The notes under the pieces: model-generated
Databases searched by the model: none
What the model was told of the DNA's origin: nothing
What the model saw: the letters and a program-made list of their open reading frames with translations, nothing else
Shown here: positions 1 through 64,000 of the stretch, one piece after another
Position numbering within the stretch: position 1 is the first letter of the stretch
Layout of the letters: the number at the start of each line of letters is the position of its first letter
NCBI RefSeq assembly: GCF_000244915.1
Contig: NZ_CM001442.1
Span: 6,324,001-6,388,000, forward strand
DNA: 64,000 bases
Source: Bradyrhizobium sp. WSM471
Lineage (GTDB): Bacteria > Pseudomonadota > Alphaproteobacteria > Rhizobiales > Xanthobacteraceae
Direction of reading: 5' to 3'
Program-made: the position numbers and the translations under genes

Positions 1-42
1 GGCATGGAAATCAACATGTATGTGAGCGCCACCCGCAAGTAA
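1..42 (+). CDS. pqqA: PqqA, PQQ precursor peptide (C-terminal 13 residues only)
   Basis: The window opens inside a reading frame that ends GMEINMYVSATRK-stop. This is the C-terminal part of PqqA, the small ribosomal peptide whose Glu and Tyr are cross-linked to form the PQQ skeleton. The invariant Glu and Tyr with three residues between them (E-INM-Y) are present. The identification rests on this motif and on pqqBCDE following directly. The start lies upstream of the window. The 114 bp to pqqB contain weak dyad symmetry (AGGTGGA at 65-71, TCCACCT at 123-129), which could help uncouple abundant pqqA message from the rest, but this is only suggestive. Confidence 0.85.
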   Translation, partial: GMEINMYVSATRK

Positions 43-156
43 GCGGTTGGTTCGCGTTCTGCGCAGGTGGATCTTTCGGTCACGATGCATGTCCGGAAGA
101 CAGGATTTGTGTTGGCGTGAGGTCCACCTCGCGACATTGTCTCCAGGAGACGGATC

Positions 157-1086
157 ATGCTTCGCGTCGTCGTCCTGGGCGCCGCAGCAGGCGGCGGAGT
201 GCCGCAATGGAATTGCGGCTGCGAGGGCTGCCGGACGGCCCGTGAAAACGGCCAAGAGCTGCAACGGACCCAAGCCTCGGTCGCCTTCACTGGCGACGGC
301 GAGCACTGGTTTTTGATCAACGCCTCTCCCGACCTCCGCCAGCAATTGAATGCCACGCCGCAGCTGCATCCGAAGGCAGGCGCGCTGCGCCATACGCCGA
401 TCGCAGGCGTGATCCTGACCAACAGCGAAGTTGACGCAGTGGCAGGCCTGCTGTCGATGCGCGAGGGCTCGCCCTTCACGGTCTATGCGCATGAGAAGGT
501 GCTGGCGATCCTGAAGGCCAACAGCATCTTCAACGTGCTGAACGAGAAGAACGTGCAGCGCCTGCCGATCGGGATTAATGAGCCGTTCGAGCCGCGGCTG
601 CCGGACGGGGCGCGCTCAGGGCTTGAGGTGCTGCCCTTCGCGGTCTCGGGCAAATCGGCCTGGTACCTGGAAGGCAAGGCGCATCCGGGCGGCGACACCG
701 GCGAGGGCGATACGCTGGGGCTGAAGATCACCGACAAAGCGACCGGCAAATGCTTCTACTTCATTGCCGCCTGCGCCGAGGTCACCGACGCGCTCAAGGC
801 CGAAATCGACGGCGCTTCGCTGGTGTTCTTCGACGGCACGGTGTGGCAGGACGACGAGATGATCAAGGCCGGGCTCGGCCACAAGACCGGCAAGAGCATG
901 GGCCATGTCGCGATGTCCGGCGACCACGGCGCCATCGCGCGGCTCGCCGGCCTCGCACTCGACAGGAAGATATTTCTGCATATCAATAACTCGAACCCCG
1001 CGCTGCTGCCCGCGTCCCCCGAGCGCAAGGCCGCTGAAGCGGCGGGCTGGCAGATACCCGCTGACGGAACGGAGATCGAACTGTGA
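157..1086 (+). CDS. pqqB: PqqB, metallo-beta-lactamase-fold PQQ biosynthesis protein
   Basis: 309 residues, the usual PqqB length. The N-terminus (MLRVVVLGAAAGGGVPQWNC) is the family signature, followed by the Cys-rich CGCEGC segment typical of PqqB. The fold is that of metallo-beta-lactamases. PqqB is thought to act in late tailoring of the cross-linked Glu-Tyr unit, as a hydroxylase-like step before PqqC. A good ribosome site (CAGGAGA) precedes the ATG. The stop overlaps the GTG start of pqqC, indicating translational coupling. Identity is clear; the exact reaction is known only from the family. Confidence 0.96.
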   Translation: MLRVVVLGAAAGGGVPQWNCGCEGCRTARENGQELQRTQASVAFTGDGEHWFLINASPDLRQQLNATPQLHPKAGALRHTPIAGVILTNSEVDAVAGLLSMREGSPFTVYAHEKVLAILKANSIFNVLNEKNVQRLPIGINEPFEPRLPDGARSGLEVLPFAVSGKSAWYLEGKAHPGGDTGEGDTLGLKITDKATGKCFYFIAACAEVTDALKAEIDGASLVFFDGTVWQDDEMIKAGLGHKTGKSMGHVAMSGDHGAIARLAGLALDRKIFLHINNSNPALLPASPERKAAEAAGWQIPADGTEIEL

Positions 1087-1874
1087 ATGCCGCGTCACTG
1101 ACTGGAATGACCGCGCTCTCGATCGGCAAGGACATCAGGCTCAACTCGGCCGAGGAGTTGGAGGCGACGCTGCGCCATATCGGCGCGACGCGCTATCACA
1201 GCCTGCATCCGTTCCACAAGCTGCTGCACGGCGGCAAGCTCAACAAGGGCCAGGTCCAGGCCTGGGCGCTGAACCGTTACTATTACCAGAGCACCATCCC
1301 GATCAAGGACGCGGTGGTGATCTCGCGCTTCCGCGATCGTGCCACGCGCGTGGAATGGCGCCACCGCATCGAGGACCATGACGGCGACATTGGCTCCGAA
1401 GGCGGCATCGAACGCTGGCTGAAGCTGACCGACGGCCTCGGGCTGGACACGGCTTACGTGGAATCGACCGAAGGCATCCTGCCGGCGACGCGCTTTGCCG
1501 TGGAAGCCTATGTGCATTATTGCCGTGAGAAGTCGCCGCTGGAGGCGATCGCCTCCTCGCTCACCGAATTGTTCGCGCCGAACCTGCACGAAGAGCGCAT
1601 TGCCGGCATGCTGGAGCACTACGACTTCGTCAATCCCGACATCATGAGCTACTTCAAGCGGCGCCTGACCCAGGCGCCGCGCGATGCCGGCTTTGCGCTC
1701 GACTATGTCAAGGCGCATGCCACCACGCCCGAGCAACGCGCGTCCGTCTGCAACGCGCTGATCTTCAAGACCAACGTGCTATGGGTGCAGCTCGACGCGC
1801 TCCAACACGCCTATGTCGAGGGCCACATTCCGCCGGGCGCGTTCGTGCCCCAAGAACACTCAAAGGCGAGCTGA
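1083..1874 (+). CDS. pqqC: PqqC, pyrroloquinoline-quinone synthase
   Basis: 263 residues. PqqC catalyses the last step, ring closure and eight-electron oxidation of AHQQ to PQQ, without a metal cofactor. Family blocks are visible: RYHSLHPFHKLLHGGKL near the N-terminus, WALNRYYYQSTIPIKDA, and RVEWRHRIEDHDG with the histidines of the active site. The start chosen is GTG at 1083, overlapping the pqqB stop as GTGA. An in-frame ATG at 1107 (MTALSIGKDI) is a possible alternative. The gene sits in the standard pqqABCDE order. Confidence 0.96.
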   Translation: MNAASLTGMTALSIGKDIRLNSAEELEATLRHIGATRYHSLHPFHKLLHGGKLNKGQVQAWALNRYYYQSTIPIKDAVVISRFRDRATRVEWRHRIEDHDGDIGSEGGIERWLKLTDGLGLDTAYVESTEGILPATRFAVEAYVHYCREKSPLEAIASSLTELFAPNLHEERIAGMLEHYDFVNPDIMSYFKRRLTQAPRDAGFALDYVKAHATTPEQRASVCNALIFKTNVLWVQLDALQHAYVEGHIPPGAFVPQEHSKAS

Positions 1875-1883
1875 GGAACACCG

Positions 1884-2195
1884 ATGGCCGGGCCGCGTCA
1901 CATCAGCGTCAGCGAGACCAGCCGGCCGGTTCTGCCGCGGCACGCCAAGCTGAAATATGACGAGACGCGGAAAGTCTGGGTGATCCTGGCGCCCGAACGC
2001 GTGCTGGCGCCCGACGAGATCGCGGTCGAGGTCTTGCAGCTCTGCGATGGCGAGCGCAATGTCGGCGAAATGTCCGACCAGCTCGCGGCAAAATACGCCG
2101 CGCCGCGCGAGGCGATCCTGGCCGACGTCATCGTCATGCTGCAGGATCTCGCCGACAAGGGCTTTCTCACGGAGGCCCGGGAGAAGACGTCATGA
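1884..2195 (+). CDS. pqqD: PqqD, PqqA-binding chaperone
   Basis: 103 residues with the PqqD fold signature (RHAKLKYDETRKVWVILAPE, then LCDGERNVGEM). PqqD is the RiPP recognition element: it binds the PqqA leader and presents it to the radical-SAM enzyme PqqE. Its stop overlaps the pqqE start as ATGA, in keeping with the two proteins working as a complex. A ribosome site (GAGGAACACC) lies just upstream. Confidence 0.95.
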   Translation: MAGPRHISVSETSRPVLPRHAKLKYDETRKVWVILAPERVLAPDEIAVEVLQLCDGERNVGEMSDQLAAKYAAPREAILADVIVMLQDLADKGFLTEAREKTS

Positions 2196-3391
2196 GCGAT
2201 GTGCTCGGCAATCCCACCATCCCGCCCGACGCCAGCGACAGCCTCGCGGTGCTGGAGAAGAGCCGCTCGACGGCGGAGGCGTTCGGCATTCCGCTCGCCG
2301 TGCTGCTCGAGATCACCCATCGCTGCCCGCTGCAATGCCCCTATTGCTCCAACCCGGTCGAGCTCGACCGCTCGGGCAAGGAGCTGACCACCGAGGAATG
2401 GAAGAAAGTTCTGAGCGAGCTCGCCGAGATCGGCGTGCTCCAGGTGCATTTCTCCGGCGGCGAGCCGACGGCGCGCAAGGACCTCGTCGAACTGGTCAAG
2501 CATGCCAGCGACGTCGGCCTCTACACCAACCTCATCACCTCGGCCGTGCTGCTGACGCGCGAGCGGCTGAGCGAGCTTGCGGATGCCGGGCTCTGCCATG
2601 TGCAGATCAGCTTCCAGGGCACCGAAGAGGGCTTGGCCGATCGCGTTGGCGGTTACAAAAACGGGCACCGCAAGAAGCTCGAAGTGGCAAAATGGACGCG
2701 CGAGCTTGATTTGCCGCTCACCGTGAATGCGGTGATGCACCGGCAGAACCTGCATCAACTGCCCGATATCATCCAGATGTCGATCGATCTCGACGCCGAC
2801 CGGCTCGAGGTCGCCAATGTGCAATATTACGGCTGGGCGCTGAAGAACCGCGCCGCGCTGATGCCGACCGTGACGCAGCTCGACGAGTGCACCCGCATCG
2901 TCGAGGAGGCGCGCGAGCGGCTGAAGGGCCGGCTGACGATCGACTATGTCGTGCCCGACTATTATGCGCTGCGGCCGAAGAAGTGCATGGGCGGCTGGGG
3001 TCGGCAGTTCTTCAACATTTCGCCGGCCGGCAAGGTGCTGCCCTGCCACGCCGCCGAGAGCATCACCGGTCTCGACTTCGAATCGGTGCGCTCCAACCAT
3101 TCGATCGCCTGGATCTGGCAGAACTCGGACGCCTTCAACCGCTATCGCGGCACCGGCTGGATGAAGGAGCCGTGCAAGACCTGCGAATTCCGCGAGATCG
3201 ATTTCGGCGGCTGCCGCTGCCAGGCCTTTGCGCTGACCGGCGATGCCGCCAACACCGATCCCGCCTGTGCGCTGTCGCCGCTGCACGAGACCATCTTCAA
3301 GCAGGCCGAGCGCGAGGCCGAGGGCGAAACCAACCGCTTCGTCTACCGCAATTTCGCCGGCGGCACTCTGGAATCCGGGAATGATGCCTGA
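2192..3391 (+). CDS. pqqE: PqqE, radical SAM PqqA Glu-Tyr cross-linking enzyme
   Basis: 399 residues. The radical-SAM CxxxCxxC motif is at residues 45-52 (CPLQCPYC) and is followed by the SAM-binding GGE (FSGGEPTARKD). The C-terminal SPASM region carries further iron-sulfur cysteines (KKCMGGWG, LPCHAAES, PCKTCEF, GGCRCQAF). PqqE forms the carbon-carbon bond between Glu and Tyr of PqqA using S-adenosylmethionine. The start is ATG at 2192, overlapping pqqD by 4 bp. Everything expected of an active enzyme is present. Confidence 0.97.
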   Translation: MSDVLGNPTIPPDASDSLAVLEKSRSTAEAFGIPLAVLLEITHRCPLQCPYCSNPVELDRSGKELTTEEWKKVLSELAEIGVLQVHFSGGEPTARKDLVELVKHASDVGLYTNLITSAVLLTRERLSELADAGLCHVQISFQGTEEGLADRVGGYKNGHRKKLEVAKWTRELDLPLTVNAVMHRQNLHQLPDIIQMSIDLDADRLEVANVQYYGWALKNRAALMPTVTQLDECTRIVEEARERLKGRLTIDYVVPDYYALRPKKCMGGWGRQFFNISPAGKVLPCHAAESITGLDFESVRSNHSIAWIWQNSDAFNRYRGTGWMKEPCKTCEFREIDFGGCRCQAFALTGDAANTDPACALSPLHETIFKQAEREAEGETNRFVYRNFAGGTLESGNDA

Positions 3392-4367
3392 CGCCGACGC
3401 GGCCAGCTCAGTCAAGCGCGCCGATCCCTTTGCGCCGCTGACCTCCGAAATGCTCGACGTCGGCGACGGCCACGAGCTCTATGTCGAGAGCGTCGGCCGC
3501 ACCGATGGAATCCCCGCGGTCTACCTGCATGGCGGCCCCGGCAGCGGCTGCCAGCCCGACCACCGCCGGCTGTTTGATCCCGACCGTTTCCATGCCGTGC
3601 TGTTCGACCAGCGCGGCTGCGGCCGCAGCCGGCCGAAGGGATCGCGCGCGCACAACACCACGCAGCATCTGATCGCGGACATGGAAAAGATCCGCGAGAA
3701 ATTCGGCGTCGCGCGCTGGATGGTGGTCGGCGGCTCCTGGGGCGCGACGCTGGCGCTGGCTTATGCGCAGGCGCATCCCGATCGCGTCTCCGGGATTGCG
3801 CTGCGCGCGACGTTTCTCGGCACGCGTGTTGAAGTCGAGACCGCTTTCACCTCGCGCCTGTCGCAATTCTACCCCGCGCTCTACGAGGATTTTCTCAGCG
3901 TGCTGCCGGTCGAGGAACGCGCGCGGCCGGTGGAAGCCTACTATCGCCGCATCCTTGATGCCGATCCGGCCGTGCATGGCCCGGCCTCGCGCGCCTGGCA
4001 CGACACCGAGCGCGCCTTGTCGGAACACAAGGCGGCAAAGACGCGGATCGACCTGGCGTCGCTGAATGTATGGCGCACATTGCCGGCGACACCGTTCATG
4101 GAGGCGCATTATTTCGTCCAGGACAGCTTCATGTCGGAGAACCAGTTGTTGCGGAACGCCGGCAAGCTCGACGGCATTCCCGGCATCATCGTCCAGGGCC
4201 GCTACGATCTGTTGTGCCCTCCCGAGACGTCGCAGGCGCTCGCGACAGCGTGGCCGGGTTCCGAGATTCGCATCGTGGAAGAAGCCGGCCATTCGCTCTA
4301 TGATACCGGCGTGCGGGACGCGGTCATGAGGTCGATCGCGGACATCGCTTCGAAGATCTCGCGCTAG
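3381..4367 (+). CDS. pip: Prolyl aminopeptidase-like alpha/beta hydrolase (S33 family)
   Basis: About 328 residues from ATG 3381 (a second ATG follows at 3384). The frame is open upstream, but the conserved part starts after this point. The oxyanion HGGPGSG motif, the DQRGCGRS block, the nucleophile elbow GGSWG (Ser near residue 119), the Asp in RYDLLCPP and the His in EAGHSLYD make a complete catalytic triad of proline iminopeptidases. The start overlaps the end of pqqE by 11 bp, so it is co-translated with the pqq genes. No pqqF/pqqG protease is seen here, so a role in trimming PqqA is a reasonable inference but is not shown. Confidence 0.88.
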   Translation: MMPDADAASSVKRADPFAPLTSEMLDVGDGHELYVESVGRTDGIPAVYLHGGPGSGCQPDHRRLFDPDRFHAVLFDQRGCGRSRPKGSRAHNTTQHLIADMEKIREKFGVARWMVVGGSWGATLALAYAQAHPDRVSGIALRATFLGTRVEVETAFTSRLSQFYPALYEDFLSVLPVEERARPVEAYYRRILDADPAVHGPASRAWHDTERALSEHKAAKTRIDLASLNVWRTLPATPFMEAHYFVQDSFMSENQLLRNAGKLDGIPGIIVQGRYDLLCPPETSQALATAWPGSEIRIVEEAGHSLYDTGVRDAVMRSIADIASKISR

Positions 4368-4378
4368 ATCGATCTATC

Positions 4379-4494
4379 TCCTCATCCTGAGGAGCGCTCC
4401 GACGGAGCGCGTCTCGAAGGATGAAAGGCCGAGACGCGAGAGCCGGGCCTTCATGGTTCGAGACGCCACTTCGTGGCTCCTCACCATGAGGGGA
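4379..4494. repeat. Dispersed palindromic intergenic element, copy 1 (CTCATCCTGAGGAGC family)
   Basis: Two related halves face each other: CTCATCCTGAGGAGC ... TCTCGAAGGATGA, then TTCATGGTTCGAGACG ... GCTCCTCACCATGAG. The whole can fold into a long stem. Copies of the same family lie at 15259-15389 and 51682-51788. It separates the peptidase gene from the next gene and may act as a terminator. Noncoding. Confidence 0.85.
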
Positions 4495-4515
4495 TAGTTG
4501 GAAGGACACAAGAAA

Positions 4516-5193
4516 ATGCCACTCGCTGGAAAAGGCATGCTGCTGACGTCGATGAATATCGACGTTTCAGATGAAGCCGATTTCAATCGCTGGTACGATC
4601 GCGAGCATCTGGAAGAGCGCGTTGCGATCGAGGGTTTTCTGGAGGCGCGGCGCTATGTCGCGCACGCCGCCAATCCCAAATATCTGTCGCTGTATTCGAC
4701 CGCGACGCTCGACGTGCTCGACAGTCCCGCCTACCGGGCGCGGCTCGCCAATCAGACTGAATGGTCGCGGCGGAGCATGGCGCATTTCAAGGACATGCTG
4801 CGCGTGGTCGCGCGCATCACGATCAGCAACGGTACCGGACGGGGCGCGGCGCTCGGGCTCGTGCGGCTGCGGCCGACGCCGGACAATGCACCCGCGTGGC
4901 GTGATGCACTGCAAGAGAGGCTGGCGCCGGAAAAGCACGACGGCATCATCTCGATGCATCTGCTCGAAAGCGAACCGGAATTGTCGGGCGCGACGGCGGA
5001 TATCCCGGCGGTCCGCAACGAAGGCGCGCGCGACTGGTTCGCGCTGATCGACGGCACGCATGTCGGCGCGGTCTCGGCCGTGATCGCCGCGCGCTTCACC
5101 GGCCCTGCCGCCGCGCCATTCCCGCTTCCCGTGTCGGTCGGCACGTATGCGCTGATGTGGGACCTCGCGAAGAGCGACATCGCGCGCAACTAA
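4516..5193 (+). CDS. Unassigned protein with two ferredoxin-fold (dimeric alpha/beta barrel-like) halves
   Basis: 225 residues from ATG 4516. The TTG at 4498 is rejected because GAAGGACA at about 4500-4507 sits correctly for 4516. The N-terminal half (MNIDVSDEADFNRWYDREHL) resembles the EthD/DUF4286 type of dimeric alpha/beta barrel, and the C-terminal half looks like a second, weaker copy ending in GTYALMWDLAKS. No signal peptide or membrane segment. Function unknown. The gene stands alone between a repeat element and the oxidoreductase operon. Confidence 0.75.
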   Translation: MPLAGKGMLLTSMNIDVSDEADFNRWYDREHLEERVAIEGFLEARRYVAHAANPKYLSLYSTATLDVLDSPAYRARLANQTEWSRRSMAHFKDMLRVVARITISNGTGRGAALGLVRLRPTPDNAPAWRDALQERLAPEKHDGIISMHLLESEPELSGATADIPAVRNEGARDWFALIDGTHVGAVSAVIAARFTGPAAAPFPLPVSVGTYALMWDLAKSDIARN

Positions 5194-5293
5194 GCCGTCG
5201 GACGCATCGCAACATGCTGCACCGCCACATATTGCCCACGGCCATTAATGATGTGCGCGCTGGGCTCCTATGAAAGCCGGTGATCCCCCAAAT

Positions 5294-5342
5294 TTGCCGT
5301 TGTACTTCGGACCGGTTCTAATAAGCTAACCCAATGACGTCA
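5294..5342 (+). promoter_or_regulatory. Possible promoter and TGACGTCA palindrome upstream of the 2-oxoacid oxidoreductase operon
   Basis: A -35-like TTGCCG (5294-5299) and a -10-like TCTAAT (5317-5322) are 17 bp apart, about 105 bp before the first ATG. A perfect 8-bp palindrome TGACGTCA lies at 5335-5342, just downstream of the predicted start of transcription, where an operator might be. Both are weak as isolated evidence. Confidence 0.3.
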
Positions 5343-5427
5343 TTCAGAAACCAGATCGCCGCGCGTTAGCGTTCGCAAGCTCAAGAAAAGGCCGCGGGGT
5401 CTTTGAGCCTGCGCGGACAGGGTAGGA

Positions 5428-7227
5428 ATGAAACCGACCGATATTGCGGCCCCCGACTACTTTCACAAAGTGGTCGATTGCCAATGGGCCTGTCCTGCGC
5501 ACACTCCCGTTCCCGAATACATCCGACTGATCGCCCAAGGCCGCTACAGCGACGCCTATATGATCAATTGGAAATCGAACGTGTTTCCCGGAATTCTGGG
5601 CCGCACCTGCGATCGTCCATGCGAGCCGGCGTGCCGCCGCGGACGCGTCGAGGAGACCCCGGTCGCGATCTGCCGCCTCAAGCGCGTCGCCGCCGACTTC
5701 AAGGACGACATCACGCAACGCCTGCCGCGGCCCTCGGCCAAGAACGGCAAGCGCGTTGCATTCGTCGGCGGCGGTCCCGCTTCGCTGACAGTGGCCCGCG
5801 ATCTCGCGCCGCTCGGCTATCACTGCACCGTGTTCGACGCCGATCCGCAAGCCGGCGGCATGATGCGCTCGCAGATCCCGAAATTCCGCCTGCCCGACTC
5901 GGTCATCGACGAGGAGACCGGCTACATCCTGAATCTCGGCGTCGACTTCAAGGGCGGCCACCGCATCGAGAGCATGAAGGCGCTGCTCGCGGAGAAGTAC
6001 GACGCGATCTTCGTCGGCTCCGGAGCACCGCGCGGCCGCGAGCTCGACATTCCCGGACGCAAGGAAGCCGCCGCCAACGTCCATATCGGCATCGATTGGC
6101 TGTCCTCGGTCTCGTTCGGTCATACCGACAAGATCGGCAAGCGCGTCATCGTGCTCGGCGGCGGCAATACCGCGATGGATTGCTGCCGCACCGCGCGCCG
6201 CCTCGGCGGCGAAGAGGTGAAGGTCGTGGTGCGCTCCGGCTTCGAGGAAATGAAGGCCTCGCCCTGGGAGAAGGAAGACGCGCTGCACGAGGACATTCCG
6301 ATCCTCAACTTCCTCGTGCCCACAGCCTTCGTCCATGACAACGGCAAGCTCACCGGCATCACCTTCCAGAAGGTGAAGGCCGAATACGACGCCAAGGGCC
6401 GGCGCAACCTCGTGCCCTCGGGCGAGCCGGACCAGACCATCGAATGCGACGACGTGCTGGTCGCGGTCGGCCAGGAGAACGCCTTCCCCTGGATCGAGCA
6501 GGACTGCGGCATCGAGTTCGACAAATGGCACATGCCCAAGGTCGATCCGCAAACCTTCGTCTCGACCAACCCGAAGGTGTTTTTCGGCGGCGACGCCGCG
6601 TTCGGGCCGAAGAATATCATCTGGGCGGTGGCGCAGGGCCATGACGCCGCGCTGTCGATCCACAAAATGCTCTCGGGCGAGGACGTCACCGAGCGTCCAT
6701 TGCCCGAGGTGCACATCTCCTCGCAGAAGATGGGCATCCACGAATGGAGCTATGACAACGACATCTCCAACGACAAGCGCTACAAGGTGCCGCATCGCGA
6801 CAAGGTGATCGCGCTAAAGGACATCCGCACCGAGGTCGAACTCGGCTACGACGTCAAGCTGGCGCTGGGCGAGGCCCATCGGTGCCTGAACTGCGACGTC
6901 CAGACCGTGTTCTCGACCTCGCTCTGCATCGAGTGCGATGCCTGCGTCGACATCTGTCCGATGGATTGCATCACCTTCACGGACAATGGCGAGGAAGGCG
7001 ATCTCCGTCAGCGGCTGAAAGCGCCCTCGTTGCATCCGGACCAGGATCTCTATGTGTCCAGCGATCTCAAGACCGGGCGCGTGATGGTCAAGGACGAGGA
7101 CGTCTGCCTGCATTGCGGGCTGTGCGCCGAGCGTTGTCCCACCGGCGCCTGGGACATGCAGAAATATTTGATCGAGATGACTCAAGCGGGTTCGACATGT
7201 CCGACAAAAAGCCGATCAGCAGCGTAA
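5428..7227 (+). CDS. GltD-like NAD(P)H/FAD oxidoreductase fused to ferredoxin modules (electron-transfer subunit)
   Basis: 599 residues. The N-terminal Fe-S segment has Cys 18, 22, 61, 65, 69 and 82, as in glutamate synthase small subunits. An FAD-binding VAFVGGGPASLTVARDLA follows near residue 110 and an NAD(P)-binding VIVLGGGNTAMDCC near 240. The C-terminus carries two 4Fe-4S motifs (CIECDACVDICP and CLHCGLCAERCP). No glutamate synthase large subunit is nearby. Instead the gene overlaps (31 bp) the alpha subunit of a 2-oxoacid:ferredoxin oxidoreductase, so it probably moves electrons between NAD(P)H and that enzyme. The direction is not shown by sequence. Confidence 0.9.
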   Translation: MKPTDIAAPDYFHKVVDCQWACPAHTPVPEYIRLIAQGRYSDAYMINWKSNVFPGILGRTCDRPCEPACRRGRVEETPVAICRLKRVAADFKDDITQRLPRPSAKNGKRVAFVGGGPASLTVARDLAPLGYHCTVFDADPQAGGMMRSQIPKFRLPDSVIDEETGYILNLGVDFKGGHRIESMKALLAEKYDAIFVGSGAPRGRELDIPGRKEAAANVHIGIDWLSSVSFGHTDKIGKRVIVLGGGNTAMDCCRTARRLGGEEVKVVVRSGFEEMKASPWEKEDALHEDIPILNFLVPTAFVHDNGKLTGITFQKVKAEYDAKGRRNLVPSGEPDQTIECDDVLVAVGQENAFPWIEQDCGIEFDKWHMPKVDPQTFVSTNPKVFFGGDAAFGPKNIIWAVAQGHDAALSIHKMLSGEDVTERPLPEVHISSQKMGIHEWSYDNDISNDKRYKVPHRDKVIALKDIRTEVELGYDVKLALGEAHRCLNCDVQTVFSTSLCIECDACVDICPMDCITFTDNGEEGDLRQRLKAPSLHPDQDLYVSSDLKTGRVMVKDEDVCLHCGLCAERCPTGAWDMQKYLIEMTQAGSTCPTKSRSAA

Positions 7228-9044
7228 ACGACTTCGTCGTCCGCTTCGCCAACGTCAACGGCTCGGGCTCGGCCAGCGCCAACGAGATGTTTGCACGCGC
7301 GATCCTGCGCCATGGCGTTCCGGTGAGCCCCCGTAACATCTTCCCCTCCAACATCCAGGGCCTGCCGACCTGGTACGAGGTGCGGGTGACGGAAGACGGC
7401 CATCTCGGCGCCCGCGGCGGCGTCGACATGATGGTCGCGATGAACCCGCAGACCTGGGACAAGGACGTCTCCGGCATCGAGCCCGGCGGCTATCTGTTCT
7501 ACGATTCCACCAAGCCGATGCCGTCGACCAAATTCCGCGACGACATCACCGTGATCGGCGTCCCTCTGACCGCGATCACCAACTCGACCTACACCGATCC
7601 GCGCCAGCGCCAGCTGTTCAAGAACATCATCTACCTCGGCGCGCTTTCGGCGCTGCTCGACATGGACCCGAAACTGATCGAGCAGCTGATCGGCGAGCAG
7701 TACAAGGGCAAGGAGAAGCTGCTCTCGTCCAACGTCCACGCGCTGCATCTCGGCCGCGACTGGGCTCTGCAAAATCTGAAATGCCCGACCGGGCTGCGGG
7801 TGAAAAAGTCCGACAAGGTCGGCGACCGCATCTTCATCGAAGGCAACAGCGCCGCCGCGCTCGGCGCCGTCTATGGCGGTGCCACGGTGTGCGCCTGGTA
7901 TCCGATCACGCCGTCCTCGTCGGTGGCGGAGGCCTTCACCGCGCACTGCAAGAAGTACCGGCACGACCCGGAAACCGGCAAGGCGAAATACGCGATCGTG
8001 CAGGGCGAGGACGAGCTGGCTTCGATCGGCATCGTGATCGGCGCCTCCTGGAACGGCGCGCGCGCCTTCACCGCGACCTCCGGCCCCGGCATCTCGTTGA
8101 TGACCGAGTTCATCGGCCTGTCATACTTCGCCGAAATCCCGGCCGTGATCATGAACATCCAGCGCGCCGGTCCCTCGACCGGCATGCCGACCCGCACCCA
8201 GCAATGCGACATCATCGCCTGCGCCTATGCCTCGCATGGCGACACCAAGCATGTGCTGCTGTTTCCTGAGGATCCCGCCGAGGCGTTCGAGTTCGCGGCC
8301 GCGGCTTTCGATCTCGCCGAGCGGCTCCAGACCACCATCTTCCTGATGCTCGACCTCGACATCGGCATGAACCACCGGCTCTGCCGTCCGCTGAAATGGG
8401 ACGATTCCAGGCAATATGACCGCGGCAAGGTGATGACCGCGGAGATGCTGGACGAAGGCCGCGACTTCGGCCGCTATCTCGACGTCGACGGCGACGGCAT
8501 CCCGTACCGAACCTATCCCGGCACGCATCCGACCAAGGGCTCCTTTTTTACCCGCGGCACGTCGCGTGACCGCTATGCGCGTTACTCCGAAGAAGGCTCA
8601 GTCTACGCCGACAACATGCAGCGGCTCATGCGCAAGTTCGAGACCGCGCAGGATCTGGTGCCGCGGCCGCTCCAGGCCAATGCGGAACGGCCGACCAAAT
8701 ACGGCGTGATCTATTTCGGCTCGACCACGCCGGCGATGGACGAGGCGATCGGATTGTTGGAGGCACGAGGCCATCAGCTCGATCGCCTGCGCATCCGCGC
8801 CTTCCCGTTCCACTCCAGCGTGGCGAGCTTCCTCGCGGAGCACGATTTCGTCTACGTTGTCGAACAGAACCGCGACAGCCAGCTGCGCCAGCTCATCGTC
8901 AACGAAAACGGCATCGACCCGGTGCGGCTGGTGCCGATCGTGCACTACGACGGTTCGCCGATCACCGCCCGCTTCATCGCTAAAGCCATTGGCGACCACC
9001 AGGATCATCTCAAGGTGACCCCGCTCCGCAAGGCCGTGTCATGA
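7197..9044 (+). CDS. korA: 2-oxoacid:ferredoxin oxidoreductase, fused gamma-alpha subunit
   Basis: 615 residues from ATG 7197 (MSDKKPISSVNDF); the frame is open further upstream but lies inside the previous gene. The N-terminal 200 residues are the gamma-type domain (VNGSGSASANEMFARAILRHG). The rest is the alpha (pyrimidine-binding) part: WYPITPSSSVAEAF, ATSGPGISLMTEFIGLSYFAEIP split by the usual loops, and QRAGPSTGMPTRTQQCD. The enzyme interconverts a 2-oxoacid plus CoA with an acyl-CoA plus CO2, using ferredoxin. 2-Oxoglutarate is the likeliest substrate from the Kor-like organisation, but pyruvate or another oxoacid cannot be excluded. The stop overlaps the beta-subunit start as ATGA. Confidence 0.9.
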   Translation: MSDKKPISSVNDFVVRFANVNGSGSASANEMFARAILRHGVPVSPRNIFPSNIQGLPTWYEVRVTEDGHLGARGGVDMMVAMNPQTWDKDVSGIEPGGYLFYDSTKPMPSTKFRDDITVIGVPLTAITNSTYTDPRQRQLFKNIIYLGALSALLDMDPKLIEQLIGEQYKGKEKLLSSNVHALHLGRDWALQNLKCPTGLRVKKSDKVGDRIFIEGNSAAALGAVYGGATVCAWYPITPSSSVAEAFTAHCKKYRHDPETGKAKYAIVQGEDELASIGIVIGASWNGARAFTATSGPGISLMTEFIGLSYFAEIPAVIMNIQRAGPSTGMPTRTQQCDIIACAYASHGDTKHVLLFPEDPAEAFEFAAAAFDLAERLQTTIFLMLDLDIGMNHRLCRPLKWDDSRQYDRGKVMTAEMLDEGRDFGRYLDVDGDGIPYRTYPGTHPTKGSFFTRGTSRDRYARYSEEGSVYADNMQRLMRKFETAQDLVPRPLQANAERPTKYGVIYFGSTTPAMDEAIGLLEARGHQLDRLRIRAFPFHSSVASFLAEHDFVYVVEQNRDSQLRQLIVNENGIDPVRLVPIVHYDGSPITARFIAKAIGDHQDHLKVTPLRKAVS

Positions 9045-10096
9045 CCTACATTGCAAAGCCGAAATTCCACCATCCCGGGCTGAAGAAGAACGAGCTCGGC
9101 TACACCCATCGCGACTACGAGGGCAAGATCTCGACGCTGTGCGCCGGCTGCGGCCACGACTCGATCACGGCCTCGATCATCGAGGCCTGCTATGAGCTCT
9201 CGATCGAGCCGCACCGGGTCGCCAAGATCTCGGGCATCGGCTGCTCGTCGAAGACGCCGGACTATTTCCTCGGCAATTCGCACGGCTTCAACTCCGTGCA
9301 CGGCCGCATGCCAAGCGTGCTGACCGGCGCCAATCTCGCCAATCGCGACCTGATCTATCTCGGCGTCTCCGGCGACGGCGATTCCGCCTCGATCGGCTTC
9401 GGCCAGTTCGCGCATTCGATCCGGCGCGGCGTCAACATGACCTATATCGTCGAGAACAACGGCGTCTACGGTCTGACCAAGGGCCAGTTCTCGGCGACCG
9501 CCGACCGCGGCTCGAAGTCCAAGAAGGGCGTCACCAACACCGACAACGCCATCGACCTCGTCGCCATCGCGCTGCAGTTGGGCGCGACTTTCGTCGCGCG
9601 CTCGTTCTCCGGCGACAAGACCCAGCTCGTGCCGCTGATCGCGGCAGCGATCCGCCACAAGGGCGCGTCGTTCATCGACGTCATCAGCCCCTGCATCGCC
9701 TTCAACAACCACGCCGGCTCCACCAAGAGCTTCGACTATGTCCGCGAGCACAATGACGCGGTGAACCGGCTCGACGTGCTGGTCGGCCGCGATCCGATTG
9801 CGGTGGATTACGCACCCGGCACGGTGCAAATGGTCGAGCAGCATGACGGCAGCAGGATCGCGCTGCGCAAGATCGACGCCGACTACGATCCGCACGACCG
9901 GCTCGGCGCCCAGACCTTCCTGCAAAAGCACGCCGCCAAGGGACAGATCGTCACCGGCCTGCTCTACGTCGATCCCGACGCGGAAGATCTGCACGAGCAT
10001 CTCGACACGGTGGAGACGCCGCTCAACACGCTGGAAGCGGACACGCTCTGCCCGGGCTCGGCGGCGCTGGACAAGTTCAACGCCAGCCTGCGGTGA
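9041..10096 (+). CDS. korB: 2-oxoacid:ferredoxin oxidoreductase, beta subunit (TPP-binding)
   Basis: 351 residues. Fe-S and TPP features are clear: LCAGCGHDSI, SGIGCSSKTPDYF, the Mg/TPP motif GVSGDGDSASIGFGQ, and VENNGVYGLTKGQ. It completes the enzyme with the gamma-alpha subunit and receives or gives electrons through the ferredoxin-fused flavoprotein upstream. It ends 4 bp before the convergent DUF4399 gene, so there is no room for a separate terminator. Substrate assignment has the same uncertainty as for korA. Confidence 0.9.
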   Translation: MTYIAKPKFHHPGLKKNELGYTHRDYEGKISTLCAGCGHDSITASIIEACYELSIEPHRVAKISGIGCSSKTPDYFLGNSHGFNSVHGRMPSVLTGANLANRDLIYLGVSGDGDSASIGFGQFAHSIRRGVNMTYIVENNGVYGLTKGQFSATADRGSKSKKGVTNTDNAIDLVAIALQLGATFVARSFSGDKTQLVPLIAAAIRHKGASFIDVISPCIAFNNHAGSTKSFDYVREHNDAVNRLDVLVGRDPIAVDYAPGTVQMVEQHDGSRIALRKIDADYDPHDRLGAQTFLQKHAAKGQIVTGLLYVDPDAEDLHEHLDTVETPLNTLEADTLCPGSAALDKFNASLR

Positions 10097-10100
10097 CCGC

Positions 10101-10544
10101 CTACCGCGCCGTGGCGGGCTGCCTGACACGTATGGTGATCTTCTCCGACACGATCGGCGGCTCGAACGGATAGTGCCTGGCATCGCCCAGCACGAGTTGA
10201 AGCGTGTGCGTCCCGGGCGGAAGCTCGAGCAGCGTTTCGGTCTGCCCTGCCCCGAAATGCAGATGCGACTTGTCCTGCAGGATCGGCTCCTTGGGATCGA
10301 TGGGGTCGTTGACGTCGATCAGCAAATGATGGTGACCGGCGTTCTGATACTCGTCGCCGGCATGGGTCACTCCCATGTTGCGCAAGCCGAACCGGACCCA
10401 GAATCCGCCGCGGACCTTCTGCCCGTCATGCGGGGTGATGAAATAGAGCTTTGCGTCCTTGGGAGCTGCCTTGCCTTGCGAAAAGGCTGCCCCCGGGAGC
10501 AATGCGAGCGCCGCTGCCAGCGCGACGCAACGAAGGATCTGCAT
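10101..10544 (-). CDS. Exported DUF4399 protein
   Basis: 147 residues with a Sec signal peptide (MQILRCVALAAALALLPGAAFSQ). The mature part holds the DUF4399 pattern: FWVRFGLRNMGV, then a His cluster in NAGHHHLLIDV, LHFGAGQTE and PPGTHTLQLVLGD. The frame extends upstream to 10766, but a strong ribosome site (TGGAGGAGTT) sits directly before ATG 10544. Only 17 bp separate it from the end of the cyclase gene upstream, so the two are probably one transcript. The histidines suggest metal binding; function is unknown. Confidence 0.85.
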   Translation of the reverse strand: MQILRCVALAAALALLPGAAFSQGKAAPKDAKLYFITPHDGQKVRGGFWVRFGLRNMGVTHAGDEYQNAGHHHLLIDVNDPIDPKEPILQDKSHLHFGAGQTETLLELPPGTHTLQLVLGDARHYPFEPPIVSEKITIRVRQPATAR

Positions 10545-10561
10545 CAAACCAACTCCTCCAC

Positions 10562-12124
10562 TCAAGGACTGAGCGCCACGCGGAACCCGTGCGTGGGGTA
10601 ACGAACATTGGTGTCGTAGCCATCGCGGTTGGACGGCCGCACATATCTCGAATCGTTCTTCCAGGAGCCCGAGCGCAGGACATGAGCGCTGCAGTCCCCG
10701 CTGCTCCATGCCGAGCCGTCGGTGGGCGCGCCCTGATAGGTCTTGTGCCAGCAGTCCTCGACCCATTGATCGACACCGCCGCCCATGTCGTGGAGCCCGA
10801 ACGGATTCGGCCTGAAGCTACCGACCTTCGCCGGCTGCTCGGCGGCGAGATCACCGCAATCCTTGCAACCTGCCATGCCCGGCTGCAGCTTGTCGCCCCA
10901 CCAATATTTGGTCTGCGTTCCGCCCCGCGCGGCATATTCCCATTCGGCTTCGCTCGGAAGCCGATAAGTCTTCTTCGTCGCCTGAGCGAGATAGGCCGCA
11001 TATTGCTGCGCGTCGGTCCAGCTCACATTGCCGACCGGCGCATCGTCCTTGCCGATAGCCGTGAAGCCGCACGCCTTTGCAGCGGCGCACTCGTTCCATT
11101 CCTGCACGGTCACCGGATATTTGCCGATCGAGAACGGCTTGACCGTCACCTGATGGACAGGACGCTCGGTCGGGTCGTCATTGCTTCCCATCGCAAAGCT
11201 GCCCCCGCGAATGGCGACCATCTCGGGTTCGCGGGCGGGGGGTGCCGATTGACTTGTCGATTGACTTGTCGACTGACTTGGCGCGGGAGCGGGCGACGGA
11301 GATGACGAAGCCGAGGGGGGAGATGGCTGCGGCGTCTGAGGCGCCGCTTCGCGCGGCGAGGGCTGCGGGCTCGGTGATGCGGCAGGAGAAGCGTTAGGAG
11401 AAACGGTAGTGACGGCAGCCTGCTCGCCCACCCTGCCCGGTGCCTGAGCCAGCAGATACCACAGCACGCCGGCGGCCATCACCGACAGCGTGATCCCCAG
11501 CAGAAAGATCAGGGCATTCTCGCGCCGCCCCCGCGTCCTGCCGACCGCGTCTGCATCCGGCAGCACTTTATAGACGCGCACGGGATCGGTGATGTTCTTG
11601 ACTTTGCGGTCCCCGAGCGACTCGTAGCCGCACACGACCTTGTGCTTGATCTGCTCGTAGATCGCGCCGGAGATAAAGACCTGGCCTGGCTCGGCGATGC
11701 CCTCGATGCGCGTCGCGATGTTGACACCATCGCCGTAGACGTCATCAGGCTCCACGATGACGTCACCGAGATTGACGCCAATCCGGTACTCGATCCGGGT
11801 CTCCTTCGCAAGCGAGGCGTTGCGGCCGATGAGATTCTGCTGGATGACGATGCTGCAGCGGACGGCCTCGACCGGGCTGTCGAAAATCGCGATGAAGCCA
11901 TCGCCCGTCGTCTTCACCAGACTTCCGTGGTGCTCGACGATGCTGGGCTGGATGAGATCCCGCTCGATCCGTTTGACGCGGACGTGCGTGCCCTCCTCGT
12001 CGGCCTGCATCAGCCGGCTGTAGGAAGCGATGTCACCGACAATGATGGCCGCGAGACGACGAGGCATAGGGCCGTGCGAAGGCGGCTCGTCATTCCCGGA
12101 TCTGAAGTTGCGAATTTCGCCCAT
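10562..12124 (-). CDS. Class III adenylate cyclase fused through a membrane helix to a sulfatase-modifying-factor (FGE-like) domain
   Basis: 520 residues from ATG 12124, which has GGAG 9 nt upstream; a GTG at 12139 would add five residues. Residues about 25-190 are a cytosolic class III nucleotide cyclase. Metal-binding Asp residues lie in IIVGDIASY and KTTGDGFIAIF, and the transition-state Asn/Arg in DGVNIATRIEG. One membrane helix follows (about 204-226), then a Pro/Ser-rich linker with three Q-S-T-S-type units. From about 300 comes an FGE-sulfatase domain (MVAIRGGSFAMGSNDDPTERP, YRLPSEAEWEYAARGG) that should be periplasmic. The C-terminal block (LRSGSWKNDSRYVRPSNR) lacks the paired cysteines of true formylglycine-generating enzymes, so it is more likely a sensor or binding domain. 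Confidence 0.88.
   Translation of the reverse strand: MGEIRNFRSGNDEPPSHGPMPRRLAAIIVGDIASYSRLMQADEEGTHVRVKRIERDLIQPSIVEHHGSLVKTTGDGFIAIFDSPVEAVRCSIVIQQNLIGRNASLAKETRIEYRIGVNLGDVIVEPDDVYGDGVNIATRIEGIAEPGQVFISGAIYEQIKHKVVCGYESLGDRKVKNITDPVRVYKVLPDADAVGRTRGRRENALIFLLGITLSVMAAGVLWYLLAQAPGRVGEQAAVTTVSPNASPAASPSPQPSPREAAPQTPQPSPPSASSSPSPAPAPSQSTSQSTSQSAPPAREPEMVAIRGGSFAMGSNDDPTERPVHQVTVKPFSIGKYPVTVQEWNECAAAKACGFTAIGKDDAPVGNVSWTDAQQYAAYLAQATKKTYRLPSEAEWEYAARGGTQTKYWWGDKLQPGMAGCKDCGDLAAEQPAKVGSFRPNPFGLHDMGGGVDQWVEDCWHKTYQGAPTDGSAWSSGDCSAHVLRSGSWKNDSRYVRPSNRDGYDTNVRYPTHGFRVALSP
11246..11281 (-). repeat. Three tandem 12-bp units inside the cyclase/FGE linker
   Basis: CGATTGACTTGT is repeated three times (the last unit has two changes). 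In the gene it encodes the Ser/Thr/Gln-rich stretch SQSTSQSTSQSAPP of the linker. Units of 12 bp keep the frame, so linker length can vary by four residues. Confidence 0.85.
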
Positions 12125-12428
12125 TGCGGGGGACTCCACACACTCACGAAGGCAGACCCCAGCCTACGACTGCCAAAGGCGATCGTCTGTGAAGGCTATC
12201 ACATCGATGAAATCGGGCAATCTCGGAGCGAACGGAGGGCGTCCAGTTCCGGTAGTCGAAGGCGCCACATCGAATGAACCTTCATGACCCCACCGATGAC
12301 TAATGCCCGGCGTGGAACCTCATCCTCCCTCCGCCCAGCTAAGATCATGTCAGATGTGCGAACGTTGAACGCGTCGCACCTGGGCCGCGTCTACAGCGTA
12401 CAGCTCAGCTGCTGCATTCGAGGCCATC

Positions 12429-13049
12429 ATGAAGCTTTCTCTCGTTGCTGCCGTCTTGTTTGCCGCGCTTGGCGGCGCCGCTCACGCCGAGGAGGCCGAC
12501 GATATCCGCGAAGCCAGCAAGGCCGAAGCCGAGACCTTCAACGCGCGCATGTATGCCGGCACACCCGGCAACAAGGCCTATGCCTGCTTCGTGCGGCGCT
12601 ACGATGCCGAGCACCTGGCACGTCATCCGAAGCAGAAGGTCGCCGCGATGAAGCTGCTGATCTCGGCGGAGATGGACACCGAAGACAAGCAGCTCCACAA
12701 CTCCTTCCGCCTCGGCTTCAGATATCGTCACCGTTCCGGCGATTTCGACTCCAGCGGCTCCTGTCATCACGCCGTGTTCACCAAGGACGGCACCGAAATC
12801 CGCCTCGGTTGCGGCGTCGACTGCGAGGGCGGCGGCATCGGCGTCGCGCTCTCGAAGGACGACAAATCGGCGATCGTGCGGCTCGCGCGGGTCAGGGTCT
12901 GGCAGAACAACAAGCCGGATGAGGATGCCGAACTGTCACTGGTCGCCGGGGCCGATGACGGGATTTTCCGCCTAGATCGAACGGACAACAAGGAATGCGC
13001 CTCGCTCGTGACCGACCGCAAGGAACTCGCCGCGCTCCGCCACAAATGA
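12429..13049 (+). CDS. Exported protein of unknown function
   Basis: 206 residues with a clear Sec signal peptide (MKLSLVAAVLFAALGGAAHA, cleavage before EEAD). The mature part is soluble, polar, and has at least five Cys (YACFVRR, GSCHHAVF, GCGVDCEGG, KECASL), suggesting disulfides. No family recognised. It stands alone: the cyclase is divergent and the DsrE-like gene follows 31 bp later in the same direction, so the two may be co-transcribed. The 289 bp upstream (12140-12428) hold no gene I can support. Confidence 0.75.
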   Translation: MKLSLVAAVLFAALGGAAHAEEADDIREASKAEAETFNARMYAGTPGNKAYACFVRRYDAEHLARHPKQKVAAMKLLISAEMDTEDKQLHNSFRLGFRYRHRSGDFDSSGSCHHAVFTKDGTEIRLGCGVDCEGGGIGVALSKDDKSAIVRLARVRVWQNNKPDEDAELSLVAGADDGIFRLDRTDNKECASLVTDRKELAALRHK

Positions 13050-13080
13050 TATGTGTCCGGCGCAATCGACGGAGATCGTC

Positions 13081-13530
13081 ATGAACCGCCGGAACATGTT
13101 GTGCAGCGCCGTCTCGGGCCTGGGCGCGGCGCTTGGCGCCTCCAGCGCGAAGGCCGCGACGGACGCCGGCACGGGCAACAAGCTGAAGGTGGTGTATCAT
13201 TTGAGCGATGCCGAGAAGGTCAACTTCGTGCTCGGCAACATCCAGAACCACATCGAGGGCGTCGGCGGCCCGGACCATGTGACGATCGCGCTGGTGATCC
13301 ACGGGCCGGCGCTGAAGGCGTTTCATTCGGCGCAGGCCAATCCTGACATCAGCAAGCGCGTCGGCGATTTCTCCAAGGACGGCGTCGAGCTCGCCGCCTG
13401 CGGCAACACGATGAAGGCGCAAAACGTCACGCTCGCGGATCTCCTGCCGGGCTTCGTCAGCGCGGAGAAGGGCGGTGTGGTCCGTTTGGCCGAGCTCCAG
13501 TCGCAGGGCTATCTCTATCTGCGGCCGTAG
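13081..13530 (+). CDS. Exported DsrE/DsrF-like protein
   Basis: 149 residues from ATG 13081 (the frame is open from 13051). The N-terminus MNRRNMLCSAVSGLGAALGA has an RR followed by a hydrophobic stretch, like a Tat signal, ending near AKA. The rest matches the DsrE-like fold: KVVYHLSDAEKVNFVLGNIQNH, HVTIALVIHGPALKAF, and a single Cys in VELAACGNTMKA where sulfur-carrying DsrE/TusD proteins have theirs. Periplasmic DsrE-like proteins are common in proteobacteria, but their function is unknown. Confidence 0.82.
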   Translation: MNRRNMLCSAVSGLGAALGASSAKAATDAGTGNKLKVVYHLSDAEKVNFVLGNIQNHIEGVGGPDHVTIALVIHGPALKAFHSAQANPDISKRVGDFSKDGVELAACGNTMKAQNVTLADLLPGFVSAEKGGVVRLAELQSQGYLYLRP

Positions 13531-13557
13531 GGGCGCGGGAGGCGCCGCTACATCGTC

Positions 13558-13643
13558 CGTCATTGCGAGCGCAGCGAAGCAATCCAGTCCCTCCACGGAG
13601 GCAGACTGGATTGCTTCGTCGCAAGGGCTCCTCGCAATGACGG
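13558..13643. repeat. Dispersed palindrome (CGTCATTGCGAGCG ... CGCAATGACGG family), copy 1
   Basis: The ends CGTCATTGCGAG and CTCGCAATGACG are inverted, with inner arms AAGCAATCCAGTC and GACTGGATTGCTT-like sequence. A second copy of the same family is at 55866-55952 inside the kdp operon. The family is common in Bradyrhizobium intergenic DNA. It may end transcription of the DsrE-like gene. Confidence 0.85.
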
Positions 13644-13686
13644 CGGAGCGGGTTGCGCGAGCGAGTACCACACGCTCGCAACGCGC

Positions 13687-13741
13687 TTGACACATCCATA
13701 ACTCCACGGTTATGAATATATCCATAACTTACAGGTTATGG
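13687..13741 (+). promoter_or_regulatory. Promoter with two tandem ArsR-type operators
   Basis: A perfect -35 TTGACA (13687-13692) and -10 TATGAA (13711-13716) are 18 bp apart. Two inverted repeats with identical geometry overlie them: CATAAC-N6-GTTATG at 13697-13714 and CCATAAC-N6-GTTATGG at 13722-13741. Their centres are 26 bp apart. The first covers the spacer and -10; the second covers the transcription start and runs into the first ATG of the regulator. This is the layout expected for autorepression by the ArsR-family protein encoded next. Confidence 0.75.
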
Positions 13742-14073
13742 ATTGCATGCCCGCCGCCGCTCACGATCTTCTGTTCAGGACGCTCGCCGACCCCACCCGT
13801 CGGGCGATCTTCGAGCGATTGTGCCGCGAGGGCGAACAGACGGTCGGGGCTCTGACGGCACTGTCGGGTGTGTCTCAGCCCGCGGTCTCAAAACATCTCG
13901 GCGCGTTGAAGCAGGCTGGCCTCGTGCGCGACCGGCATCAAGGGCGGCAGACGCATTACAGCGCCCAGCCCGGCGCGCTCAATCCGCTGATCGACTGGAC
14001 CAGCCAGATGGCCGGATTCTGGCAAAGCCGGCTCGACGCGCTCGACGATCTCCTGAAGAGGATGGACCAATGA
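13738..14073 (+). CDS. ArsR-family transcriptional repressor
   Basis: 111 residues. A winged-helix start (DLLFRTLADPTRRAIFERL) and recognition helix (VSQPAVSKHLGALKQAGLV) are typical of the ArsR subgroup that pairs with SRPBCC (AHSA1) proteins. It lacks the metal-binding cysteines of arsenic or cadmium sensors, so the inducer is probably not a metal. The first ATG (13738) lies inside the second operator half-site and gives a nearly leaderless message; ATG 13747 (MPAAAHDLL) is equally possible. It overlaps the next gene as ATGA. Confidence 0.9.
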   Translation: MDCMPAAAHDLLFRTLADPTRRAIFERLCREGEQTVGALTALSGVSQPAVSKHLGALKQAGLVRDRHQGRQTHYSAQPGALNPLIDWTSQMAGFWQSRLDALDDLLKRMDQ

Positions 14074-14501
14074 ACGAATCCGCGACCGAAACCCGTTCCG
14101 TCGTCATCGAGCGCGAATTTGCCTTTCCGGCAGAGCGGATCTGGCGCGCGCTGACGCAGCCGCATCTGATCGAGGAATGGCTGATGAAGAACGATTTCAA
14201 GCCGACCGTGGGCCACCGCTTCAACCTTCACGGCGAGTGGGGCGGCGTACTGGACTGCGAGGTCCTCACCATCGAGCCGCAGAAGACGCTCGCCTACACC
14301 TGGAATTTCTCGCACGACGACGCAGCTTTCGACCTCAAGAGCGTCGTGACCTTCACGCTGACTCCGACGGGCGCCGGCACGCATCTGCGTGTCGAGCAAG
14401 CGGGCTTCAGCCCGACGCAGAAGCAGGCTTTCGGCGGCGCGCACGCCGGCTGGAAGCAGTTTCTCGCCAAGCTGGACGAACTGCTGGCAAGGGCAGACTA
14501 G
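14070..14501 (+). CDS. SRPBCC (AHSA1/START-like) domain protein
   Basis: 143 residues. The pattern VVIEREFAFPAERIWRALTQPHLIEEWL at the start, and a C-terminal GGAHAGWKQFLAKLDELL, identify the Aha1-homology SRPBCC family, which forms a deep hydrophobic pocket. Genes of this type are very often the second gene after an ArsR regulator. The ligand is not known. Its start overlaps the regulator's stop by 4 bp. Confidence 0.9.
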   Translation: MNESATETRSVVIEREFAFPAERIWRALTQPHLIEEWLMKNDFKPTVGHRFNLHGEWGGVLDCEVLTIEPQKTLAYTWNFSHDDAAFDLKSVVTFTLTPTGAGTHLRVEQAGFSPTQKQAFGGAHAGWKQFLAKLDELLARAD

Positions 14502-14543
14502 CGGCCGCCGGCCTTCATTCGATCATCTCAAGAGGAGGTTTCA

Positions 14544-14762
14544 TTGACCGGAAACATGTGGGTTCGGCAGATCCATCGCTGGCTGTCGATCGCTTTCACG
14601 CTTGCCGTCATCGCCAACATCGTCGCCCTGACGCTGCAAGTCCAGGCGACGTGGATCGGCTTGCTCGCCTTCGTCCCATTGATCCCGTTGCTTGCGACCG
14701 GGCTCTACATGGTCGCGCTGCCATATCTCGGCCGCGGCCGCGGCGCCCGACAAGAGGCGTGA
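14544..14762 (+). CDS. Small membrane protein with two helices
   Basis: 72 residues starting at TTG 14544. AGGAGG at 14533-14538 is an ideal distance away, whereas the next ATG (14556) is too far. Two hydrophobic segments (WLSIAFTLAVIANIVALTL and WIGLLAFVPLIPLLATGLYMVAL) are separated by a short loop. The C-terminus is basic. No family named with certainty. It lies between the SRPBCC and DUF1801 genes and is likely part of the ArsR-controlled unit. Confidence 0.75.
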   Translation: MTGNMWVRQIHRWLSIAFTLAVIANIVALTLQVQATWIGLLAFVPLIPLLATGLYMVALPYLGRGRGARQEA

Positions 14763-14764
14763 AC

Positions 14765-15211
14765 ATGAAGAAGGCTGTGACCGCGAAAACCAGCAGCGCG
14801 ACGAAGACGGATGGCGCTTCGCCATCCAGGATGATCGACGGCAGGATCAAGGAGCTCGGTGACTGGCGCGGCGACATGCTCGGGCGAATCCGCGGCCTCA
14901 TCAAAGAGGCCGACCCTGATGTCGTCGAGGAATGGAAATGGCGCGGCGTTCCGGTGTGGGAGCACGACGGCATCATCTGTACCGGCGAGACCTACAAGGC
15001 CGTGGTGAAGATGACCTTTGCCAAGGGCGCGGCGCTGGACGATCCGGCGGGCCTGTTCAATTCCAGCCTCGACGGCAACGTGCGGCGCGCGATCGATATT
15101 CGCGAAGGTGAGAAGATCAACGAGAAGGCGTTGAAGGCGCTGATCCGCGCAGCGGTGGAGCTGAACGCGTCCAAAGCCAAGAAGAAGCCGGAGAAGAAGC
15201 GATCGACTTAG
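14765..15211 (+). CDS. DUF1801 family protein
   Basis: 148 residues from ATG 14765, 2 bp after the membrane gene. The DUF1801 pattern is seen in IRGLIKEADPDVVEEWKWRGVPVWEHDG and in TFAKGAALDDPAGLFNSSLDG. A Lys/Ala-rich N-terminal tail and a Lys-rich end (KAKKKPEKKRST) flank the domain. DUF1801 proteins often sit with ArsR and SRPBCC genes. Biochemical role unknown; the fold is related to iron-chaperone-like YdhG/Frataxin-type proteins. Confidence 0.88.
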   Translation: MKKAVTAKTSSATKTDGASPSRMIDGRIKELGDWRGDMLGRIRGLIKEADPDVVEEWKWRGVPVWEHDGIICTGETYKAVVKMTFAKGAALDDPAGLFNSSLDGNVRRAIDIREGEKINEKALKALIRAAVELNASKAKKKPEKKRST

Positions 15212-15258
15212 AGCACTTGAGTCGAGATGAATTCTCGGCGGCGGCCAGAGCAGGCGCC

Positions 15259-15389
15259 TCGTCCTTCGAGACGACCGCTCCGCGGTCTCCTCAGGATGAG
15301 GCTAGGCAGCGTCCCTATCTGTCGAAATTGCAGCCGCAGACTCCGTCCTCATCCTGAGGGCCCGCCAAAGGCGGGCGTCTCGAAGGATG
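15259..15389. repeat. Dispersed palindromic element, copy 2, between convergent genes
   Basis: A reverse half (CGTCCTTCGAGACG ... CTCCTCAGGATGAG, ending about 15300) and a forward half (CTCATCCTGAGGGC ... GCGTCTCGAAGGATG, about 15350-15389) of the same family as 4379-4494. It fills the gap between DUF1801 (+) and spoVR (-), where a bidirectional terminator is expected. Confidence 0.85.
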
Positions 15390-15440
15390 GACAGCGGGCG
15401 AGCTGTCCGCCACATCGAAGCTCCAGGCGTGACGTCAGCG

Positions 15441-16976
15441 TCAGGCCACCGCCGAGATCGGGCGCGGGCTCACGACGTATTCGCGCAGCACCTTGTCGTT
15501 GGCGTCGACCTCGATCAGTGCGACGTCGTAGGTCCAGAGATCGGCCAGATGCTGGAGCACGCGCTTGGCGTCGGTCTCGTTGAGCTGCGCGCCCTTGATG
15601 ACATGGTGATGCAGGATCAGCCGCCGGTCCCCGGAGAGATCGACGTCGACCACCTCGATATTCGCGTCGATGTAGCCGACATCGTGCTGCCGTGCCAACT
15701 CGCGCCGGACGCGGCGGAAGCCGCGCTCGTCGTGAATGGCGTCGACCCGGATGCCGGCGCGTTCCTCGGGATCATCGTGCAAGTGGAACATGCGGAGGTG
15801 CCGCATCAGCTTCGGACTCAGGAACTGGGCGATAAAACTCTCGTCGCGGTAGTTGGCCCAGACGTCGCGCAGCACGCCCATCACGTCGTTCTTGCCGGCG
15901 ATGTCCGGGAACCACTCGCGGTCCTCGTCTTCCGGCCGGGTGACGATGCGCTCGATGTCCTGCATCATGGCGAAGCCGAGCGCATAGGGATTAAAGCCGG
16001 AAAAGCGCTGGTCGTCGAATTCGGGCTGGAACACGACGTTGGTGTGCGACTGCAGGAATTCGAGGAAATTGCCGTCGCTGATGCGGCCCTGCTGATGCAG
16101 CTTGGTCATGATGCGATAGTGGACGTAGGTCGCCGTCCCCTCGTTCATCACCTTGGTCTGGCTCTGCGGATAGAAATATTGCGCGATGTGGCGGACGATG
16201 CGCAACAGCTCGCGCTGCCAGGGCGCCAGCCGCGGCGCGCTCTTCTCCAGGAAATACAGCAGGTTTTCTTGCGGCAGGCCGAGCAGCTTGCGGCGGCGTT
16301 CGATGCTGAGCGCGGACCGGGTCTTGCTCTTTCCCGCCGGCACGGTGCGCCAGAGGTCGTTGAAGACCTCCTCCTCGTGCTGGCGGCGGCGCCCTGCCCG
16401 CTTCTCTTCGGCGCGGAGGTCGAGCTTCTTCTTGCCGGGATAGCGATCGATCCCGTGCGACATCAGCGCATGCGCGGCATCGAGGGTGCGCTCGACCTCG
16501 ACCCGGCCGTAGCGATCCTCGCATTGCATGACGTAGTTCTTGGCGAAATCCAGATAATCCAGGATGCCGTCGGCGTCGGTCCACTGCTTGAACAGATAGT
16601 TGTTCTTGAAGAAATGATTGTGCCCGAAGGCGGCGTGCGCGATCACCAGGGTCTGCATCGTCGCCGTGTTCTCCTCCATCAGGTAGGAGATGCAGGGCGA
16701 GGAGTTGATCACGATCTCATAGGCAAGACCCATGAGGCCCTTGCGGTATGAGGCCTCGTGATACGCGAAGTGTTTTCCGAACGACCAGTGCTTGTAGAAC
16801 AGCGGCATGCCGACGGACGAATAGGCGTCCAGCATCTGCTCGGCGGTGATCACCTCGATCTGGTTCGGATAGACGTCGAGCCCGAGATCTTTCGTCGCCA
16901 CCTCCTCGCAGGCATCCGTGATGCGCTGCAAGGTGTGAAAATCCCAATCGGCGCCTTCGAACAAGCGTTCCGTCAT
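15441..16976 (-). CDS. spoVR: SpoVR/YcgB family protein
   Basis: 511 residues, the usual length. Family blocks: WDFHTLQRITDACEEVA, LDVYPNQIEVITAEQMLDAY, VGMPLFYKHWSFGKHF, and INSSPCISYLMEEN. In non-sporulating proteobacteria SpoVR-like proteins are encoded with the kinase PrkA/YeaG and YeaH and are induced in starvation and stress. Third gene of the minus-strand operon; its ATG overlaps the yeaH stop as ATGA. Biochemical activity unknown. Confidence 0.93.
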   Translation of the reverse strand: MTERLFEGADWDFHTLQRITDACEEVATKDLGLDVYPNQIEVITAEQMLDAYSSVGMPLFYKHWSFGKHFAYHEASYRKGLMGLAYEIVINSSPCISYLMEENTATMQTLVIAHAAFGHNHFFKNNYLFKQWTDADGILDYLDFAKNYVMQCEDRYGRVEVERTLDAAHALMSHGIDRYPGKKKLDLRAEEKRAGRRRQHEEEVFNDLWRTVPAGKSKTRSALSIERRRKLLGLPQENLLYFLEKSAPRLAPWQRELLRIVRHIAQYFYPQSQTKVMNEGTATYVHYRIMTKLHQQGRISDGNFLEFLQSHTNVVFQPEFDDQRFSGFNPYALGFAMMQDIERIVTRPEDEDREWFPDIAGKNDVMGVLRDVWANYRDESFIAQFLSPKLMRHLRMFHLHDDPEERAGIRVDAIHDERGFRRVRRELARQHDVGYIDANIEVVDVDLSGDRRLILHHHVIKGAQLNETDAKRVLQHLADLWTYDVALIEVDANDKVLREYVVSPRPISAVA

Positions 16977-18256
16977 GGAGCGGCTTTCTCCTGGGCAGTG
17001 TCGCGGCGCTGAAACAGATCGTGGAACACCGGAAAAATCTCGCTGCGCTCGCTGACCTTGCGCATCGAGAGCGGTGCGCCGCTGTTGCGCAGGCGCTCGT
17101 AGAGGGTCCAGAGCGAGGAGTCGGACAGATCGAAGGCGCTGCCGCCGGACTCGCCGACCTCGAGATATGCGAAGAACTGGCAGACCGGCAGGATCTTGTC
17201 GGTGAGCAGCATGCCCGCGAGCTCGCCGTCGGAATAGGAATTGTCGCCGTCGGATGCCTGCGCAGCGTAGATATTCCAGTCCGACGGGCTGAAGCGTTCG
17301 CGCACGATCTCGTGCATCGCCTGCAGGGCGCTGGAGACCAGCGTGCCGCCGGAAGCCGGGCCATAGAAGAAGGTCTGCTCGTCCACCTCCTCGGCGCGAT
17401 CGGTATGGCGGATGAAGACGATGTCGACATGCTTGTAGCGGCGCTTCAGGAATACGTAGAGCAGCATGTAGAAGCGCTTGGCGAGATCCTTCATGTGCTC
17501 GGACATCGAGCCCGACACGTCCATCAGGCAGAACATCACGGCCTGGGCAACGGGCTTGGGCACCGTCTCGAAGCGCCGGTAGCGGATGTCGAGCGGATCG
17601 ATGAAGGGAATACGCTTGGACTTCGCCTTCAATTTCTCGAGCTGGGCCATCAGCACCAGACGCTCGTCCTCATCCGCGCATGCGGCGATGGCGGATTCCA
17701 GCTCCTCGATCTCCTCCTTGCTGGGACGCTTGAGCGCGATACGGCGCGCCATTGCGCGCCGAACCGTCCGGCTCACCGAGATGTTGGATGGCGAGCCCGA
17801 CGTGGTGTAGCCGGCGCGCTGGATGCCCTCGCTCTCGGTCTGCGCGATCTTGCGCTTGGCGAGATCGGGAAGTTCGAGATCGTCAAGGAAGAGATCGACG
17901 AATTCGTCGCGGCTCAGCACGAAGCGGAAGGCGTCCTCGCTGTCGCCTTCGCCCGGACCGGAATCCTTGGCGCTGCCCTGGCCGGAGCGCTGGAGATAGT
18001 CGCCCTCGATGAACTTCTTGTTCCCGGGCAGCACCATGTCCCGCGTTCCGCCGTCGCGGCGGAACCGCGGCTCGTGCATGCCGTCGAGCGGAATGGTGAC
18101 CTCGCCACCCTCCAGGACGTCCTTGATGTCGCGTTCCTGCGAGGTCTTCTTGACGGCGCCCTGCACCAGGGATTTGGCCCGACGCAAGAACCGCTGCCGG
18201 TTCTCGAGACTCTTGCCGCCTGGGTTCAGGCGCCTGTCAATAATGTGAATCGGCAC
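16973..18256 (-). CDS. yeaH: YeaH, UPF0229/DUF444 von Willebrand-like protein
   Basis: 427 residues from a GTG start at 18256; the nearest upstream ATG is in another frame. The start MPIHIIDRRLNPGGKSLENRQRFLRR and the VWA-like segment (VMFCLMDVSGSMSEHMKDLAKRF, with the DxSxS metal site) identify the family. It is placed 13 bp after prkA and overlaps spoVR by 4 bp. In E. coli the homologue works with the YeaG kinase in the response to nitrogen starvation and stationary phase. Confidence 0.93.
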   Translation of the reverse strand: MPIHIIDRRLNPGGKSLENRQRFLRRAKSLVQGAVKKTSQERDIKDVLEGGEVTIPLDGMHEPRFRRDGGTRDMVLPGNKKFIEGDYLQRSGQGSAKDSGPGEGDSEDAFRFVLSRDEFVDLFLDDLELPDLAKRKIAQTESEGIQRAGYTTSGSPSNISVSRTVRRAMARRIALKRPSKEEIEELESAIAACADEDERLVLMAQLEKLKAKSKRIPFIDPLDIRYRRFETVPKPVAQAVMFCLMDVSGSMSEHMKDLAKRFYMLLYVFLKRRYKHVDIVFIRHTDRAEEVDEQTFFYGPASGGTLVSSALQAMHEIVRERFSPSDWNIYAAQASDGDNSYSDGELAGMLLTDKILPVCQFFAYLEVGESGGSAFDLSDSSLWTLYERLRNSGAPLSMRKVSERSEIFPVFHDLFQRRDTAQEKAAP

Positions 18257-18269
18257 TTTTCCATCCGCC

Positions 18270-20213
18270 TCAACCGGCCTGCTTCACGCGCATGTACCAT
18301 TCGACGAGCCGGCGAACCTGACGCTCGGTGTAGCCGCGCTCCACCATGCGTGCGACGAACTCGCCGTGCTTCTTCTCCGTCTCGCCGTCCTTCTTCGACC
18401 CGAAGGAGATGACCGGAAGCAGGTCCTCGACCTGGGAGAATATCCGCTTTTCGATCACATCGCGAATCTTCTCGTAGGAGATCCAGGTCGGATTCTTGCC
18501 GCCGTTCTGGGCGCGCGACCGTAACGAGAATTTGACCACCTCGTTGCGGAAATCCTTGGGGTTGGCGATGCCCGCCGGCTTCTCGATCTTGGTCAATTCC
18601 TGGTTCAAGAGTTCGCGATCAAGCAGCTGGCCGGTGTCGGCGTCCTTGAAATCCTGGTCCTCGATCCAGGCATCGGCGTAGTCGACGTAGCGGTCGAACA
18701 GGTTCTGGCCGTAATCCGAGTAGGATTCGAGATAAGCCTTCTGGATCTCGTTGCCGATGAACTCGGCATAACGCGGTGCAAGGTCGGCCTTGATGAATTC
18801 GAGGTAGCGCTTCTCGACTTCCTCGGGCAGCTGCTCGCGCTTGATCGATTGCTCCAGCGCGTACATCAGATGAACGGCGTCGGCGGCGACTTCCTGCGGA
18901 TCGTGGTTGAAGGTCGCAGCCAGGATCTTGAAGGCAAAGCGGGTGGACACACCGTCCATGCCCTCGTCGACGCCGGCGGCATCGCGATACTCCTGGACGC
19001 TGCGCGCCTTCGGATCGGTCTCCTTCAGGCTCTCGCCGTCGTAGACCCTCATCTTGGCGTAGGTCGTGGAATTTTCGTGCTTGCGCAGGCGCGACATCAC
19101 CGAGAACCGCGCCAGCGTTTCCAGCGTCGCGGGCGCGCAAGGCGCGGCCGCGAGCTCGGATCCCTGGATCAGCTTCTCGTAGATCTTCTGCTCCTCCGTG
19201 ATCCGCAGGCAGTACGGCACCTTGATCACGCAGATACGGTCGATGAAGGCCTCGTTGTTCTTGTTGGCCTTGAAGCTCGACCACTCCGCTTCGTTGGAGT
19301 GCGCGAGGATGACGCCGGTGAACGGGATCGCGCCGATGTTCTCGGTGCCGATGTAGTTGCCTTCCTGCGTCGCGGTGAGCAGCGGGTGCAGCATCTTGAT
19401 CGGCGCCTTGAACATCTCGACGAACTCGAGCACGCCCTGGTTGGCGCGGTTGAGGCCGCCGGAATAGCTGTAGGCGTCGGGATCGTTCTGCGCGTAGGTT
19501 TCGAGCTTGCGGATGTCGACCTTGCCGACCAGCGAGGAGATGTCCTGGTTGTTCTCGTCACCCGGCTCGGTCTTGGCGATCCCGATCTGGCGCAGCCGCG
19601 ACGGCTGGATTTTTGCGACCCGAAACTGGGAAATGTCGCCGCCGAAGGCTTCCAGCCGCTTGTAGCACCACGGGCTCATCAGGCCGGTGAGACGGCGGCG
19701 CGGAATGCCGTATTTCTCTTCCAGCATCGGTCCGAGCTGATCCGGATCGAACAGGCTGAGCGGGCTTTCGAACACGGGCGAGAGCTCGTCGCCGGCCTTG
19801 AGCACGTAGATCGGGTGCACTTCCATCAGCGACTTGAGCCGCTCGGCGAGCGAGGATTTGCCGCCGCCGACCGGACCGAGCAGATACAGGATCTGCTTGC
19901 GCTCTTCGAGGCCCTGCGCCGCGTGACGGAAGAAACCGACGATGCGCTCGATGGTTTCTTCCATGCCGTAGAAGCCGGCGAAGGCCGGATAGGTGCGGAT
20001 CGTGCGGTTCAAAAAAATACGGCCAAGGCGTGGGTCCTTGGCCGTGTCAATCGTCTGGGGCTCACCGATCGCTGCTAGCAGTCGTTCGGCCGCGTTCGCA
20101 TATTTCATGGGATCGCTTCGACACGATTCCAGATATTCCGCCATCGACATGTCGTGTTGGCTTCTCGCCTCGAACGACTTAGCGAAAGCGTTGAATAGAG
20201 AATCGTTGTACAT
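18270..20213 (-). CDS. prkA: PrkA/YeaG serine protein kinase with AAA domain
   Basis: 647 residues. The N-terminal AAA module has a Walker A motif in LLGPVGGGKSSLAERLKSLM. FYGMEETIERIVGFFRHAAQG and the C-terminal kinase-like region (PTWISYEKIRDVIEKRIFSQ) are typical. PrkA is a stress-induced protein kinase/AAA protein; YeaG of E. coli is the close relative. A ribosome site (GGAGAGGGATC) precedes ATG 20213. It is the first gene of the prkA-yeaH-spoVR operon and has an EcfG-type promoter 34 bp upstream. Confidence 0.95.
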   Translation of the reverse strand: MYNDSLFNAFAKSFEARSQHDMSMAEYLESCRSDPMKYANAAERLLAAIGEPQTIDTAKDPRLGRIFLNRTIRTYPAFAGFYGMEETIERIVGFFRHAAQGLEERKQILYLLGPVGGGKSSLAERLKSLMEVHPIYVLKAGDELSPVFESPLSLFDPDQLGPMLEEKYGIPRRRLTGLMSPWCYKRLEAFGGDISQFRVAKIQPSRLRQIGIAKTEPGDENNQDISSLVGKVDIRKLETYAQNDPDAYSYSGGLNRANQGVLEFVEMFKAPIKMLHPLLTATQEGNYIGTENIGAIPFTGVILAHSNEAEWSSFKANKNNEAFIDRICVIKVPYCLRITEEQKIYEKLIQGSELAAAPCAPATLETLARFSVMSRLRKHENSTTYAKMRVYDGESLKETDPKARSVQEYRDAAGVDEGMDGVSTRFAFKILAATFNHDPQEVAADAVHLMYALEQSIKREQLPEEVEKRYLEFIKADLAPRYAEFIGNEIQKAYLESYSDYGQNLFDRYVDYADAWIEDQDFKDADTGQLLDRELLNQELTKIEKPAGIANPKDFRNEVVKFSLRSRAQNGGKNPTWISYEKIRDVIEKRIFSQVEDLLPVISFGSKKDGETEKKHGEFVARMVERGYTERQVRRLVEWYMRVKQAG

Positions 20214-20247
20214 GATCCCTCTCCGCGTGAGTTCCGCTACACAATTG

Positions 20248-20273
20248 AACGAAAGCAGCGACCGGACCGTTCC
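20248..20273 (-). promoter_or_regulatory. EcfG (general stress sigma factor) type promoter of the prkA operon
   Basis: On the minus strand GGAAC (20273-20269), a 17-bp spacer and CGTT (20251-20248) match the alphaproteobacterial EcfG consensus exactly. The -10 lies 34 bp before the prkA ATG, leaving a short leader that contains the ribosome site. The function of the operon (stress) fits. Confidence 0.75.
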
Positions 20274-20512
20274 TTAGCGCCACTCTCGAATCAGCGTGAG
20301 CACATGACGATCATTCGACACCCGGGCGCCTTCTCGGCGCAACGCACAACGTAGGCACAGGGTGAGTTACGAACAGGCACCTGCCTGATATTTGAGCGAA
20401 TCTTTGTCTATATTGGCTCATTTCCAGAAAATGTCACTCGCTCGCAACATCCGGGCATTACCGGGGATGCGTTCATCCGGCGCCGCATCATAGCCGTCTG
20501 CGAACGGCGATC
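20274..20512. other. Intergenic region with no recognised gene
   Basis: Between the prkA promoter and the end of the 20513-21142 gene. The only feature seen is a small dyad (GCCGT-6 nt-ACGGC) near 20493-20508, just past the stop of the neighbouring minus-strand gene. It could be a weak terminator but has no T-run. Confidence 0.4.
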
Positions 20513-21142
20513 TTATGACGCTTGTACGGCGAAGCCTTGGGTGCCGCGTTCATCTTCCTGCTGCAATGCGGTGCGCGGACCGCCGGCGGCCTGACAGTCG
20601 CGGCAAGCGCGCAGCAGTGTATCAAAATCGGTCGCCAGGCCGTCCGACCGGATGACGATGCGATCGTCCGTCACACCGCGGGCCAAGCCGCGGATGCTGC
20701 AGAGCTGCCTCTGCAAGGCCGGCGTCGGCGTCAGCACGATCACCTTGCGCCCGCGGCGTTCTTCAGCCGAAATCTCCGCGATCGAGTCCCACAGCAGAAA
20801 TTCATTGCCGATGCGGAGGTCGCGAATGCCGTAGGTGGTGACGATCACCACCGATCCCCGCTCGGCGGGGAGCATCCAGATCAGCCGACCGGTCATCACG
20901 GCGAACGCCACCACGCCGGCATAGCCGACCATCGTGCCGTAGTCGCCAAGAGCGTTCCACCAGCCCAAGGCGAGCGTTGCGCTGAGCAGCGTCATGGCGA
21001 AGCCCGCTACGACCAGCAGCCGCAGTCGGGTCGTACATGGACCGATTTCGAGATCGTGGGACGCATCGACGCATCCGGTCGACGTGACCGATTTGAGTCT
21101 GTCCGTGACAGCGAGCGCCGGACGGTCATGATGTGCTTGCAT
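20513..21142 (-). CDS. Membrane protein of unknown function with two helices and a PH-like tail
   Basis: 209 residues from ATG 21142, chosen for the GGGGGAAGG just upstream; the frame stays open to 21178. Two hydrophobic segments (LLVVAGFAMTLLSATLALGW and VGYAGVVAFAVMTGRLIWML) are followed by a soluble half with alternating beta-type segments (SVVIVTTYGIRDLRIGNEFL, LLWDSIAEISAEERRG, KVIVLTP), which looks like a bacterial PH-domain membrane protein. No partner genes; function unknown. Confidence 0.65.
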   Translation of the reverse strand: MQAHHDRPALAVTDRLKSVTSTGCVDASHDLEIGPCTTRLRLLVVAGFAMTLLSATLALGWWNALGDYGTMVGYAGVVAFAVMTGRLIWMLPAERGSVVIVTTYGIRDLRIGNEFLLWDSIAEISAEERRGRKVIVLTPTPALQRQLCSIRGLARGVTDDRIVIRSDGLATDFDTLLRACRDCQAAGGPRTALQQEDERGTQGFAVQAS

Positions 21143-21470
21143 GCCTTCCCCCAGCATGGCCATTCGCGACCGAGCCACAATGCATCAGGCGGACCGGAAT
21201 CCGCTGATGAGTACTCCGCGCAGCCACGAGCGGCGAGGCGAGGCAGCTGGCGTTACACAAGGAGGCCCGGCCGATTCCTCACGGCCAATGACCTTTTACG
21301 CAACTTGGCTCCCTCTACGCGGATCGCCATGACCGCGACGGAGTTACACTGGAGGATATGACGCTCATACCCTTGATTGGTTCCCTCAAGGAAGCATGTA
21401 AGCTAGAGGATAGCGCGTCAGGACCGGCGCGGAAACCCCTCGCCCGCAGGCTTGGAGATAAATTAGCATC
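21143..21470. other. Upstream region of the tal-pgi operon
   Basis: This 328-bp gap must hold the promoter of the sugar-phosphate operon, but I see no convincing -35/-10 pair. A 38-codon open frame (21358-21474) ends on the tal-pgi start codon and is listed separately. A tal-pgi ribosome site (TTGGAGA) is at about 21452-21458. Confidence 0.4.
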
Positions 21471-21474
21471 ATGA
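21358..21474 (+). CDS. Candidate 38-residue leader ORF coupled to tal-pgi
   Basis: ATG 21358 opens a frame of 38 codons (begins MTLIPLIGSLKEACKLEDS, ends RRLGDKLAS) whose TGA overlaps the ATG of tal-pgi as ATGA. GGAGG lies upstream but only 2 nt from the ATG, which is closer than ideal. The overlap is what a translation-coupled leader would show; it may equally be chance. No known family. Confidence 0.3.
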   Translation: MTLIPLIGSLKEACKLEDSASGPARKPLARRLGDKLAS

Positions 21475-24320
21475 ATCCCGTCAAAGAACTGGAAAAGCAC
21501 GGACAAGCCGTCTGGCTGGACTTCCTGGCCCGTGGCTTCATCGCCAAGGGCGACCTGAAGCGGCTGATCGACACCGACGGCGTCAAGGGCGTCACCTCCA
21601 ACCCCTCGATCTTCGAGAAAGCGATCGGCAGCTCGGACGAGTACGACGCGCCGATCGGCAAGGCGTTGAAGCGCGGCGATCGGTCGGTCGCCGACCTGTT
21701 CGAGGCCGTCGCGGTCGAGGACATCCAGAACGCCGCCGACGTGCTGCGCCCGGTCTACGACCGCCTCAAGGGCGGCGACGGCTATGTCAGCCTGGAAGTC
21801 TCGCCTTATCTGGCGATGGACACCGCCGGCACGGTCACCGAGGCGCGGCGGCTCTGGAAGGACGTCAACCGCAAGAACCTGATGGTGAAGGTGCCGGCCA
21901 CGCCGGAGGGCCTGCCGGCGATCGAGACCCTGATCGGCGACGGCATCAGCATCAACATCACGCTGTTGTTCTCCAGGGACGTCTATCTGCAAGTCGCCGA
22001 GGCCTATCTCGCCGGTCTGGAGAAATACGTCGCAGGTGGCGGCGACCCCTCGCACGTGGCGAGCGTGGCGAGCTTTTTCGTCAGCCGCATCGACTCGGTG
22101 GTCGACAAGCAGCTCGACGAGAAAATCGCCCGCGCCAACGATCCGAGCGAAAAGGAACGGCTCGCCGCGCTGAAGGGCAAGGTCGCGATCGCCAATGCGA
22201 AGGTCGCCTACCAGGATTACAAGCGCCTGTTCTCGGGTCCCCGCTGGGACAAGCTCGCGGCCAAGGGCGCCAAACCGCAGCGCATGCTGTGGGCCTCGAC
22301 CGGCACCAAGAACAAGGATTACAGCGACGTTCTCTATGTCGAGGAATTGATCGGTCCCGACACCATCAACACCGTGCCGCCGGCGACGCTGGATGCGTTC
22401 CGCGACCACGGCACGCCGCGCGACAGCCTGGAAGAGAATGTCGACGACGCCAGGCGCGTGCTGGAAGAACTGGAACGCTCCGGCGTCTCGCTCGACGCCA
22501 TCACCGAGGAGCTCGTCAAGGACGGCGTCAAGCAGTTTGCCGACGCCGCCGACAAGCTCTATGGCGCGGTCGCGCACAAGCGCGCCACCGTGCTCGGGCC
22601 CGCGATCGACCGCCAGCTGCTCTCGCTCGGCGACGGTCTCGGCAAGGCCGTGGCCAAAAGCACCGAGGAATGGCGCGCGTCGGCCAAGATCCGCCGGCTG
22701 TGGCAGCGCGACAAATCGGTCTGGACCGGCACCGACGAGGACAAATGGCTCGGCTGGCTCGACAGCGCCGCCAAGGCCGACGTGGCCGACTATGAGGACT
22801 ATGCCAGTCGCGTGAAGGGCCAGAAATTCTCCGACGCCGTCGTGCTCGGCATGGGCGGATCAAGCCTCGGGCCGGAGGTGCTGGCCGAGACCTTCGGCAA
22901 GAAGCCCGGGTTCCCGAAGCTGCACGTGCTGGATTCCACCGATCCGGCCCAGGTGCGGGCGATGGAGGCCAGGATCGACATCGCCAACACCGTGTTCATC
23001 GTCTCCAGCAAGTCTGGCGGCACTACCGAACCGAATGCGATGAAGGATTATTTCCACGAGCGCGTCGCGCAGGCGGTCGGGTCGAAGGTCAAGACCGGCC
23101 ATCGCTTCATTGCGGTCACCGATCCCGGATCGTCGCTGGAGAAGGCGGCGAAGACGCTGAACTATGCGCGCATCTTCCACGGCGAGCCCTCCATCGGCGG
23201 GCGCTATTCGGTGCTCTCGCCGTTCGGCCTGGTGCCGGCGGCAACCGCGGGCGTCGATATCAAGACCTTCATCAAGCACGCGCTTGCGATGGCCCGCTCC
23301 TGCGGACCGGACGTGCCGCCAAGTGAGAACCCCGGCGTGCAGCTCGGCCTTGCCATGGGCCATGCAGCGCTCGAAGGCCGCGACAAGGTGACGATCCTGT
23401 CGTCGAAGAAGATTGCCGATTTCGGCGCCTGGGCCGAGCAGCTCATCGCGGAATCGACCGGCAAGGACGGCAAGGGCCTGATCCCGATCGACGGCGAGCC
23501 GCTGGGCGAGCCCGGGGTCTACGGCAATGACCGGCTCTTCATCGACATTCGTATCGAGGGCGAAGCGGACGCCGCCCATGACTCCCAGCTTGCCGCGATC
23601 GAAGCGGCCGGCCATCCCGTCGTGCGCATCGTGATGAAGTCGATCGACCATCTCGGCCAGGAGTTCTTCCGCTTCGAGATGGCAACGGCGGTGGCGGGCA
23701 GCATCCTCGGCATCAACCCGTTCGACCAGCCGGACGTGGAAGCGGCCAAGATCAAGACCCGGGAGCTCACCGCCTCGTTCGAAAAGACCGGCGCGCTGCC
23801 GGCCGAACGGCCGGTGGTCAGCACCACCGAGGCCGATCTCTACACCGACGAGACCAATGCCGCGGCCCTGCGCGCCGCCGGCGCCAACGGCGACCTCACC
23901 TCTTGGCTGAAGGCGCATCTGTCGCGCTCCAACCATGGCGATTATGTCGCCCTGCTCGGCTACATCGCGCGCGACAAGGCGACGATCGACGCGCTCCAGG
24001 CCATGCGGCTCGAAGTGCGCGAGAAGCGACATGTCGCGACCTGCGCCGAGTTCGGACCGCGTTTCCTGCACTCGACAGGACAGGCCTACAAGGGCGGCCC
24101 CGACAGCGGCGTGTTCCTCCAGATCACCGCCGACGATGCCAGGGACCTGCCGGTGCCCGGCCAGAAGGCCAGCTTCGGCGTGATCAAGGCGGCGCAGGCA
24201 CGGGGCGACTTCGACGTGCTCACCGAGCGCGGCCGGCGCGCGCTGCGGGTCCACCTGAAGGGCGGGCTCAAGAAAGGTCTCGCGGCGCTCAATGCGGCGC
24301 TGAACGACGCACTGAACTAA
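21471..24320 (+). CDS. tal-pgi: Bifunctional transaldolase / glucose-6-phosphate isomerase
   Basis: 949 residues. Residues 1 to about 370 are a transaldolase: [13 protein letters not shown], the Schiff-base lysine in [17 protein letters not shown], and [20 protein letters not shown]. From about 400 it is a phosphoglucose isomerase: [18 protein letters not shown] and [18 protein letters not shown]. Such fusions occur in several alphaproteobacteria and actinobacteria. It links glycolytic fructose 6-phosphate with the pentose phosphate shunt encoded by the next three genes. First gene of the gnd-zwf-pgl-gntK operon. Confidence 0.96.
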
Positions 24321-24333
24321 GGGAATTTCTCAA

Positions 24334-25332
24334 ATGCAACTCGGCATGATCGGCCTCGGCCGGATGGGCGGCAACATCGTTCGCCGCCTGATGCGCCAGG
24401 GACATTCGACCGTGGTCTACGACAAGGACGCCAAGGCCGTTGCCGGCCTTGCCGCCGACGGCGCGGTAGGCTCGGCGACGCTCGAGGAATTCATCTCCAA
24501 GCTCGAACGGCCGCGCACCGCCTGGGTGATGCTGCCTGCTGGCCGCATTACCGAGCAAACGATCGAGACGATCGCGGGTGCGATGCAGGAAGGCGACGTC
24601 ATCATCGACGGCGGCAACACGTTCTGGCAGGACGACGTCCGCCGCGGCAAGGCGCTGAAGCAGCGCGGCATCCACTATGTCGATGTCGGCACCTCCGGCG
24701 GCGTCTGGGGCCTCGACCGTGGCTATTGCATGATGATCGGCGGCGAGAAACAGGTGGTCGATCGGCTCGATCCGATCTTCGCCGCGCTCGCGCCCGGCGC
24801 CGGCGACATTCCACGCACCGAGGGACGTGAGGGGCGCGATCCCCGCATCGAGCAGGGCTACATCCATGCCGGCCCCGTCGGCGCCGGTCATTTCGTCAAG
24901 ATGATCCACAACGGCATCGAGTACGGCTTGATGCAGGCCTATGCCGAAGGGTTTGACATCCTCAAGAACGCCAACATCGAGGCCTTGCCGACGGATCATC
25001 GTTACGATTTCGATCTCGCCGATATTGCCGAAGTGTGGCGGCGCGGCAGCGTGATCCCGTCCTGGCTGCTCGACCTTACGTCGACCGCGCTCGCCGACAG
25101 CCCGACACTGACGGAGTATTCCGGTTTCGTCGAGGATTCCGGCGAAGGACGCTGGACCGTGAACGCCGCAATCGACGAGGCCGTGCCGGCCGAAGTCCTG
25201 ACAGCGGCGCTGTTCGCACGGTTCCGTTCCCGCAAGGAACACACCTTTGCCGAGAAAATTCTCTCAGCGATGCGAGCCGGCTTCGGCGGCCACAAGGAAC
25301 CGAAGCAGCCGGCTGCTTCGAAGCCGAAATAG
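24334..25332 (+). CDS. gnd: 6-phosphogluconate dehydrogenase, decarboxylating (short type)
   Basis: 332 residues, about 140 shorter than the E. coli enzyme, as in the short family (GndA/YqeC-like), which is often NAD-dependent. The Rossmann start [19 protein letters not shown], the substrate-binding [20 protein letters not shown], and the catalytic lysine block [16 protein letters not shown] are intact. It oxidises 6-phosphogluconate to ribulose 5-phosphate. It follows tal-pgi by 13 bp with its own ribosome site (AAGGGA). Confidence 0.95.
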
Positions 25333-25360
25333 CAATGAGCAGAGCGAAGGCCAATCGTTC

Positions 25361-26872
25361 GTGACAAAAGACCCGCAAGCCAAGCGCAAGCCGGAAAATT
25401 GCGCCTTCGTCATCTTTGGTGTCACCGGCGACCTCACCCATCGGCTGGTGATGCCATCGCTCTACAATCTGGCGGCCGAGCATCTGTTACCGGAAAAGTT
25501 CTGCGTGGTCGGCGTCGCCCGCCGGGGCCAGTCGGACGACGAGCTGCGCGACAGCCTGTTAAAGGGCTTGCGCCAGTTCGCGACCCGGCCGGTGGACGAC
25601 GACATTGCCAAGAAGCTGCTGGAATGCGTGACCTTCGTCGAAGCCGACGCAAAGGATCCGCCATCCTTTGATCGCCTGCGCGAGCATCTGGATTCCCTGG
25701 AATGCGCGCAGGACACCGGCGGCAACCGGCTGTTCTACCTCGCCACCCCGCCGGCTGCGTTCGCGCCGACCGCGCGCGAGCTCGGCCGCACCGGCATGAT
25801 GAAGGAGAACGGCGCGTGGCGGCGACTGGTGATCGAAAAGCCGTTCGGCACCGACCTCGCCTCGGCGCGCGCGCTGAATGGCGAACTGCTGAAGATCATG
25901 GACGAGCACCAGATCTACCGGATCGATCACTATCTCGGCAAGGAGACGGTGCAGAACATCCTGGTGCTGCGCTTTGCCAACGGCATGTTCGAGCCGATCT
26001 GGAATCGCAACCATATCGACCACATCCAGATCACGGTGGAGGAGAAACTCGGCGTCGGCCATCGCGGCGGCTTCTACGATGCCACCGGCGCGTTGCGCGA
26101 CATGGTGCCGAACCATTTGTTCCAGCTGATGTCGCTGGTCGCGATGGAGCCGCCGGCGCGTTTCGACGCCCATTCCGTGCGCTCCGAGAAGGCCGAGATT
26201 CTGACCTCGATTCAGCGCCCGAGCGAAGAGGAAGCGCTGAAGAGCTCGGTGCGCGCCCAATATCTGTCGGGGCGCATCGGCGACGATGAGATCCCGGACT
26301 ATCGCAAGACCGAGGACGTCAAACCCGGCAGCACCACCGAGACCTATGTCGCGCTGAAACTGATGATCGACAATTGGCGCTGGGCCGGCGTGCCGTTCTA
26401 TTTGCGCACGGGCAAGGCGCTCGGCCACAAGCGCACCGAGGTCGCGATCAAGTTCAAGCAGGCGCCGCTGTCGATGTTCTCAGGCACCGCTGTCGATCGC
26501 CTCTCCCAGAACTTCCTCACGATCGGCATCGCACCGACGGAGACGATCGAGCTCCAGTTCAACGCCAAGATCCCTGGGCCGAGCGTCACCATCGACGGCG
26601 TCGAGATGAAGTTTCGCTATGGCGACTATTTCCGGGCCGATCCCTCGACCGGCTACGAGACGCTGATCTACGACTGCATGATCGGCGACAACATCCTGTT
26701 CCAGCGCGCCGACGGCATCGAAGCCGGATGGGAGGCGGTGCAGCCGTTCCTGGACGCTTGGAAGAACGCGGGCAGCAACGGCATCGAGACCTATCGAGCC
26801 GGCAGCGACGGCCCCGCCTGTGCCGATGAATTGCTCCGCCGCGACGGCCGAAGCTGGCGCAAGTTCTCGTGA
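25361..26872 (+). CDS. zwf: Glucose-6-phosphate 1-dehydrogenase
   Basis: 503 residues from GTG 25361, with GCGAAGG 10 nt upstream. The frame extends back into gnd but only the part from VTKDPQAKRKPENCAFVIFG is conserved. FGVTGDLTHR is the coenzyme loop, VIEKPFGTDL and RIDHYLGKETVQN are the substrate-binding and catalytic motifs. It feeds both the pentose phosphate and Entner-Doudoroff routes. Its stop overlaps the pgl start as GTGA. Confidence 0.96.
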   Translation: MTKDPQAKRKPENCAFVIFGVTGDLTHRLVMPSLYNLAAEHLLPEKFCVVGVARRGQSDDELRDSLLKGLRQFATRPVDDDIAKKLLECVTFVEADAKDPPSFDRLREHLDSLECAQDTGGNRLFYLATPPAAFAPTARELGRTGMMKENGAWRRLVIEKPFGTDLASARALNGELLKIMDEHQIYRIDHYLGKETVQNILVLRFANGMFEPIWNRNHIDHIQITVEEKLGVGHRGGFYDATGALRDMVPNHLFQLMSLVAMEPPARFDAHSVRSEKAEILTSIQRPSEEEALKSSVRAQYLSGRIGDDEIPDYRKTEDVKPGSTTETYVALKLMIDNWRWAGVPFYLRTGKALGHKRTEVAIKFKQAPLSMFSGTAVDRLSQNFLTIGIAPTETIELQFNAKIPGPSVTIDGVEMKFRYGDYFRADPSTGYETLIYDCMIGDNILFQRADGIEAGWEAVQPFLDAWKNAGSNGIETYRAGSDGPACADELLRRDGRSWRKFS

Positions 26873-27621
26873 CGGCGACGGCGGGACAGCCGAAGCTGAT
26901 CGTCGAGGCCGACGCCGAGGCTCTGGCGCGGGCTGCGGCCGAACGGGTGATGGCGCGAATCGCGGCCAATCCCGGGCGGATCGCGATCTGCCTGACCGGC
27001 GGCTCCAGCCCGAGGAGGCTCTACCAGCTGCTGGGCAGCGAGGCCTGGCGCGAAAAAATCCCGTGGGAGCGCATGCACTGGTTCATCGGTGACGAGCGCT
27101 TCGTGCCCGAAAGCGATCCCCTCAACAACATGGCGGTCGCGCGCGCGACCTTTCTCGATCGCAACGCGCCCTCCGGCCATGTTCACCCGATCCCGACGAC
27201 GGCCGACGACCCGGATCAGGGCGCCGAGGCCTATGCGCGCGAGCTGCAGTCTTTCTACGGCGCGGAAAGCCTCGATCCGGCACGGCCGCTGTTCGACATG
27301 GTTTTGATGGGCGCGGGCCCGGACGGCCACACGGCTTCGCTCTTCCCGGGCTACCCCGCGATCGAGGAGACGAGACGCTGGGTGGTCGGCGTCCCCAAGG
27401 CCAATGTTGCCCCCTTCGTGCCGCGGGTCTCGCTCACCCTGCCCGCGCTGGCGTCCTGCCGCGAAATGCTGTTCGAGATAGCGGGGCACGACAAGCAGCC
27501 GATCTTGACGCGCCTGCTCAATGGCGAGACTCTTCCGGCTGTACGCGCGCGCTCGAATGGCGAGACCGTCTGGCTGGTCGACCAGGCCGCGCTTCCGGAG
27601 GGAATTCGTGGCGGGCGTTGA
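26869..27621 (+). CDS. pgl: 6-phosphogluconolactonase
   Basis: 250 residues, GTG start overlapping zwf. The nagB/pgl-type pattern is clear: ICLTGGSSPRRLYQLLGS, MHWFIGDERFVPESDPLNN, and LMGAGPDGHTASLFPG. It hydrolyses the lactone made by Zwf to 6-phosphogluconate. The C-terminus runs 14 bp into gntK. Confidence 0.95.
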   Translation: MTATAGQPKLIVEADAEALARAAAERVMARIAANPGRIAICLTGGSSPRRLYQLLGSEAWREKIPWERMHWFIGDERFVPESDPLNNMAVARATFLDRNAPSGHVHPIPTTADDPDQGAEAYARELQSFYGAESLDPARPLFDMVLMGAGPDGHTASLFPGYPAIEETRRWVVGVPKANVAPFVPRVSLTLPALASCREMLFEIAGHDKQPILTRLLNGETLPAVRARSNGETVWLVDQAALPEGIRGGR

Positions 27622-28138
27622 AGCACCTTGTGCATTGATCGTGATGGGCGTGTCGGGCTCGGGCAAGAGCACGGTTGCAAAAGCGCTCGGCGAGCGCCTC
27701 GGCTGGCGTTTCGAAGACGGCGACAGCTTTCATCCCGCCAGCAATGTCGAGAAGATGCGGGCCGGCCATCCCCTCACCGACGAGGATCGCTGGCCCTGGC
27801 TCAACGCCATCGCCGACGAGATCGCTCGGGTCTGTGACAAAGGCGAGCACGTCATCATCGCCTGCTCGGCGCTGAAGCATACTTATCGGGACGTGCTCCT
27901 GCGCGGACGCGACGACGTCCGCTTCGTCTTCCTGAGGGGCACGAAGGAGCTGATCGCCGCTCGCCTCGCGCAACGCAAGGGGCACTTCATGCCGCCCGGC
28001 CTGCTGACGAGCCAGTTCAACACGCTGGAGCCGCCGGAGGCCGACGAGCACGTGATCACCGTCTCGATCGATGAGTCCGTGGAAGCGATCGTGGACGGCG
28101 CGGTGCGGCAGTTGAAACTGGGCGGCGCGAAACGCTGA
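27608..28138 (+). CDS. gntK: Gluconokinase (GntK type)
   Basis: 176 residues from GTG 27608, supported by GGAGGG about 6 nt upstream and by the usual length of the family; the longer frame upstream lies within pgl. P-loop VMGVSGSGKSTVAKALGERL, and the family blocks FEDGDSFHPASNVEKMRAG and ACSALKHTYRDVLLRG. It phosphorylates gluconate to 6-phosphogluconate, the same pool as Zwf/Pgl, which suits its place in this operon. Confidence 0.94.
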   Translation: MAGVEAPCALIVMGVSGSGKSTVAKALGERLGWRFEDGDSFHPASNVEKMRAGHPLTDEDRWPWLNAIADEIARVCDKGEHVIIACSALKHTYRDVLLRGRDDVRFVFLRGTKELIAARLAQRKGHFMPPGLLTSQFNTLEPPEADEHVITVSIDESVEAIVDGAVRQLKLGGAKR

Positions 28139-28172
28139 GGCCAAACACCCAAGAAACACCCAAGGGGCCGTC

Positions 28173-28985
28173 ATGACAAAAATCTCGCTCGTCGTCTCCG
28201 ACGTCGACGGCACGCTGCTGACAAAGGACAAGACGCTGACCGACCGCGCGAGATCCGCGGTACAGCGTCTGCACCGGGCCGGCATCGGCTTCACGATTAC
28301 GTCGAGCCGCCCCGCGATCGGCATGCGCTTCCTGATCGAGCCGCTGGCGCTCTGGCTGCCGGTCGGCCCGTTCAATGGCTCCTCGATCGTCGACCCCGAG
28401 ATGAATCCGGTCGAACAGCATTTGATTCCGCCAGGCGCGGCCGAACGTAGCTTGCAAATCCTCCGCGAGTTCGGCGCCGACATCTGGCTGTTCACCGCCG
28501 ACAAATGGCTGATCGACAAGCCTGATGGCCAATACGTGGCACATGAGCAGCACACGATCCGCTCCGATCCGACCATCGTCACGGACTTTTCCCCCTACCT
28601 TGCGAGCGCCTGCAAGATCGTCGGAGCCAGCGCCGATGCAGCTGGCCTCGAAGCTTGCGAGAAGGCGATGCAGAAGGCGCTCGGCAGCGAGGCGACCGCA
28701 GTGCGTTCGCAAACCTATTATCTCGACATCACCCCGCCCGGCTTTGACAAGGGCACCTTCGTGCAAGCCATGGCCAGGCGCCTCGGCATTGCAACGGACG
28801 CAGTCGCCACCATCGGCGACATGCAGAACGACCTCGCGATGTTCCGCGTCAGCGGCACCTCGATCGCGATGGGCAACGCGGCCGACAACGTCAAGGACCA
28901 GGCCACCCACGTCACCGCGTCCAACGAGCAGGACGGTTTTGCGGAGGCAATGGAGATGATCTTGAAGCGGAACGGGAGTGGTTGA
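28173..28985 (+). CDS. Cof-type HAD-superfamily phosphatase
   Basis: 270 residues. The HAD motif I DVDGTLLTKDKTLTD, the motif III region (GFDKGTFVQAMARRLGI), and motif IV GDMQNDLAMFRVSG are complete, so it should be an active phosphatase with a Cof/IIB cap. The substrate is probably a sugar phosphate given the operon, but this is not shown by sequence. It lies 34 bp after gntK with AAGGGG upstream of ATG 28173. Confidence 0.92.
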   Translation: MTKISLVVSDVDGTLLTKDKTLTDRARSAVQRLHRAGIGFTITSSRPAIGMRFLIEPLALWLPVGPFNGSSIVDPEMNPVEQHLIPPGAAERSLQILREFGADIWLFTADKWLIDKPDGQYVAHEQHTIRSDPTIVTDFSPYLASACKIVGASADAAGLEACEKAMQKALGSEATAVRSQTYYLDITPPGFDKGTFVQAMARRLGIATDAVATIGDMQNDLAMFRVSGTSIAMGNAADNVKDQATHVTASNEQDGFAEAMEMILKRNGSG

Positions 28986-29029
28986 GGCCCGACGGGACGA
29001 GACTCGACTGGCGCCGCAATGGAAGTGCG

Positions 29030-29178
29030 TTCCCTCCCCCCTTGTGGGGGAGGGTTAGGGAGAGGGGTAGCCCAGGAAAAGGTGCCGTTGTTGGTGAAGC
29101 ACCAGGGGCGGGAGCGCTACCGATAAAATCCCCGTGTGACACCCCCTCCCTGCCCCTCCCCCACAAGGGGGGAGGGAA
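29030..29178. repeat. Palindromic element with a perfect 25-bp inverted repeat between convergent genes
   Basis: The outer arms (29030-29054 and 29154-29178) are exact reverse complements over 25 bp, and each arm is itself nearly palindromic (CCTCCCCC-TTGT-GGGGGAGG). A further imperfect complementarity (TTAGGGAGAGGGG against CCCCCTCCCTG) lies just inside. It separates the HAD phosphatase (+) from the GH15 gene (-) and probably stops transcription from both sides. Dispersed elements of this type are common in alphaproteobacteria. Confidence 0.85.
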
Positions 29179-29198
29179 CGGAGAGAGCGCCGCCAACC

Positions 29199-31001
29199 TC
29201 ACTTCGACCGCTGCATCGCCGGCTTCTCGCTGCCCTGCCTTGCCGCCGACAGATTATGCGCCGTGTTGACCAGCGCGATATGCGTCAGCGCCTGCGGGAA
29301 ATTGCCGGACTGACGCTTGGCGCCTGAATCATATTCCTCGGCCAGCAGCCCGACGTCATTCGCGATACCGACCACGCGATCGAACAAGATCTGCGCCTTG
29401 TCGAGATCGCCCGCCAGCATATGGGCATCGGCCAGCCAAAGGCTGCAGGCGAGGAAGGCACCCTCGATCGGCTGCTTCTCCTCTGACACTTCGCGCGGAT
29501 CGTGCCGGAGCACAAAGCCGTCAGGCATCATGTGCTTTTCCATCGCCGCGATGGTGCCGCGAATGCGGGGATCCGACGCGTCGAGGAAGCCGACGGCCGG
29601 CAGCAGCAGCACGCTGGCATCGAGCAGCTTCGAGCCGTAGGACTCGACGAAGGCGTTTTCGCTCGCGTCAAAGCCCCTGTTGCAGACGTCGCGATGAATG
29701 GCGTCGCGCAAGGTACGCCAGTGCAGCAGCGGGGCCTTGAAACCGAAGGTCTCGGCGCTCTTGATGCCGCGGTCGAAGGCGACCCAGGTCATCACCTTGG
29801 AGAAGACGTAGTGCTTCGGCTGTCCGCGCCGCTCCCAGATGCCATGATCGGGCTGGTCCCAGACTTCGGCGAGATGCTTGAGCACGGCGCATTCCAGCGC
29901 CCAAGTCGTCTTGTCGTCGAGCTTGAGCTTGGCCATACGCGACTGGTGGAAGGCGTCGATCAGCTCGCCGTAAACGTCGAGCTGGAGCTGCGCATGCGCG
30001 GCATTGCCGACGCGCACCGGCTGCGCGCCCTCGTAGCCGTCGAGCCAGGTCGCCTCCCACTCCAACAGCCGCCGCTGGCCCCAGATGCCGTACATGATCT
30101 GCATGTTCGCCGGCGAGCCTGCAGCCGCACGCAACAGCCAATTGTGCCAGGCCGAGGCTTCCTCGGTGTAACCCGAGTTCATCAGCGCCAGCAGCGTGAA
30201 GGTGGCATCGCGCAGCCAGCAGAAGCGGTAGTCCCAATTCCTGGCGCCGCCGAGCTTCTCCGGCAACGAGGTGGTCGGCGCCGCGACGATGCCGCCGGTC
30301 GGACCGAACGTCAGCGCCTTGAGTGTGATCAGCGAGCGCACGATCAGGTCGCGATAGTCGCCATCGCGATTGCAGTGGCTGCACCAGCCCTGCCAGAATT
30401 TTTCCGTCTCCTGAAGCGCGAGCTCCGGGTCGATCGGCGGGGGCGGCTCGAGATGCGAGGGGCCGTAGGTCAACACGAACGGCACGGTCTCGCCGGCCTT
30501 CACCTCGAAATCGGAAACCGTGGTCAGATCCTCCCCGCGGGTCTTCGCCGGCGTCCGCAGCACGGTCATGTCCTGCCCGGCGACCGCCAGCAGGGAATGG
30601 TCGATCCGCCGCACCCACGGAATGTCGACGCCGAAGCCGAAGCGGATCACGAGCTCCATCCGCATCTTCACCGTGCCGCTGACGCCGCGGACCAGCCGCA
30701 CGATATCCGAGGCCTTGCCGCGCGGCGGCATGAAGTCGATCAGCGCAACGGTGCCACTCTTCGTCTCGAAGCGCGTTTCGAGGATGAGGGTGTCGCCGAG
30801 ATAGCGGCGCGACGTCGCGGTGACGTCCTCGCCCGGCGCGATCAGCCAGCGCCCGTTCTTGTGCGTGCCGAGGAGCGCGGCAAAGCAGGCGTCGGAATCG
30901 AAGGCCGGCCAGCACAGCCAGTCGATCGAGCCGTTGCGGCCGACCAGCGCCGCGGTCTCGCAGTCGCCGATCAGCGCATAGTCCTCGATTTTCTGAGACA
31001 A
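29199..31001 (-). CDS. Glycoside hydrolase family 15 (glucoamylase or trehalase)
   Basis: 600 residues from TTG 31001. The N-terminal beta-sandwich (YALIGDCETAALVGRNGSID, WLCWPAFDSDACFAALLG) and the (alpha/alpha)6 barrel with GGARNWDYRFCWLRDATFTL and a Glu-rich segment near LLAEEYDSGAKRQSGNFPQA are those of bacterial GH15 proteins. Members with this layout include glucoamylases and trehalases; sequence alone does not decide. It lies 42 bp after malQ on the same strand and sits opposite a trehalose-making operon, so either role fits. Confidence 0.9.
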   Translation of the reverse strand: MSQKIEDYALIGDCETAALVGRNGSIDWLCWPAFDSDACFAALLGTHKNGRWLIAPGEDVTATSRRYLGDTLILETRFETKSGTVALIDFMPPRGKASDIVRLVRGVSGTVKMRMELVIRFGFGVDIPWVRRIDHSLLAVAGQDMTVLRTPAKTRGEDLTTVSDFEVKAGETVPFVLTYGPSHLEPPPPIDPELALQETEKFWQGWCSHCNRDGDYRDLIVRSLITLKALTFGPTGGIVAAPTTSLPEKLGGARNWDYRFCWLRDATFTLLALMNSGYTEEASAWHNWLLRAAAGSPANMQIMYGIWGQRRLLEWEATWLDGYEGAQPVRVGNAAHAQLQLDVYGELIDAFHQSRMAKLKLDDKTTWALECAVLKHLAEVWDQPDHGIWERRGQPKHYVFSKVMTWVAFDRGIKSAETFGFKAPLLHWRTLRDAIHRDVCNRGFDASENAFVESYGSKLLDASVLLLPAVGFLDASDPRIRGTIAAMEKHMMPDGFVLRHDPREVSEEKQPIEGAFLACSLWLADAHMLAGDLDKAQILFDRVVGIANDVGLLAEEYDSGAKRQSGNFPQALTHIALVNTAHNLSAARQGSEKPAMQRSK

Positions 31002-31043
31002 TGTCGTGCGAGCCTCGAAAACGACGTCCAGTGACCCCGCCGA

Positions 31044-33005
31044 TCAACGCCCGCCGGGCAACGAGCGTTCCCGCGTCGCGGCCTTCAAAGCCGCGAGATC
31101 GACCTTCGAGGCGATCTTGTCGAGCGTCACAGGCAGGCGCTGGCGCCAGTTCGGATGCTCGTCGATCGTGCCGGGAATGTTGGGCTGGTCGATCACGCCG
31201 AGCAGATCCTCCAGCGACACCGCAAGCAGCCGCGAGGGCGTGCGCGACAGGAAGGCGAGCACCGAATAGACATCATTGGCACGGATGCCGTTGGCACGCA
31301 GGATCTCGTCGAGCAGGCCGAGCGCATCCCAGCGGGCCTGATCGTTCTCGCCGGGATCGAGCCCGAGCGAGCGCTTCATCTTGAGATCGCTGAAGGAGCG
31401 CCAGCCGGCATAGGTCGACAAATCATGCGTGTTCAGCGTCACCAGCGCGTTGGGCCGGTAGTGATCGACGGGCCGGAAGTGACCGGCATCGTCGCGCTCG
31501 AACATCATGACGAGGTAGGACCAGATGCCGAAATCCTGCATGGTCTCGCGAAAGCCCTCGGGCACCGTGCCGAGGTCTTCGCCGATCACGATGCACTTAT
31601 GGGCCGCGCTCTCGCGCGCCACGGTCGCCAGCAGCGCCTCGAACGGCATCTGCACATAGGCGCCGTTGTCGGGCTTGAAGCCGCGCGGCACCAGATACAG
31701 CCGCTTCAAGCCCAGCACGTGATCGAGACGGATGGCCCCGGAATGGCGCATCGAAGCCGCGAGCATGTCGGCGAACGGCACGAAGGACTGCGCCTCCAGG
31801 CCGCCGGCATTAAAGCCGGCAAGACCCCAATCCTGGCCGATGGTGTTGAGCACGTCCGGCGGCGCGCCAACGGCGAGATGGCGGGAGATCGCCCCCTGCT
31901 CGTTCCAGGCATCGAAGCCGTTCGACTGCACGCCGACGGCAACGTCGAGATAGAGTCCGACCCGCATGCCGAGCTGACTGGCCAGCTCCTTGGCCGCATG
32001 CAACTGGCTATCGGCCGTCCATTGCACGAATTCGACGAACTCGACCTCGTGCTTGTCCGGGCCATTGCGCAGCTCGGCGCATTTCGTCTCATCCGGCTTT
32101 TGCCATTCCATCGGCCATTCCCACCACGGCGCCGCGAAACGATGGCGTAGCACCTCGAAGCAGGCAAAACGGGACAACAGTGGCGCGCGAGCCGCGCGGA
32201 AGGCGTCGAACAGGTTGCGGCGGACGCCGCTCGCGCTTTTCACGAAGCTGTCGAAGGCAGCACGCAAGGCCAACCATTTCAAGGCCGCCATGTCGGGATA
32301 GGGCACACGATCGCCGTCGCGGAGCCGCGCGGCGGTCGCAGCCGCGTCGGAGACGAGGTCTGCGGAAAATTCCGGGATCGCCTCGACGTCGATATAGAGC
32401 GGATTGAGAAACAGCCGGCTGTTCGGCGAATAGGGGCTGCAATCGGCCGGATGGTCGTCGAACAACACATGCAGGGGATTGAGCCCGACGCCGTCGGCCC
32501 CCAGCTGCTTGGCGAGCCGGACGAGACCGGCGAGGTCGGTGAAATCGCCGATGCCCCAATTGCGGTCCGACCGGACGCTGTAGAGCTGCACGGCAAGCAG
32601 CCAGCCCCGATCGAAATCGCCGCCGAAGGCCCGCTCCGGCGCCACGATCATCGGCACCTCTTCGGTCACGCCTTCGGCATCGGTCAGCGTCAGGCGGTGA
32701 TAGCCGAGCGGCAGGTCGGCCGGCCAGGCAATCACGGGCTCGCGCGTCTCGCCTTGCGCGATCAAATTGCCGTTGCCAGTCATTTTCCATTTGAGCGGCG
32801 GCGCACCGATTGTCGCCAATTCGGTGCGCGGATGTCCCAAGGCGCGCACCACCACGGGCCCGCTGACGAAGCGGTAAACCCGCTTCTCCGGCAGGGCGTC
32901 GAGGATGGATTTGAGGGCCACGGGATCGGTGACCCGCAGCTTTCCGAGGGCATCGACGAATTCAGATTGAACGCCCTTGATCCGGGCTTGAGCTAAAAGA
33001 TCCAT
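31044..33005 (-). CDS. malQ: 4-alpha-glucanotransferase (amylomaltase)
   Basis: 653 residues from ATG 33005 (MDLLAQARIKGV); an in-frame ATG at 33023 is possible. The GH77 motifs are all seen: AVQLYSVRSDRNWGIGDFTD, the nucleophile region GAIRLDHVLGLKRLYLVP, the acid/base region VIGEDLGTVPEGFRETM, and LNTHDLSTYAGW. The N-terminal extension makes it the long (E. coli) MalQ type. It rearranges maltodextrins and releases glucose. It is divergent from the glgE operon and leads the malQ-GH15 pair. Confidence 0.94.
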   Translation of the reverse strand: MDLLAQARIKGVQSEFVDALGKLRVTDPVALKSILDALPEKRVYRFVSGPVVVRALGHPRTELATIGAPPLKWKMTGNGNLIAQGETREPVIAWPADLPLGYHRLTLTDAEGVTEEVPMIVAPERAFGGDFDRGWLLAVQLYSVRSDRNWGIGDFTDLAGLVRLAKQLGADGVGLNPLHVLFDDHPADCSPYSPNSRLFLNPLYIDVEAIPEFSADLVSDAAATAARLRDGDRVPYPDMAALKWLALRAAFDSFVKSASGVRRNLFDAFRAARAPLLSRFACFEVLRHRFAAPWWEWPMEWQKPDETKCAELRNGPDKHEVEFVEFVQWTADSQLHAAKELASQLGMRVGLYLDVAVGVQSNGFDAWNEQGAISRHLAVGAPPDVLNTIGQDWGLAGFNAGGLEAQSFVPFADMLAASMRHSGAIRLDHVLGLKRLYLVPRGFKPDNGAYVQMPFEALLATVARESAAHKCIVIGEDLGTVPEGFRETMQDFGIWSYLVMMFERDDAGHFRPVDHYRPNALVTLNTHDLSTYAGWRSFSDLKMKRSLGLDPGENDQARWDALGLLDEILRANGIRANDVYSVLAFLSRTPSRLLAVSLEDLLGVIDQPNIPGTIDEHPNWRQRLPVTLDKIASKVDLAALKAATRERSLPGGR

Positions 33006-33083
33006 TCGGCACGCAGCTTGCAAGCCATTTTCTGGCCGGGGGAATTGATTTTAACGAGGTCGCTGAGGAGGTTAGTCAGGGTT

Positions 33084-33109
33084 AACTCGCAAGCCGCGCC
33101 TGCCGTTCC
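33084..33109 (-). promoter_or_regulatory. Possible EcfG-like promoter of malQ
   Basis: On the minus strand GGAAC (33109-33105), a 17-bp spacer and AGTT (33087-33084). The -35 part is perfect; the -10 part has one change from CGTT. The leader to malQ would be about 70 nt. Weak evidence alone. Confidence 0.25.
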
Positions 33110-33209
33110 CCACGGAACCAATGACACACAAGCGGCTTTCTATAGTGGTATCAAGCGTAGGTTCCCGGCAAGGGAAACGGGCTCCTGCTTTCTTGTCAAT
33201 GGCATCACC

Positions 33210-35156
33210 GTGAACAAGACAATTCAAACTGTCGAGAGTGCCGCAGCGGGCAGCACTTTCCTCATCGAAGACGTCTATCCCCTGATCGACGGCGGGCGCT
33301 TCCCCGTGAAGCGGATCGCGCGCGAACCGGTCGAGGTCTGGGCCGACATCTACCGCGACGGCGACGCCGTGATCGGCGCAGCGCTGATCTGGCGACAGGA
33401 GCAGGACCGCGAATGGCAGAGCGAGCCGATGATCCCGCACGGCAATGACCGCTGGTCAGGCGCGTTCACACCGGTCGAGCCCGGCAAATATGTCTATGCG
33501 ATCGAAGCCTGGACCGACGAATTCGCTACCTGGTCGCACGCAGTCGCGCGCAAGCAGCGCTCCGGTGCCGACGTCACGCTCGATGCGATCGAAGGCGCCG
33601 GCCTCCTAACCAAGGCGCATGGCGCGCAGCAGGACGCCGCCGCCGTCATCGTCAGGCAATGCGAGGACTATCTTCAGACCGGCGACGTTGCCCCGCTGCT
33701 GGCGACCGAGCTCGGCGCAGCCATGGCCGAGAGCCAGTCGCGGCCTGATCTCACGCGCTCGGCGCTATTCCCGCTGCACGTCGACCGCGACAAGGCGCGC
33801 TTCGGCGCGTGGTATCAGATGATGCCGCGCAGCCAGAGCGTGGTGCCAGGACAGCACGGCACGCTCCGCGACTGCATCGCGCGCGTGCCCGACATCGCCG
33901 CAATGGGCTTCGACGTGCTCTACTTCACGCCGATTCACCCCATTGGCCGCACCCGGCGCAAGGGCCGCAATAATGCGCCGGTAGCGGGCGACGGCGATCC
34001 CGGCTCGCCCTATGCGATCGGCGCCATCGAGGGCGGGCACGATGCGCTGCATCCCGAACTCGGCACGATCGAGGATTTTCGCGCGCTGGTCGCGACCTGC
34101 CTGGAATACGGCCTCGAACTCGCGCTCGACTTCGCCGTGCAATGCTCGCCGGACCACCCGTGGCTGACGCAGCATCCGGAATGGTTCAAATGGCGCCCGG
34201 ATCGCTCGGTGCGGACGGCTGACGGGCCCTATTCCGATATCGTCATCCCCGATTTCACGTCCGTCGACCGGGCTGGACTGTGGAACGCGTTTCGCGACGC
34301 CATGCTGTTCTGGATCGACCACGGCGTCACCATCTTCGCCATCGACAATCACGACACAGCGCCGATCGCCTTCTGGGAGTGGCTGATGCGTGACATCCGC
34401 CGCCGGCATCCCGAGGTGATCCTGTTCTCCAAGACGTTCGCGCGCCCGAAGCTGATGAAGGGCCTCGCCAAGCTCGGCTTTGCACAATCGTTCAGCTATT
34501 TCCCCTGGCGCACGGCGAAGTGGGAGCTGGAGCAATATCTCGGCGAGCTGACGCGCTATCCCGAACGTGATTTCTATCGGCCGAACCTGTTCGTGAATAC
34601 GCCCGATCTCTTGCCCTATCATCTCCAGGGCGGCGAGACATGGGCGTCCAAATCGCGCGTTGCGCTGGCCGCGACGCTGTCCAGCAACTATGGCGTCTAC
34701 AGCGGGTTCGAGCTGCTGGAGCACGACGCAATTCCCGGCCGCGAGGAGTATCTCGACTCCGAGAAATACCAGATCAAGCAGCGCGACTGGAACAAGCCCG
34801 GCCATATCAAGACCTACATCGCGGATCTCAATCGCATCCGCAACGAGAATTCTGCGCTTCAGCAGACGGCGAACCTGCGCTTCCTCGGCATCGAAGACGG
34901 CGAGACGATCGCCTTCGTCAAGGAAGCGACCGATCCGGCCAACATCATCGTGATCGTGATTGCACTGTCGCGCGACGTGCGCGAATTCTGGTTGCCGCTC
35001 GGCGACGTCACGGTTGACGCCGGTGGGCAGCGACACCATGTGTCGGCACTCGAAAACCTCCTCACCGGCGAACAGGCCCGCATCGAATGGGGCGGGATCA
35101 GGTTGCGTATCGATCCCGAGCGCGATCCGGCGCTGCTGTTCCGCTGCCTGGCGTAA
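33210..35156 (+). CDS. glgE: GlgE-like maltosyltransferase homologue with an altered active site
   Basis: 648 residues from GTG 33210 ([12 protein letters not shown]); the frame is open from 33018 but only this part is conserved. The GH13_3 framework is clear: [56 protein letters not shown]. GlgE transfers maltose from maltose 1-phosphate to glucan. The nucleophile Asp is retained (D379 in [10 protein letters not shown]), as is the third acidic residue (D466 in [11 protein letters not shown]). The usual acid/base Glu of the (L/F)xEAFTRP motif is Lys here (K408 in FSKTFARP), and the Arg two places before the nucleophile is Ala. Activity is therefore doubtful. First gene of the plus-strand glucan operon. 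Confidence 0.85.
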
Positions 35157-35167
35157 AGGCGCACGCC

Positions 35168-38100
35168 ATGAACGTATTGTCTTCCGTCGACACCAAGAAA
35201 GCCGAGGCTGCCGAGATCGTGGATGAACTCTGGTACAAGGACGCCATCATCTATCAGCTTCACGTCAAGGCGTTTGCGGATAGCAATCATGACGGCATCG
35301 GCGATTTCGCAGGGCTGACCGAGAAGCTGCCTTATCTCCAGGAGCTCGGCGTCACCGCGCTGTGGCTGCTGCCGTTCTATCCTTCGCCCGGCCGCGACGA
35401 CGGCTACGACATCGCCGACTACGGTGCGGTCAATCCCGATTTCGGGACGATGAAGGATTTCAAGCGCTTCATCCAGGAAGCGCAGAAGCGCGGGCTGCGC
35501 GTCATCACCGAGCTTGTCGTCAATCACACCTCGGACCAGCACAATTGGTTCAAGCGCGCGCGCCGCAGCCCTCCGGGCTCGAGCGCCCGCAACTGGTATG
35601 TCTGGAGTGACACCGACCAGAAATACCAGGGCACCCGCATCATCTTCACCGACACCGAGAAGTCTAACTGGACCTGGGATCACGAGGCCGGCGCGTTTTA
35701 CTGGCACCGCTTCTTCTCCCACCAGCCAGATCTCAATTTCGACAATCCGCGCGTCGTCAGCGCCCTGATCCAGGTGATGAAGCGCTGGCTGGACGCCGGT
35801 GTCGACGGCTTCCGTCTGGACGCCATTCCCTATCTCTGCGAGCGCGAAGGCACCTCGAACGAGAACCTGCCGGAGACGCATGCCATCATCAAGCGGCTCC
35901 GCCATGAGATGGATTCCTACTCCAAGGGCAAGCTGCTGCTGGCGGAAGCCAACCAATGGCCGGAGGACGTGCAGGAATATTTCGGCCGCGGCGACGAGTG
36001 CCACATGGCCTATCACTTCCCGCTGATGCCGCGCATCTACATGGCGATCGCCCAGGAGGACCGCTTTCCCATCACCGACATCCTGCGCCAGACGCCGGAC
36101 ATTCCCGCAAGCTGCCAATGGGCACTGTTCCTGCGCAATCATGACGAGCTGACGCTGGAGATGGTGACCGACGTCGAGCGCGACTATCTGTGGACCACCT
36201 ACGCCAACGATCCGCGCGCCCGCATCAATGTCGGCATCCGCCGGCGCCTCGCGCCACTGATGGACAACGACCGGCGCAAGATCGAGCTGATGAACTCGCT
36301 GCTGCTGTCCTTCCCCGGCACGCCGATCATCTATTACGGCGACGAGATCGGGATGGGCGACAACATCTATCTCGGCGACCGCAACGGCGTGCGTACGCCG
36401 ATGCAGTGGAGCCCGGACCGAAACGGCGGCTTCTCGCGCTGCGACCCGGCCCGCCTCTATGCGCCGCTGATCATGGATCCCGTCTACGGCTACGAATCGG
36501 TGAACGTGGAGGCGCAGTCGCGCAGCCTGTCCTCGCTGCTCAGCGCAACCAAGCGCCTGATCTCGGTGCGCAAATCCACGATTGCCTTCGGCCGCGGCAC
36601 CATGACCTTCATCCGCCCGGCCAACCGCGCCGTGCTCGCGTATGTCCGGCAGTACCGCGACGAGGTGATCCTCTGCGTCGCCAATCTGTCGCGCGCGGCC
36701 CAGGCGACCGAGCTCGATCTGTCGCCCTGGAAGGACCGCATCCCGCAGGAGATGCTCGGCCGCACGCGTTTTCCGGCGATCGGCGAACTGCCCTACATGG
36801 TCACGCTGGGGCCCTATGGCTTCTACTGGTTCCAGCTCACCGAGCGCGACAAGTCCGAGCCGGTGATGCCGCGCGCTGTCCCGGAATTCGAGACGCTGGT
36901 GGTGCCGGTGAACTCGACCTGGGTGTCGCTGGCGCGCGAGCGTGGCGTGTTCGAGCATGAGGTGCTGCCGGGATTCCTGTCGCGCACGCGCTGGTATCCG
37001 GAGCACAATCCCAAGCACATCAAGCCGACGCTGACCTCGGCGGTGCCGTTCTGCGACATCGGCGACAACAGGCCCTGGATCGCGTTCTTCGAGGCGGCGC
37101 AGGGCGACGTCACCACGCGCTACGTGCTGCCGATGCAGATCGAATGGGTGCGCTTCGACCGCGAACGCTTCAATCCCAGGGCGCTCGCCGCCGTGCGCCA
37201 GGGTGCCCGCGAAGGCACGCTGCTGGACGTCGCAACCGAGCAGATCTTCATTGGCCTGTTCCTGCGCAATCTGTCGCAGAACCTGGTGGTGGAAGAAAAC
37301 AATCTGCGGCTGGAGTTCAAGGCGACCAGCCGGTTTGCCGAGTACACCATCAAGGAGCCCGAACGCATCCGCGCGATCGAGCAGTCGAACAGCACGGCGC
37401 TGGTCGACAACCAGTATGTCGCCAAGATCTATCGCCAGCTCGAAGCCGGCATCAATCCGGAGATCGAGATCGGCTCGTACCTCACCGAAATCGCCCGCTT
37501 TGCCAACACGCCGGCACTGCTCGGCAGCGTCGAGCTGGTCGAAGACGACCGTCGCAGCGCAGTCGGCGTGCTGCACGCCTATGTCGAGAACCAGGGCGAC
37601 GGCTGGGGCGTCACCGCGGGCTATCTCGACCGCTATATCGACGAGCAGCGGGTGCTGCCCCCGGGCGAGATGCCCCGCGAGACCCAGGAGCAAGCGCCCT
37701 ATCTGCACTTCATTACGCAGATCGGCCGGCGGCTTGCCGAGCTGCATGTGGCTCTGGCCGCCGCAAAGCCAAACGATCTCGTGCCGGAGCCGATTGGCTC
37801 CGCACAAATCAAGCGCTGGTCATCCGAGCTCAAGGCACGGGCCGAGCGGGTCTTCGAGCGGCTGGCCAGCAGCAGCGACGGCCTGCGAGAGGCAGATCGG
37901 CCGCTGATCAATCAGCTCGCCGCGCAGCGGGCGTCCCTGTCCGGCCGGCTCAACGCGCTATTATCTTCCGAGATCGGCGGGTTGAACATCCGTCATCATG
38001 GCGACTTCCGCCTCGGGCAAACTCTGATCGTGAAGGACGATATCTTCATCATCGACTTCGACGGAGATCCGCGTTCGCCGCTGGCCGACAAGCGGCGCAA

Positions 38101-38461
38101 GCTGCCTGCGGCGCGCGACGTTGCCGGCCTGATCCGCTCGATTGATCTTTCGGTTAACGCGGCGCTCCACCGCGCGCTCACGGGTGCTTCCGACGAACAG
38201 GGCCGGCTTACGGCTGCGCTCGACGAATGGCGCGAGCGCACCACCGCGACGTTCCTCACCGCCTACCGCGAAGCCATGACCGATCGGCGGCTGTGGCCGG
38301 AAGATCCGCAATCCGCGGCAGGCCTGTTAAGGTTTTTCCTGCTTGATCAAGCGTTCGAGGAAGTAGAGTACGAGCTGTCCCACCGGCCTGAGGGGCTCCA
38401 TGCGCCGCTGTCCGGACTGCTTCGCATTCTGTCCAGTATCGAGAGCGAAGCCCATGCCTAA
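35168..38461 (+). CDS. treS: Trehalose synthase-maltokinase fusion (TreS-Pep2)
   Basis: 1097 residues from ATG 35168. Residues 1 to about 560 are TreS (GH13_16), which interconverts trehalose and maltose. The nucleophile block [11 protein letters not shown] (D218), the acid/base [12 protein letters not shown] and [13 protein letters not shown] are intact. The C-terminal part, from about 600, is a maltokinase that makes maltose 1-phosphate with ATP; its kinase motif is seen in [16 protein letters not shown] followed by FIIDFDGDP near residue 945. The fused form is common in bacteria with the GlgE route. Its end overlaps the glgB start by 8 bp. Confidence 0.95.
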
Positions 38462-40592
38462 ACTCCCTGCCGAGGCCTATGCGATCATCGAGGGTCGCCA
38501 CTCCGATCCCTTCCACTATCTCGGGCTGCACCCCGAGGGCGACAAGAGCGTGGTGCGCGCGTTTCTTCCCGACGCCTCCAATGTCGAAGCGGTGGGCGAG
38601 CACGGCGAGGTGGCGAAGCTCGATCGCGTCCATGATGCCGGCCTGTTCATCGGCGCTCTCCCGAACGGCGCGAAGCACTACCAGCTCCGCGCCAAGTTCG
38701 GCGACAACGTCATCGAATTCGAGGACACCTATCGCCTTCCGCCGATCCTGACCGATTTCGACCTCTATCTGCTCGGCGAAGGCACCCACCAGCGCCTTTA
38801 CGACAAGCTCGGCGCGCATCCGATGCGGCTCGAAGGCATCGATGGCATCGGCTTCGTGGTGCTGGCGCCCAACGCCCGGCGTGTCTCCGTGGTCGGCGAC
38901 TTCAACTTCTGGGACGGACGGCGCCATCCGATGCGGGTGCGGGGCGCGGGCTATTGGGAATTGTTCATCCCGCACGCCAAGGCCGGCGACCACTACAAGT
39001 TCGAAATTATTGGACCGCATGGCCATCTGCTTCCGCTGAAGTCCGATCCGATGGCGTTTGCGAGCGAGGTGCGGCCGAAGACCGCTTCCATCGTGTTCGA
39101 CGAAGCGCATCTGCCACGGCCGCGACCGGCGCCCGATGGCATCAACGCGTTGTCCGCGCCGATGTCGATCTACGAGGTCCATCTCGGCTCGTGGCGGCGC
39201 AAGAACGGCAATGAATGGCTGACCTATCGCGAACTGGCCGAGCAGCTGCCGGCCTACGCCCGCGACATGGGCTTCACCCATCTCGAATTCCTCCCCGTCA
39301 GCGAGCATCCTTTCGACGGCTCATGGGGCTATCAGCCGACCGGCCTGTACGCGCCAACCAGCCGCTTCGGGACGCCGGAGGATTTTGCCGCGCTGGTCGA
39401 TGCCTGCCACCGCGAGGGCGTCGGCGTGCTGCTCGACTGGGTGCCCGGCCACTTCCCGGACGATCCGCACGGGCTCGGTAGTTTCGACGGTACAGCGCTA
39501 TACGAGCACGCCAATCCGCTCCAGGGCCGCCACCTCGATTGGGGCACGCTGATCTACAATTACGGCCGCACCGAAGTGACGAACTTCCTGGTCTCGAACG
39601 CGCTGTTCTGGCTCGAGCGCTACGCGATCGACGGACTGCGCGTCGATGCCGTCGCGTCCATGCTCTACCTCGACTACAGCCGTCCGCCCGGCGCGTGGAT
39701 TCCGAACCAGCATGGCGGCCGGGAGAACATCGAGGCGATCGCGTTCCTGCGCCGCTTCAACACCGAGCTGTTCGCGCGTTTCCCGCAGGCGACCACGGCC
39801 GCCGAAGAGTCCACCGCCTGGCCGCAGGTCTCGCGCCCGGTCGAGTTCGGCGGGCTCGGCTTCGGCTACAAGTGGAACATGGGCTGGATGCACGACACGC
39901 TGAACTACATCAGCAAGGACCCGATCCACCGCAAGCATCATCACGGCGACATCCTGTTCGGCCTGCACTACGCCTTCTCGGAGAACTTCGTCCTGCCGCT
40001 GTCGCATGACGAGGTCGTGCACGGCAAGCGCTCGATCCTGGGGCGCATGCCCGGCGACGAATGGCAGCGCTTTGCGAATTTGCGCGCCTATTACAGCTTC
40101 ATGTTCGGCCATCCCGGCAAGAAGCTGCTGTTCATGGGCGCCGAGATCGCGCAAAGCCGCGAGTGGAATCACGACCAGTCGCTCGACTGGCACCTGCTCG
40201 AGTACAAGCCCCATTCAGGCATCCAGGCGCTGATCCGCGATCTCAACCGGCTCTATCGCGCGGTACCCGCCCTGCACCAGATGGACTGCGAGCAGGCCGG
40301 CTTCGAATGGCTGATCACCGACGACGCCAACCGCAACGTGTTCGCCTGGCTGCGCAAGGGATTTGACGAGCACGCCCGGTGCATGGTGATCGTCAACTTC
40401 TCACCCAACGTCTATCGCAACTACCGCGTCCGCGCGTCCCTCGGTGGCAAGTGGAAGGAAGTGTTCAACTCGGACTCCGCCCATTACGGCGGCAGCAATG
40501 TCGGCAACATCGGCGAAGTCCACGCCGTCAATGGTGAACTCCGCCTCACCATTCCGCCGCTCGCCGCGATCTTCCTCGTTCCGGAAAGCTGA
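38454..40592 (+). CDS. glgB: 1,4-alpha-glucan branching enzyme
   Basis: 712 residues from ATG 38454, after which the GlgB N-domains start ([20 protein letters not shown]). The CBM48 domain ([20 protein letters not shown]) and the GH13_9 catalytic motifs are complete: [28 protein letters not shown] (nucleophile), [15 protein letters not shown] (acid/base) and [14 protein letters not shown]. It adds alpha-1,6 branches to the glucan. It follows treS without a gap and is 3 bp before glgX. Confidence 0.96.
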
Positions 40593-40595
40593 ACG

Positions 40596-42674
40596 ATGCG
40601 CCTGACTGCTGGATCGCCCGCACGCCTCGGCGCAAGCTGGGACGGACGCGGCACCAATTTCGCGCTGTTCTCAGCCAACGCGCAGAAGGTCGAGCTGTGC
40701 CTGTTCGACATGCAGGGCCGCCGCGAACTCGAGCGCGTCGAGCTTCCGGAGCGCACCGAGGATGTCTGGCACGGGTATCTCAACGACGTCTCGCCCGGCC
40801 AGCTCTACGGCTACCGCGTGCATGGCCCCTACGAGCCGGAGCACGGCCACCGCTTCAACGCCAACAAGCTGCTGCTCGATCCCTATGCCAAGCGGCTTTC
40901 CGGGCGGCTGGTCTGGAGTGACGCGCATTTCGCCTACCGCACCGGAAGCCCGCGCGAGGATTTGTCGTTCGATCGGCGCGACAATGCGCGCGGCATGCCC
41001 AAGGCCGTCGTCGTCGACGAGACTTTCAACTGGGGCCGCCGCGAGATCCGGCCCAACATTCCCTGGGAAGACACCATCATCTACGAGGCCCACGTCAAGG
41101 GACTGACACAGAAGCGCGATGACGTGCCGCCTAATTTGCGCGGCACCTATGGCGGCCTGTCCTCGCCGGCGATGATCGAGCACCTGAAGAAACTCGGCGT
41201 CACGACGGTGGAGCTTCTGCCGGTGCACAGTTTCGTCGATGACCGCATCCTGGTGGAGAAGAAGCTCGCCAATTACTGGGGCTACAACACCTTGTCCTTC
41301 TTCGCGCCCGAGCAGCGCTATTCCCAGGACAACGCCCTCGATTCCTTTCGCACCACGGTCGCACGCCTGCACGATGCCGGCATTGAGGTGATGCTCGACG
41401 TCGTCTACAACCACACCGCCGAGGGCAATCACCTCGGCCCGACGCTGTGCTACCGCGGCATCGACAACGCCTCCTATTACTGGCTGAACCGCGAGAACCC
41501 GCGCTATTACGACGACTTCACCGGCTGCGGCTCGTCGGTGAACCTCACCCACCCGCGCGTGCTGCAGATGGTGATGGATTCACTGCGCTATTGGGTCGAG
41601 GTCTGCCACGTCGACGGCTTCCGTTTCGACCTCGCCACCACGCTGGCGCGCGGGCCGAACGGTTATGATCGCGGCAGCTCGTTCCTGACCGCGATCCGCC
41701 AGGACCCGGTGCTGGCGAGCGTCAAGCTCGTCGCCGAACCCTGGGACCTCGGCCTCGGCGGCTATCAGGTCGGCGCATTTCCCTCGCAATGGTCGGAGTG
41801 GAACGACCGTTACCGCAGTGCCATGCGCCGCTACTGGAGCGGCGAAGGCAGCCTGATCGGCGACATCTCCAGCCGCATGACGGCGTCCTCCGACCTGTTC
41901 AACCACGACGGACGGCGGCCGCGCGCCAGCGTCAACCACATCACCGTGCATGATGGTTTCACCCTCGCCGATCTCTTCAGCTACAACGAGAAGCACAACG
42001 AGGCCAATGGCGAGGACAATCGCGACGGCTCCAACGACAACCACAGCAACAATTGCGGTGTCGAGGGCCCGACCGACGATCCGCAAATCGTCAGCTTGCG
42101 CCGGCAGCTTCGCAAGAACGTGCTGGCCTGCCTCATGCTGGCGCAGGGCATTCCGCTGATCCTCGCCGGCGACGAGGTCGGGAATTCGCAATCAGGCAAC
42201 AACAACGCCTATTGCCAGGACAATGAGGTTGGCTGGGTCGGCTGGGACAATCTCGGCAAGGACGGCGACGACATGGTCGATTTCGTCGCCGAACTCGCCG
42301 AGATCCGCCGCCGGTTCTCGCAGCTTCGCAGCCATCGCTGGCTCGACGGCCGCCCCAAGGACGGCATCTCCTACGGCGCGCTGTGGCTGACGCCGGCCGG
42401 CGACGAAATGACGGAAAGCGACTGGAAATTCCCGGAAGGGCGGTTCCTGTCCTATGTGATGGGGCCGATGGAACCGGGCAGCGCCGCGATCTTTATCGTA
42501 CTCAACGCAGCCCCCGAAGAGATCGCATTCAAATTGCCAAAATTGACCGAATACAAGAGCTGGCAGCAAATCCTCAACACGACGGACGCCAAGCTGAACA
42601 CGGTCGACTTCCAACCCGGAAGCGACAGCAAGGCGCCGCCGCGCTCCGTGCTCGCTTTCGCGGGGGCGCTATGA
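40596..42674 (+). CDS. glgX: Glycogen debranching enzyme GlgX (isoamylase type)
   Basis: 692 residues. CBM48 N-domain (LGASWDGRGTNFALFSANAQ) and GH13_11 barrel with LDVVYNHTAEGNHLGPTL, VDGFRFDLATTLARG (nucleophile), KLVAEPWDLGLGGYQVG (acid/base) and NHITVHDGFTLADLFSYN. It removes alpha-1,6 branches, giving linear chains for TreY. Starts 3 bp after glgB, and its stop overlaps treZ as ATGA. Confidence 0.95.
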   Translation: MRLTAGSPARLGASWDGRGTNFALFSANAQKVELCLFDMQGRRELERVELPERTEDVWHGYLNDVSPGQLYGYRVHGPYEPEHGHRFNANKLLLDPYAKRLSGRLVWSDAHFAYRTGSPREDLSFDRRDNARGMPKAVVVDETFNWGRREIRPNIPWEDTIIYEAHVKGLTQKRDDVPPNLRGTYGGLSSPAMIEHLKKLGVTTVELLPVHSFVDDRILVEKKLANYWGYNTLSFFAPEQRYSQDNALDSFRTTVARLHDAGIEVMLDVVYNHTAEGNHLGPTLCYRGIDNASYYWLNRENPRYYDDFTGCGSSVNLTHPRVLQMVMDSLRYWVEVCHVDGFRFDLATTLARGPNGYDRGSSFLTAIRQDPVLASVKLVAEPWDLGLGGYQVGAFPSQWSEWNDRYRSAMRRYWSGEGSLIGDISSRMTASSDLFNHDGRRPRASVNHITVHDGFTLADLFSYNEKHNEANGEDNRDGSNDNHSNNCGVEGPTDDPQIVSLRRQLRKNVLACLMLAQGIPLILAGDEVGNSQSGNNNAYCQDNEVGWVGWDNLGKDGDDMVDFVAELAEIRRRFSQLRSHRWLDGRPKDGISYGALWLTPAGDEMTESDWKFPEGRFLSYVMGPMEPGSAAIFIVLNAAPEEIAFKLPKLTEYKSWQQILNTTDAKLNTVDFQPGSDSKAPPRSVLAFAGAL

Positions 42675-44425
42675 GGCCATCCTTCGGGGCGAGGCCGACA
42701 AAGGACGGCGTGTCGTTCCGGCTGTGGGCGCCTGCCGCGCGCCGTGTCGATCTCCTGCTCGACAGACGACACGCGATGCAGCGCCGGCAGGATGGCTGGT
42801 ATGTCGCCGAGATTGCCAATCTGCCCGTCGGCAGCACCTACAAATTCAGGATCGACGACGAGATGGACGTGCCCGATCCGGCGTCTGCATTCCAACCCGA
42901 CGACGTATTCGGCCCGAGCGAGGTGATCGATCATGACGCCTTCGCCTGGCGCGCATCCGATTGGCGCGGCCGCCCCTGGGAAGAGACGGTGCTGATCGAG
43001 ACGCATGTCGGCACCTTCACCGCGGAAGGCACCTATCGTGCCATGATCGACAAGCTCGATCATCTCGTCGCGACCGGCATCACCGCGGTCGAGCTGATGC
43101 CGCTGGCCGACTTCGCCGGTCGTCGCGGCTGGGGTTATGACGGCGTGCTGTGGTACGCGCCCGACAGCGCCTATGGCCGTCCCGATGATTTGAAGACGCT
43201 GATCGACGAAGCACATCTGCGCGGGCTGATGGTGTTCCTCGACGTCGTCTACAATCATTTCGGCCCCGAGGGAAATTACCTCGGCCGCTACGCGCCGGCC
43301 TTTTTCACCGACGCGCACACGCCATGGGGCAGTGCGATCGATTATCGCGTGCCGCAGGTTCGCGCTTTTGCCGTCGAGAACGCGCTGTCGTGGCTCAGCG
43401 ACTATTGCTTCGACGGCCTGAGGCTCGATGCCGCCAATCACATCATGGCAATCCCCGGCGAGCAATCGATGCTGCAAGACCTCAGCGTCGCCGCGGGCGA
43501 GCTTACCAAGGCGACGGGGCGGCATATCCATCTCGTGCTGGAGAACGGCGACAACCGCGCGAGCCTGCTTGACGCCGCGCAGGAGCCCCCGAACGGAAAA
43601 TATCGCGGCCAGTGGAACGACGACTACCACCACGTCTGGCACGTGATGCTGACGGGCGAGCTCGCCGGCTATTACGCGGACTATCAAACGCCCCGGCTCG
43701 ATCTCGCACGCGCGCTCGCCTCCGGCTTCGTCTATCAGGGCGAGATCTCGGAATTCTGGGGCAAGAAGCCGCGCGGCGAGAAAAGCGATGAGCTGCCGCC
43801 GGCAACCTTCGTCAACTTCCTGCAAAACCACGACCAGATCGGCAACCGGCCGCTCGGCGACCGGCTCGAAAGCCTGGCATCGCCCCAGCAGGTCGAAGCC
43901 GCGCTCGCGGTGACCCTGCTCGCGCCGATGGTGCCGATGCTGTTCCAGGGCGAGGAGTGGGGCTCCACCGCGCCCTTCCCGTTCTTCTGCGACTTCCAGG
44001 GCGGACTGGCTGATGCCGTCCGCAAGGGGCGCAGGCAGGAATACGCCTGGGCCTATGAGACGTACGGCGACGAGGTGCCCGACCCGCTCGATCCGGCAAC
44101 GCCGCAATCGGCCGTGCTCGACTGGACCGGCCACACGCCGGAGCAGGACGCGCGTCTCGCGCTGGTGCGGGAGCTGCTCGCACTCCGCCACAAGGAGATC
44201 GCGCCACGACTGAAAGGTGCGCGCTTCGGTGATTCCGCCGTGGCCGATAGCGGCCTGCTCACCGCACATTGGCACATGGGAGATGGCGCGACGTTGCGCC
44301 TCGTGGCCAATCTCTCCGACAAGGACATTGCGTATTCCGACGGCGGTGGGGGGACCCTGGTCTGGGGCGGCGCGACCGGCGACCGGCTTGCGCCCTGGTC
44401 GGTGGTCTGGCGCCTCGGAGGTTGA
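42671..44425 (+). CDS. treZ: Maltooligosyltrehalose trehalohydrolase
   Basis: 584 residues from ATG 42671, overlapping glgX by 4 bp. The N-domain (GVSFRLWAPAARRVDLLLD) and GH13_10 motifs (FLDVVYNHFGPEGNYLGRY, DYCFDGLRLDAANHI, HLVLENGDNRASLL, FLQNHDQIGNRPLGDRL) are present. It cleaves maltooligosyltrehalose, made by TreY, to free trehalose and a shortened glucan. TreZ precedes treY here, as in many rhizobia. Confidence 0.95.
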   Translation: MRPSFGARPTKDGVSFRLWAPAARRVDLLLDRRHAMQRRQDGWYVAEIANLPVGSTYKFRIDDEMDVPDPASAFQPDDVFGPSEVIDHDAFAWRASDWRGRPWEETVLIETHVGTFTAEGTYRAMIDKLDHLVATGITAVELMPLADFAGRRGWGYDGVLWYAPDSAYGRPDDLKTLIDEAHLRGLMVFLDVVYNHFGPEGNYLGRYAPAFFTDAHTPWGSAIDYRVPQVRAFAVENALSWLSDYCFDGLRLDAANHIMAIPGEQSMLQDLSVAAGELTKATGRHIHLVLENGDNRASLLDAAQEPPNGKYRGQWNDDYHHVWHVMLTGELAGYYADYQTPRLDLARALASGFVYQGEISEFWGKKPRGEKSDELPPATFVNFLQNHDQIGNRPLGDRLESLASPQQVEAALAVTLLAPMVPMLFQGEEWGSTAPFPFFCDFQGGLADAVRKGRRQEYAWAYETYGDEVPDPLDPATPQSAVLDWTGHTPEQDARLALVRELLALRHKEIAPRLKGARFGDSAVADSGLLTAHWHMGDGATLRLVANLSDKDIAYSDGGGGTLVWGGATGDRLAPWSVVWRLGG

Positions 44426-44426
44426 C

Positions 44427-47213
44427 ATGCCTCCAGCCATTCCTCTCGCAACCTACCGGCTTCAGCTCACCGCGGATTTCGACTTCGACAAGGCCGCCGC
44501 CGTGGTGCCCTATCTGAAGGCGCTGGGAATCACGCATCTCTACACCTCGCCGGTGATGAAGGCCCGCAAGGGCTCGACCCACGGCTATGACACCGTCGAT
44601 CACAGCCAGTTCAATCCGGAGCTCGGCGGCGAGGCCGGCTTTGCGCGGCTGAGCGAGGCGCTGACGCGACACGACCTCGGCCTCATCATCGACTTCGTAC
44701 CGAACCATGTCGGCGTCCACTTTGCCGACAATCCCTGGTGGCTGGACGTGCTGGAATGGGGCCAGGCCTCGCCGCACGCCGTCTCCTTCGATATCGACTG
44801 GGATCAACTGGCTTTCCGCGCCCGTGGCGGCGTGCTGCTGCCGATCCTCGGAGCATCCTATGGCGAAGCGCTCGAGAGCGGCGATATCGAGCTGCGCTAC
44901 GATCCCGACGAAGGTAGTTTTTCCGCCTGGTATTTCGAGCACCGCTTGCCGATCGCGCCGGAGCGCTATGGCGAGATGCTGCGGATGATCGTGAAGGAAG
45001 CCGACGCCGCCGAGACCGAGGCCGGCAAGCGCCTGCTGTCGCTCGCGGCGCGCTACACGGGACTGCGCCGTCCCAACCGCAAGGAAGCGCCCGGCTTCAA
45101 GGCGGAGCTCAAGGAGATCGCAGGCGGCGCCGATATCATCGCGCGCGGCCTTGGCGCCTATCGCGCCGCCAAGGACCGCGCCGCGCAGACGCTGGCGCTG
45201 CATCATCTGCTGGAGCGCCAGCACTACAAGCTCGGGCACTGGCGGCTTGCCTCGAGCGACATCAACTATCGCCGCTTCTTCGACGTCAACGGGCTCGCCG
45301 GCATGCGCGTCGAGGATCCCGGCACGTTCGCCGCCACGCACCGGCTGGTGAAGCAACTCATTGCCGACGGCAGACTGCAAGGCATCCGGCTCGACCATAT
45401 CGACGGCCTGCGCGATCCCGCGCAATATTGCCAGCGGCTGCGCCGGCTCGTGCGCGACGCGCAGGGCACCACCAGGCCGTTCTATACGGTGATCGAGAAG
45501 ATCCTGTGCGAGCACGAGCGCCTGCCGCATTTCGCCGGCGTCCAGGGCACCACCGGCTATGAGTGGATGAATGCCATCACCCACGTTCTGGTCGACCCCA
45601 AGGGGCTGGAGGCGCTGGACGAGACCTGGCGGCAGATCAGCAACCGGCCGCCGCGGCTCGCGCCTTACGTCAAGGACGCCAAAAGGCGCGTGCTGGAGAC
45701 ACTACTGACCAGCGAATTCACGGTTCTGACGCGCCTGCTTGCGCGCATCGCCAACGGGCACTACTCGACCCGCGACTTTTCCGCCGACAGCCTGCGGCAG
45801 GCGCTCGAGCTCTACGTGCTTCATTTCCCGGTGTACCGCACCTATTTGACGACAGGCGCGCCGACCGCGAACGATCGCAAGCTGATCGACGACACCATCG
45901 AGGCCGCTCGCCGGGAATGGTTCGCCGCGGACGAAGGCATTTTCGACTTCCTGCGCGACGCCCTCACCATGGACCTGCTCAAGCCCGGCCGTCCCCCGCA
46001 CAGCGCCCCGCGCGTGCGCCGCTTTGCGCTGAAGGTGCAGCAATTCACCGGGCCGATGATGGCGAAGTCGCTGGAGGACACCGCTTTCTATCAATTCCAC
46101 CGGCTGCTCGCCCTGAACGAAGTCGGCGGCGATCCCGCGAGCAAGGGCCTCACCATTCCCGCTTTCCATGAGACCATGCAGGCCCGCGCCAGGGAATGGC
46201 CGCAAGGGATGACGGCGACCGCCACGCACGACACCAAACGTGGCGAGGACGCCCGCGCGCGGATCGCGGCCTTGAGTGAAATTCCCGGCGAATGGACCAG
46301 CGCCGTGGCGCGCTGGAAAGTCCTGAACGCGCCGCACCTCGCGCTCGACGGCAATCTGCGCGCTCCCTCGGCAACGTTCGAATACATGCTCTACCAGACG
46401 CTGCTCGGCGCCTGGTCCCTCCAGGAGCCGGCCGATGCCGGTTTCGTCGCGCGCATCCAGGCCTACGCGCTCAAGGCCGCGCGCGAGGGCAAGGAGGAGA
46501 CCAGCTGGCTCAACCCGCACGAGGTCTACGAGAGCGGCGTCCATAGCTTCATCGCGAAGATCCTCGATCCCGCGCTGTCAGGCGAATTCCTGGAGGCGCT
46601 GAAAACCCTGGCTCGCCGGGTCGCGCTGCTCGGCGCGCTGAACGCGCTGAGCCAGCTCACGCTCAAGGCAACACTGCCGGGCGTGCCCGACTTCTACCAG
46701 GGCACCGAATTCTGGGACCTCTCGCTGGTCGATCCCGACAACCGCCGCCCGGTGGATTTTTCCGCACGACACGCGGCGCTGGGCACGCTGGAGAATCCGG
46801 ATTGGAATCATCTGATCAAGAGCTGGCCGGACGGCCAGCTCAAGCTGGCCTGGACGCGGCACCTGCTCAAGCTGCGCAACGAGCTGCCGGACGTCTTCGC
46901 GCGAGGTGACTACCAGCCGCTTCAGGTGCGGGGCGCACATGCCGACCATGTCGTGGCGTTTGCCCGCCGCCACGGCCGCACTGCTGCGATCGTCGCGGTC
47001 GGGCGCCAGTTCGCACCTTTCACGCAGGCAGGACGCGAATGGCCAGCGTTCGATGGGTTCGACGCCACCATCGACGTCACGGGATACGACTTGCCGGGTT
47101 TCGCCGGCAACGATCTGCCGCTCGCGCAGGCGCTTCGCGGTTTTCCCGCTTCTGTCATCCCGGCGCGCCCAGCGGGTGCCGCGAAGCCGGGGCGACAGCG
47201 CACCCGCGCTTGA
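44427..47213 (+). CDS. treY: Maltooligosyltrehalose synthase
   Basis: 928 residues from ATG 44427, directly after the treZ stop (TGAC-ATG). The family start PLATYRLQLTADFDFDKAAA and motifs YTSPVMKARKGSTHGYDTVD, IIDFVPNHVGVHFADNPWW, LQGIRLDHIDGLRDP (nucleophile) and MTATATHDTKRGEDARARI are intact. It isomerises the reducing end of glucan chains to a trehalose unit. Last gene of the operon, ending 3 bp before a convergent gene. Confidence 0.95.
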   Translation: MPPAIPLATYRLQLTADFDFDKAAAVVPYLKALGITHLYTSPVMKARKGSTHGYDTVDHSQFNPELGGEAGFARLSEALTRHDLGLIIDFVPNHVGVHFADNPWWLDVLEWGQASPHAVSFDIDWDQLAFRARGGVLLPILGASYGEALESGDIELRYDPDEGSFSAWYFEHRLPIAPERYGEMLRMIVKEADAAETEAGKRLLSLAARYTGLRRPNRKEAPGFKAELKEIAGGADIIARGLGAYRAAKDRAAQTLALHHLLERQHYKLGHWRLASSDINYRRFFDVNGLAGMRVEDPGTFAATHRLVKQLIADGRLQGIRLDHIDGLRDPAQYCQRLRRLVRDAQGTTRPFYTVIEKILCEHERLPHFAGVQGTTGYEWMNAITHVLVDPKGLEALDETWRQISNRPPRLAPYVKDAKRRVLETLLTSEFTVLTRLLARIANGHYSTRDFSADSLRQALELYVLHFPVYRTYLTTGAPTANDRKLIDDTIEAARREWFAADEGIFDFLRDALTMDLLKPGRPPHSAPRVRRFALKVQQFTGPMMAKSLEDTAFYQFHRLLALNEVGGDPASKGLTIPAFHETMQARAREWPQGMTATATHDTKRGEDARARIAALSEIPGEWTSAVARWKVLNAPHLALDGNLRAPSATFEYMLYQTLLGAWSLQEPADAGFVARIQAYALKAAREGKEETSWLNPHEVYESGVHSFIAKILDPALSGEFLEALKTLARRVALLGALNALSQLTLKATLPGVPDFYQGTEFWDLSLVDPDNRRPVDFSARHAALGTLENPDWNHLIKSWPDGQLKLAWTRHLLKLRNELPDVFARGDYQPLQVRGAHADHVVAFARRHGRTAAIVAVGRQFAPFTQAGREWPAFDGFDATIDVTGYDLPGFAGNDLPLAQALRGFPASVIPARPAGAAKPGRQRTRA

Positions 47214-47216
47214 ACG

Positions 47217-47534
47217 CTAGCTCTTCCCGTCTTTGCCCAACAGCAACTGGCCGCGCTTGCGGATCGTGGCCTGCGCCATCTCGGCAAAGCGCTGCAATAG
47301 CCAGGGCAGCACCACCTGCACCTTGACATGGTCGTCGGCGACATCGACCTGGCCGCTCGCAATCTGCCCCAGCGCGCGGATACGGAAATTCATGCTGTCG
47401 CCGTTCCAGCGCTCCTCCTCGACCTGCATCACGGGAATGCTGGCGGCAGCACGGCCGAGCCCGGTCTTGAGACGACGCACCGCCTCCTCGCGGCCGAGGC
47501 GGTGGGGAATAGAGACGACAAGCGGTGCTGACAT
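47217..47534 (-). CDS. Polyhydroxyalkanoic acid system family protein
   Basis: 105 residues. The pattern VVSIPHRLGREEAVRRLKTGL followed by a beta-sheet half (MNFRIRALGQIASGQVDVADDHVKVQVVLPWLL) matches the small PHA_gran_rgn family, associated with PHA granules in rhizobia and pseudomonads. No signal peptide. Role unknown beyond this association. It converges on treY with only 3 bp between the stops. Confidence 0.8.
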   Translation of the reverse strand: MSAPLVVSIPHRLGREEAVRRLKTGLGRAAASIPVMQVEEERWNGDSMNFRIRALGQIASGQVDVADDHVKVQVVLPWLLQRFAEMAQATIRKRGQLLLGKDGKS

Positions 47535-47631
47535 GGCTCTGCCCGGTTAGTGATTGAACCTCACATAATCATGCCCCCGGACACCGCAAAGGTTCCATGC
47601 AAGTGGAGCGTGCAACCGGTGTTTCATTGGG

Positions 47632-47656
47632 GGAACTTTAAAACCTGCGGCAAGTT
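47632..47656 (+). promoter_or_regulatory. EcfG-like promoter of the DUF3309 gene
   Basis: GGAAC (47632-47636), a 16-bp spacer, then AGTT (47653-47656): one mismatch from the EcfG -10 CGTT. The start codon is 63 bp further on. It fits a stress-induced small membrane protein. Confidence 0.35.
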
Positions 47657-47719
47657 GCCCTCGCACCACGGGACAGGTTGCAAGAGACCCTTCCAACGAA
47701 GGGCTGGAGGAGATTTGGC

Positions 47720-47884
47720 ATGTCTATCGGTACGATCATTCTGATCATTTTGGTCATCGCGCTGCTCGGCGGCTTCAGCGGCATCGGCGGCGGCCCGTTC
47801 TACGGCACCGGCTATTACGGCGGCGGCGGCCTCGGGCTCGTCATCGTCATCCTGCTAATCCTGCTGCTGCTGGGACGGATCTAG
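47720..47884 (+). CDS. DUF3309 small membrane protein
   Basis: 54 residues from ATG 47720, with GGAGGAGATTT just upstream; the longer frame from 47678 is unlikely. Two hydrophobic segments (IGTIILIILVIALLGGFSGI and LGLVIVILLILLLLGRI) flank a Gly/Tyr-rich middle (GGGPFYGTGYYGGGG), the DUF3309 layout. Function unknown; such proteins are often among general-stress genes of rhizobia. Confidence 0.85.
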   Translation: MSIGTIILIILVIALLGGFSGIGGGPFYGTGYYGGGGLGLVIVILLILLLLGRI

Positions 47885-47893
47885 CCGGGTTCG

Positions 47894-47981
47894 GTAGGTG
47901 GGTTAGCCGCAAGGCGTAACCCTCCTCTTTTCTTTCCGCGTCAACAGAAGTGGTGGGTTGCGCTTCGCTAACCCACCCTAC
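47894..47981. repeat. Inverted GTAGGxTGGGTTAGC element overlapping the ligD stop codon
   Basis: One arm (from GTAGGTGGGTTAGCC at 47894) is inverted relative to a second (GCTAACCCACCCTAC, ending about 47981). The type GGTGGGTTAGCG...CGTAACCCACC is widespread in Bradyrhizobium. It sits between the convergent DUF3309 and ligD genes; its end covers the TAG of ligD (47978-47980). Confidence 0.8.
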
Positions 47982-50680
47982 TTCTTTTTCGCCGCGAGCT
48001 TCTTGATCGCCGCCTTGATCGACGCGGCTGCATCGGCGTAGCCATCCCACGCCTTCGATCGCGCCAGCAAGCCTGGCACCGTTCGCACCGTGTACCGCTT
48101 CGGATCGAGGTCGCTCTTCACCTGCGCCCACGTGACCGGCATCGACACAGTCGCACCATCGCGCGCGCGGGGGGACAGCGGGGCCACCGCCGTCGACATG
48201 CGGTCGTTGCGCAGATAGTCCAGGAAGATCTTTCCCGTTCGCAGCTTCTTCGACATGTTGAGCAGATAGCGCTCGGGATCGTCGTCCGCCATCCACTGGC
48301 AAACGCCTTGCGCGAAGGCCTTGGCCTCCTTCCAGCTCACCTGATCGCGAGCGCCATGACGCAAGGGCACCACGACGTGCAGGCCCTTGCCGCCGGTGGT
48401 CTTGCAGAAGCTTTCCATGCCGATGTCGGTCAGCCGCTGCCGCATCTCCTTGGCGGCCTCGACGACCTCGGCGAAGACGACGTCGGGCGCCGGATCGAGA
48501 TCGAACACCAGCCGGCCCGGGGTATCGTAGGCGTAGGGCGCGCAATTCCAGGGATGCAGCTCGACGCCGCCAATCTGCGCCACGGCGGCGAGCCCTTCGA
48601 TGCGGTCGATCTGCAAATAGGGCTTGCGGTCGCCGGAGACCCGCGCGAGCTCCAGAAGGTTCGAGGTGCCCTGCATGGCGTGGCGCTGGAAGAAGCATTC
48701 GCCCTTGATGCCGTCAGGGGCGCGGATCAGCGAGCACGGACGGCCCTTCAGGTGGACGATCATCCATTCGCCGACAGCTTCGAGATAGCGCGCGAGATCC
48801 AGCTTGGTGACGGGATCGCCATTGCCGTCGTCCGGCCAGAGCTCCTTGTCCGGCTTGGAAATGACGACTCCCATCACTTCGGCACTGCCGCCGGCCTGGG
48901 CCGTTCGCGCGCCGGTCTTCGCTTTCGCGCGCCGCTTCGAAGAGGGCTCGGCAAGCTCGGTATCGACCGGTGTCTCGGCCTCGACCTCCTCCGCCGGCTT
49001 GTCCTGCCGCAGACCCTTGAAGGCGGCCTGGCGGATATTGCCGTCGGCGGTGAAGCCGGCGAACTCGATCTCCGCCACAAGCTCCGGCTTCAGCCAGTGC
49101 ACCTCGCGCGCCTTTTTCGGCGCGTTCTTGCCGCCGAATGGGCTTTGCTTGGCCTCCATGGCCTTCAAGGACGGCATGATGCGCTTGACCTTGTCCGCGC
49201 CGAAGCCGGTGCCGACCATGCCGACGAAGGCGAGATGATCACCGCGGTGTACGCCGGCCATCAGCGAACGGAATTTGCCATTGGTGGTCTTGTAGCCGCC
49301 GATCACGACCTCATGGCCGGCGCGGCATTTGGCCTTGGTCCAGCTTTCTGTCCGCCCCGAACGATAAGGCGCATCGAGCTTCTTCGACACCACGCCCTCG
49401 AGCTCGAGCTTGCAGGCCGATTGCAGCACGGCGTCGCCGCCGCTTTCGAAATGCTCGACATAGCGGATCTGGCTTGATTTTTTCTTGCGTGCCTCCAGGA
49501 GCTCCTTGAGGCGGTCCTTGCGCTCCCCGAGCGGCAGCCGCCGCAAATCGAGGCCTTCGGCGAACAACAGGTCGAAGGCGAAAAAGATGAGCTCGTCGGT
49601 CTTGCCGTCCGACAGCGCGGCCTGGAGCGACGAAAAGTTCGGTGCCCCGTTATGATCGAGCGCGACGATCTCGCCGTCGACCATCATATCCGGCAACGCG
49701 CCCGCTTCCTTCGCGATGCTTGCGAATTTTCCGGTCCAGTCGAGGCCTTTGCGCGTCTTCAACGTCGCCTTGCCGCCCTCGACCCGCAGCTGCACGCGGT
49801 AGCCGTCGAACTTGATTTCGTGGCACCAGCCATCGCCGCCAGGCGGGCGCTCGACCGAGGTGCAGAGCTGCGGCGCGACGAAATCCGGCATCTCCGCCTT
49901 CTTCGCGGTCGTCGCGGTCGTGGCTTTCCTCTTTGCCGTCTTGCCGGTCTTCAACGCCGCGCGGGGTGCCGGCTTGACCGTGCGCTCTTTCGCCTCGTCC
50001 GCCCGGTTGGACTGCCAGACCGCGTCGGCCTTGGCCTTGGTGCCCTTCGCCAGCATGAACGGTTTTGGTGCTCGCCCCTTGCCTTCGGCGATCTGATCCA
50101 TCGCGCGGCCGGAGGCGACCGATTTGTCCTCCTCGAGAATGTCGTTGTCTGCGCCCTCGCGAACATATTCGTCGCGATGCTTGATCAAGAGCCAATTGGT
50201 CCGTTTGCCGCCCGTGCGGTCGTTGCGCATGCGCACCAGGACCCAGCTGCCGTGCAGCTTCTCGCCATGCAGGGTGAACTTCAGATCGCCCTTCTTGAAA
50301 CCGCGTTCGGGATCTTCGGATTCCCAGGTGCCGCGATCCCACAGCATGACCGTGCCGCCGCCGTACTGGCCTTCCGGAATCGTGCCCTCGAAGTCGCCAT
50401 AGTCGAGCGGATGGTCCTCGACCTCGACGGCCAGCCGCTTGTCGTGCGGATCGAGCGAGGGTCCTTTCGTCACCGCCCAGGACTTGAAGACGCCGTCGAA
50501 CTCGAGCCGCAGATCGTAGTGCAGCCGCGTGGCGTCATGTTTCTGGATCACGAAGCGCCGCTGCTTCGACGGCGCCACCGCGGTCTTGCCCGACGGCTCC
50601 GGCGTCTTCTCGAAATCACGTTTCTGTCGATACTTGGAGAGCTTTTGCAGCACGACTGGTCCCGGATTCTCTTTCGGCAC
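47978..50680 (-). CDS. ligD: DNA ligase D, NHEJ repair (phosphoesterase-ligase-polymerase)
   Basis: 900 residues from GTG 50680. Domain order is phosphoesterase (about 40-170; [18 protein letters not shown], His 48 and 54), ATP-dependent ligase (about 265-570; nucleotidyl Lys290 in HEIKFDGYR), and a C-terminal primase-polymerase (about 610-890; [12 protein letters not shown] with the metal Asp pair). Low-complexity Lys/Ala linkers separate them. This is the Pseudomonas-type order, not the mycobacterial one. It joins DNA ends with Ku, encoded divergently 91 bp away. Confidence 0.95.
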
Positions 50681-50709
50681 GGAAGCCTATCACGGCCCGC
50701 ATCCCACCC

Positions 50710-50742
50710 GGAACCAAAACCCCGCGGGACGGTTGGGGTTCC
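50710..50742. promoter_or_regulatory. Symmetric divergent EcfG-like promoter pair for ligD and ku
   Basis: Plus strand: GGAAC 50710-50714, 16 bp, GGTT 50731-50734. Minus strand: GGAAC 50742-50738, 16 bp, GGTT 50721-50718. The two overlap in one dyad. Each -10 lies exactly 37 bp from its start codon (ku ATG 50772, ligD GTG 50680). The -10 has one change from CGTT in both directions. Confidence 0.5.
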
Positions 50743-50771
50743 AAAATGACTCGCAGACGCTGGAGAACGGA

Positions 50772-51656
50772 ATGGCACCGCGCGCCTATTGGAAGGGAAC
50801 GTTGAAGCTCTCGCTGGTCAGTTGCCCCGTCGTGCTTTATCCGGCGACCACCGCGGCCGAGAAGACGCGGTTTCACATGATCAACCGCGAGACCGGCAAC
50901 CGGTTGAAGCAGCAGATGATCGACGCCGAGACCGGCGACATCGTCGAGAGCGACCAGAAGGGACGCGGCTACGAGCTGCGCAAGGGCAAGTATGTCGAGA
51001 TCGAGCCGGAGGAGCTCGAAGCGGTCCAGATCGAGAGCAACCACACCATCGACATCGAGAGCTTTGTGCCGAGCGACGAGATCGACCAGCGCTACCTCAA
51101 CCATCCCTACTACATCGCGCCCGACGGCAAGGCCGCGGTCGATGCTTTTGCCGTGATCCGCGACGCCATGAAGGACCAGGATCGCGTCGCGCTGGCCAAG
51201 ATCGTGCTCACCAATCGCGAGCACATCATCGCGATCGAGCCGCTCGGCAAGGGTCTGCTCGGCACCACGTTGCGCTTCCCCTACGAACTGCGCGACGAGG
51301 ACCAGTTCTTCGACGACATCAAGAGCCCGAAGATCACCAAGGACATGGTTGAGCTCGCCGGCCATATCCTCCAGACCAAGGCCTCCCATTTCGACCCCAG
51401 CAAGTTCAAGGACGACTACGAGAACGCGCTGAAGGCCCTGGTGAAGCGCAAGGCCAGCGGCAAGACAATCGAACTGCCGGAGCTCCAGGAGAAGCCGAGC
51501 AATGTCGTCAGCCTGATGGATGCGCTCAAGCAGAGCTTGAAGGGACGCGGCGGGAAGAAGACGGCGGCGAAGTCCCATGCGCGCCGGGCGTCGGGGCGAA
51601 CGAGGGCCGCGAAGAAGACGCACCGGTCGACCGCGAGGCAGAGGAAGGCGGGTTAG
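50772..51656 (+). CDS. ku: Ku protein, NHEJ DNA-end binding
   Basis: 294 residues from ATG 50772 (MAPRAYWKGTLKLSLVSCPV), the conserved bacterial Ku start; upstream in-frame sequence lies in the promoter region. Core blocks FHMINRETGNRLKQQMID and HPYYIAPDGKAAVDAFAVIR are intact. The C-terminal tail is Lys/Arg-rich (KKTAAKSHARRASGRTRAAK), as in many bacterial Ku proteins, and probably binds DNA. It recruits LigD to broken ends. Confidence 0.95.
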   Translation: MAPRAYWKGTLKLSLVSCPVVLYPATTAAEKTRFHMINRETGNRLKQQMIDAETGDIVESDQKGRGYELRKGKYVEIEPEELEAVQIESNHTIDIESFVPSDEIDQRYLNHPYYIAPDGKAAVDAFAVIRDAMKDQDRVALAKIVLTNREHIIAIEPLGKGLLGTTLRFPYELRDEDQFFDDIKSPKITKDMVELAGHILQTKASHFDPSKFKDDYENALKALVKRKASGKTIELPELQEKPSNVVSLMDALKQSLKGRGGKKTAAKSHARRASGRTRAAKKTHRSTARQRKAG

Positions 51657-51681
51657 CTCTCCGCCGTGCACTTCACTCTCT

Positions 51682-51788
51682 CCCCTCATGGTGAGGAGGC
51701 ACGAAGCGCCGCCTCGAACCATGGGCCCCCGCTGCGGCAGTCGGGCCTTCATCCTTCAAGACGCGCGTTCCGCGCTCCTCAGGATGAG
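51682..51788. repeat. Dispersed palindromic element, copy 3, between convergent genes
   Basis: CCCTCATGGTGAGGAGGC ... CCTCGAACCATG and TTCATCCTTCAAGACGCG ... GCTCCTCAGGATGAG form facing halves of the family also found at 4379-4494 and 15259-15389. It separates ku (+) from kdpE (-) and can end both transcripts. Confidence 0.85.
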
Positions 51789-51797
51789 GATCGAGAG

Positions 51798-52487
51798 CTA
51801 GTCCCCCGCCTTCAGCCGGTACCCGATCCCCGTCTCCGTCAGCACATATTGCGGCCGTTCCGGATCGGCTTCGATCTTCTGCCGGAGCTGGCGGACATAG
51901 ACACGCAGATATTGCGCGTCGGTCAACTCGTCCCAGAGCTCCCTCAGTAGAAAGCGGTGGGTGAGCACCTTGCCGGCGTGCTGCACCAGCACGCGCAGGA
52001 GGTCATATTCCTTCGGCGACAGTTTGACGTCGCGCTCGCCGACCTTGACGATCCGGCGCACCAGATCGACCGAGAGATCGCCGGCACGAAACACCGGCCG
52101 TTCGCCCTGGATCTGAAGCTGGTGCCGCAGCGCGGCGCGCAGGCGCGCCAGCAGCTCGTCCATGCCGAACGGCTTTGTCAGGTAATCGTCGGCCCCGAGA
52201 TCGAGCGCCTGCACCTTGCCAGCCTCGTCGCCGCGGCTCGACAGCACCACGATCGGCACAGCTTCATTGCGAGCGCGGATGGTGCGCAGCAGCTCATGGC
52301 CCTGGATGTCGGGCAGGCCGAGATCGAGGATGATCAGCGCGGGATCCTCGCTGAGCTTCTCCAGCGCGGTCTTGCCATTGGACGCCTCCAGGATCTCATA
52401 GCCTTGGGTCGAGAGCCCCATCCGCAGCAATTTGCGGATCGGCGGCTCGTCGTCGATGACCAGAACCTTGATCGGGGCGGCGCTCAT
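51798..52487 (-). CDS. kdpE: KdpE, response regulator for potassium transport
   Basis: 229 residues. Receiver domain with acidic pair (VIDDEPPIRK), phosphoacceptor Asp55 (IILDLGLPD), conserved Lys in DDYLTKPFG, then an OmpR-type winged helix (LSPKEYDLLRVLVQHAGKVL, YVRQLRQKIEADPERPQYV). KdpD phosphorylates it to switch on kdp transcription at low potassium. Overlaps kdpD by 4 bp; last gene of the operon. Confidence 0.96.
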   Translation of the reverse strand: MSAAPIKVLVIDDEPPIRKLLRMGLSTQGYEILEASNGKTALEKLSEDPALIILDLGLPDIQGHELLRTIRARNEAVPIVVLSSRGDEAGKVQALDLGADDYLTKPFGMDELLARLRAALRHQLQIQGERPVFRAGDLSVDLVRRIVKVGERDVKLSPKEYDLLRVLVQHAGKVLTHRFLLRELWDELTDAQYLRVYVRQLRQKIEADPERPQYVLTETGIGYRLKAGD

Positions 52488-55207
52488 GCGGCGGTATCCA
52501 ATGCGTGGGTCCGGGCCGGAATGGGCAGACGGACGGTCAGAACCGCGCCGCTCCGGTCGCTGCGATTCGCGGCCGAGATCGTGCCATGCATCGCCTCGAC
52601 GAAGCCGCGGGAGATGGCGAGCCCGAGCCCGGTGCCGGGACGAACATGGTCACCCTTCTGCACGCGATAAAACTTGTCGAACACGCTCTCGAGCTCCTCG
52701 GACGGAATGCCGTCGCCCTCGTCCGCAATCTGGAGCACCACATGATCGCTGTCGCGCCGGCTGCGAATCGAGACCGTCGCGTGGGGCGGCGAATATTTGG
52801 CGGCGTTGTCGAGCAGGTTGAACAGCACCTGCTCGAACAGCACCGCATCGAGCTGGAGCATAGGAAGGTCTGCGGCCAACTCCAACTCCACCTTGTGGGC
52901 GGTGAGGATCTTGGCTGCACGGCGGAGCGCGCTGCCGACGATTTCTCCAAGATCGTGCAACGCAGCGTTGGGCACGATGGCGCCGGATTCGAGCTTGGTC
53001 ATGTCGAGCAGATTGGCGATGAAGCGGTTGAGCCGTTCGGATTCGTCGATCACGGTGGCGAGCAGGTCGCGCTTCTCGGTGTCGGAGAGCGCGCTGGCGA
53101 GATCGCGCATGGTCGAGGCCGCACCCAGCACGGATGCGAGCGGCGTCTTCAGGTCGTGTGAAATCGAGGTCAGCAATGCGGATCGCAGCCGCTCGGATTC
53201 CACGGTGCGCTTGACGCGATCGACGTCCTCGACCAGCAGCACGCGCTCGATCGCCAGCGCGCCCTGGTCGACCAGCGCGTCGAGCAGGCGACGCTGGTCC
53301 GGAGTCAGCAGCGGACCGGTGCGGTCGTTGTCGATGCCGATGACGCCGATCGGGCCGCGCCCGGTGCGCATCGGCAGGAACAGCCGTTTTGCGCCCGGCA
53401 GCGTATCCGAGCCACGGCCTGCAGGGCGGTCATTGGTCCAGGCCCAGTTGGCGGCGGCAAGGTCGGCCTGATCGAGATCGTCCTCGGGGGGATAGCCCGA
53501 CTTCACCGTCAACAGGCCGTCTTCCGGCAGCAAGAGCACGACGCGGACCTTGAGCATCAGCGCGGTCTGGTAAGCGGTCGCCCACAGCACGTCGTCGAGC
53601 GTGCCGGTCCCCGCAAGCTTGCGGCTGAACGCATACAGCTGCTCGGTGGTCCTGATGCGCCCGATCGCGGTGTCGGCCTGGGTGCGCACCCGCGCTGCGA
53701 CATTCGAGACGATCATCGCAACCACCGTAAACAGGACGAAGGCGGCGACGTTGGTCGGATCGGTGATCGTGAAGGTGTAGATCGGCGGGATGAAGAAGAA
53801 ATTGTAGGAGAGCGAGGCCGCGACGGTCGCGAGCAGCGACGGCCACAGTCCATACCGCACAGCGACCGCCACCACAGCCGTCAGCAGCACGAGGTCCACG
53901 TTCTCGATGCCGAATCTCGGCTGAATCAGCTCGGCGGCGCCGAGGCCGACCAGAACGATGCCGAGCGCCTTCAGATAGGGCAGCGGATTGAACGGTTCCG
54001 AGCGTGCAGCGGTCTGCACCGACGTCTTCGGCGCGGGCTCGCCGGACAACTCGTAGCCCGGAATGACGTGAATGCTGATATTGCCGGCGCGGCCCACCAG
54101 ATCATGCACGACGGAGCCGCGCGTCATCTCGAACCAGCGCGAGCGCGTCGACTTGCCGATCACGATCTGGGTGACATTGTTGCCTTGCGCGAAGTTGATG
54201 ACGTCGTCGGCGATGCGGCGGCCGACAGCCGGAATGGTCAGCGCCTCGCCGCCGAGCGCTTCGGCAAGCCGCAGCGTGTCGACGAGCTGGTCTCGCGCCT
54301 CGTCTGAGAGTTGGAGCGAGCGCCGCGTCTCGATCGAGATCGCAGTGAACGGCGCATGCAGCCGGTCGGCCAGGCGCTTGGTATAGCGCACGAGCCCGGC
54401 CGCTCGCGGATCTTCGCTGACGCAGACGAGGATGCGCTCGCCCGCTGCCCAGGGACCGGCGATCGCGTTCGCCTGCATGTGGGTGAGCAGCTGCTCGTCG
54501 ACCCGTTCGGCGGTGCGCCGCAGGGCGAGTTCGCGCAGCGCGGTCAAGTTGCCCGGCGAGAAATAATGCTCCAGCGCCCGCTCGGCCTGCCTGGAGACAT
54601 AGACCTTGCCCTCTTTCAGCCGCTGGATCAGGTCGTCGGGCGTGAGGTCGATCAGCTCGATGGCGTCTGCGCGGTCGAACACCGAATCCGGCACGGTCTC
54701 TCGCACCCGGACATGGGTGATCTGCGCGACGACGTCGTTCAGGCTCTCGATGTGCTGGATATTGACGGCGGTGTAGACGTCGATGCCGTGGGACAGCAGT
54801 TCTTCGACATCGAGATAGCGCTTTGGATGGCGGCTGCCGGCGGCATTGGTGTGGGCGAGCTCGTCGACCAGCGCGATTTTCGGCCGGCGCGCAATCACGG
54901 CGTCGAGGTCCATGTCCTCGACAATCTGGCCGCGGTAATCGAGCTTCTTGCGCGGGATCACTTCCAGCCCGCGCACCAGCGCCTCGGTCTCGGCGCGGCC
55001 ATGGGTCTCGACGAAGCCGACCACGACGTCGATGCCGGCCTTGCGCTTGGCGTGGGCGCTTTGCAGCATCTCGTAGGTCTTGCCGACCCCGGGAGCGGCG
55101 CCGACGAAGATCTTCAGCTTGCCGCTCACGCCCTCCTCCCGGCGCGCGGCTTCCAGCAGCGCCTCGGGCGAAGGACGTTGTTCGGGATCGCGGCGCTCTC
55201 GGACCAT
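52484..55207 (-). CDS. kdpD: KdpD, potassium sensor histidine kinase
   Basis: 907 residues from ATG 55207; a TTG one codon upstream is also in frame. Order: KdpD domain with Walker A GAAPGVGKT (36-44), Usp-like domain (about 240-370, RILVCVSEDPRAAGLVRYT), four membrane helices (about 400-500), GAF-like domain, then HisKA (TSISHDLKTPLASVLGAAS) and HATPase (QVLFNLLDNAAKYSPPHA, GTGLGLAISRG). Senses potassium limitation and phosphorylates KdpE. It follows kdpC by 37 bp. Confidence 0.95.
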   Translation of the reverse strand: MVRERRDPEQRPSPEALLEAARREEGVSGKLKIFVGAAPGVGKTYEMLQSAHAKRKAGIDVVVGFVETHGRAETEALVRGLEVIPRKKLDYRGQIVEDMDLDAVIARRPKIALVDELAHTNAAGSRHPKRYLDVEELLSHGIDVYTAVNIQHIESLNDVVAQITHVRVRETVPDSVFDRADAIELIDLTPDDLIQRLKEGKVYVSRQAERALEHYFSPGNLTALRELALRRTAERVDEQLLTHMQANAIAGPWAAGERILVCVSEDPRAAGLVRYTKRLADRLHAPFTAISIETRRSLQLSDEARDQLVDTLRLAEALGGEALTIPAVGRRIADDVINFAQGNNVTQIVIGKSTRSRWFEMTRGSVVHDLVGRAGNISIHVIPGYELSGEPAPKTSVQTAARSEPFNPLPYLKALGIVLVGLGAAELIQPRFGIENVDLVLLTAVVAVAVRYGLWPSLLATVAASLSYNFFFIPPIYTFTITDPTNVAAFVLFTVVAMIVSNVAARVRTQADTAIGRIRTTEQLYAFSRKLAGTGTLDDVLWATAYQTALMLKVRVVLLLPEDGLLTVKSGYPPEDDLDQADLAAANWAWTNDRPAGRGSDTLPGAKRLFLPMRTGRGPIGVIGIDNDRTGPLLTPDQRRLLDALVDQGALAIERVLLVEDVDRVKRTVESERLRSALLTSISHDLKTPLASVLGAASTMRDLASALSDTEKRDLLATVIDESERLNRFIANLLDMTKLESGAIVPNAALHDLGEIVGSALRRAAKILTAHKVELELAADLPMLQLDAVLFEQVLFNLLDNAAKYSPPHATVSIRSRRDSDHVVLQIADEGDGIPSEELESVFDKFYRVQKGDHVRPGTGLGLAISRGFVEAMHGTISAANRSDRSGAVLTVRLPIPARTHALDTAA

Positions 55208-55244
55208 CAAATCAATATAATCATCCGCGCGGACCTAGCCTAGA

Positions 55245-55847
55245 CTACTTCGTGGCACGATCGAGTGCGAGATTCAGAGCCAGCACGTTGACCCGGGGCT
55301 CGCCGATCAGGCCAAGCAGGCGGCCCTGAATGTTGGAGGCCACCAGCTGCTTGACTTGATCCTCCGGCACGTTTCGCGCCTTCGCTATGCGCGGCACCTG
55401 GAATTGCGCCGCTTCCGGCGAGATGTCCGGATCGAGGCCGCTGGCCGACGTCGTCACGAGGTCGACCGGCACGGCGGCATTCGGGTTCTCGCCCTTGAGC
55501 TTGTCCACATCTTCCTTCAGCCGGTCGGCCAGCGCCTTGCTGGTGGGACCGAGATTGGAGCCGCCCGAATTGGCCGCGTTGTAGGGCGCCGGCACCGTTT
55601 TGGTCGAATCGTTCGGGTCCGGCGCTACCGTCGCCGAGGGACGGCCGTGGAAATATTTGTCGTCCTTGAACTCCTGCCCGATCAGGGCGGAGCCGACCAC
55701 CTTGCCGTCCTTCTCGATCAGGCTGCCCTGCGCCTGCGCCGGGAAGATCGCGCCGGCAATAGCGGTCATCGCGAGCGGATAGGCAAGTCCGGTGATGGCT
55801 GTGAGCACCAGCAGCAGGACGATGGCGGGGCGGATTTCTCTGAGCAT
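55245..55847 (-). CDS. kdpC: KdpC, potassium-transporting ATPase subunit C
   Basis: 200 residues. One N-terminal helix ([19 protein letters not shown]), then the KdpC pattern: [47 protein letters not shown], and [12 protein letters not shown]. KdpC joins the KdpFABC complex and stabilises nucleotide binding. An unrelated dispersed repeat lies between it and kdpB. Confidence 0.95.
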
Positions 55848-55865
55848 GTGTTTCTCCTATTTCTC

Positions 55866-55952
55866 GTCGTTGCGAGGAGCGAAGCGACGAAGCAATCCAG
55901 TCTCTCAGCCGTGGCAAGAATTCTGGATTGCTTCGCTTCGCTCGCAATGACG
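55866..55952. repeat. Dispersed palindrome, copy 2, inside the kdp operon
   Basis: GTCGTTGCGAGGAGCGAAGC ... CTTCGCTCGCAATGACGG, with inner AAGCAATCCAG/CTGGATTGCTT. Same family as 13558-13643. It fills nearly all of the 108 bp between the kdpB stop (55956) and kdpC start (55847), so it is transcribed with the operon and can fold in the message. Confidence 0.85.
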
Positions 55953-55955
55953 GGG

Positions 55956-58070
55956 TTAAGCCAGGTGCAAGGCAACGACCACGAGGTCGATCGCCTTGAT
56001 GCCGATGAAGGGAATGACGATGCCGCCGAGGCCGTAGATCAGCAGGTTGCGCCGGAGCAGTGCGCCGGCCCCGACCGCGCGATAGGCGACGCCCTTCAGC
56101 GCCAGCGGGATCAGCGCGATGATGATCAGCGCGTTGAAGATGATCGCGGACAGGATGGCGCTCCGCGGGCTCGACAGGTTCATGACGTTGAGCACATTGA
56201 GCTGGGGGTAGAACGCCAGGAACATCGCCGGGATGATCGCAAAATACTTCGCGACGTCGTTGGCGATCGAGAATGTGGTCAGCGCGCCGCGCGTCATCAG
56301 CAGCTGCTTGCCGATCTCGACCACCTCGATCAGCTTGGTCGGGTTGGAGTCGAGATCGACCATGTTGCCCGCCTCGCGGGCAGCCTGTGTGCCCGTGTTC
56401 ATGGCGACACCGACGTCTGCCTGCGCCAGCGCTGGCGCGTCGTTGGTCCCGTCGCCGCACATGGCTACCAGCTTGCCCTTGGCCTGCTCGTCGCGGATCA
56501 GCTTGAGCTTGTCCTCGGGGGTTGCCTGCGCCAGGAAGTCGTCGACGCCGGCCTCCGCTGCGATCGCGGCGGCCGTCATCGGATTGTCGCCGGTAATCAT
56601 GACGGTGCGGATGCCCATGCGCCGCAGCTCGGCAAAGCGCTCGCGGATGCCGCCCTTGACGATGTCCTTGAGCTGGATGACGCCGAGCAGCTTGCTGTCC
56701 CTAGCGACCGCCAGTGGCGTGCCGCCGGCCTTCGATATGTCGTCGGCAATGTTCTGAATCTCGCGGCCGATGTCCGAGAGCCCGGCGGGCTGGATGGAAC
56801 GAGCCGTGTTGCCAGAGGCGACCACCAGCGGTGCACCGCCACCGACATAGTTGAGGATCGCATCGACCGCGCCCTTGCGAACCGACGAGCCGCCGGCATC
56901 GACGCCGCTCATGCGGGTCTGCGCCGTGAACGGGATGAAGGTGGCTCCCAACTCGGCCATGTCGCGGCCACGGATGCCGTATTTCTCCTTGGCCAGCACG
57001 ACGATCGAACGGCCCTCCGGGGTCTCGTCGGCGAGCGAGGCGAGCTGGGCCGCGTCCGCGAGCTCCTGCTCAGTGACCCCGCGCACCGGGCGGAAGGAGG
57101 TCGCCTGGCGGTTGCCGAGCGTGATCGTTCCGGTCTTGTCGAGCAGAAGCGTGTCGACGTCTCCAGCGGCCTCGACGGCGCGGCCGGACATCGCCAGCAC
57201 GTTGAAGCGGACCAGGCGGTCCATGCCGGCAATGCCGATCGCCGACAGCAGCGCGCCGATCGTGGTCGGGATCAACGTCACGAACAGCGCGACCAGCACG
57301 ACCACCGAGATCGAGCCGCCGGCATAGGCCGCGTAGCTTGGGATGGTGACGGTGGCGAACACGAAGATGATGGTGAGGCCGGCCAGCAGAATGTTGAGCG
57401 CGATCTCGTTCGGGGTCTTGGCCCGCTCGGCGCCCTCGACCAGCTTGATCATGCGGTCGATGAAGGTCGAGCCCTGCGCTGCCGTAATCCGCACGCGGAT
57501 CCAGTCGGACAGCACCTGGGTGCCGCCGGTCACCGCTGAGCGGTCACCGCCGGACTCACGGATCACGGGCGCGGACTCGCCGGTGATGGCGGCCTCGTTG
57601 ACGGACGCGACGCCCTCGATCACCTCGCCATCGGAGGGAATGGTATCGCCGGCCTCGACCAGCACGATATCGCCGACCTTGAGGCTGGTGCCCGGCACGA
57701 GATTGAAGGCCAGGCCGGCGCCGGTCAGCAGCTTGGCCTGGCTCTCGGTGCGGGTCTTGCGCAGCGATTCCGCCTGCGCCTTGCCGCGGCCTTCGGCCAC
57801 CGCTTCGGCAAGATTGGCAAACAGCACCGTGAACCAGAGCCAGACGATGATCTGGAAGGTGAAGCCGAGATTCCCGCCGCCCGTGAGGAGATCGCGCAGA
57901 AAGATCACAGTGGTGAGCGCGGCCACGACCTCGACCACAAACATCACGGGATTCTTGATCATCAAGCGCGGATCGAGCTTGGTGAAGGACGCGCGGATCG
58001 CAGGCACGACGATCTTGGGATCGAGCATCGCCGAGACGGACGCGCGTTTTTGCAGTTTCATGGTATCCAT
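55956..58070 (-). CDS. kdpB: KdpB, P-type ATPase catalytic subunit
   Basis: 704 residues from ATG 58070 ([12 protein letters not shown]), with GGAG upstream; the frame continues to 58088. P-type ATPase motifs: actuator ([27 protein letters not shown]), phosphorylation site [13 protein letters not shown], and hinge ([20 protein letters not shown]). It hydrolyses ATP to drive potassium uptake through KdpA. Between it and kdpA lies a 16-bp tandem repeat. Confidence 0.96.
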
Positions 58071-58104
58071 GGAGGTCACTCCAAACAATCAGAAGGCTGT
58101 CGAT

Positions 58105-58179
58105 CAGAACACTTGCTGTTCAGAACACTTGCTATTCAGAACACTTGCTATTCAGAACACTTGCTATTCAGAACACTTG
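58105..58179 (-). repeat. 16-bp tandem repeat, five copies, at the kdpA-kdpB junction
   Basis: CAGAACACTTGCTATT recurs with a 16-bp period, starting at 58105, 58121, 58137, 58153 and 58169 (first copy has CTGTT; last copy has 11 bp). The last copy is the 3' end of kdpA itself: read on the minus strand, CAAGTGTTCTGA is the final three codons plus stop. The other four are noncoding and lie in the 97 bp before the kdpB start. The period is not a multiple of 3. Confidence 0.9.
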
Positions 58180-59871
58180 GCCGGCGTTCATCGCGAGATG
58201 CTCGACGATGGGGCCGAGGGCGAGGGCCGGGAAGAAGGTCAGGCCGCCGATGATCAGGATCACGCCGACGAGCAGGCCGACAAACAGCCCGCCGGTGGTC
58301 GGGAGGGTGCCCGCGGACGGCGGGATCGATTTCTTGGCGGCCAGCGAACCCGCAATGGCCATCGCCGGGATGATCATGAAGAAGCGGCCGACGAACATCG
58401 CGCTTGCAAGCGTAAGGTTGTAGAAGAAGGTATTGCCCGTGAGGCCCGCGAAGGCCGAGCCGTTGTTGCCGGTCGCCGAGGTGAAGGCGTAGAGCACCTC
58501 GGTGAAGCCATGCGGCCCGGCATTCGCCATCGAGGCAACCGCCGCCGGATAGACCACACCGACCGCCGTCCAGCCGAGGATCATCAGCGGCAGCACCAGG
58601 ATGGCCAGCATTGCCATCTTGACCTCGCGCGCTTCGATCTTCTTGCCGACATATTCCGGCGTGCGACCGACCATCAGGCCCGCCACGAAGATCGCGAGGA
58701 TGACGAACAGCAGCATGCCGTACATGCCGGCGCCGACGCCGCCGACAATGATTTCGCCGAGCTCGATGTTGATCAGCGGAATCATGCCGCCGAGCGCGGT
58801 GAAGCTGTCATGCATGGCGTTGACGGCGCCGCAGGAGGCGGCCGTCGTGATCACAGCGAACAGGGAGGACGCGACGATGCCGAAGCGAACCTCCTTGCCT
58901 TCCATGTTGCCGCCGGTCAGGCCGAGCGCATGCAGGGTCGAAGTACCGTTGGCCTCCGCCCAATAGGTGATGGCGACACCAGCGAGGAACAGCACGCCCA
59001 TCACGGACAGGATTGCCCAGCCCTGGCGCTGGTTGCCGACCATACGACCGAACACGTTTGTGAGCGCGGCGCCAAGCGTGAAGATCGACAGCATCTGCAC
59101 GAAGTTCGACAGCGCAGTCGGGTTCTCGAAGGGGTGCGCGGCGTTAGCATTGAAGAAGCCGCCGCCATTGGTGCCGAGCATCTTGATCGCGACCTGCGAG
59201 GCGACCGGGCCGACCGCGATGGTCTGCTTGGCACCCTCGAGCGTGGTGGCCTCGACATAGTCACCGAGCGTCTGTGGCATGCCCTGCGATACCAGGAACA
59301 GCGTGTAGACGATACAGATGGGCAGCAGCACGTAGAGCGTACAGCGCGTGACGTCGACCCAGAAATTTCCGACCGTGCGCATCGAGGCGCGCGAGAAGCC
59401 GCGGATCAGCGCCACCGCGAGCGCGATGCCAGTTGCCGCCGACAGGAAGTTCTGGTGCGTCAGGCCGAGCATCTGCACGAAATTGGAGATCGTGCTTTCG
59501 CCGCCGTAGTTCTGCCAGTTGGTGTTGGTGATGAAGGAGATCGCGGTGTTAAAGGACAAATCGGCGGCGACCGCCGACTGCCCGGCCGGATTGAACGGCA
59601 GTACATCCTGCAGCCTCATCACGCCGTAGATGATGAGGAAGCCGCCGACGTGGAACAAGAGCATGGAGACCGTATAGGTCAGCCAATGCTGCTCGCGCTT
59701 CTCGTCGACGCCGGAGAACCAGTAGATGCCGGTCTCGATCGGACGCAGCACCGGGGAGAGGAAGGTCCGCTCGCCATTGAACACACGCGTCATGTACCAG
59801 CCGAGCGGCTTTGTCAGCGCAACGATGATGACGCAGTATAGGATGATCTGGAGCCAACCGATCATGGTCAT
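58168..59871 (-). CDS. kdpA: KdpA, potassium-transporting ATPase channel subunit
   Basis: 567 residues, a polytopic membrane protein related to potassium channels. Characteristic segments include [40 protein letters not shown] and the loop [20 protein letters not shown], which hold the pore-lining selectivity-filter glycines. The start is ATG 59871 (MTMIGWLQ), with AAGGG upstream. It ends in NAGQVF; its stop region seeds the downstream tandem repeat. Confidence 0.96.
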
Positions 59872-59875
59872 GGAT

Positions 59876-59980
59876 TTAACCCTTTAGGACTTGTGTCCTG
59901 CGCAGGAGCGGCAGGAGCAGTGCAAGCAGGCAGGCGACGAGCGCGGCGTCCGCCAGCAGGAGTTTGAGAAGCAGGAGCAC
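59876..59980 (-). CDS. Candidate 34-residue hydrophobic peptide between kdpF and kdpA
   Basis: A GTG two bases after the kdpF stop opens a frame of 34 codons: Leu-rich ([20 protein letters not shown]), with one membrane helix and a basic tail (RRTQVLKG). It ends 4 bp before the kdpA ATG, and its last codons supply the AAGGG ribosome site of kdpA. Tight spacing on both sides suggests coupled translation. No known family; it could also be chance, as the base composition favours Leu codons. Confidence 0.4.
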
Positions 59981-59982
59981 GG

Positions 59983-60072
59983 TCAGAATCGCTCGGGCCG
60001 CAGCAGCGCGTAAGTGAGGTAGAACAGGAGGCCGAGCGAGACGACGCCGGCAAGCGAATAGTCGAAGATCAT
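59983..60072 (-). CDS. kdpF: KdpF, small subunit of the potassium ATPase
   Basis: 29 residues: MIFDYSLAGVVSLGLLFYLT then YALLRPERF. A single membrane helix ending in L-R-P-E-(R/K)-F is the KdpF hallmark. KdpF stabilises the KdpABC complex, lying between KdpA and KdpB. It is preceded by GAGGGAACGG and is 11 bp after another mini-ORF. Confidence 0.92.
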   Translation of the reverse strand: MIFDYSLAGVVSLGLLFYLTYALLRPERF

Positions 60073-60083
60073 GGTCCGTTCCC

Positions 60084-60167
60084 TCAGAGCCGTTCGCAGG
60101 CGTAGGTGTAACCGATCGCAAGGGCGAAGAAGCCGAAGCCCAGCGCCAGCATCAGAATGTCCATCAT
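60084..60167 (-). CDS. Conserved-looking 27-residue membrane peptide at the head of the kdp operon
   Basis: ATG 60167 (a second ATG at 60164) opens MMDILMLALGFGFFALAIGY then TYACERL. A single helix ends in the motif Y-x-C-(E/D)-R-L. AGGAG is 7-9 nt upstream and kdpF starts 11 bp after the stop. I recall similar peptides with a Cys-(Asp/Glu)-Arg-Leu end before kdpF in other proteobacteria, usually left unnamed. A KdpF-like accessory role is likely but unproven. It should be the first gene of the operon. Confidence 0.65.
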   Translation of the reverse strand: MMDILMLALGFGFFALAIGYTYACERL

Positions 60168-60180
60168 GGGATTGCTCCTC

Positions 60181-60205
60181 GTTGCGCCCTTGATTTCGGC
60201 GCAAC
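60181..60205 (-). promoter_or_regulatory. Stem-loop in the kdp leader just before the first ribosome site
   Basis: GTTGCGCC and GGCGCAAC are perfect 8-bp arms around a 9-nt loop. In the message the stem ends a few bases before the GAGGAG ribosome site (about 60175-60180) of the 27-residue ORF. It could modulate translation initiation or mRNA stability. Confidence 0.45.
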
Positions 60206-60336
60206 CGTTTCTCGGGAGACCCGGTCGGCGCGCGAAAGAAATGCCGATGCATTTCCACGGCGCCTACCGGGACTTTTGACCGGGCTGAAGTGCCACCGCG
60301 GGCATAGGTTTTCGAGACGAGGGTTGTGGCGAAGTT

Positions 60337-60394
60337 ATAGGAATCTCATAAAAGGCCGGCGGCGGCCCGGTGCCCACACTTATGAAATCCCTAT
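60337..60394. promoter_or_regulatory. Paired 15-bp inverted sites in the divergent kdp region (possible KdpE operator)
   Basis: ATAGGAATCTCATAA (60337-60351) and, inverted, ATAGGGATTTCATAA (60394-60380) match at 13 of 15 positions and stand out as AT-rich islands around a GC-rich 28-bp centre. They lie between kdp (minus) and the 60490 gene (plus), where a regulator for either would bind. The 322-bp gap (60168-60489) otherwise holds the leader stem-loop and no gene. Confidence 0.45.
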
Positions 60395-60489
60395 ATCTCC
60401 AGCCCCGTCCCCATCTCGTTTTCAAATGCCATTTTCGCGATCCTGGAGAGGCCGGCCGACTGACCGACGCCAATTCCAGGAGGCCTGAC

Positions 60490-60957
60490 ATGACCGCCGC
60501 ACGCCGACACCACGAACCGCCGTCACTCAATGACCGCTTGCGCAACACTCAGGCGATGACCCGACCGTTGATGCTGGACATCATCGCGCACGCCTGCCGC
60601 CGCTTCCCTACGCTCGGCCAGAACAACCGCACCACGCGCATCACGCGCCTGATCGATGTCGAGGCATGGACCGATGCGGCGCTGGCGCTGATAGAGCTGG
60701 AGCTGCCGCTATGGCAAGTCCGGCGCATCGCCTATGACGAGGGCGAATGGCACTGCGCGCTGTCGCGCGAGCGCGAATTGCCGGACTGGCTCGACGCCGC
60801 TGTCGAGGCGCGCCACGCCGATCTCGCGCTCGCGCTGCTGTCGGCCTTCATCGAGGTCGAGACATTGGCCCTTGCCGCTTCGCGTCCGAGCGTTCCCACT
60901 GTTCGTCCCGCGCCTGACTCGCTCTATGAGCCGGTCGGCTGCGAGAACTGCGGCTAG
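60490..60957 (+). CDS. Unknown soluble protein, divergent from kdp
   Basis: 155 residues from ATG 60490, selected because AGGAGG lies just upstream; the frame is open from 60370. Mostly helical and Arg/Leu/Ala-rich, with NDRLRNTQAMTRPLMLDIIA, a conserved-looking LIELELPLWQVRRIAYDEGE, and a C-terminal CENCG that could bind metal. No signal peptide or membrane helix. No family recognised. Confidence 0.7.
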   Translation: MTAARRHHEPPSLNDRLRNTQAMTRPLMLDIIAHACRRFPTLGQNNRTTRITRLIDVEAWTDAALALIELELPLWQVRRIAYDEGEWHCALSRERELPDWLDAAVEARHADLALALLSAFIEVETLALAASRPSVPTVRPAPDSLYEPVGCENCG

Positions 60958-61143
60958 TGGAGCGCGGTCCTGACGCTCGTCATTACGCTCGTGGCGCGAG
61001 GGCTCGGAGCGTAGCCCTCAGGCCCGTCGATCGCGAATTGATCATGGCTGCCTAGGAGGCGAGCAACCGGCTCCGCAGCGCGGTCACGATGCCCGGTTGA
61101 GGCCGCGTATCCCCTCGGAGAGGGCGTGGCCAAAAAAACGCGG

Positions 61144-61180
61144 CCGATCTGGCGAAATTTCACGGAACCGTGTAGATCGG
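61144..61180 (+). promoter_or_regulatory. Nested stem-loop in the upp leader
   Basis: CCGATCT (61144-61150) pairs with AGATCGG (61174-61180), enclosing a second dyad CACGG-AA-CCGTG (61161-61172). It ends 4 bp before the upp ATG, and no clear ribosome site is visible outside it. This could control upp translation. Confidence 0.4.
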
Positions 61181-61184
61181 TTTC

Positions 61185-61820
61185 ATGAGCATCAGCAACG
61201 TCAACGTGGTCGCCCATCCCCTGGTCCAGCACAAGCTCTCCCTGATGCGGGAGAAGGACCGCTCGACCAAGAGCTTTCGCGAGATCCTGAACGAGATCGG
61301 GATGCTGCTCGGCTACGAGGTGACGCGCGACCTGCCGCTGGAGCTGGTCGAGATCGAGACGCCGATTGCGCCGATGCGGGCGCCCAAGATCGCCGGCAAG
61401 AAGCTCACGCTGGCGCCGATCCTGCGCGCCGGCGTCGGCTTCCTCGACGGCATGCTGGCGCTGATGCCCTCGGCGCGCATTGCCCATATCGGGCTCTACC
61501 GCGATCCTGATACGTTGCAGGCCGTGGAATATTACTTCAAGGCGCCGCAGGACCTGTCGGACCGCACCGTGATCCTGATGGACCCGATGCTGGCGACCGG
61601 CAACTCGGCCTGCGCCGGCGCCTCGCTGCTGAAGGCGCGCGGCGCCCGCGACATCCGCTTCGTCTGCCTTCTGGCGGCGCCTGAAGGCGTCGCGCAGTTC
61701 CAGAGCGAGCATCCCGACGTGCCGGTCTGGACCGCCGCGATCGACGAGCGGCTCAACGACCACGGCTATATCGTGCCGGGGCTGGGCGACGCCGGCGACC
61801 GGATGTTCGGCACCAAGTAG
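61185..61820 (+). CDS. upp: Uracil phosphoribosyltransferase
   Basis: 211 residues. It makes UMP from uracil and PRPP (pyrimidine salvage). The family motifs are complete: [20 protein letters not shown], the PRPP loop [17 protein letters not shown], and the uracil-binding C-terminus [17 protein letters not shown]. It is followed 33 bp later by an adenylate-forming enzyme with no evident functional link. Confidence 0.96.
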
Positions 61821-61853
61821 ACAGGTTCGCGCGGTCGGGTTAGTCCGGTTGCC

Positions 61854-63437
61854 ATGAGCGCCAATGAATTTTCGCTGCAATCGCTGATCCGGACCGAGGC
61901 CGCCGCCGATCCGGCCTTCGTGTTCGACGGCACGCCGGTCTCGCGCGCGGAATTCTCGGAAAAGATCGAGCAGACCGCCGCCTGGCTTGCCGCGCGCGGT
62001 GTCGGCAAGGGCGACGTCGTCGCGGTCTGGCTGGTCAACCGGATCGAATGGATCGCGCTGCTGTTCGCCGCCGCCCGGCTTGGGGCAATCGTCGCCGCCG
62101 TCAATACGCGCTACCGCAGCGCGGAGGTCGCGCATCTCCTGAAGCTGTCCGGCGCCAGGCTGATGGTGATCGAAGCCGCGTTCCGCTCGATCGACTTTGC
62201 CGCTATTCTCGCCGACGTCGCCAAGGACGAGGTGCCTGCGCTGCGAGAGCTCGCGGTGGTCGGCGCGGATGCGATTCCCACACATTGGCCGTGCGTGCGC
62301 TTCGATGCCTTCGAGAAGCGCTATCCGCCTGCCCCGCCGGCTCAGGATGATTTCGATCTGCCGGTTCTGCTCTACACGACGTCAGGCACGACCAAAGGAC
62401 CGAAGCTTGTCGCGCATTCGCAGCGAACGTTGGCCACGCACGCCGCCTGCGTTGCCAAGGCGCTAAAGCTCTCACCGCAGCGCCATGCATTGCTGGCCAT
62501 GCTGCCGTTCTGCGGCACTTTTGGCATGACGAGCCTGCTCGGCTTCGTCGCAGCGGGCGCGACCGTCCATGCACTGGACGCATTCGAGGCGGCGCCGGCA
62601 GTGGAGATTCTCCGCGAGTGCGGGATCACGCACGCCTTTGGCTCGGATGAAATGTTCCGCCGCATCCTCGCCCTCACCGACGCGCCGCATCCGTTTCCGC
62701 TCCTCGAAATCTGCGGCTTTGCCGCGTTCCAGCCCGGCTGGCGCGAGCTCGCCGCGGAGGCCGAGACGCGCGGCATGCCGTTGCACGGCCTCTACGGTTC
62801 GAGCGAGGTGCAGGCGCTGTTCTCGGTCGCACGCTCGAGTGACGCCTTCACCGATCGCATCGAGGGCGGCGGCTGGCCGATGTCGCCGGAGGCCAAGGTC
62901 CGTGTGCGCGACACCGAGACCGGCGAACTCGCCGCTCGCGGCGTCTCCGGCGAGATCGAGATCCATGCGCCGTCACGCTTCCTCGGCTACTACAACAATC
63001 CCGACGCGACGCGCGACGCCATCACCGCGGACGGCTTCTTCCGCACCGGCGATATCGGGCGGCTGCGCGGCGAAGGCTCCTTCGTCTACGAAACCCGCGC
63101 GGGCGACGCCATGCGGCTCGGCGGCTTCCTGGTTGCGCCCGGCGAGATCGAGGACGAGCTCAAATCGTGCGCTGGCGTGGCCGACGCCCAGGTCGTCGCG
63201 GTCGATCTGAAGGGAAACGCCCGCTGCGTTGCCTTCGTGATCCCCGCCCAGGAACCCCAGGAGCCGCCGCGGCAGGACGCGTTGATCGCGCGCCTGCGCG
63301 AGCGGCTCGCCGGCTACAAAGTCCCGGCGCGGATCTATGTCGTGGAGGCCTTCCCCGTCACCGACAGCGCCAACGGCGTCAAGATCCAGCGAGCCCGGCT
63401 TCGGGCCATGGCGATGGAGCGGATCGCTGCCGAATAA
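61854..63437 (+). CDS. AMP-binding acyl-CoA synthetase-like enzyme
   Basis: 527 residues. All core motifs of adenylate-forming enzymes are present: P-loop LYTTSGTTKGPKLV, GLYGSSEVQALFSV, TGDIGRLRGEGSFVYETRAG and the hinge LGGFLVAPGEIEDEL. The catalytic lysine near the C-terminus is in NGVKIQRARL. It probably activates a carboxylic acid to its CoA ester; the neighbouring acyl-CoA dehydrogenase (convergent) hints at fatty or aromatic acid breakdown. Substrate unknown. Confidence 0.88.
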   Translation: MSANEFSLQSLIRTEAAADPAFVFDGTPVSRAEFSEKIEQTAAWLAARGVGKGDVVAVWLVNRIEWIALLFAAARLGAIVAAVNTRYRSAEVAHLLKLSGARLMVIEAAFRSIDFAAILADVAKDEVPALRELAVVGADAIPTHWPCVRFDAFEKRYPPAPPAQDDFDLPVLLYTTSGTTKGPKLVAHSQRTLATHAACVAKALKLSPQRHALLAMLPFCGTFGMTSLLGFVAAGATVHALDAFEAAPAVEILRECGITHAFGSDEMFRRILALTDAPHPFPLLEICGFAAFQPGWRELAAEAETRGMPLHGLYGSSEVQALFSVARSSDAFTDRIEGGGWPMSPEAKVRVRDTETGELAARGVSGEIEIHAPSRFLGYYNNPDATRDAITADGFFRTGDIGRLRGEGSFVYETRAGDAMRLGGFLVAPGEIEDELKSCAGVADAQVVAVDLKGNARCVAFVIPAQEPQEPPRQDALIARLRERLAGYKVPARIYVVEAFPVTDSANGVKIQRARLRAMAMERIAAE

Positions 63438-63492
63438 GCACAGCCACCGGGGTAGCGCGCGAATTCGTCTCGGCCAAAAGGTCGCGCGTTAG

Positions 63493-64000
63493 CTAGTATG
63501 ACTTGGCCAGTCCAAGCACCTTTTCCGCAATGAAGCTGAGCGCAAGCTGCGGGCTGACCGGCGCGATGCGCGGGATCAGCACTTCGCGCAAGTAACGCTC
63601 GACGTGGAATTCCTTGGCGTAGCCGAAGCCGCCATGGGTCATCACCGCCTGCTCGCAGGCATGGTATCCGGCCTCACCCGCAATGTATTTCGCGGCATTG
63701 GCAGCGCCGCCGCAGGGCATGCCCTTGTCGTATTGCCAGGCCGCCGACATCACCATCAACCAGGCCGCCTCGAGTTCAACCCAGTTTACGGCCAGCGGAT
63801 GCTGAATGCCCTGATTCTTGCCGATGGGCCGGTTGAACACCACGCGGGTCTTGGCGTATTCGGTGGCGCGCGACAACGCGAGCTTGCCGAGGCCGACGGC
63901 TTCCGCTGCGATCAGGATGCGCTCGGGGTTCATGCCTTCGAGAATGTACTGGAAGCCTTTGCCTTCTTCGCCGATGCGATCCTCCATCGGGATTTCAAAG
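63493..64000 (-). CDS. Acyl-CoA dehydrogenase (C-terminal part; N-terminus beyond window)
   Basis: At least 168 residues, running off the right end. The C-terminal helical domain is clear: MEDRIGEEGKGFQYILEGMN, the FAD-contacting RPIGKNQGIQHPLA, and the THGGFGYAKEFHVERYLREV block near the end. The Met at 63987 is not a start, since the frame continues upstream with F-E-I-P, as in the family. It oxidises acyl-CoA to enoyl-CoA and passes electrons to ETF. Which acyl-CoA cannot be told from this part. Confidence 0.93.
   Translation of the reverse strand, partial: FEIPMEDRIGEEGKGFQYILEGMNPERILIAAEAVGLGKLALSRATEYAKTRVVFNRPIGKNQGIQHPLAVNWVELEAAWLMVMSAAWQYDKGMPCGGAANAAKYIAGEAGYHACEQAVMTHGGFGYAKEFHVERYLREVLIPRIAPVSPQLALSFIAEKVLGLAKSY

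Follow-up and report, generated by a model that had tools for sequence, protein, structure and literature searches.

The window is a stretch of 64,000 nucleotides from the genome of Bradyrhizobium sp. WSM471. It contains an intact open reading frame that begins with GTG at 33210, ends with a stop codon at 35156, and encodes a protein of 648 aa. GlgE domain N/S (PF11896, 8.3e-53) and the overall GlgE fold were both present in this protein, and no NCBIfam family name was assigned to it at E 1e-10. The structure model was used for the fold only and was built from 66 more diverse sequences; an earlier one, based on 48 close relatives, had low confidence (pLDDT 56.8) and was set aside. The gene and its neighbours are listed below with the residues discussed. 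GlgE residues in parentheses are those of the Streptomyces coelicolor enzyme, Mak residues follow the Mycobacterium vanbaalenii numbering, and GlgE homologues with Lys in place of E423 are referred to as the Lys type.

31044..33023, − strand: malQ, 4-alpha-glucanotransferase, divergent neighbour (profile match)
33210..35156, + strand: glgE-like gene of the Lys type, 648 aa, GTG start
34224..34232, + strand: G339-P340-Y341, what is left of the phosphate-binding loop (NPPKKY in canonical GlgE); N352 replaced by Gly, K355 deleted, Y357 kept
34338..34340, + strand: A377 in place of the conserved Arg (R392); Ala in 95/97, Thr in 1 and Ser in 1 of the Lys type, Arg in 52/52 of the Glu type
34344..34346, + strand: D379, nucleophile position, kept; Asp in 94/97, Ala in 2 and Val in 1 of the Lys type
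34347..34364, + strand: NHDTAP in place of NPHTKP; H397 replaced by Asp, K399 by Ala
34431..34433, + strand: K408 in place of the acid/base Glu (E423); no non-Lys member in the clade of 106 tips
34506..34511, + strand: W433-R434, acceptor-site W448 and R449, kept; Trp in 97/97 and Arg in 92/97 of the Lys type
34605..34607, + strand: D466 (D480), kept; 97/97 of the Lys type
34764..34769, + strand: K519-Y520 (K534, Y535), −2 sugar subsite, kept; 97/97 each
35168..38461, + strand: TreS-Mak fusion, 1097 aa; matches TIGR02456 and TIGR02457 above cut-off; catalytic motifs of TreS preserved, changes in the Mak half
38009..38011, + strand: Mak R948 in place of His307, putative maltose pocket; Arg in 77/77 of the Lys type, His in 24/24 canonical
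38054..38068, + strand: Mak DFDGD where canonical Mak has DFEGE; both E324 and E326 replaced, D322 conserved
38348..38359, + strand: Mak Q1061...E1064 in place of Lys413...Tyr416 (sequence comparison)
38454..40592, + strand: glgB, branching enzyme (profile match)
40596..47213, + strand: glgX, treZ and treY (profile match)

Beside malQ, the gene at 29199-31001 (− strand), which we take to be a GH15 member, matched archaeal trehalase models (5.7e-110) below their cut-off and may encode a trehalase rather than a glucoamylase. A sigma-EcfG type promoter was considered for glgE; the window gave 6 matches to the consensus against 2.8 expected, none of which was placed to drive the gene.

The protein was aligned to the solved S. 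coelicolor structure, and the numbering sequence is that of the V279S construct (the wild type has Val at 279). R392, D394, E423 and D480 corresponded to A377, D379, K408 and D466, respectively, and K408 lies 29 residues after D379. The sequence-only reading had pointed out the replacement of the acid/base Glu by Lys at this spacing, the retention of D379 and D466, the change of Arg to Ala, and the NHDTAP motif in a long and intact gene, all of which the alignment and the reading frame bore out. No other Glu aligned at position 423, which ruled out a displaced Glu as the acid/base. The same reading had considered the rest of the protein normal, and this did not hold. In addition to the replacements of N352, H397 and K399, the loop NPPKKY is reduced to GPY, K355 being deleted together with two neighbours. 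According to PMC4526890, the phosphate ligands of GlgE are N352, K355, Y357 and N395; two of the four (N352 and K355) are lost and two (Y357 and N395) are kept. The −2 sugar contacts given in that source include K264, N268, D359, K534 and Y535, plus S279 in the V279S construct, and W448/R449 is reported as the acceptor pair (PMC5076824). The five named −2 residues, Q324, D480 and the acceptor pair are all retained in the 648-aa protein. The retention of sugar contacts was above the barrel average (p 0.03) and not above that of other anciently invariant columns (p 0.24), so the kept contacts do not prove ligand binding.

To place these changes, we compared canonical homologues and the closest relatives of the protein. 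N352, K355, Y357, R392, D394, N395, H397 and E423 were present in 240/240 canonical homologues, which were the nearest 120 per query of approximately 8000 scored (one search centred on Streptomyces, the other on Bosea and further alphaproteobacteria), a sample that leaves room for rarer variants elsewhere. The best-matching GlgE genes of other genera of the family had canonical motifs in 22/22 cases. Among the 120 proteins nearest to the 648-aa protein, 118 had Lys at position 423 and two had Glu, those two at 72% identity, and Lys was found in 71 of the 80 named loci. Canonical relatives and S. coelicolor GlgE share 200 invariant positions; the Lys type keeps 161 of them at ≥95%, 13 are loosened, and 26 have acquired a new consensus. 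Eighteen of these 26 fall in four short stretches (345-356, 392-399, 420-426 and 443-447), which correspond to the phosphate loop, both catalytic motifs and the segment leading up to Trp448.

We searched 195 Bradyrhizobium genomes and found a GlgE match at E 0.001 or better in 168; 155 matches were strong, 13 genomes had weak matches only, and 27 had none, so that GlgE was absent or weakly matched in 40/195. The genes read numbered 150 of the 155 strong matches and comprised 97 of the Lys type, 27 canonical ('KKY'), 25 of a 'QRW' type and one (G191) with Gly at 423. The five left out were four canonical genes at another locus (one, in G110, in two frames) and the gene of G083. The check proposed from the sequence, conservation of Lys across Bradyrhizobium, came out for one clade (97/150) and not genus-wide, as Glu is present in 52/150. 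The presence of Lys in 97 genomes also ruled out a sequencing error or a recent pseudogene as the source of K408. The named species with the Lys type include B. japonicum, B. diazoefficiens, B. yuanmingense, B. liaoningense and B. canariense. The order GH15-MalQ-GlgE-TreSMak-GlgB was found in 79/79 Lys-type stretches of sufficient length, two of which had TreS-Mak in two frames. The frame was intact and full length in 96/97 Lys-type genomes, and the three genes without the nucleophile Asp were still full length. The exception, G078 (L079), is a one-contig genome in which glgE and treS-mak are each in two frames, by frameshift or sequencing error. In five genomes (L089 and L299-L302), GlgE with canonical motifs lay at a different locus together with GlgX and a Mak-like ORF; this ORF measures 537-574 aa and carries the canonical residues of Mak in the four genomes of L299-L302. 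The GlgE and Mak-like ORF at this other locus were probably a separate acquisition.

In a FastTree phylogeny of GlgE (184 tips), the Lys type was monophyletic (106/106 tips, support 0.999, stem 0.19) inside canonical Bradyrhizobium; the 106 tips include a few duplicates, since the window's own protein appears twice (Q and G000) and some genomes are represented by more than one locus. The canonical gene of G156 was sister to the Lys clade, and the QRW type with G191 formed a separate clade. The Lys genomes were likewise monophyletic in the TreS and Mak trees (78/78 tips, two of which are the window's own; support 0.80 for TreS and 0.91 for Mak), and G156 was again the sister in the TreS tree, in which the QRW genomes did not form a clean clade (33 tips, 7 canonical). 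Because the three trees place the Lys genomes together, with G156 as sister for GlgE and TreS, the change to the Lys type most likely occurred once and in place, replacing the canonical GlgE in the same operon slot. Lateral replacement was rejected, as the GlgE and TreS trees agree on a monophyletic Lys clade with G156 as sister (TreS support 0.80) and the slot is unchanged.

The dN/dS value of Lys-type GlgE, calculated as a pooled Nei-Gojobori estimate, was 0.156 and was lowest in the catalytic barrel (0.12). Purifying selection at this level argues against decay. The values for the Mak domain were 0.232 in the Lys clade, 0.183 in canonical relatives and 0.145 in the QRW clade, groups that differ in depth; being only mildly raised in the Lys clade and lower in the QRW clade, they do not look like free decay and limit the reading of a lost maltokinase. 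For TreS (35168-36850, + strand, in the window), the Lys clade had a dN/dS of 0.046, below the 0.081 of canonical relatives.

The operon place had been called normal, which is accurate for the gene order and not for the next gene, whose maltokinase domain is altered. We compared nine Mak positions (S136, N137, H307, E324, E326, R334, K413, Y416 and Y420), which read SNHEERKYY in 24/24 canonical Bradyrhizobium and in 20/20 genomes of other genera. The Lys-type TreS-Mak was full in the fetched stretch for 77 of the 97 genomes and in two frames in 2, the remaining stretches being too short. In these 77, H307 was replaced by Arg and E324 by Asp in every case, Y416 was never kept, and K413 was kept in 3. 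The Mak of the window has Arg for H307, Gln for K413 and Glu for Y416 in the maltose pocket and keeps the putative catalytic base D305, the Mg ligands Q310 and D322, and the P-loop residues S136 and N137. H307 sits in the putative maltose pocket of mycobacterial Mak, and mutation of K413, Y416 or Y420 is reported to practically abolish maltokinase activity (both PMC4306142). Since the Lys-type Mak lacks residues of the latter kind, the clade would no longer make maltose 1-phosphate, and the pathway looks cut at two consecutive steps; the surmise of an otherwise full trehalose-glucan pathway around the gene is therefore difficult to maintain. The ATP-side residues N137, K149, D305, Q310 and D322 were unchanged in 77/77, for which reason this Mak may still be a kinase for some other substrate.

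In regards to the remainder of the genus, two further lineages were altered. The QRW clade (25 genomes) keeps Arg392, Asp394 and Glu423 of GlgE in 25/25, has lost N352 (mostly to His), and carries K355Q and Y357W; G191, with Gly at 423, falls within this clade. Its Mak keeps K413, Y416 and Y420 in 25/25 and has lost the P-loop residues S136 in 25/25 and N137 in 24/25. Mutants of M. tuberculosis Mak at the equivalent P-loop positions are reported to have lost much or all activity (PMC4306142). At the QRW loci (e.g. L063), the catalytic triad is thus kept, three of the four phosphate ligands are replaced, and the Mak P-loop is replaced. Judged from these residues, the QRW GlgE may be a transferase or hydrolase acting on a phosphate-free donor. 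In G083 (L303, 5943-11328), which has the usual operon, GlgE keeps Glu423 and Arg392 with K355E, Y357C, W448S and R449C, and Mak carries S136R, E326N and Y416A; this looks like free decay. Donor-site changes in GlgE were therefore found in 124 (97 + 25 + 1 + 1) of the 155 genomes with a strong match, and every such genome with Mak read (77 + 25 + 1 + 1) has Mak changes too. Three lineages are altered at both maltose-1-phosphate steps with different residues in each, and three events are a pattern rather than a statistical test.

We also examined whether other copies or routes take over. No second GlgE was found in the window's genome (one contig, 7.78 Mb) or, with the sister's canonical GlgE as the query at E 1e-20, in any of the 97 Lys-type genomes, which have one copy each (one in two frames). 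A second canonical glgE doing the job, a possibility raised earlier from the sequence, was thereby rejected. One Mak was found in each of 30 Lys-type genomes searched. Maltose 1-phosphate from a GlgM-type synthase was disfavoured in that no match exceeded the cut-off in 24 genomes (15 of the Lys type), for a model that gave weak matches in all 14 controls and passed the cut-off in one, so that a divergent GlgM could be missed. GlgA was over cut-off in 190/195 genomes of the genus, and glycogen need not depend on GlgE.

The reading that best joins these computed results (the residue changes and their conservation, the single origin, the coupling with Mak, the lack of a second GlgE and the selection) is that the Lys-type GlgE persists as a pseudoenzyme, perhaps with glucan binding left, in a pathway interrupted at maltose 1-phosphate, and we consider this likely. 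In the ancestor of the clade, a canonical GlgE would have lost maltose-1-phosphate transfer through the change of the acid/base to Lys, the loss of the conserved Arg and the shortening of the phosphate loop, and the Mak domain would have lost its maltose site on the same tree branch. The interconversion of trehalose and maltose would probably continue, because TreS keeps its catalytic motifs, and glycogen would be made through the GlgA route, which nearly all these genomes hold. We infer that the Lys-type GlgE is without activity and binds glucan; it would most likely be kept under selection because the retained sugar subsites still bind maltose or glucan chains. A non-catalytic part in anchoring TreS-Mak, GlgB or MalQ to glycogen, or in regulating them there, is a guess.

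The pseudoenzyme, scaffold and changed chemistry listed by the sequence-only reading form a fair list, given that Lys is conserved in the clade and no second glgE exists, and the apparent break in two successive reactions makes a pseudoenzyme more plausible than a change of chemistry in GlgE by itself. Changed chemistry is nevertheless the main rival, although an unlikely one: the protein would still be an enzyme on a donor without phosphate, for example in malto-oligosaccharide transfer or hydrolysis, with Lys408 or no residue as the acid/base. Lys is a poor acid/base at neutral pH, which counts against this. The retention of the nucleophile (94/97), D466 and most of the −2 subsite speaks against a pseudoenzyme, as an enzyme with other chemistry would also need these residues, and Lys408 is invariant in the clade. 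There are precedents in GH130, where loss of phosphate ligands is reported to accompany the change from phosphorylase to hydrolase (PMC4599007), and in the GH13 amylase BmaN1, described as active with Lys and His at two catalytic positions (PMC5347038). Weighing against changed chemistry are the absence of the conserved Arg in 97/97 and a nucleophile that a few members can do without (lost in 3/97, with the genes still full length). A related and similarly doubtful proposal, a shade less probable, is that the pair was rewired: Mak, with its intact ATP site and new invariant pocket Arg, would phosphorylate a substrate other than maltose or sense ATP, and the Lys-type GlgE, with its intact maltose subsite and invariant catalytic-centre Lys, would carry out a new reaction or bind a new ligand, in either case dependent on this Lys. 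If true, trehalose-glucan metabolism in soybean symbionts would have a branch that has so far gone unrecognised.

Slow decay, in which a GlgE pathway no longer of use has left behind a gene that persists by chance or through its position in the operon, appears improbable. The 40 genomes without GlgE or with a weak match only, the high variability of Mak positions 413 and 416 in the clade (1.65 and 1.42 bits, respectively, against a mean of 0.50) and the joint alteration of the donor, acceptor and Mak sites in G083 are consistent with it, but the full-length frames in all Lys-type genomes except G078, the low dN/dS value with its minimum in the barrel, the new residues fixed at several positions, and Trp448, present in 97/97 unlike in G083, are not. 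An ordinary GlgE that tolerates the substitution would agree with the normal fold, gene order and most sugar-contact residues; it is very improbable, as at least five donor-site residues changed together and the donor-making kinase is altered in the same genomes.

GlgE pathway genes have been reported in around 14% of sequenced bacterial genomes by gene presence (PMC8084333). In view of the 124/155 genomes with donor-site changes, and the Mak changes wherever Mak was read, gene presence probably overstates function in Bradyrhizobium. Blocking GlgE in M. tuberculosis is reported to kill through accumulation of maltose 1-phosphate (PMC5076824; PMC4663749), and a paired change in three lineages is what would be expected if both steps can be lost only together. 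With this pairing, one can ask in non-pathogenic laboratory strains in which order the steps were lost and why the proteins are kept. A treS mutant of B. diazoefficiens is described as having more trehalose and less maltose (PMC8092242, citing earlier work); the cut-pathway reading may bear on this mutant and agrees with that report without needing it. A literature search, with subscription papers mostly outside its coverage, gave no paper joining 'GlgE' and 'pseudoenzyme'.

Compared with S. coelicolor isoform 1 and mycobacterial GlgE (GH13_3), the Lys type shares domain N/S, the barrel, the C-terminal domain, the −2 subsite, the acceptor Trp-Arg, the nucleophile position and the fold, and differs in the lack of the acid/base, the conserved Arg and two of the four phosphate ligands, at 37 to 41% identity in structural alignments. 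BmaN1 is also a GH13 member with Lys at a catalytic position; according to PMC5347038, its Lys replaces the nucleophile, the Glu acid/base is kept, and activity was shown. The closest canonical protein is the sister GlgE (P0118, identical to the gene of G156), which is 70 to 74% identical to Lys-type proteins and 73% to that of the window. Most of the 26 canonical stretches have the gene order of the Lys clade, whereas the catalytic and phosphate residues of this sister and all its tested Mak residues are canonical. The QRW clade resembles the Lys clade in its replaced phosphate ligands, altered Mak and operon slot, but it keeps Arg392, Asp394 and Glu423, and its Mak is altered in the P-loop and not in the maltose pocket. 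Plant starch proteins without catalysis, for instance ISA2, are catalytically dead relatives of glucan enzymes that are kept for binding or assembly, and they offer, from another family and organism, a parallel for the putative non-catalytic role of the Lys-type GlgE.
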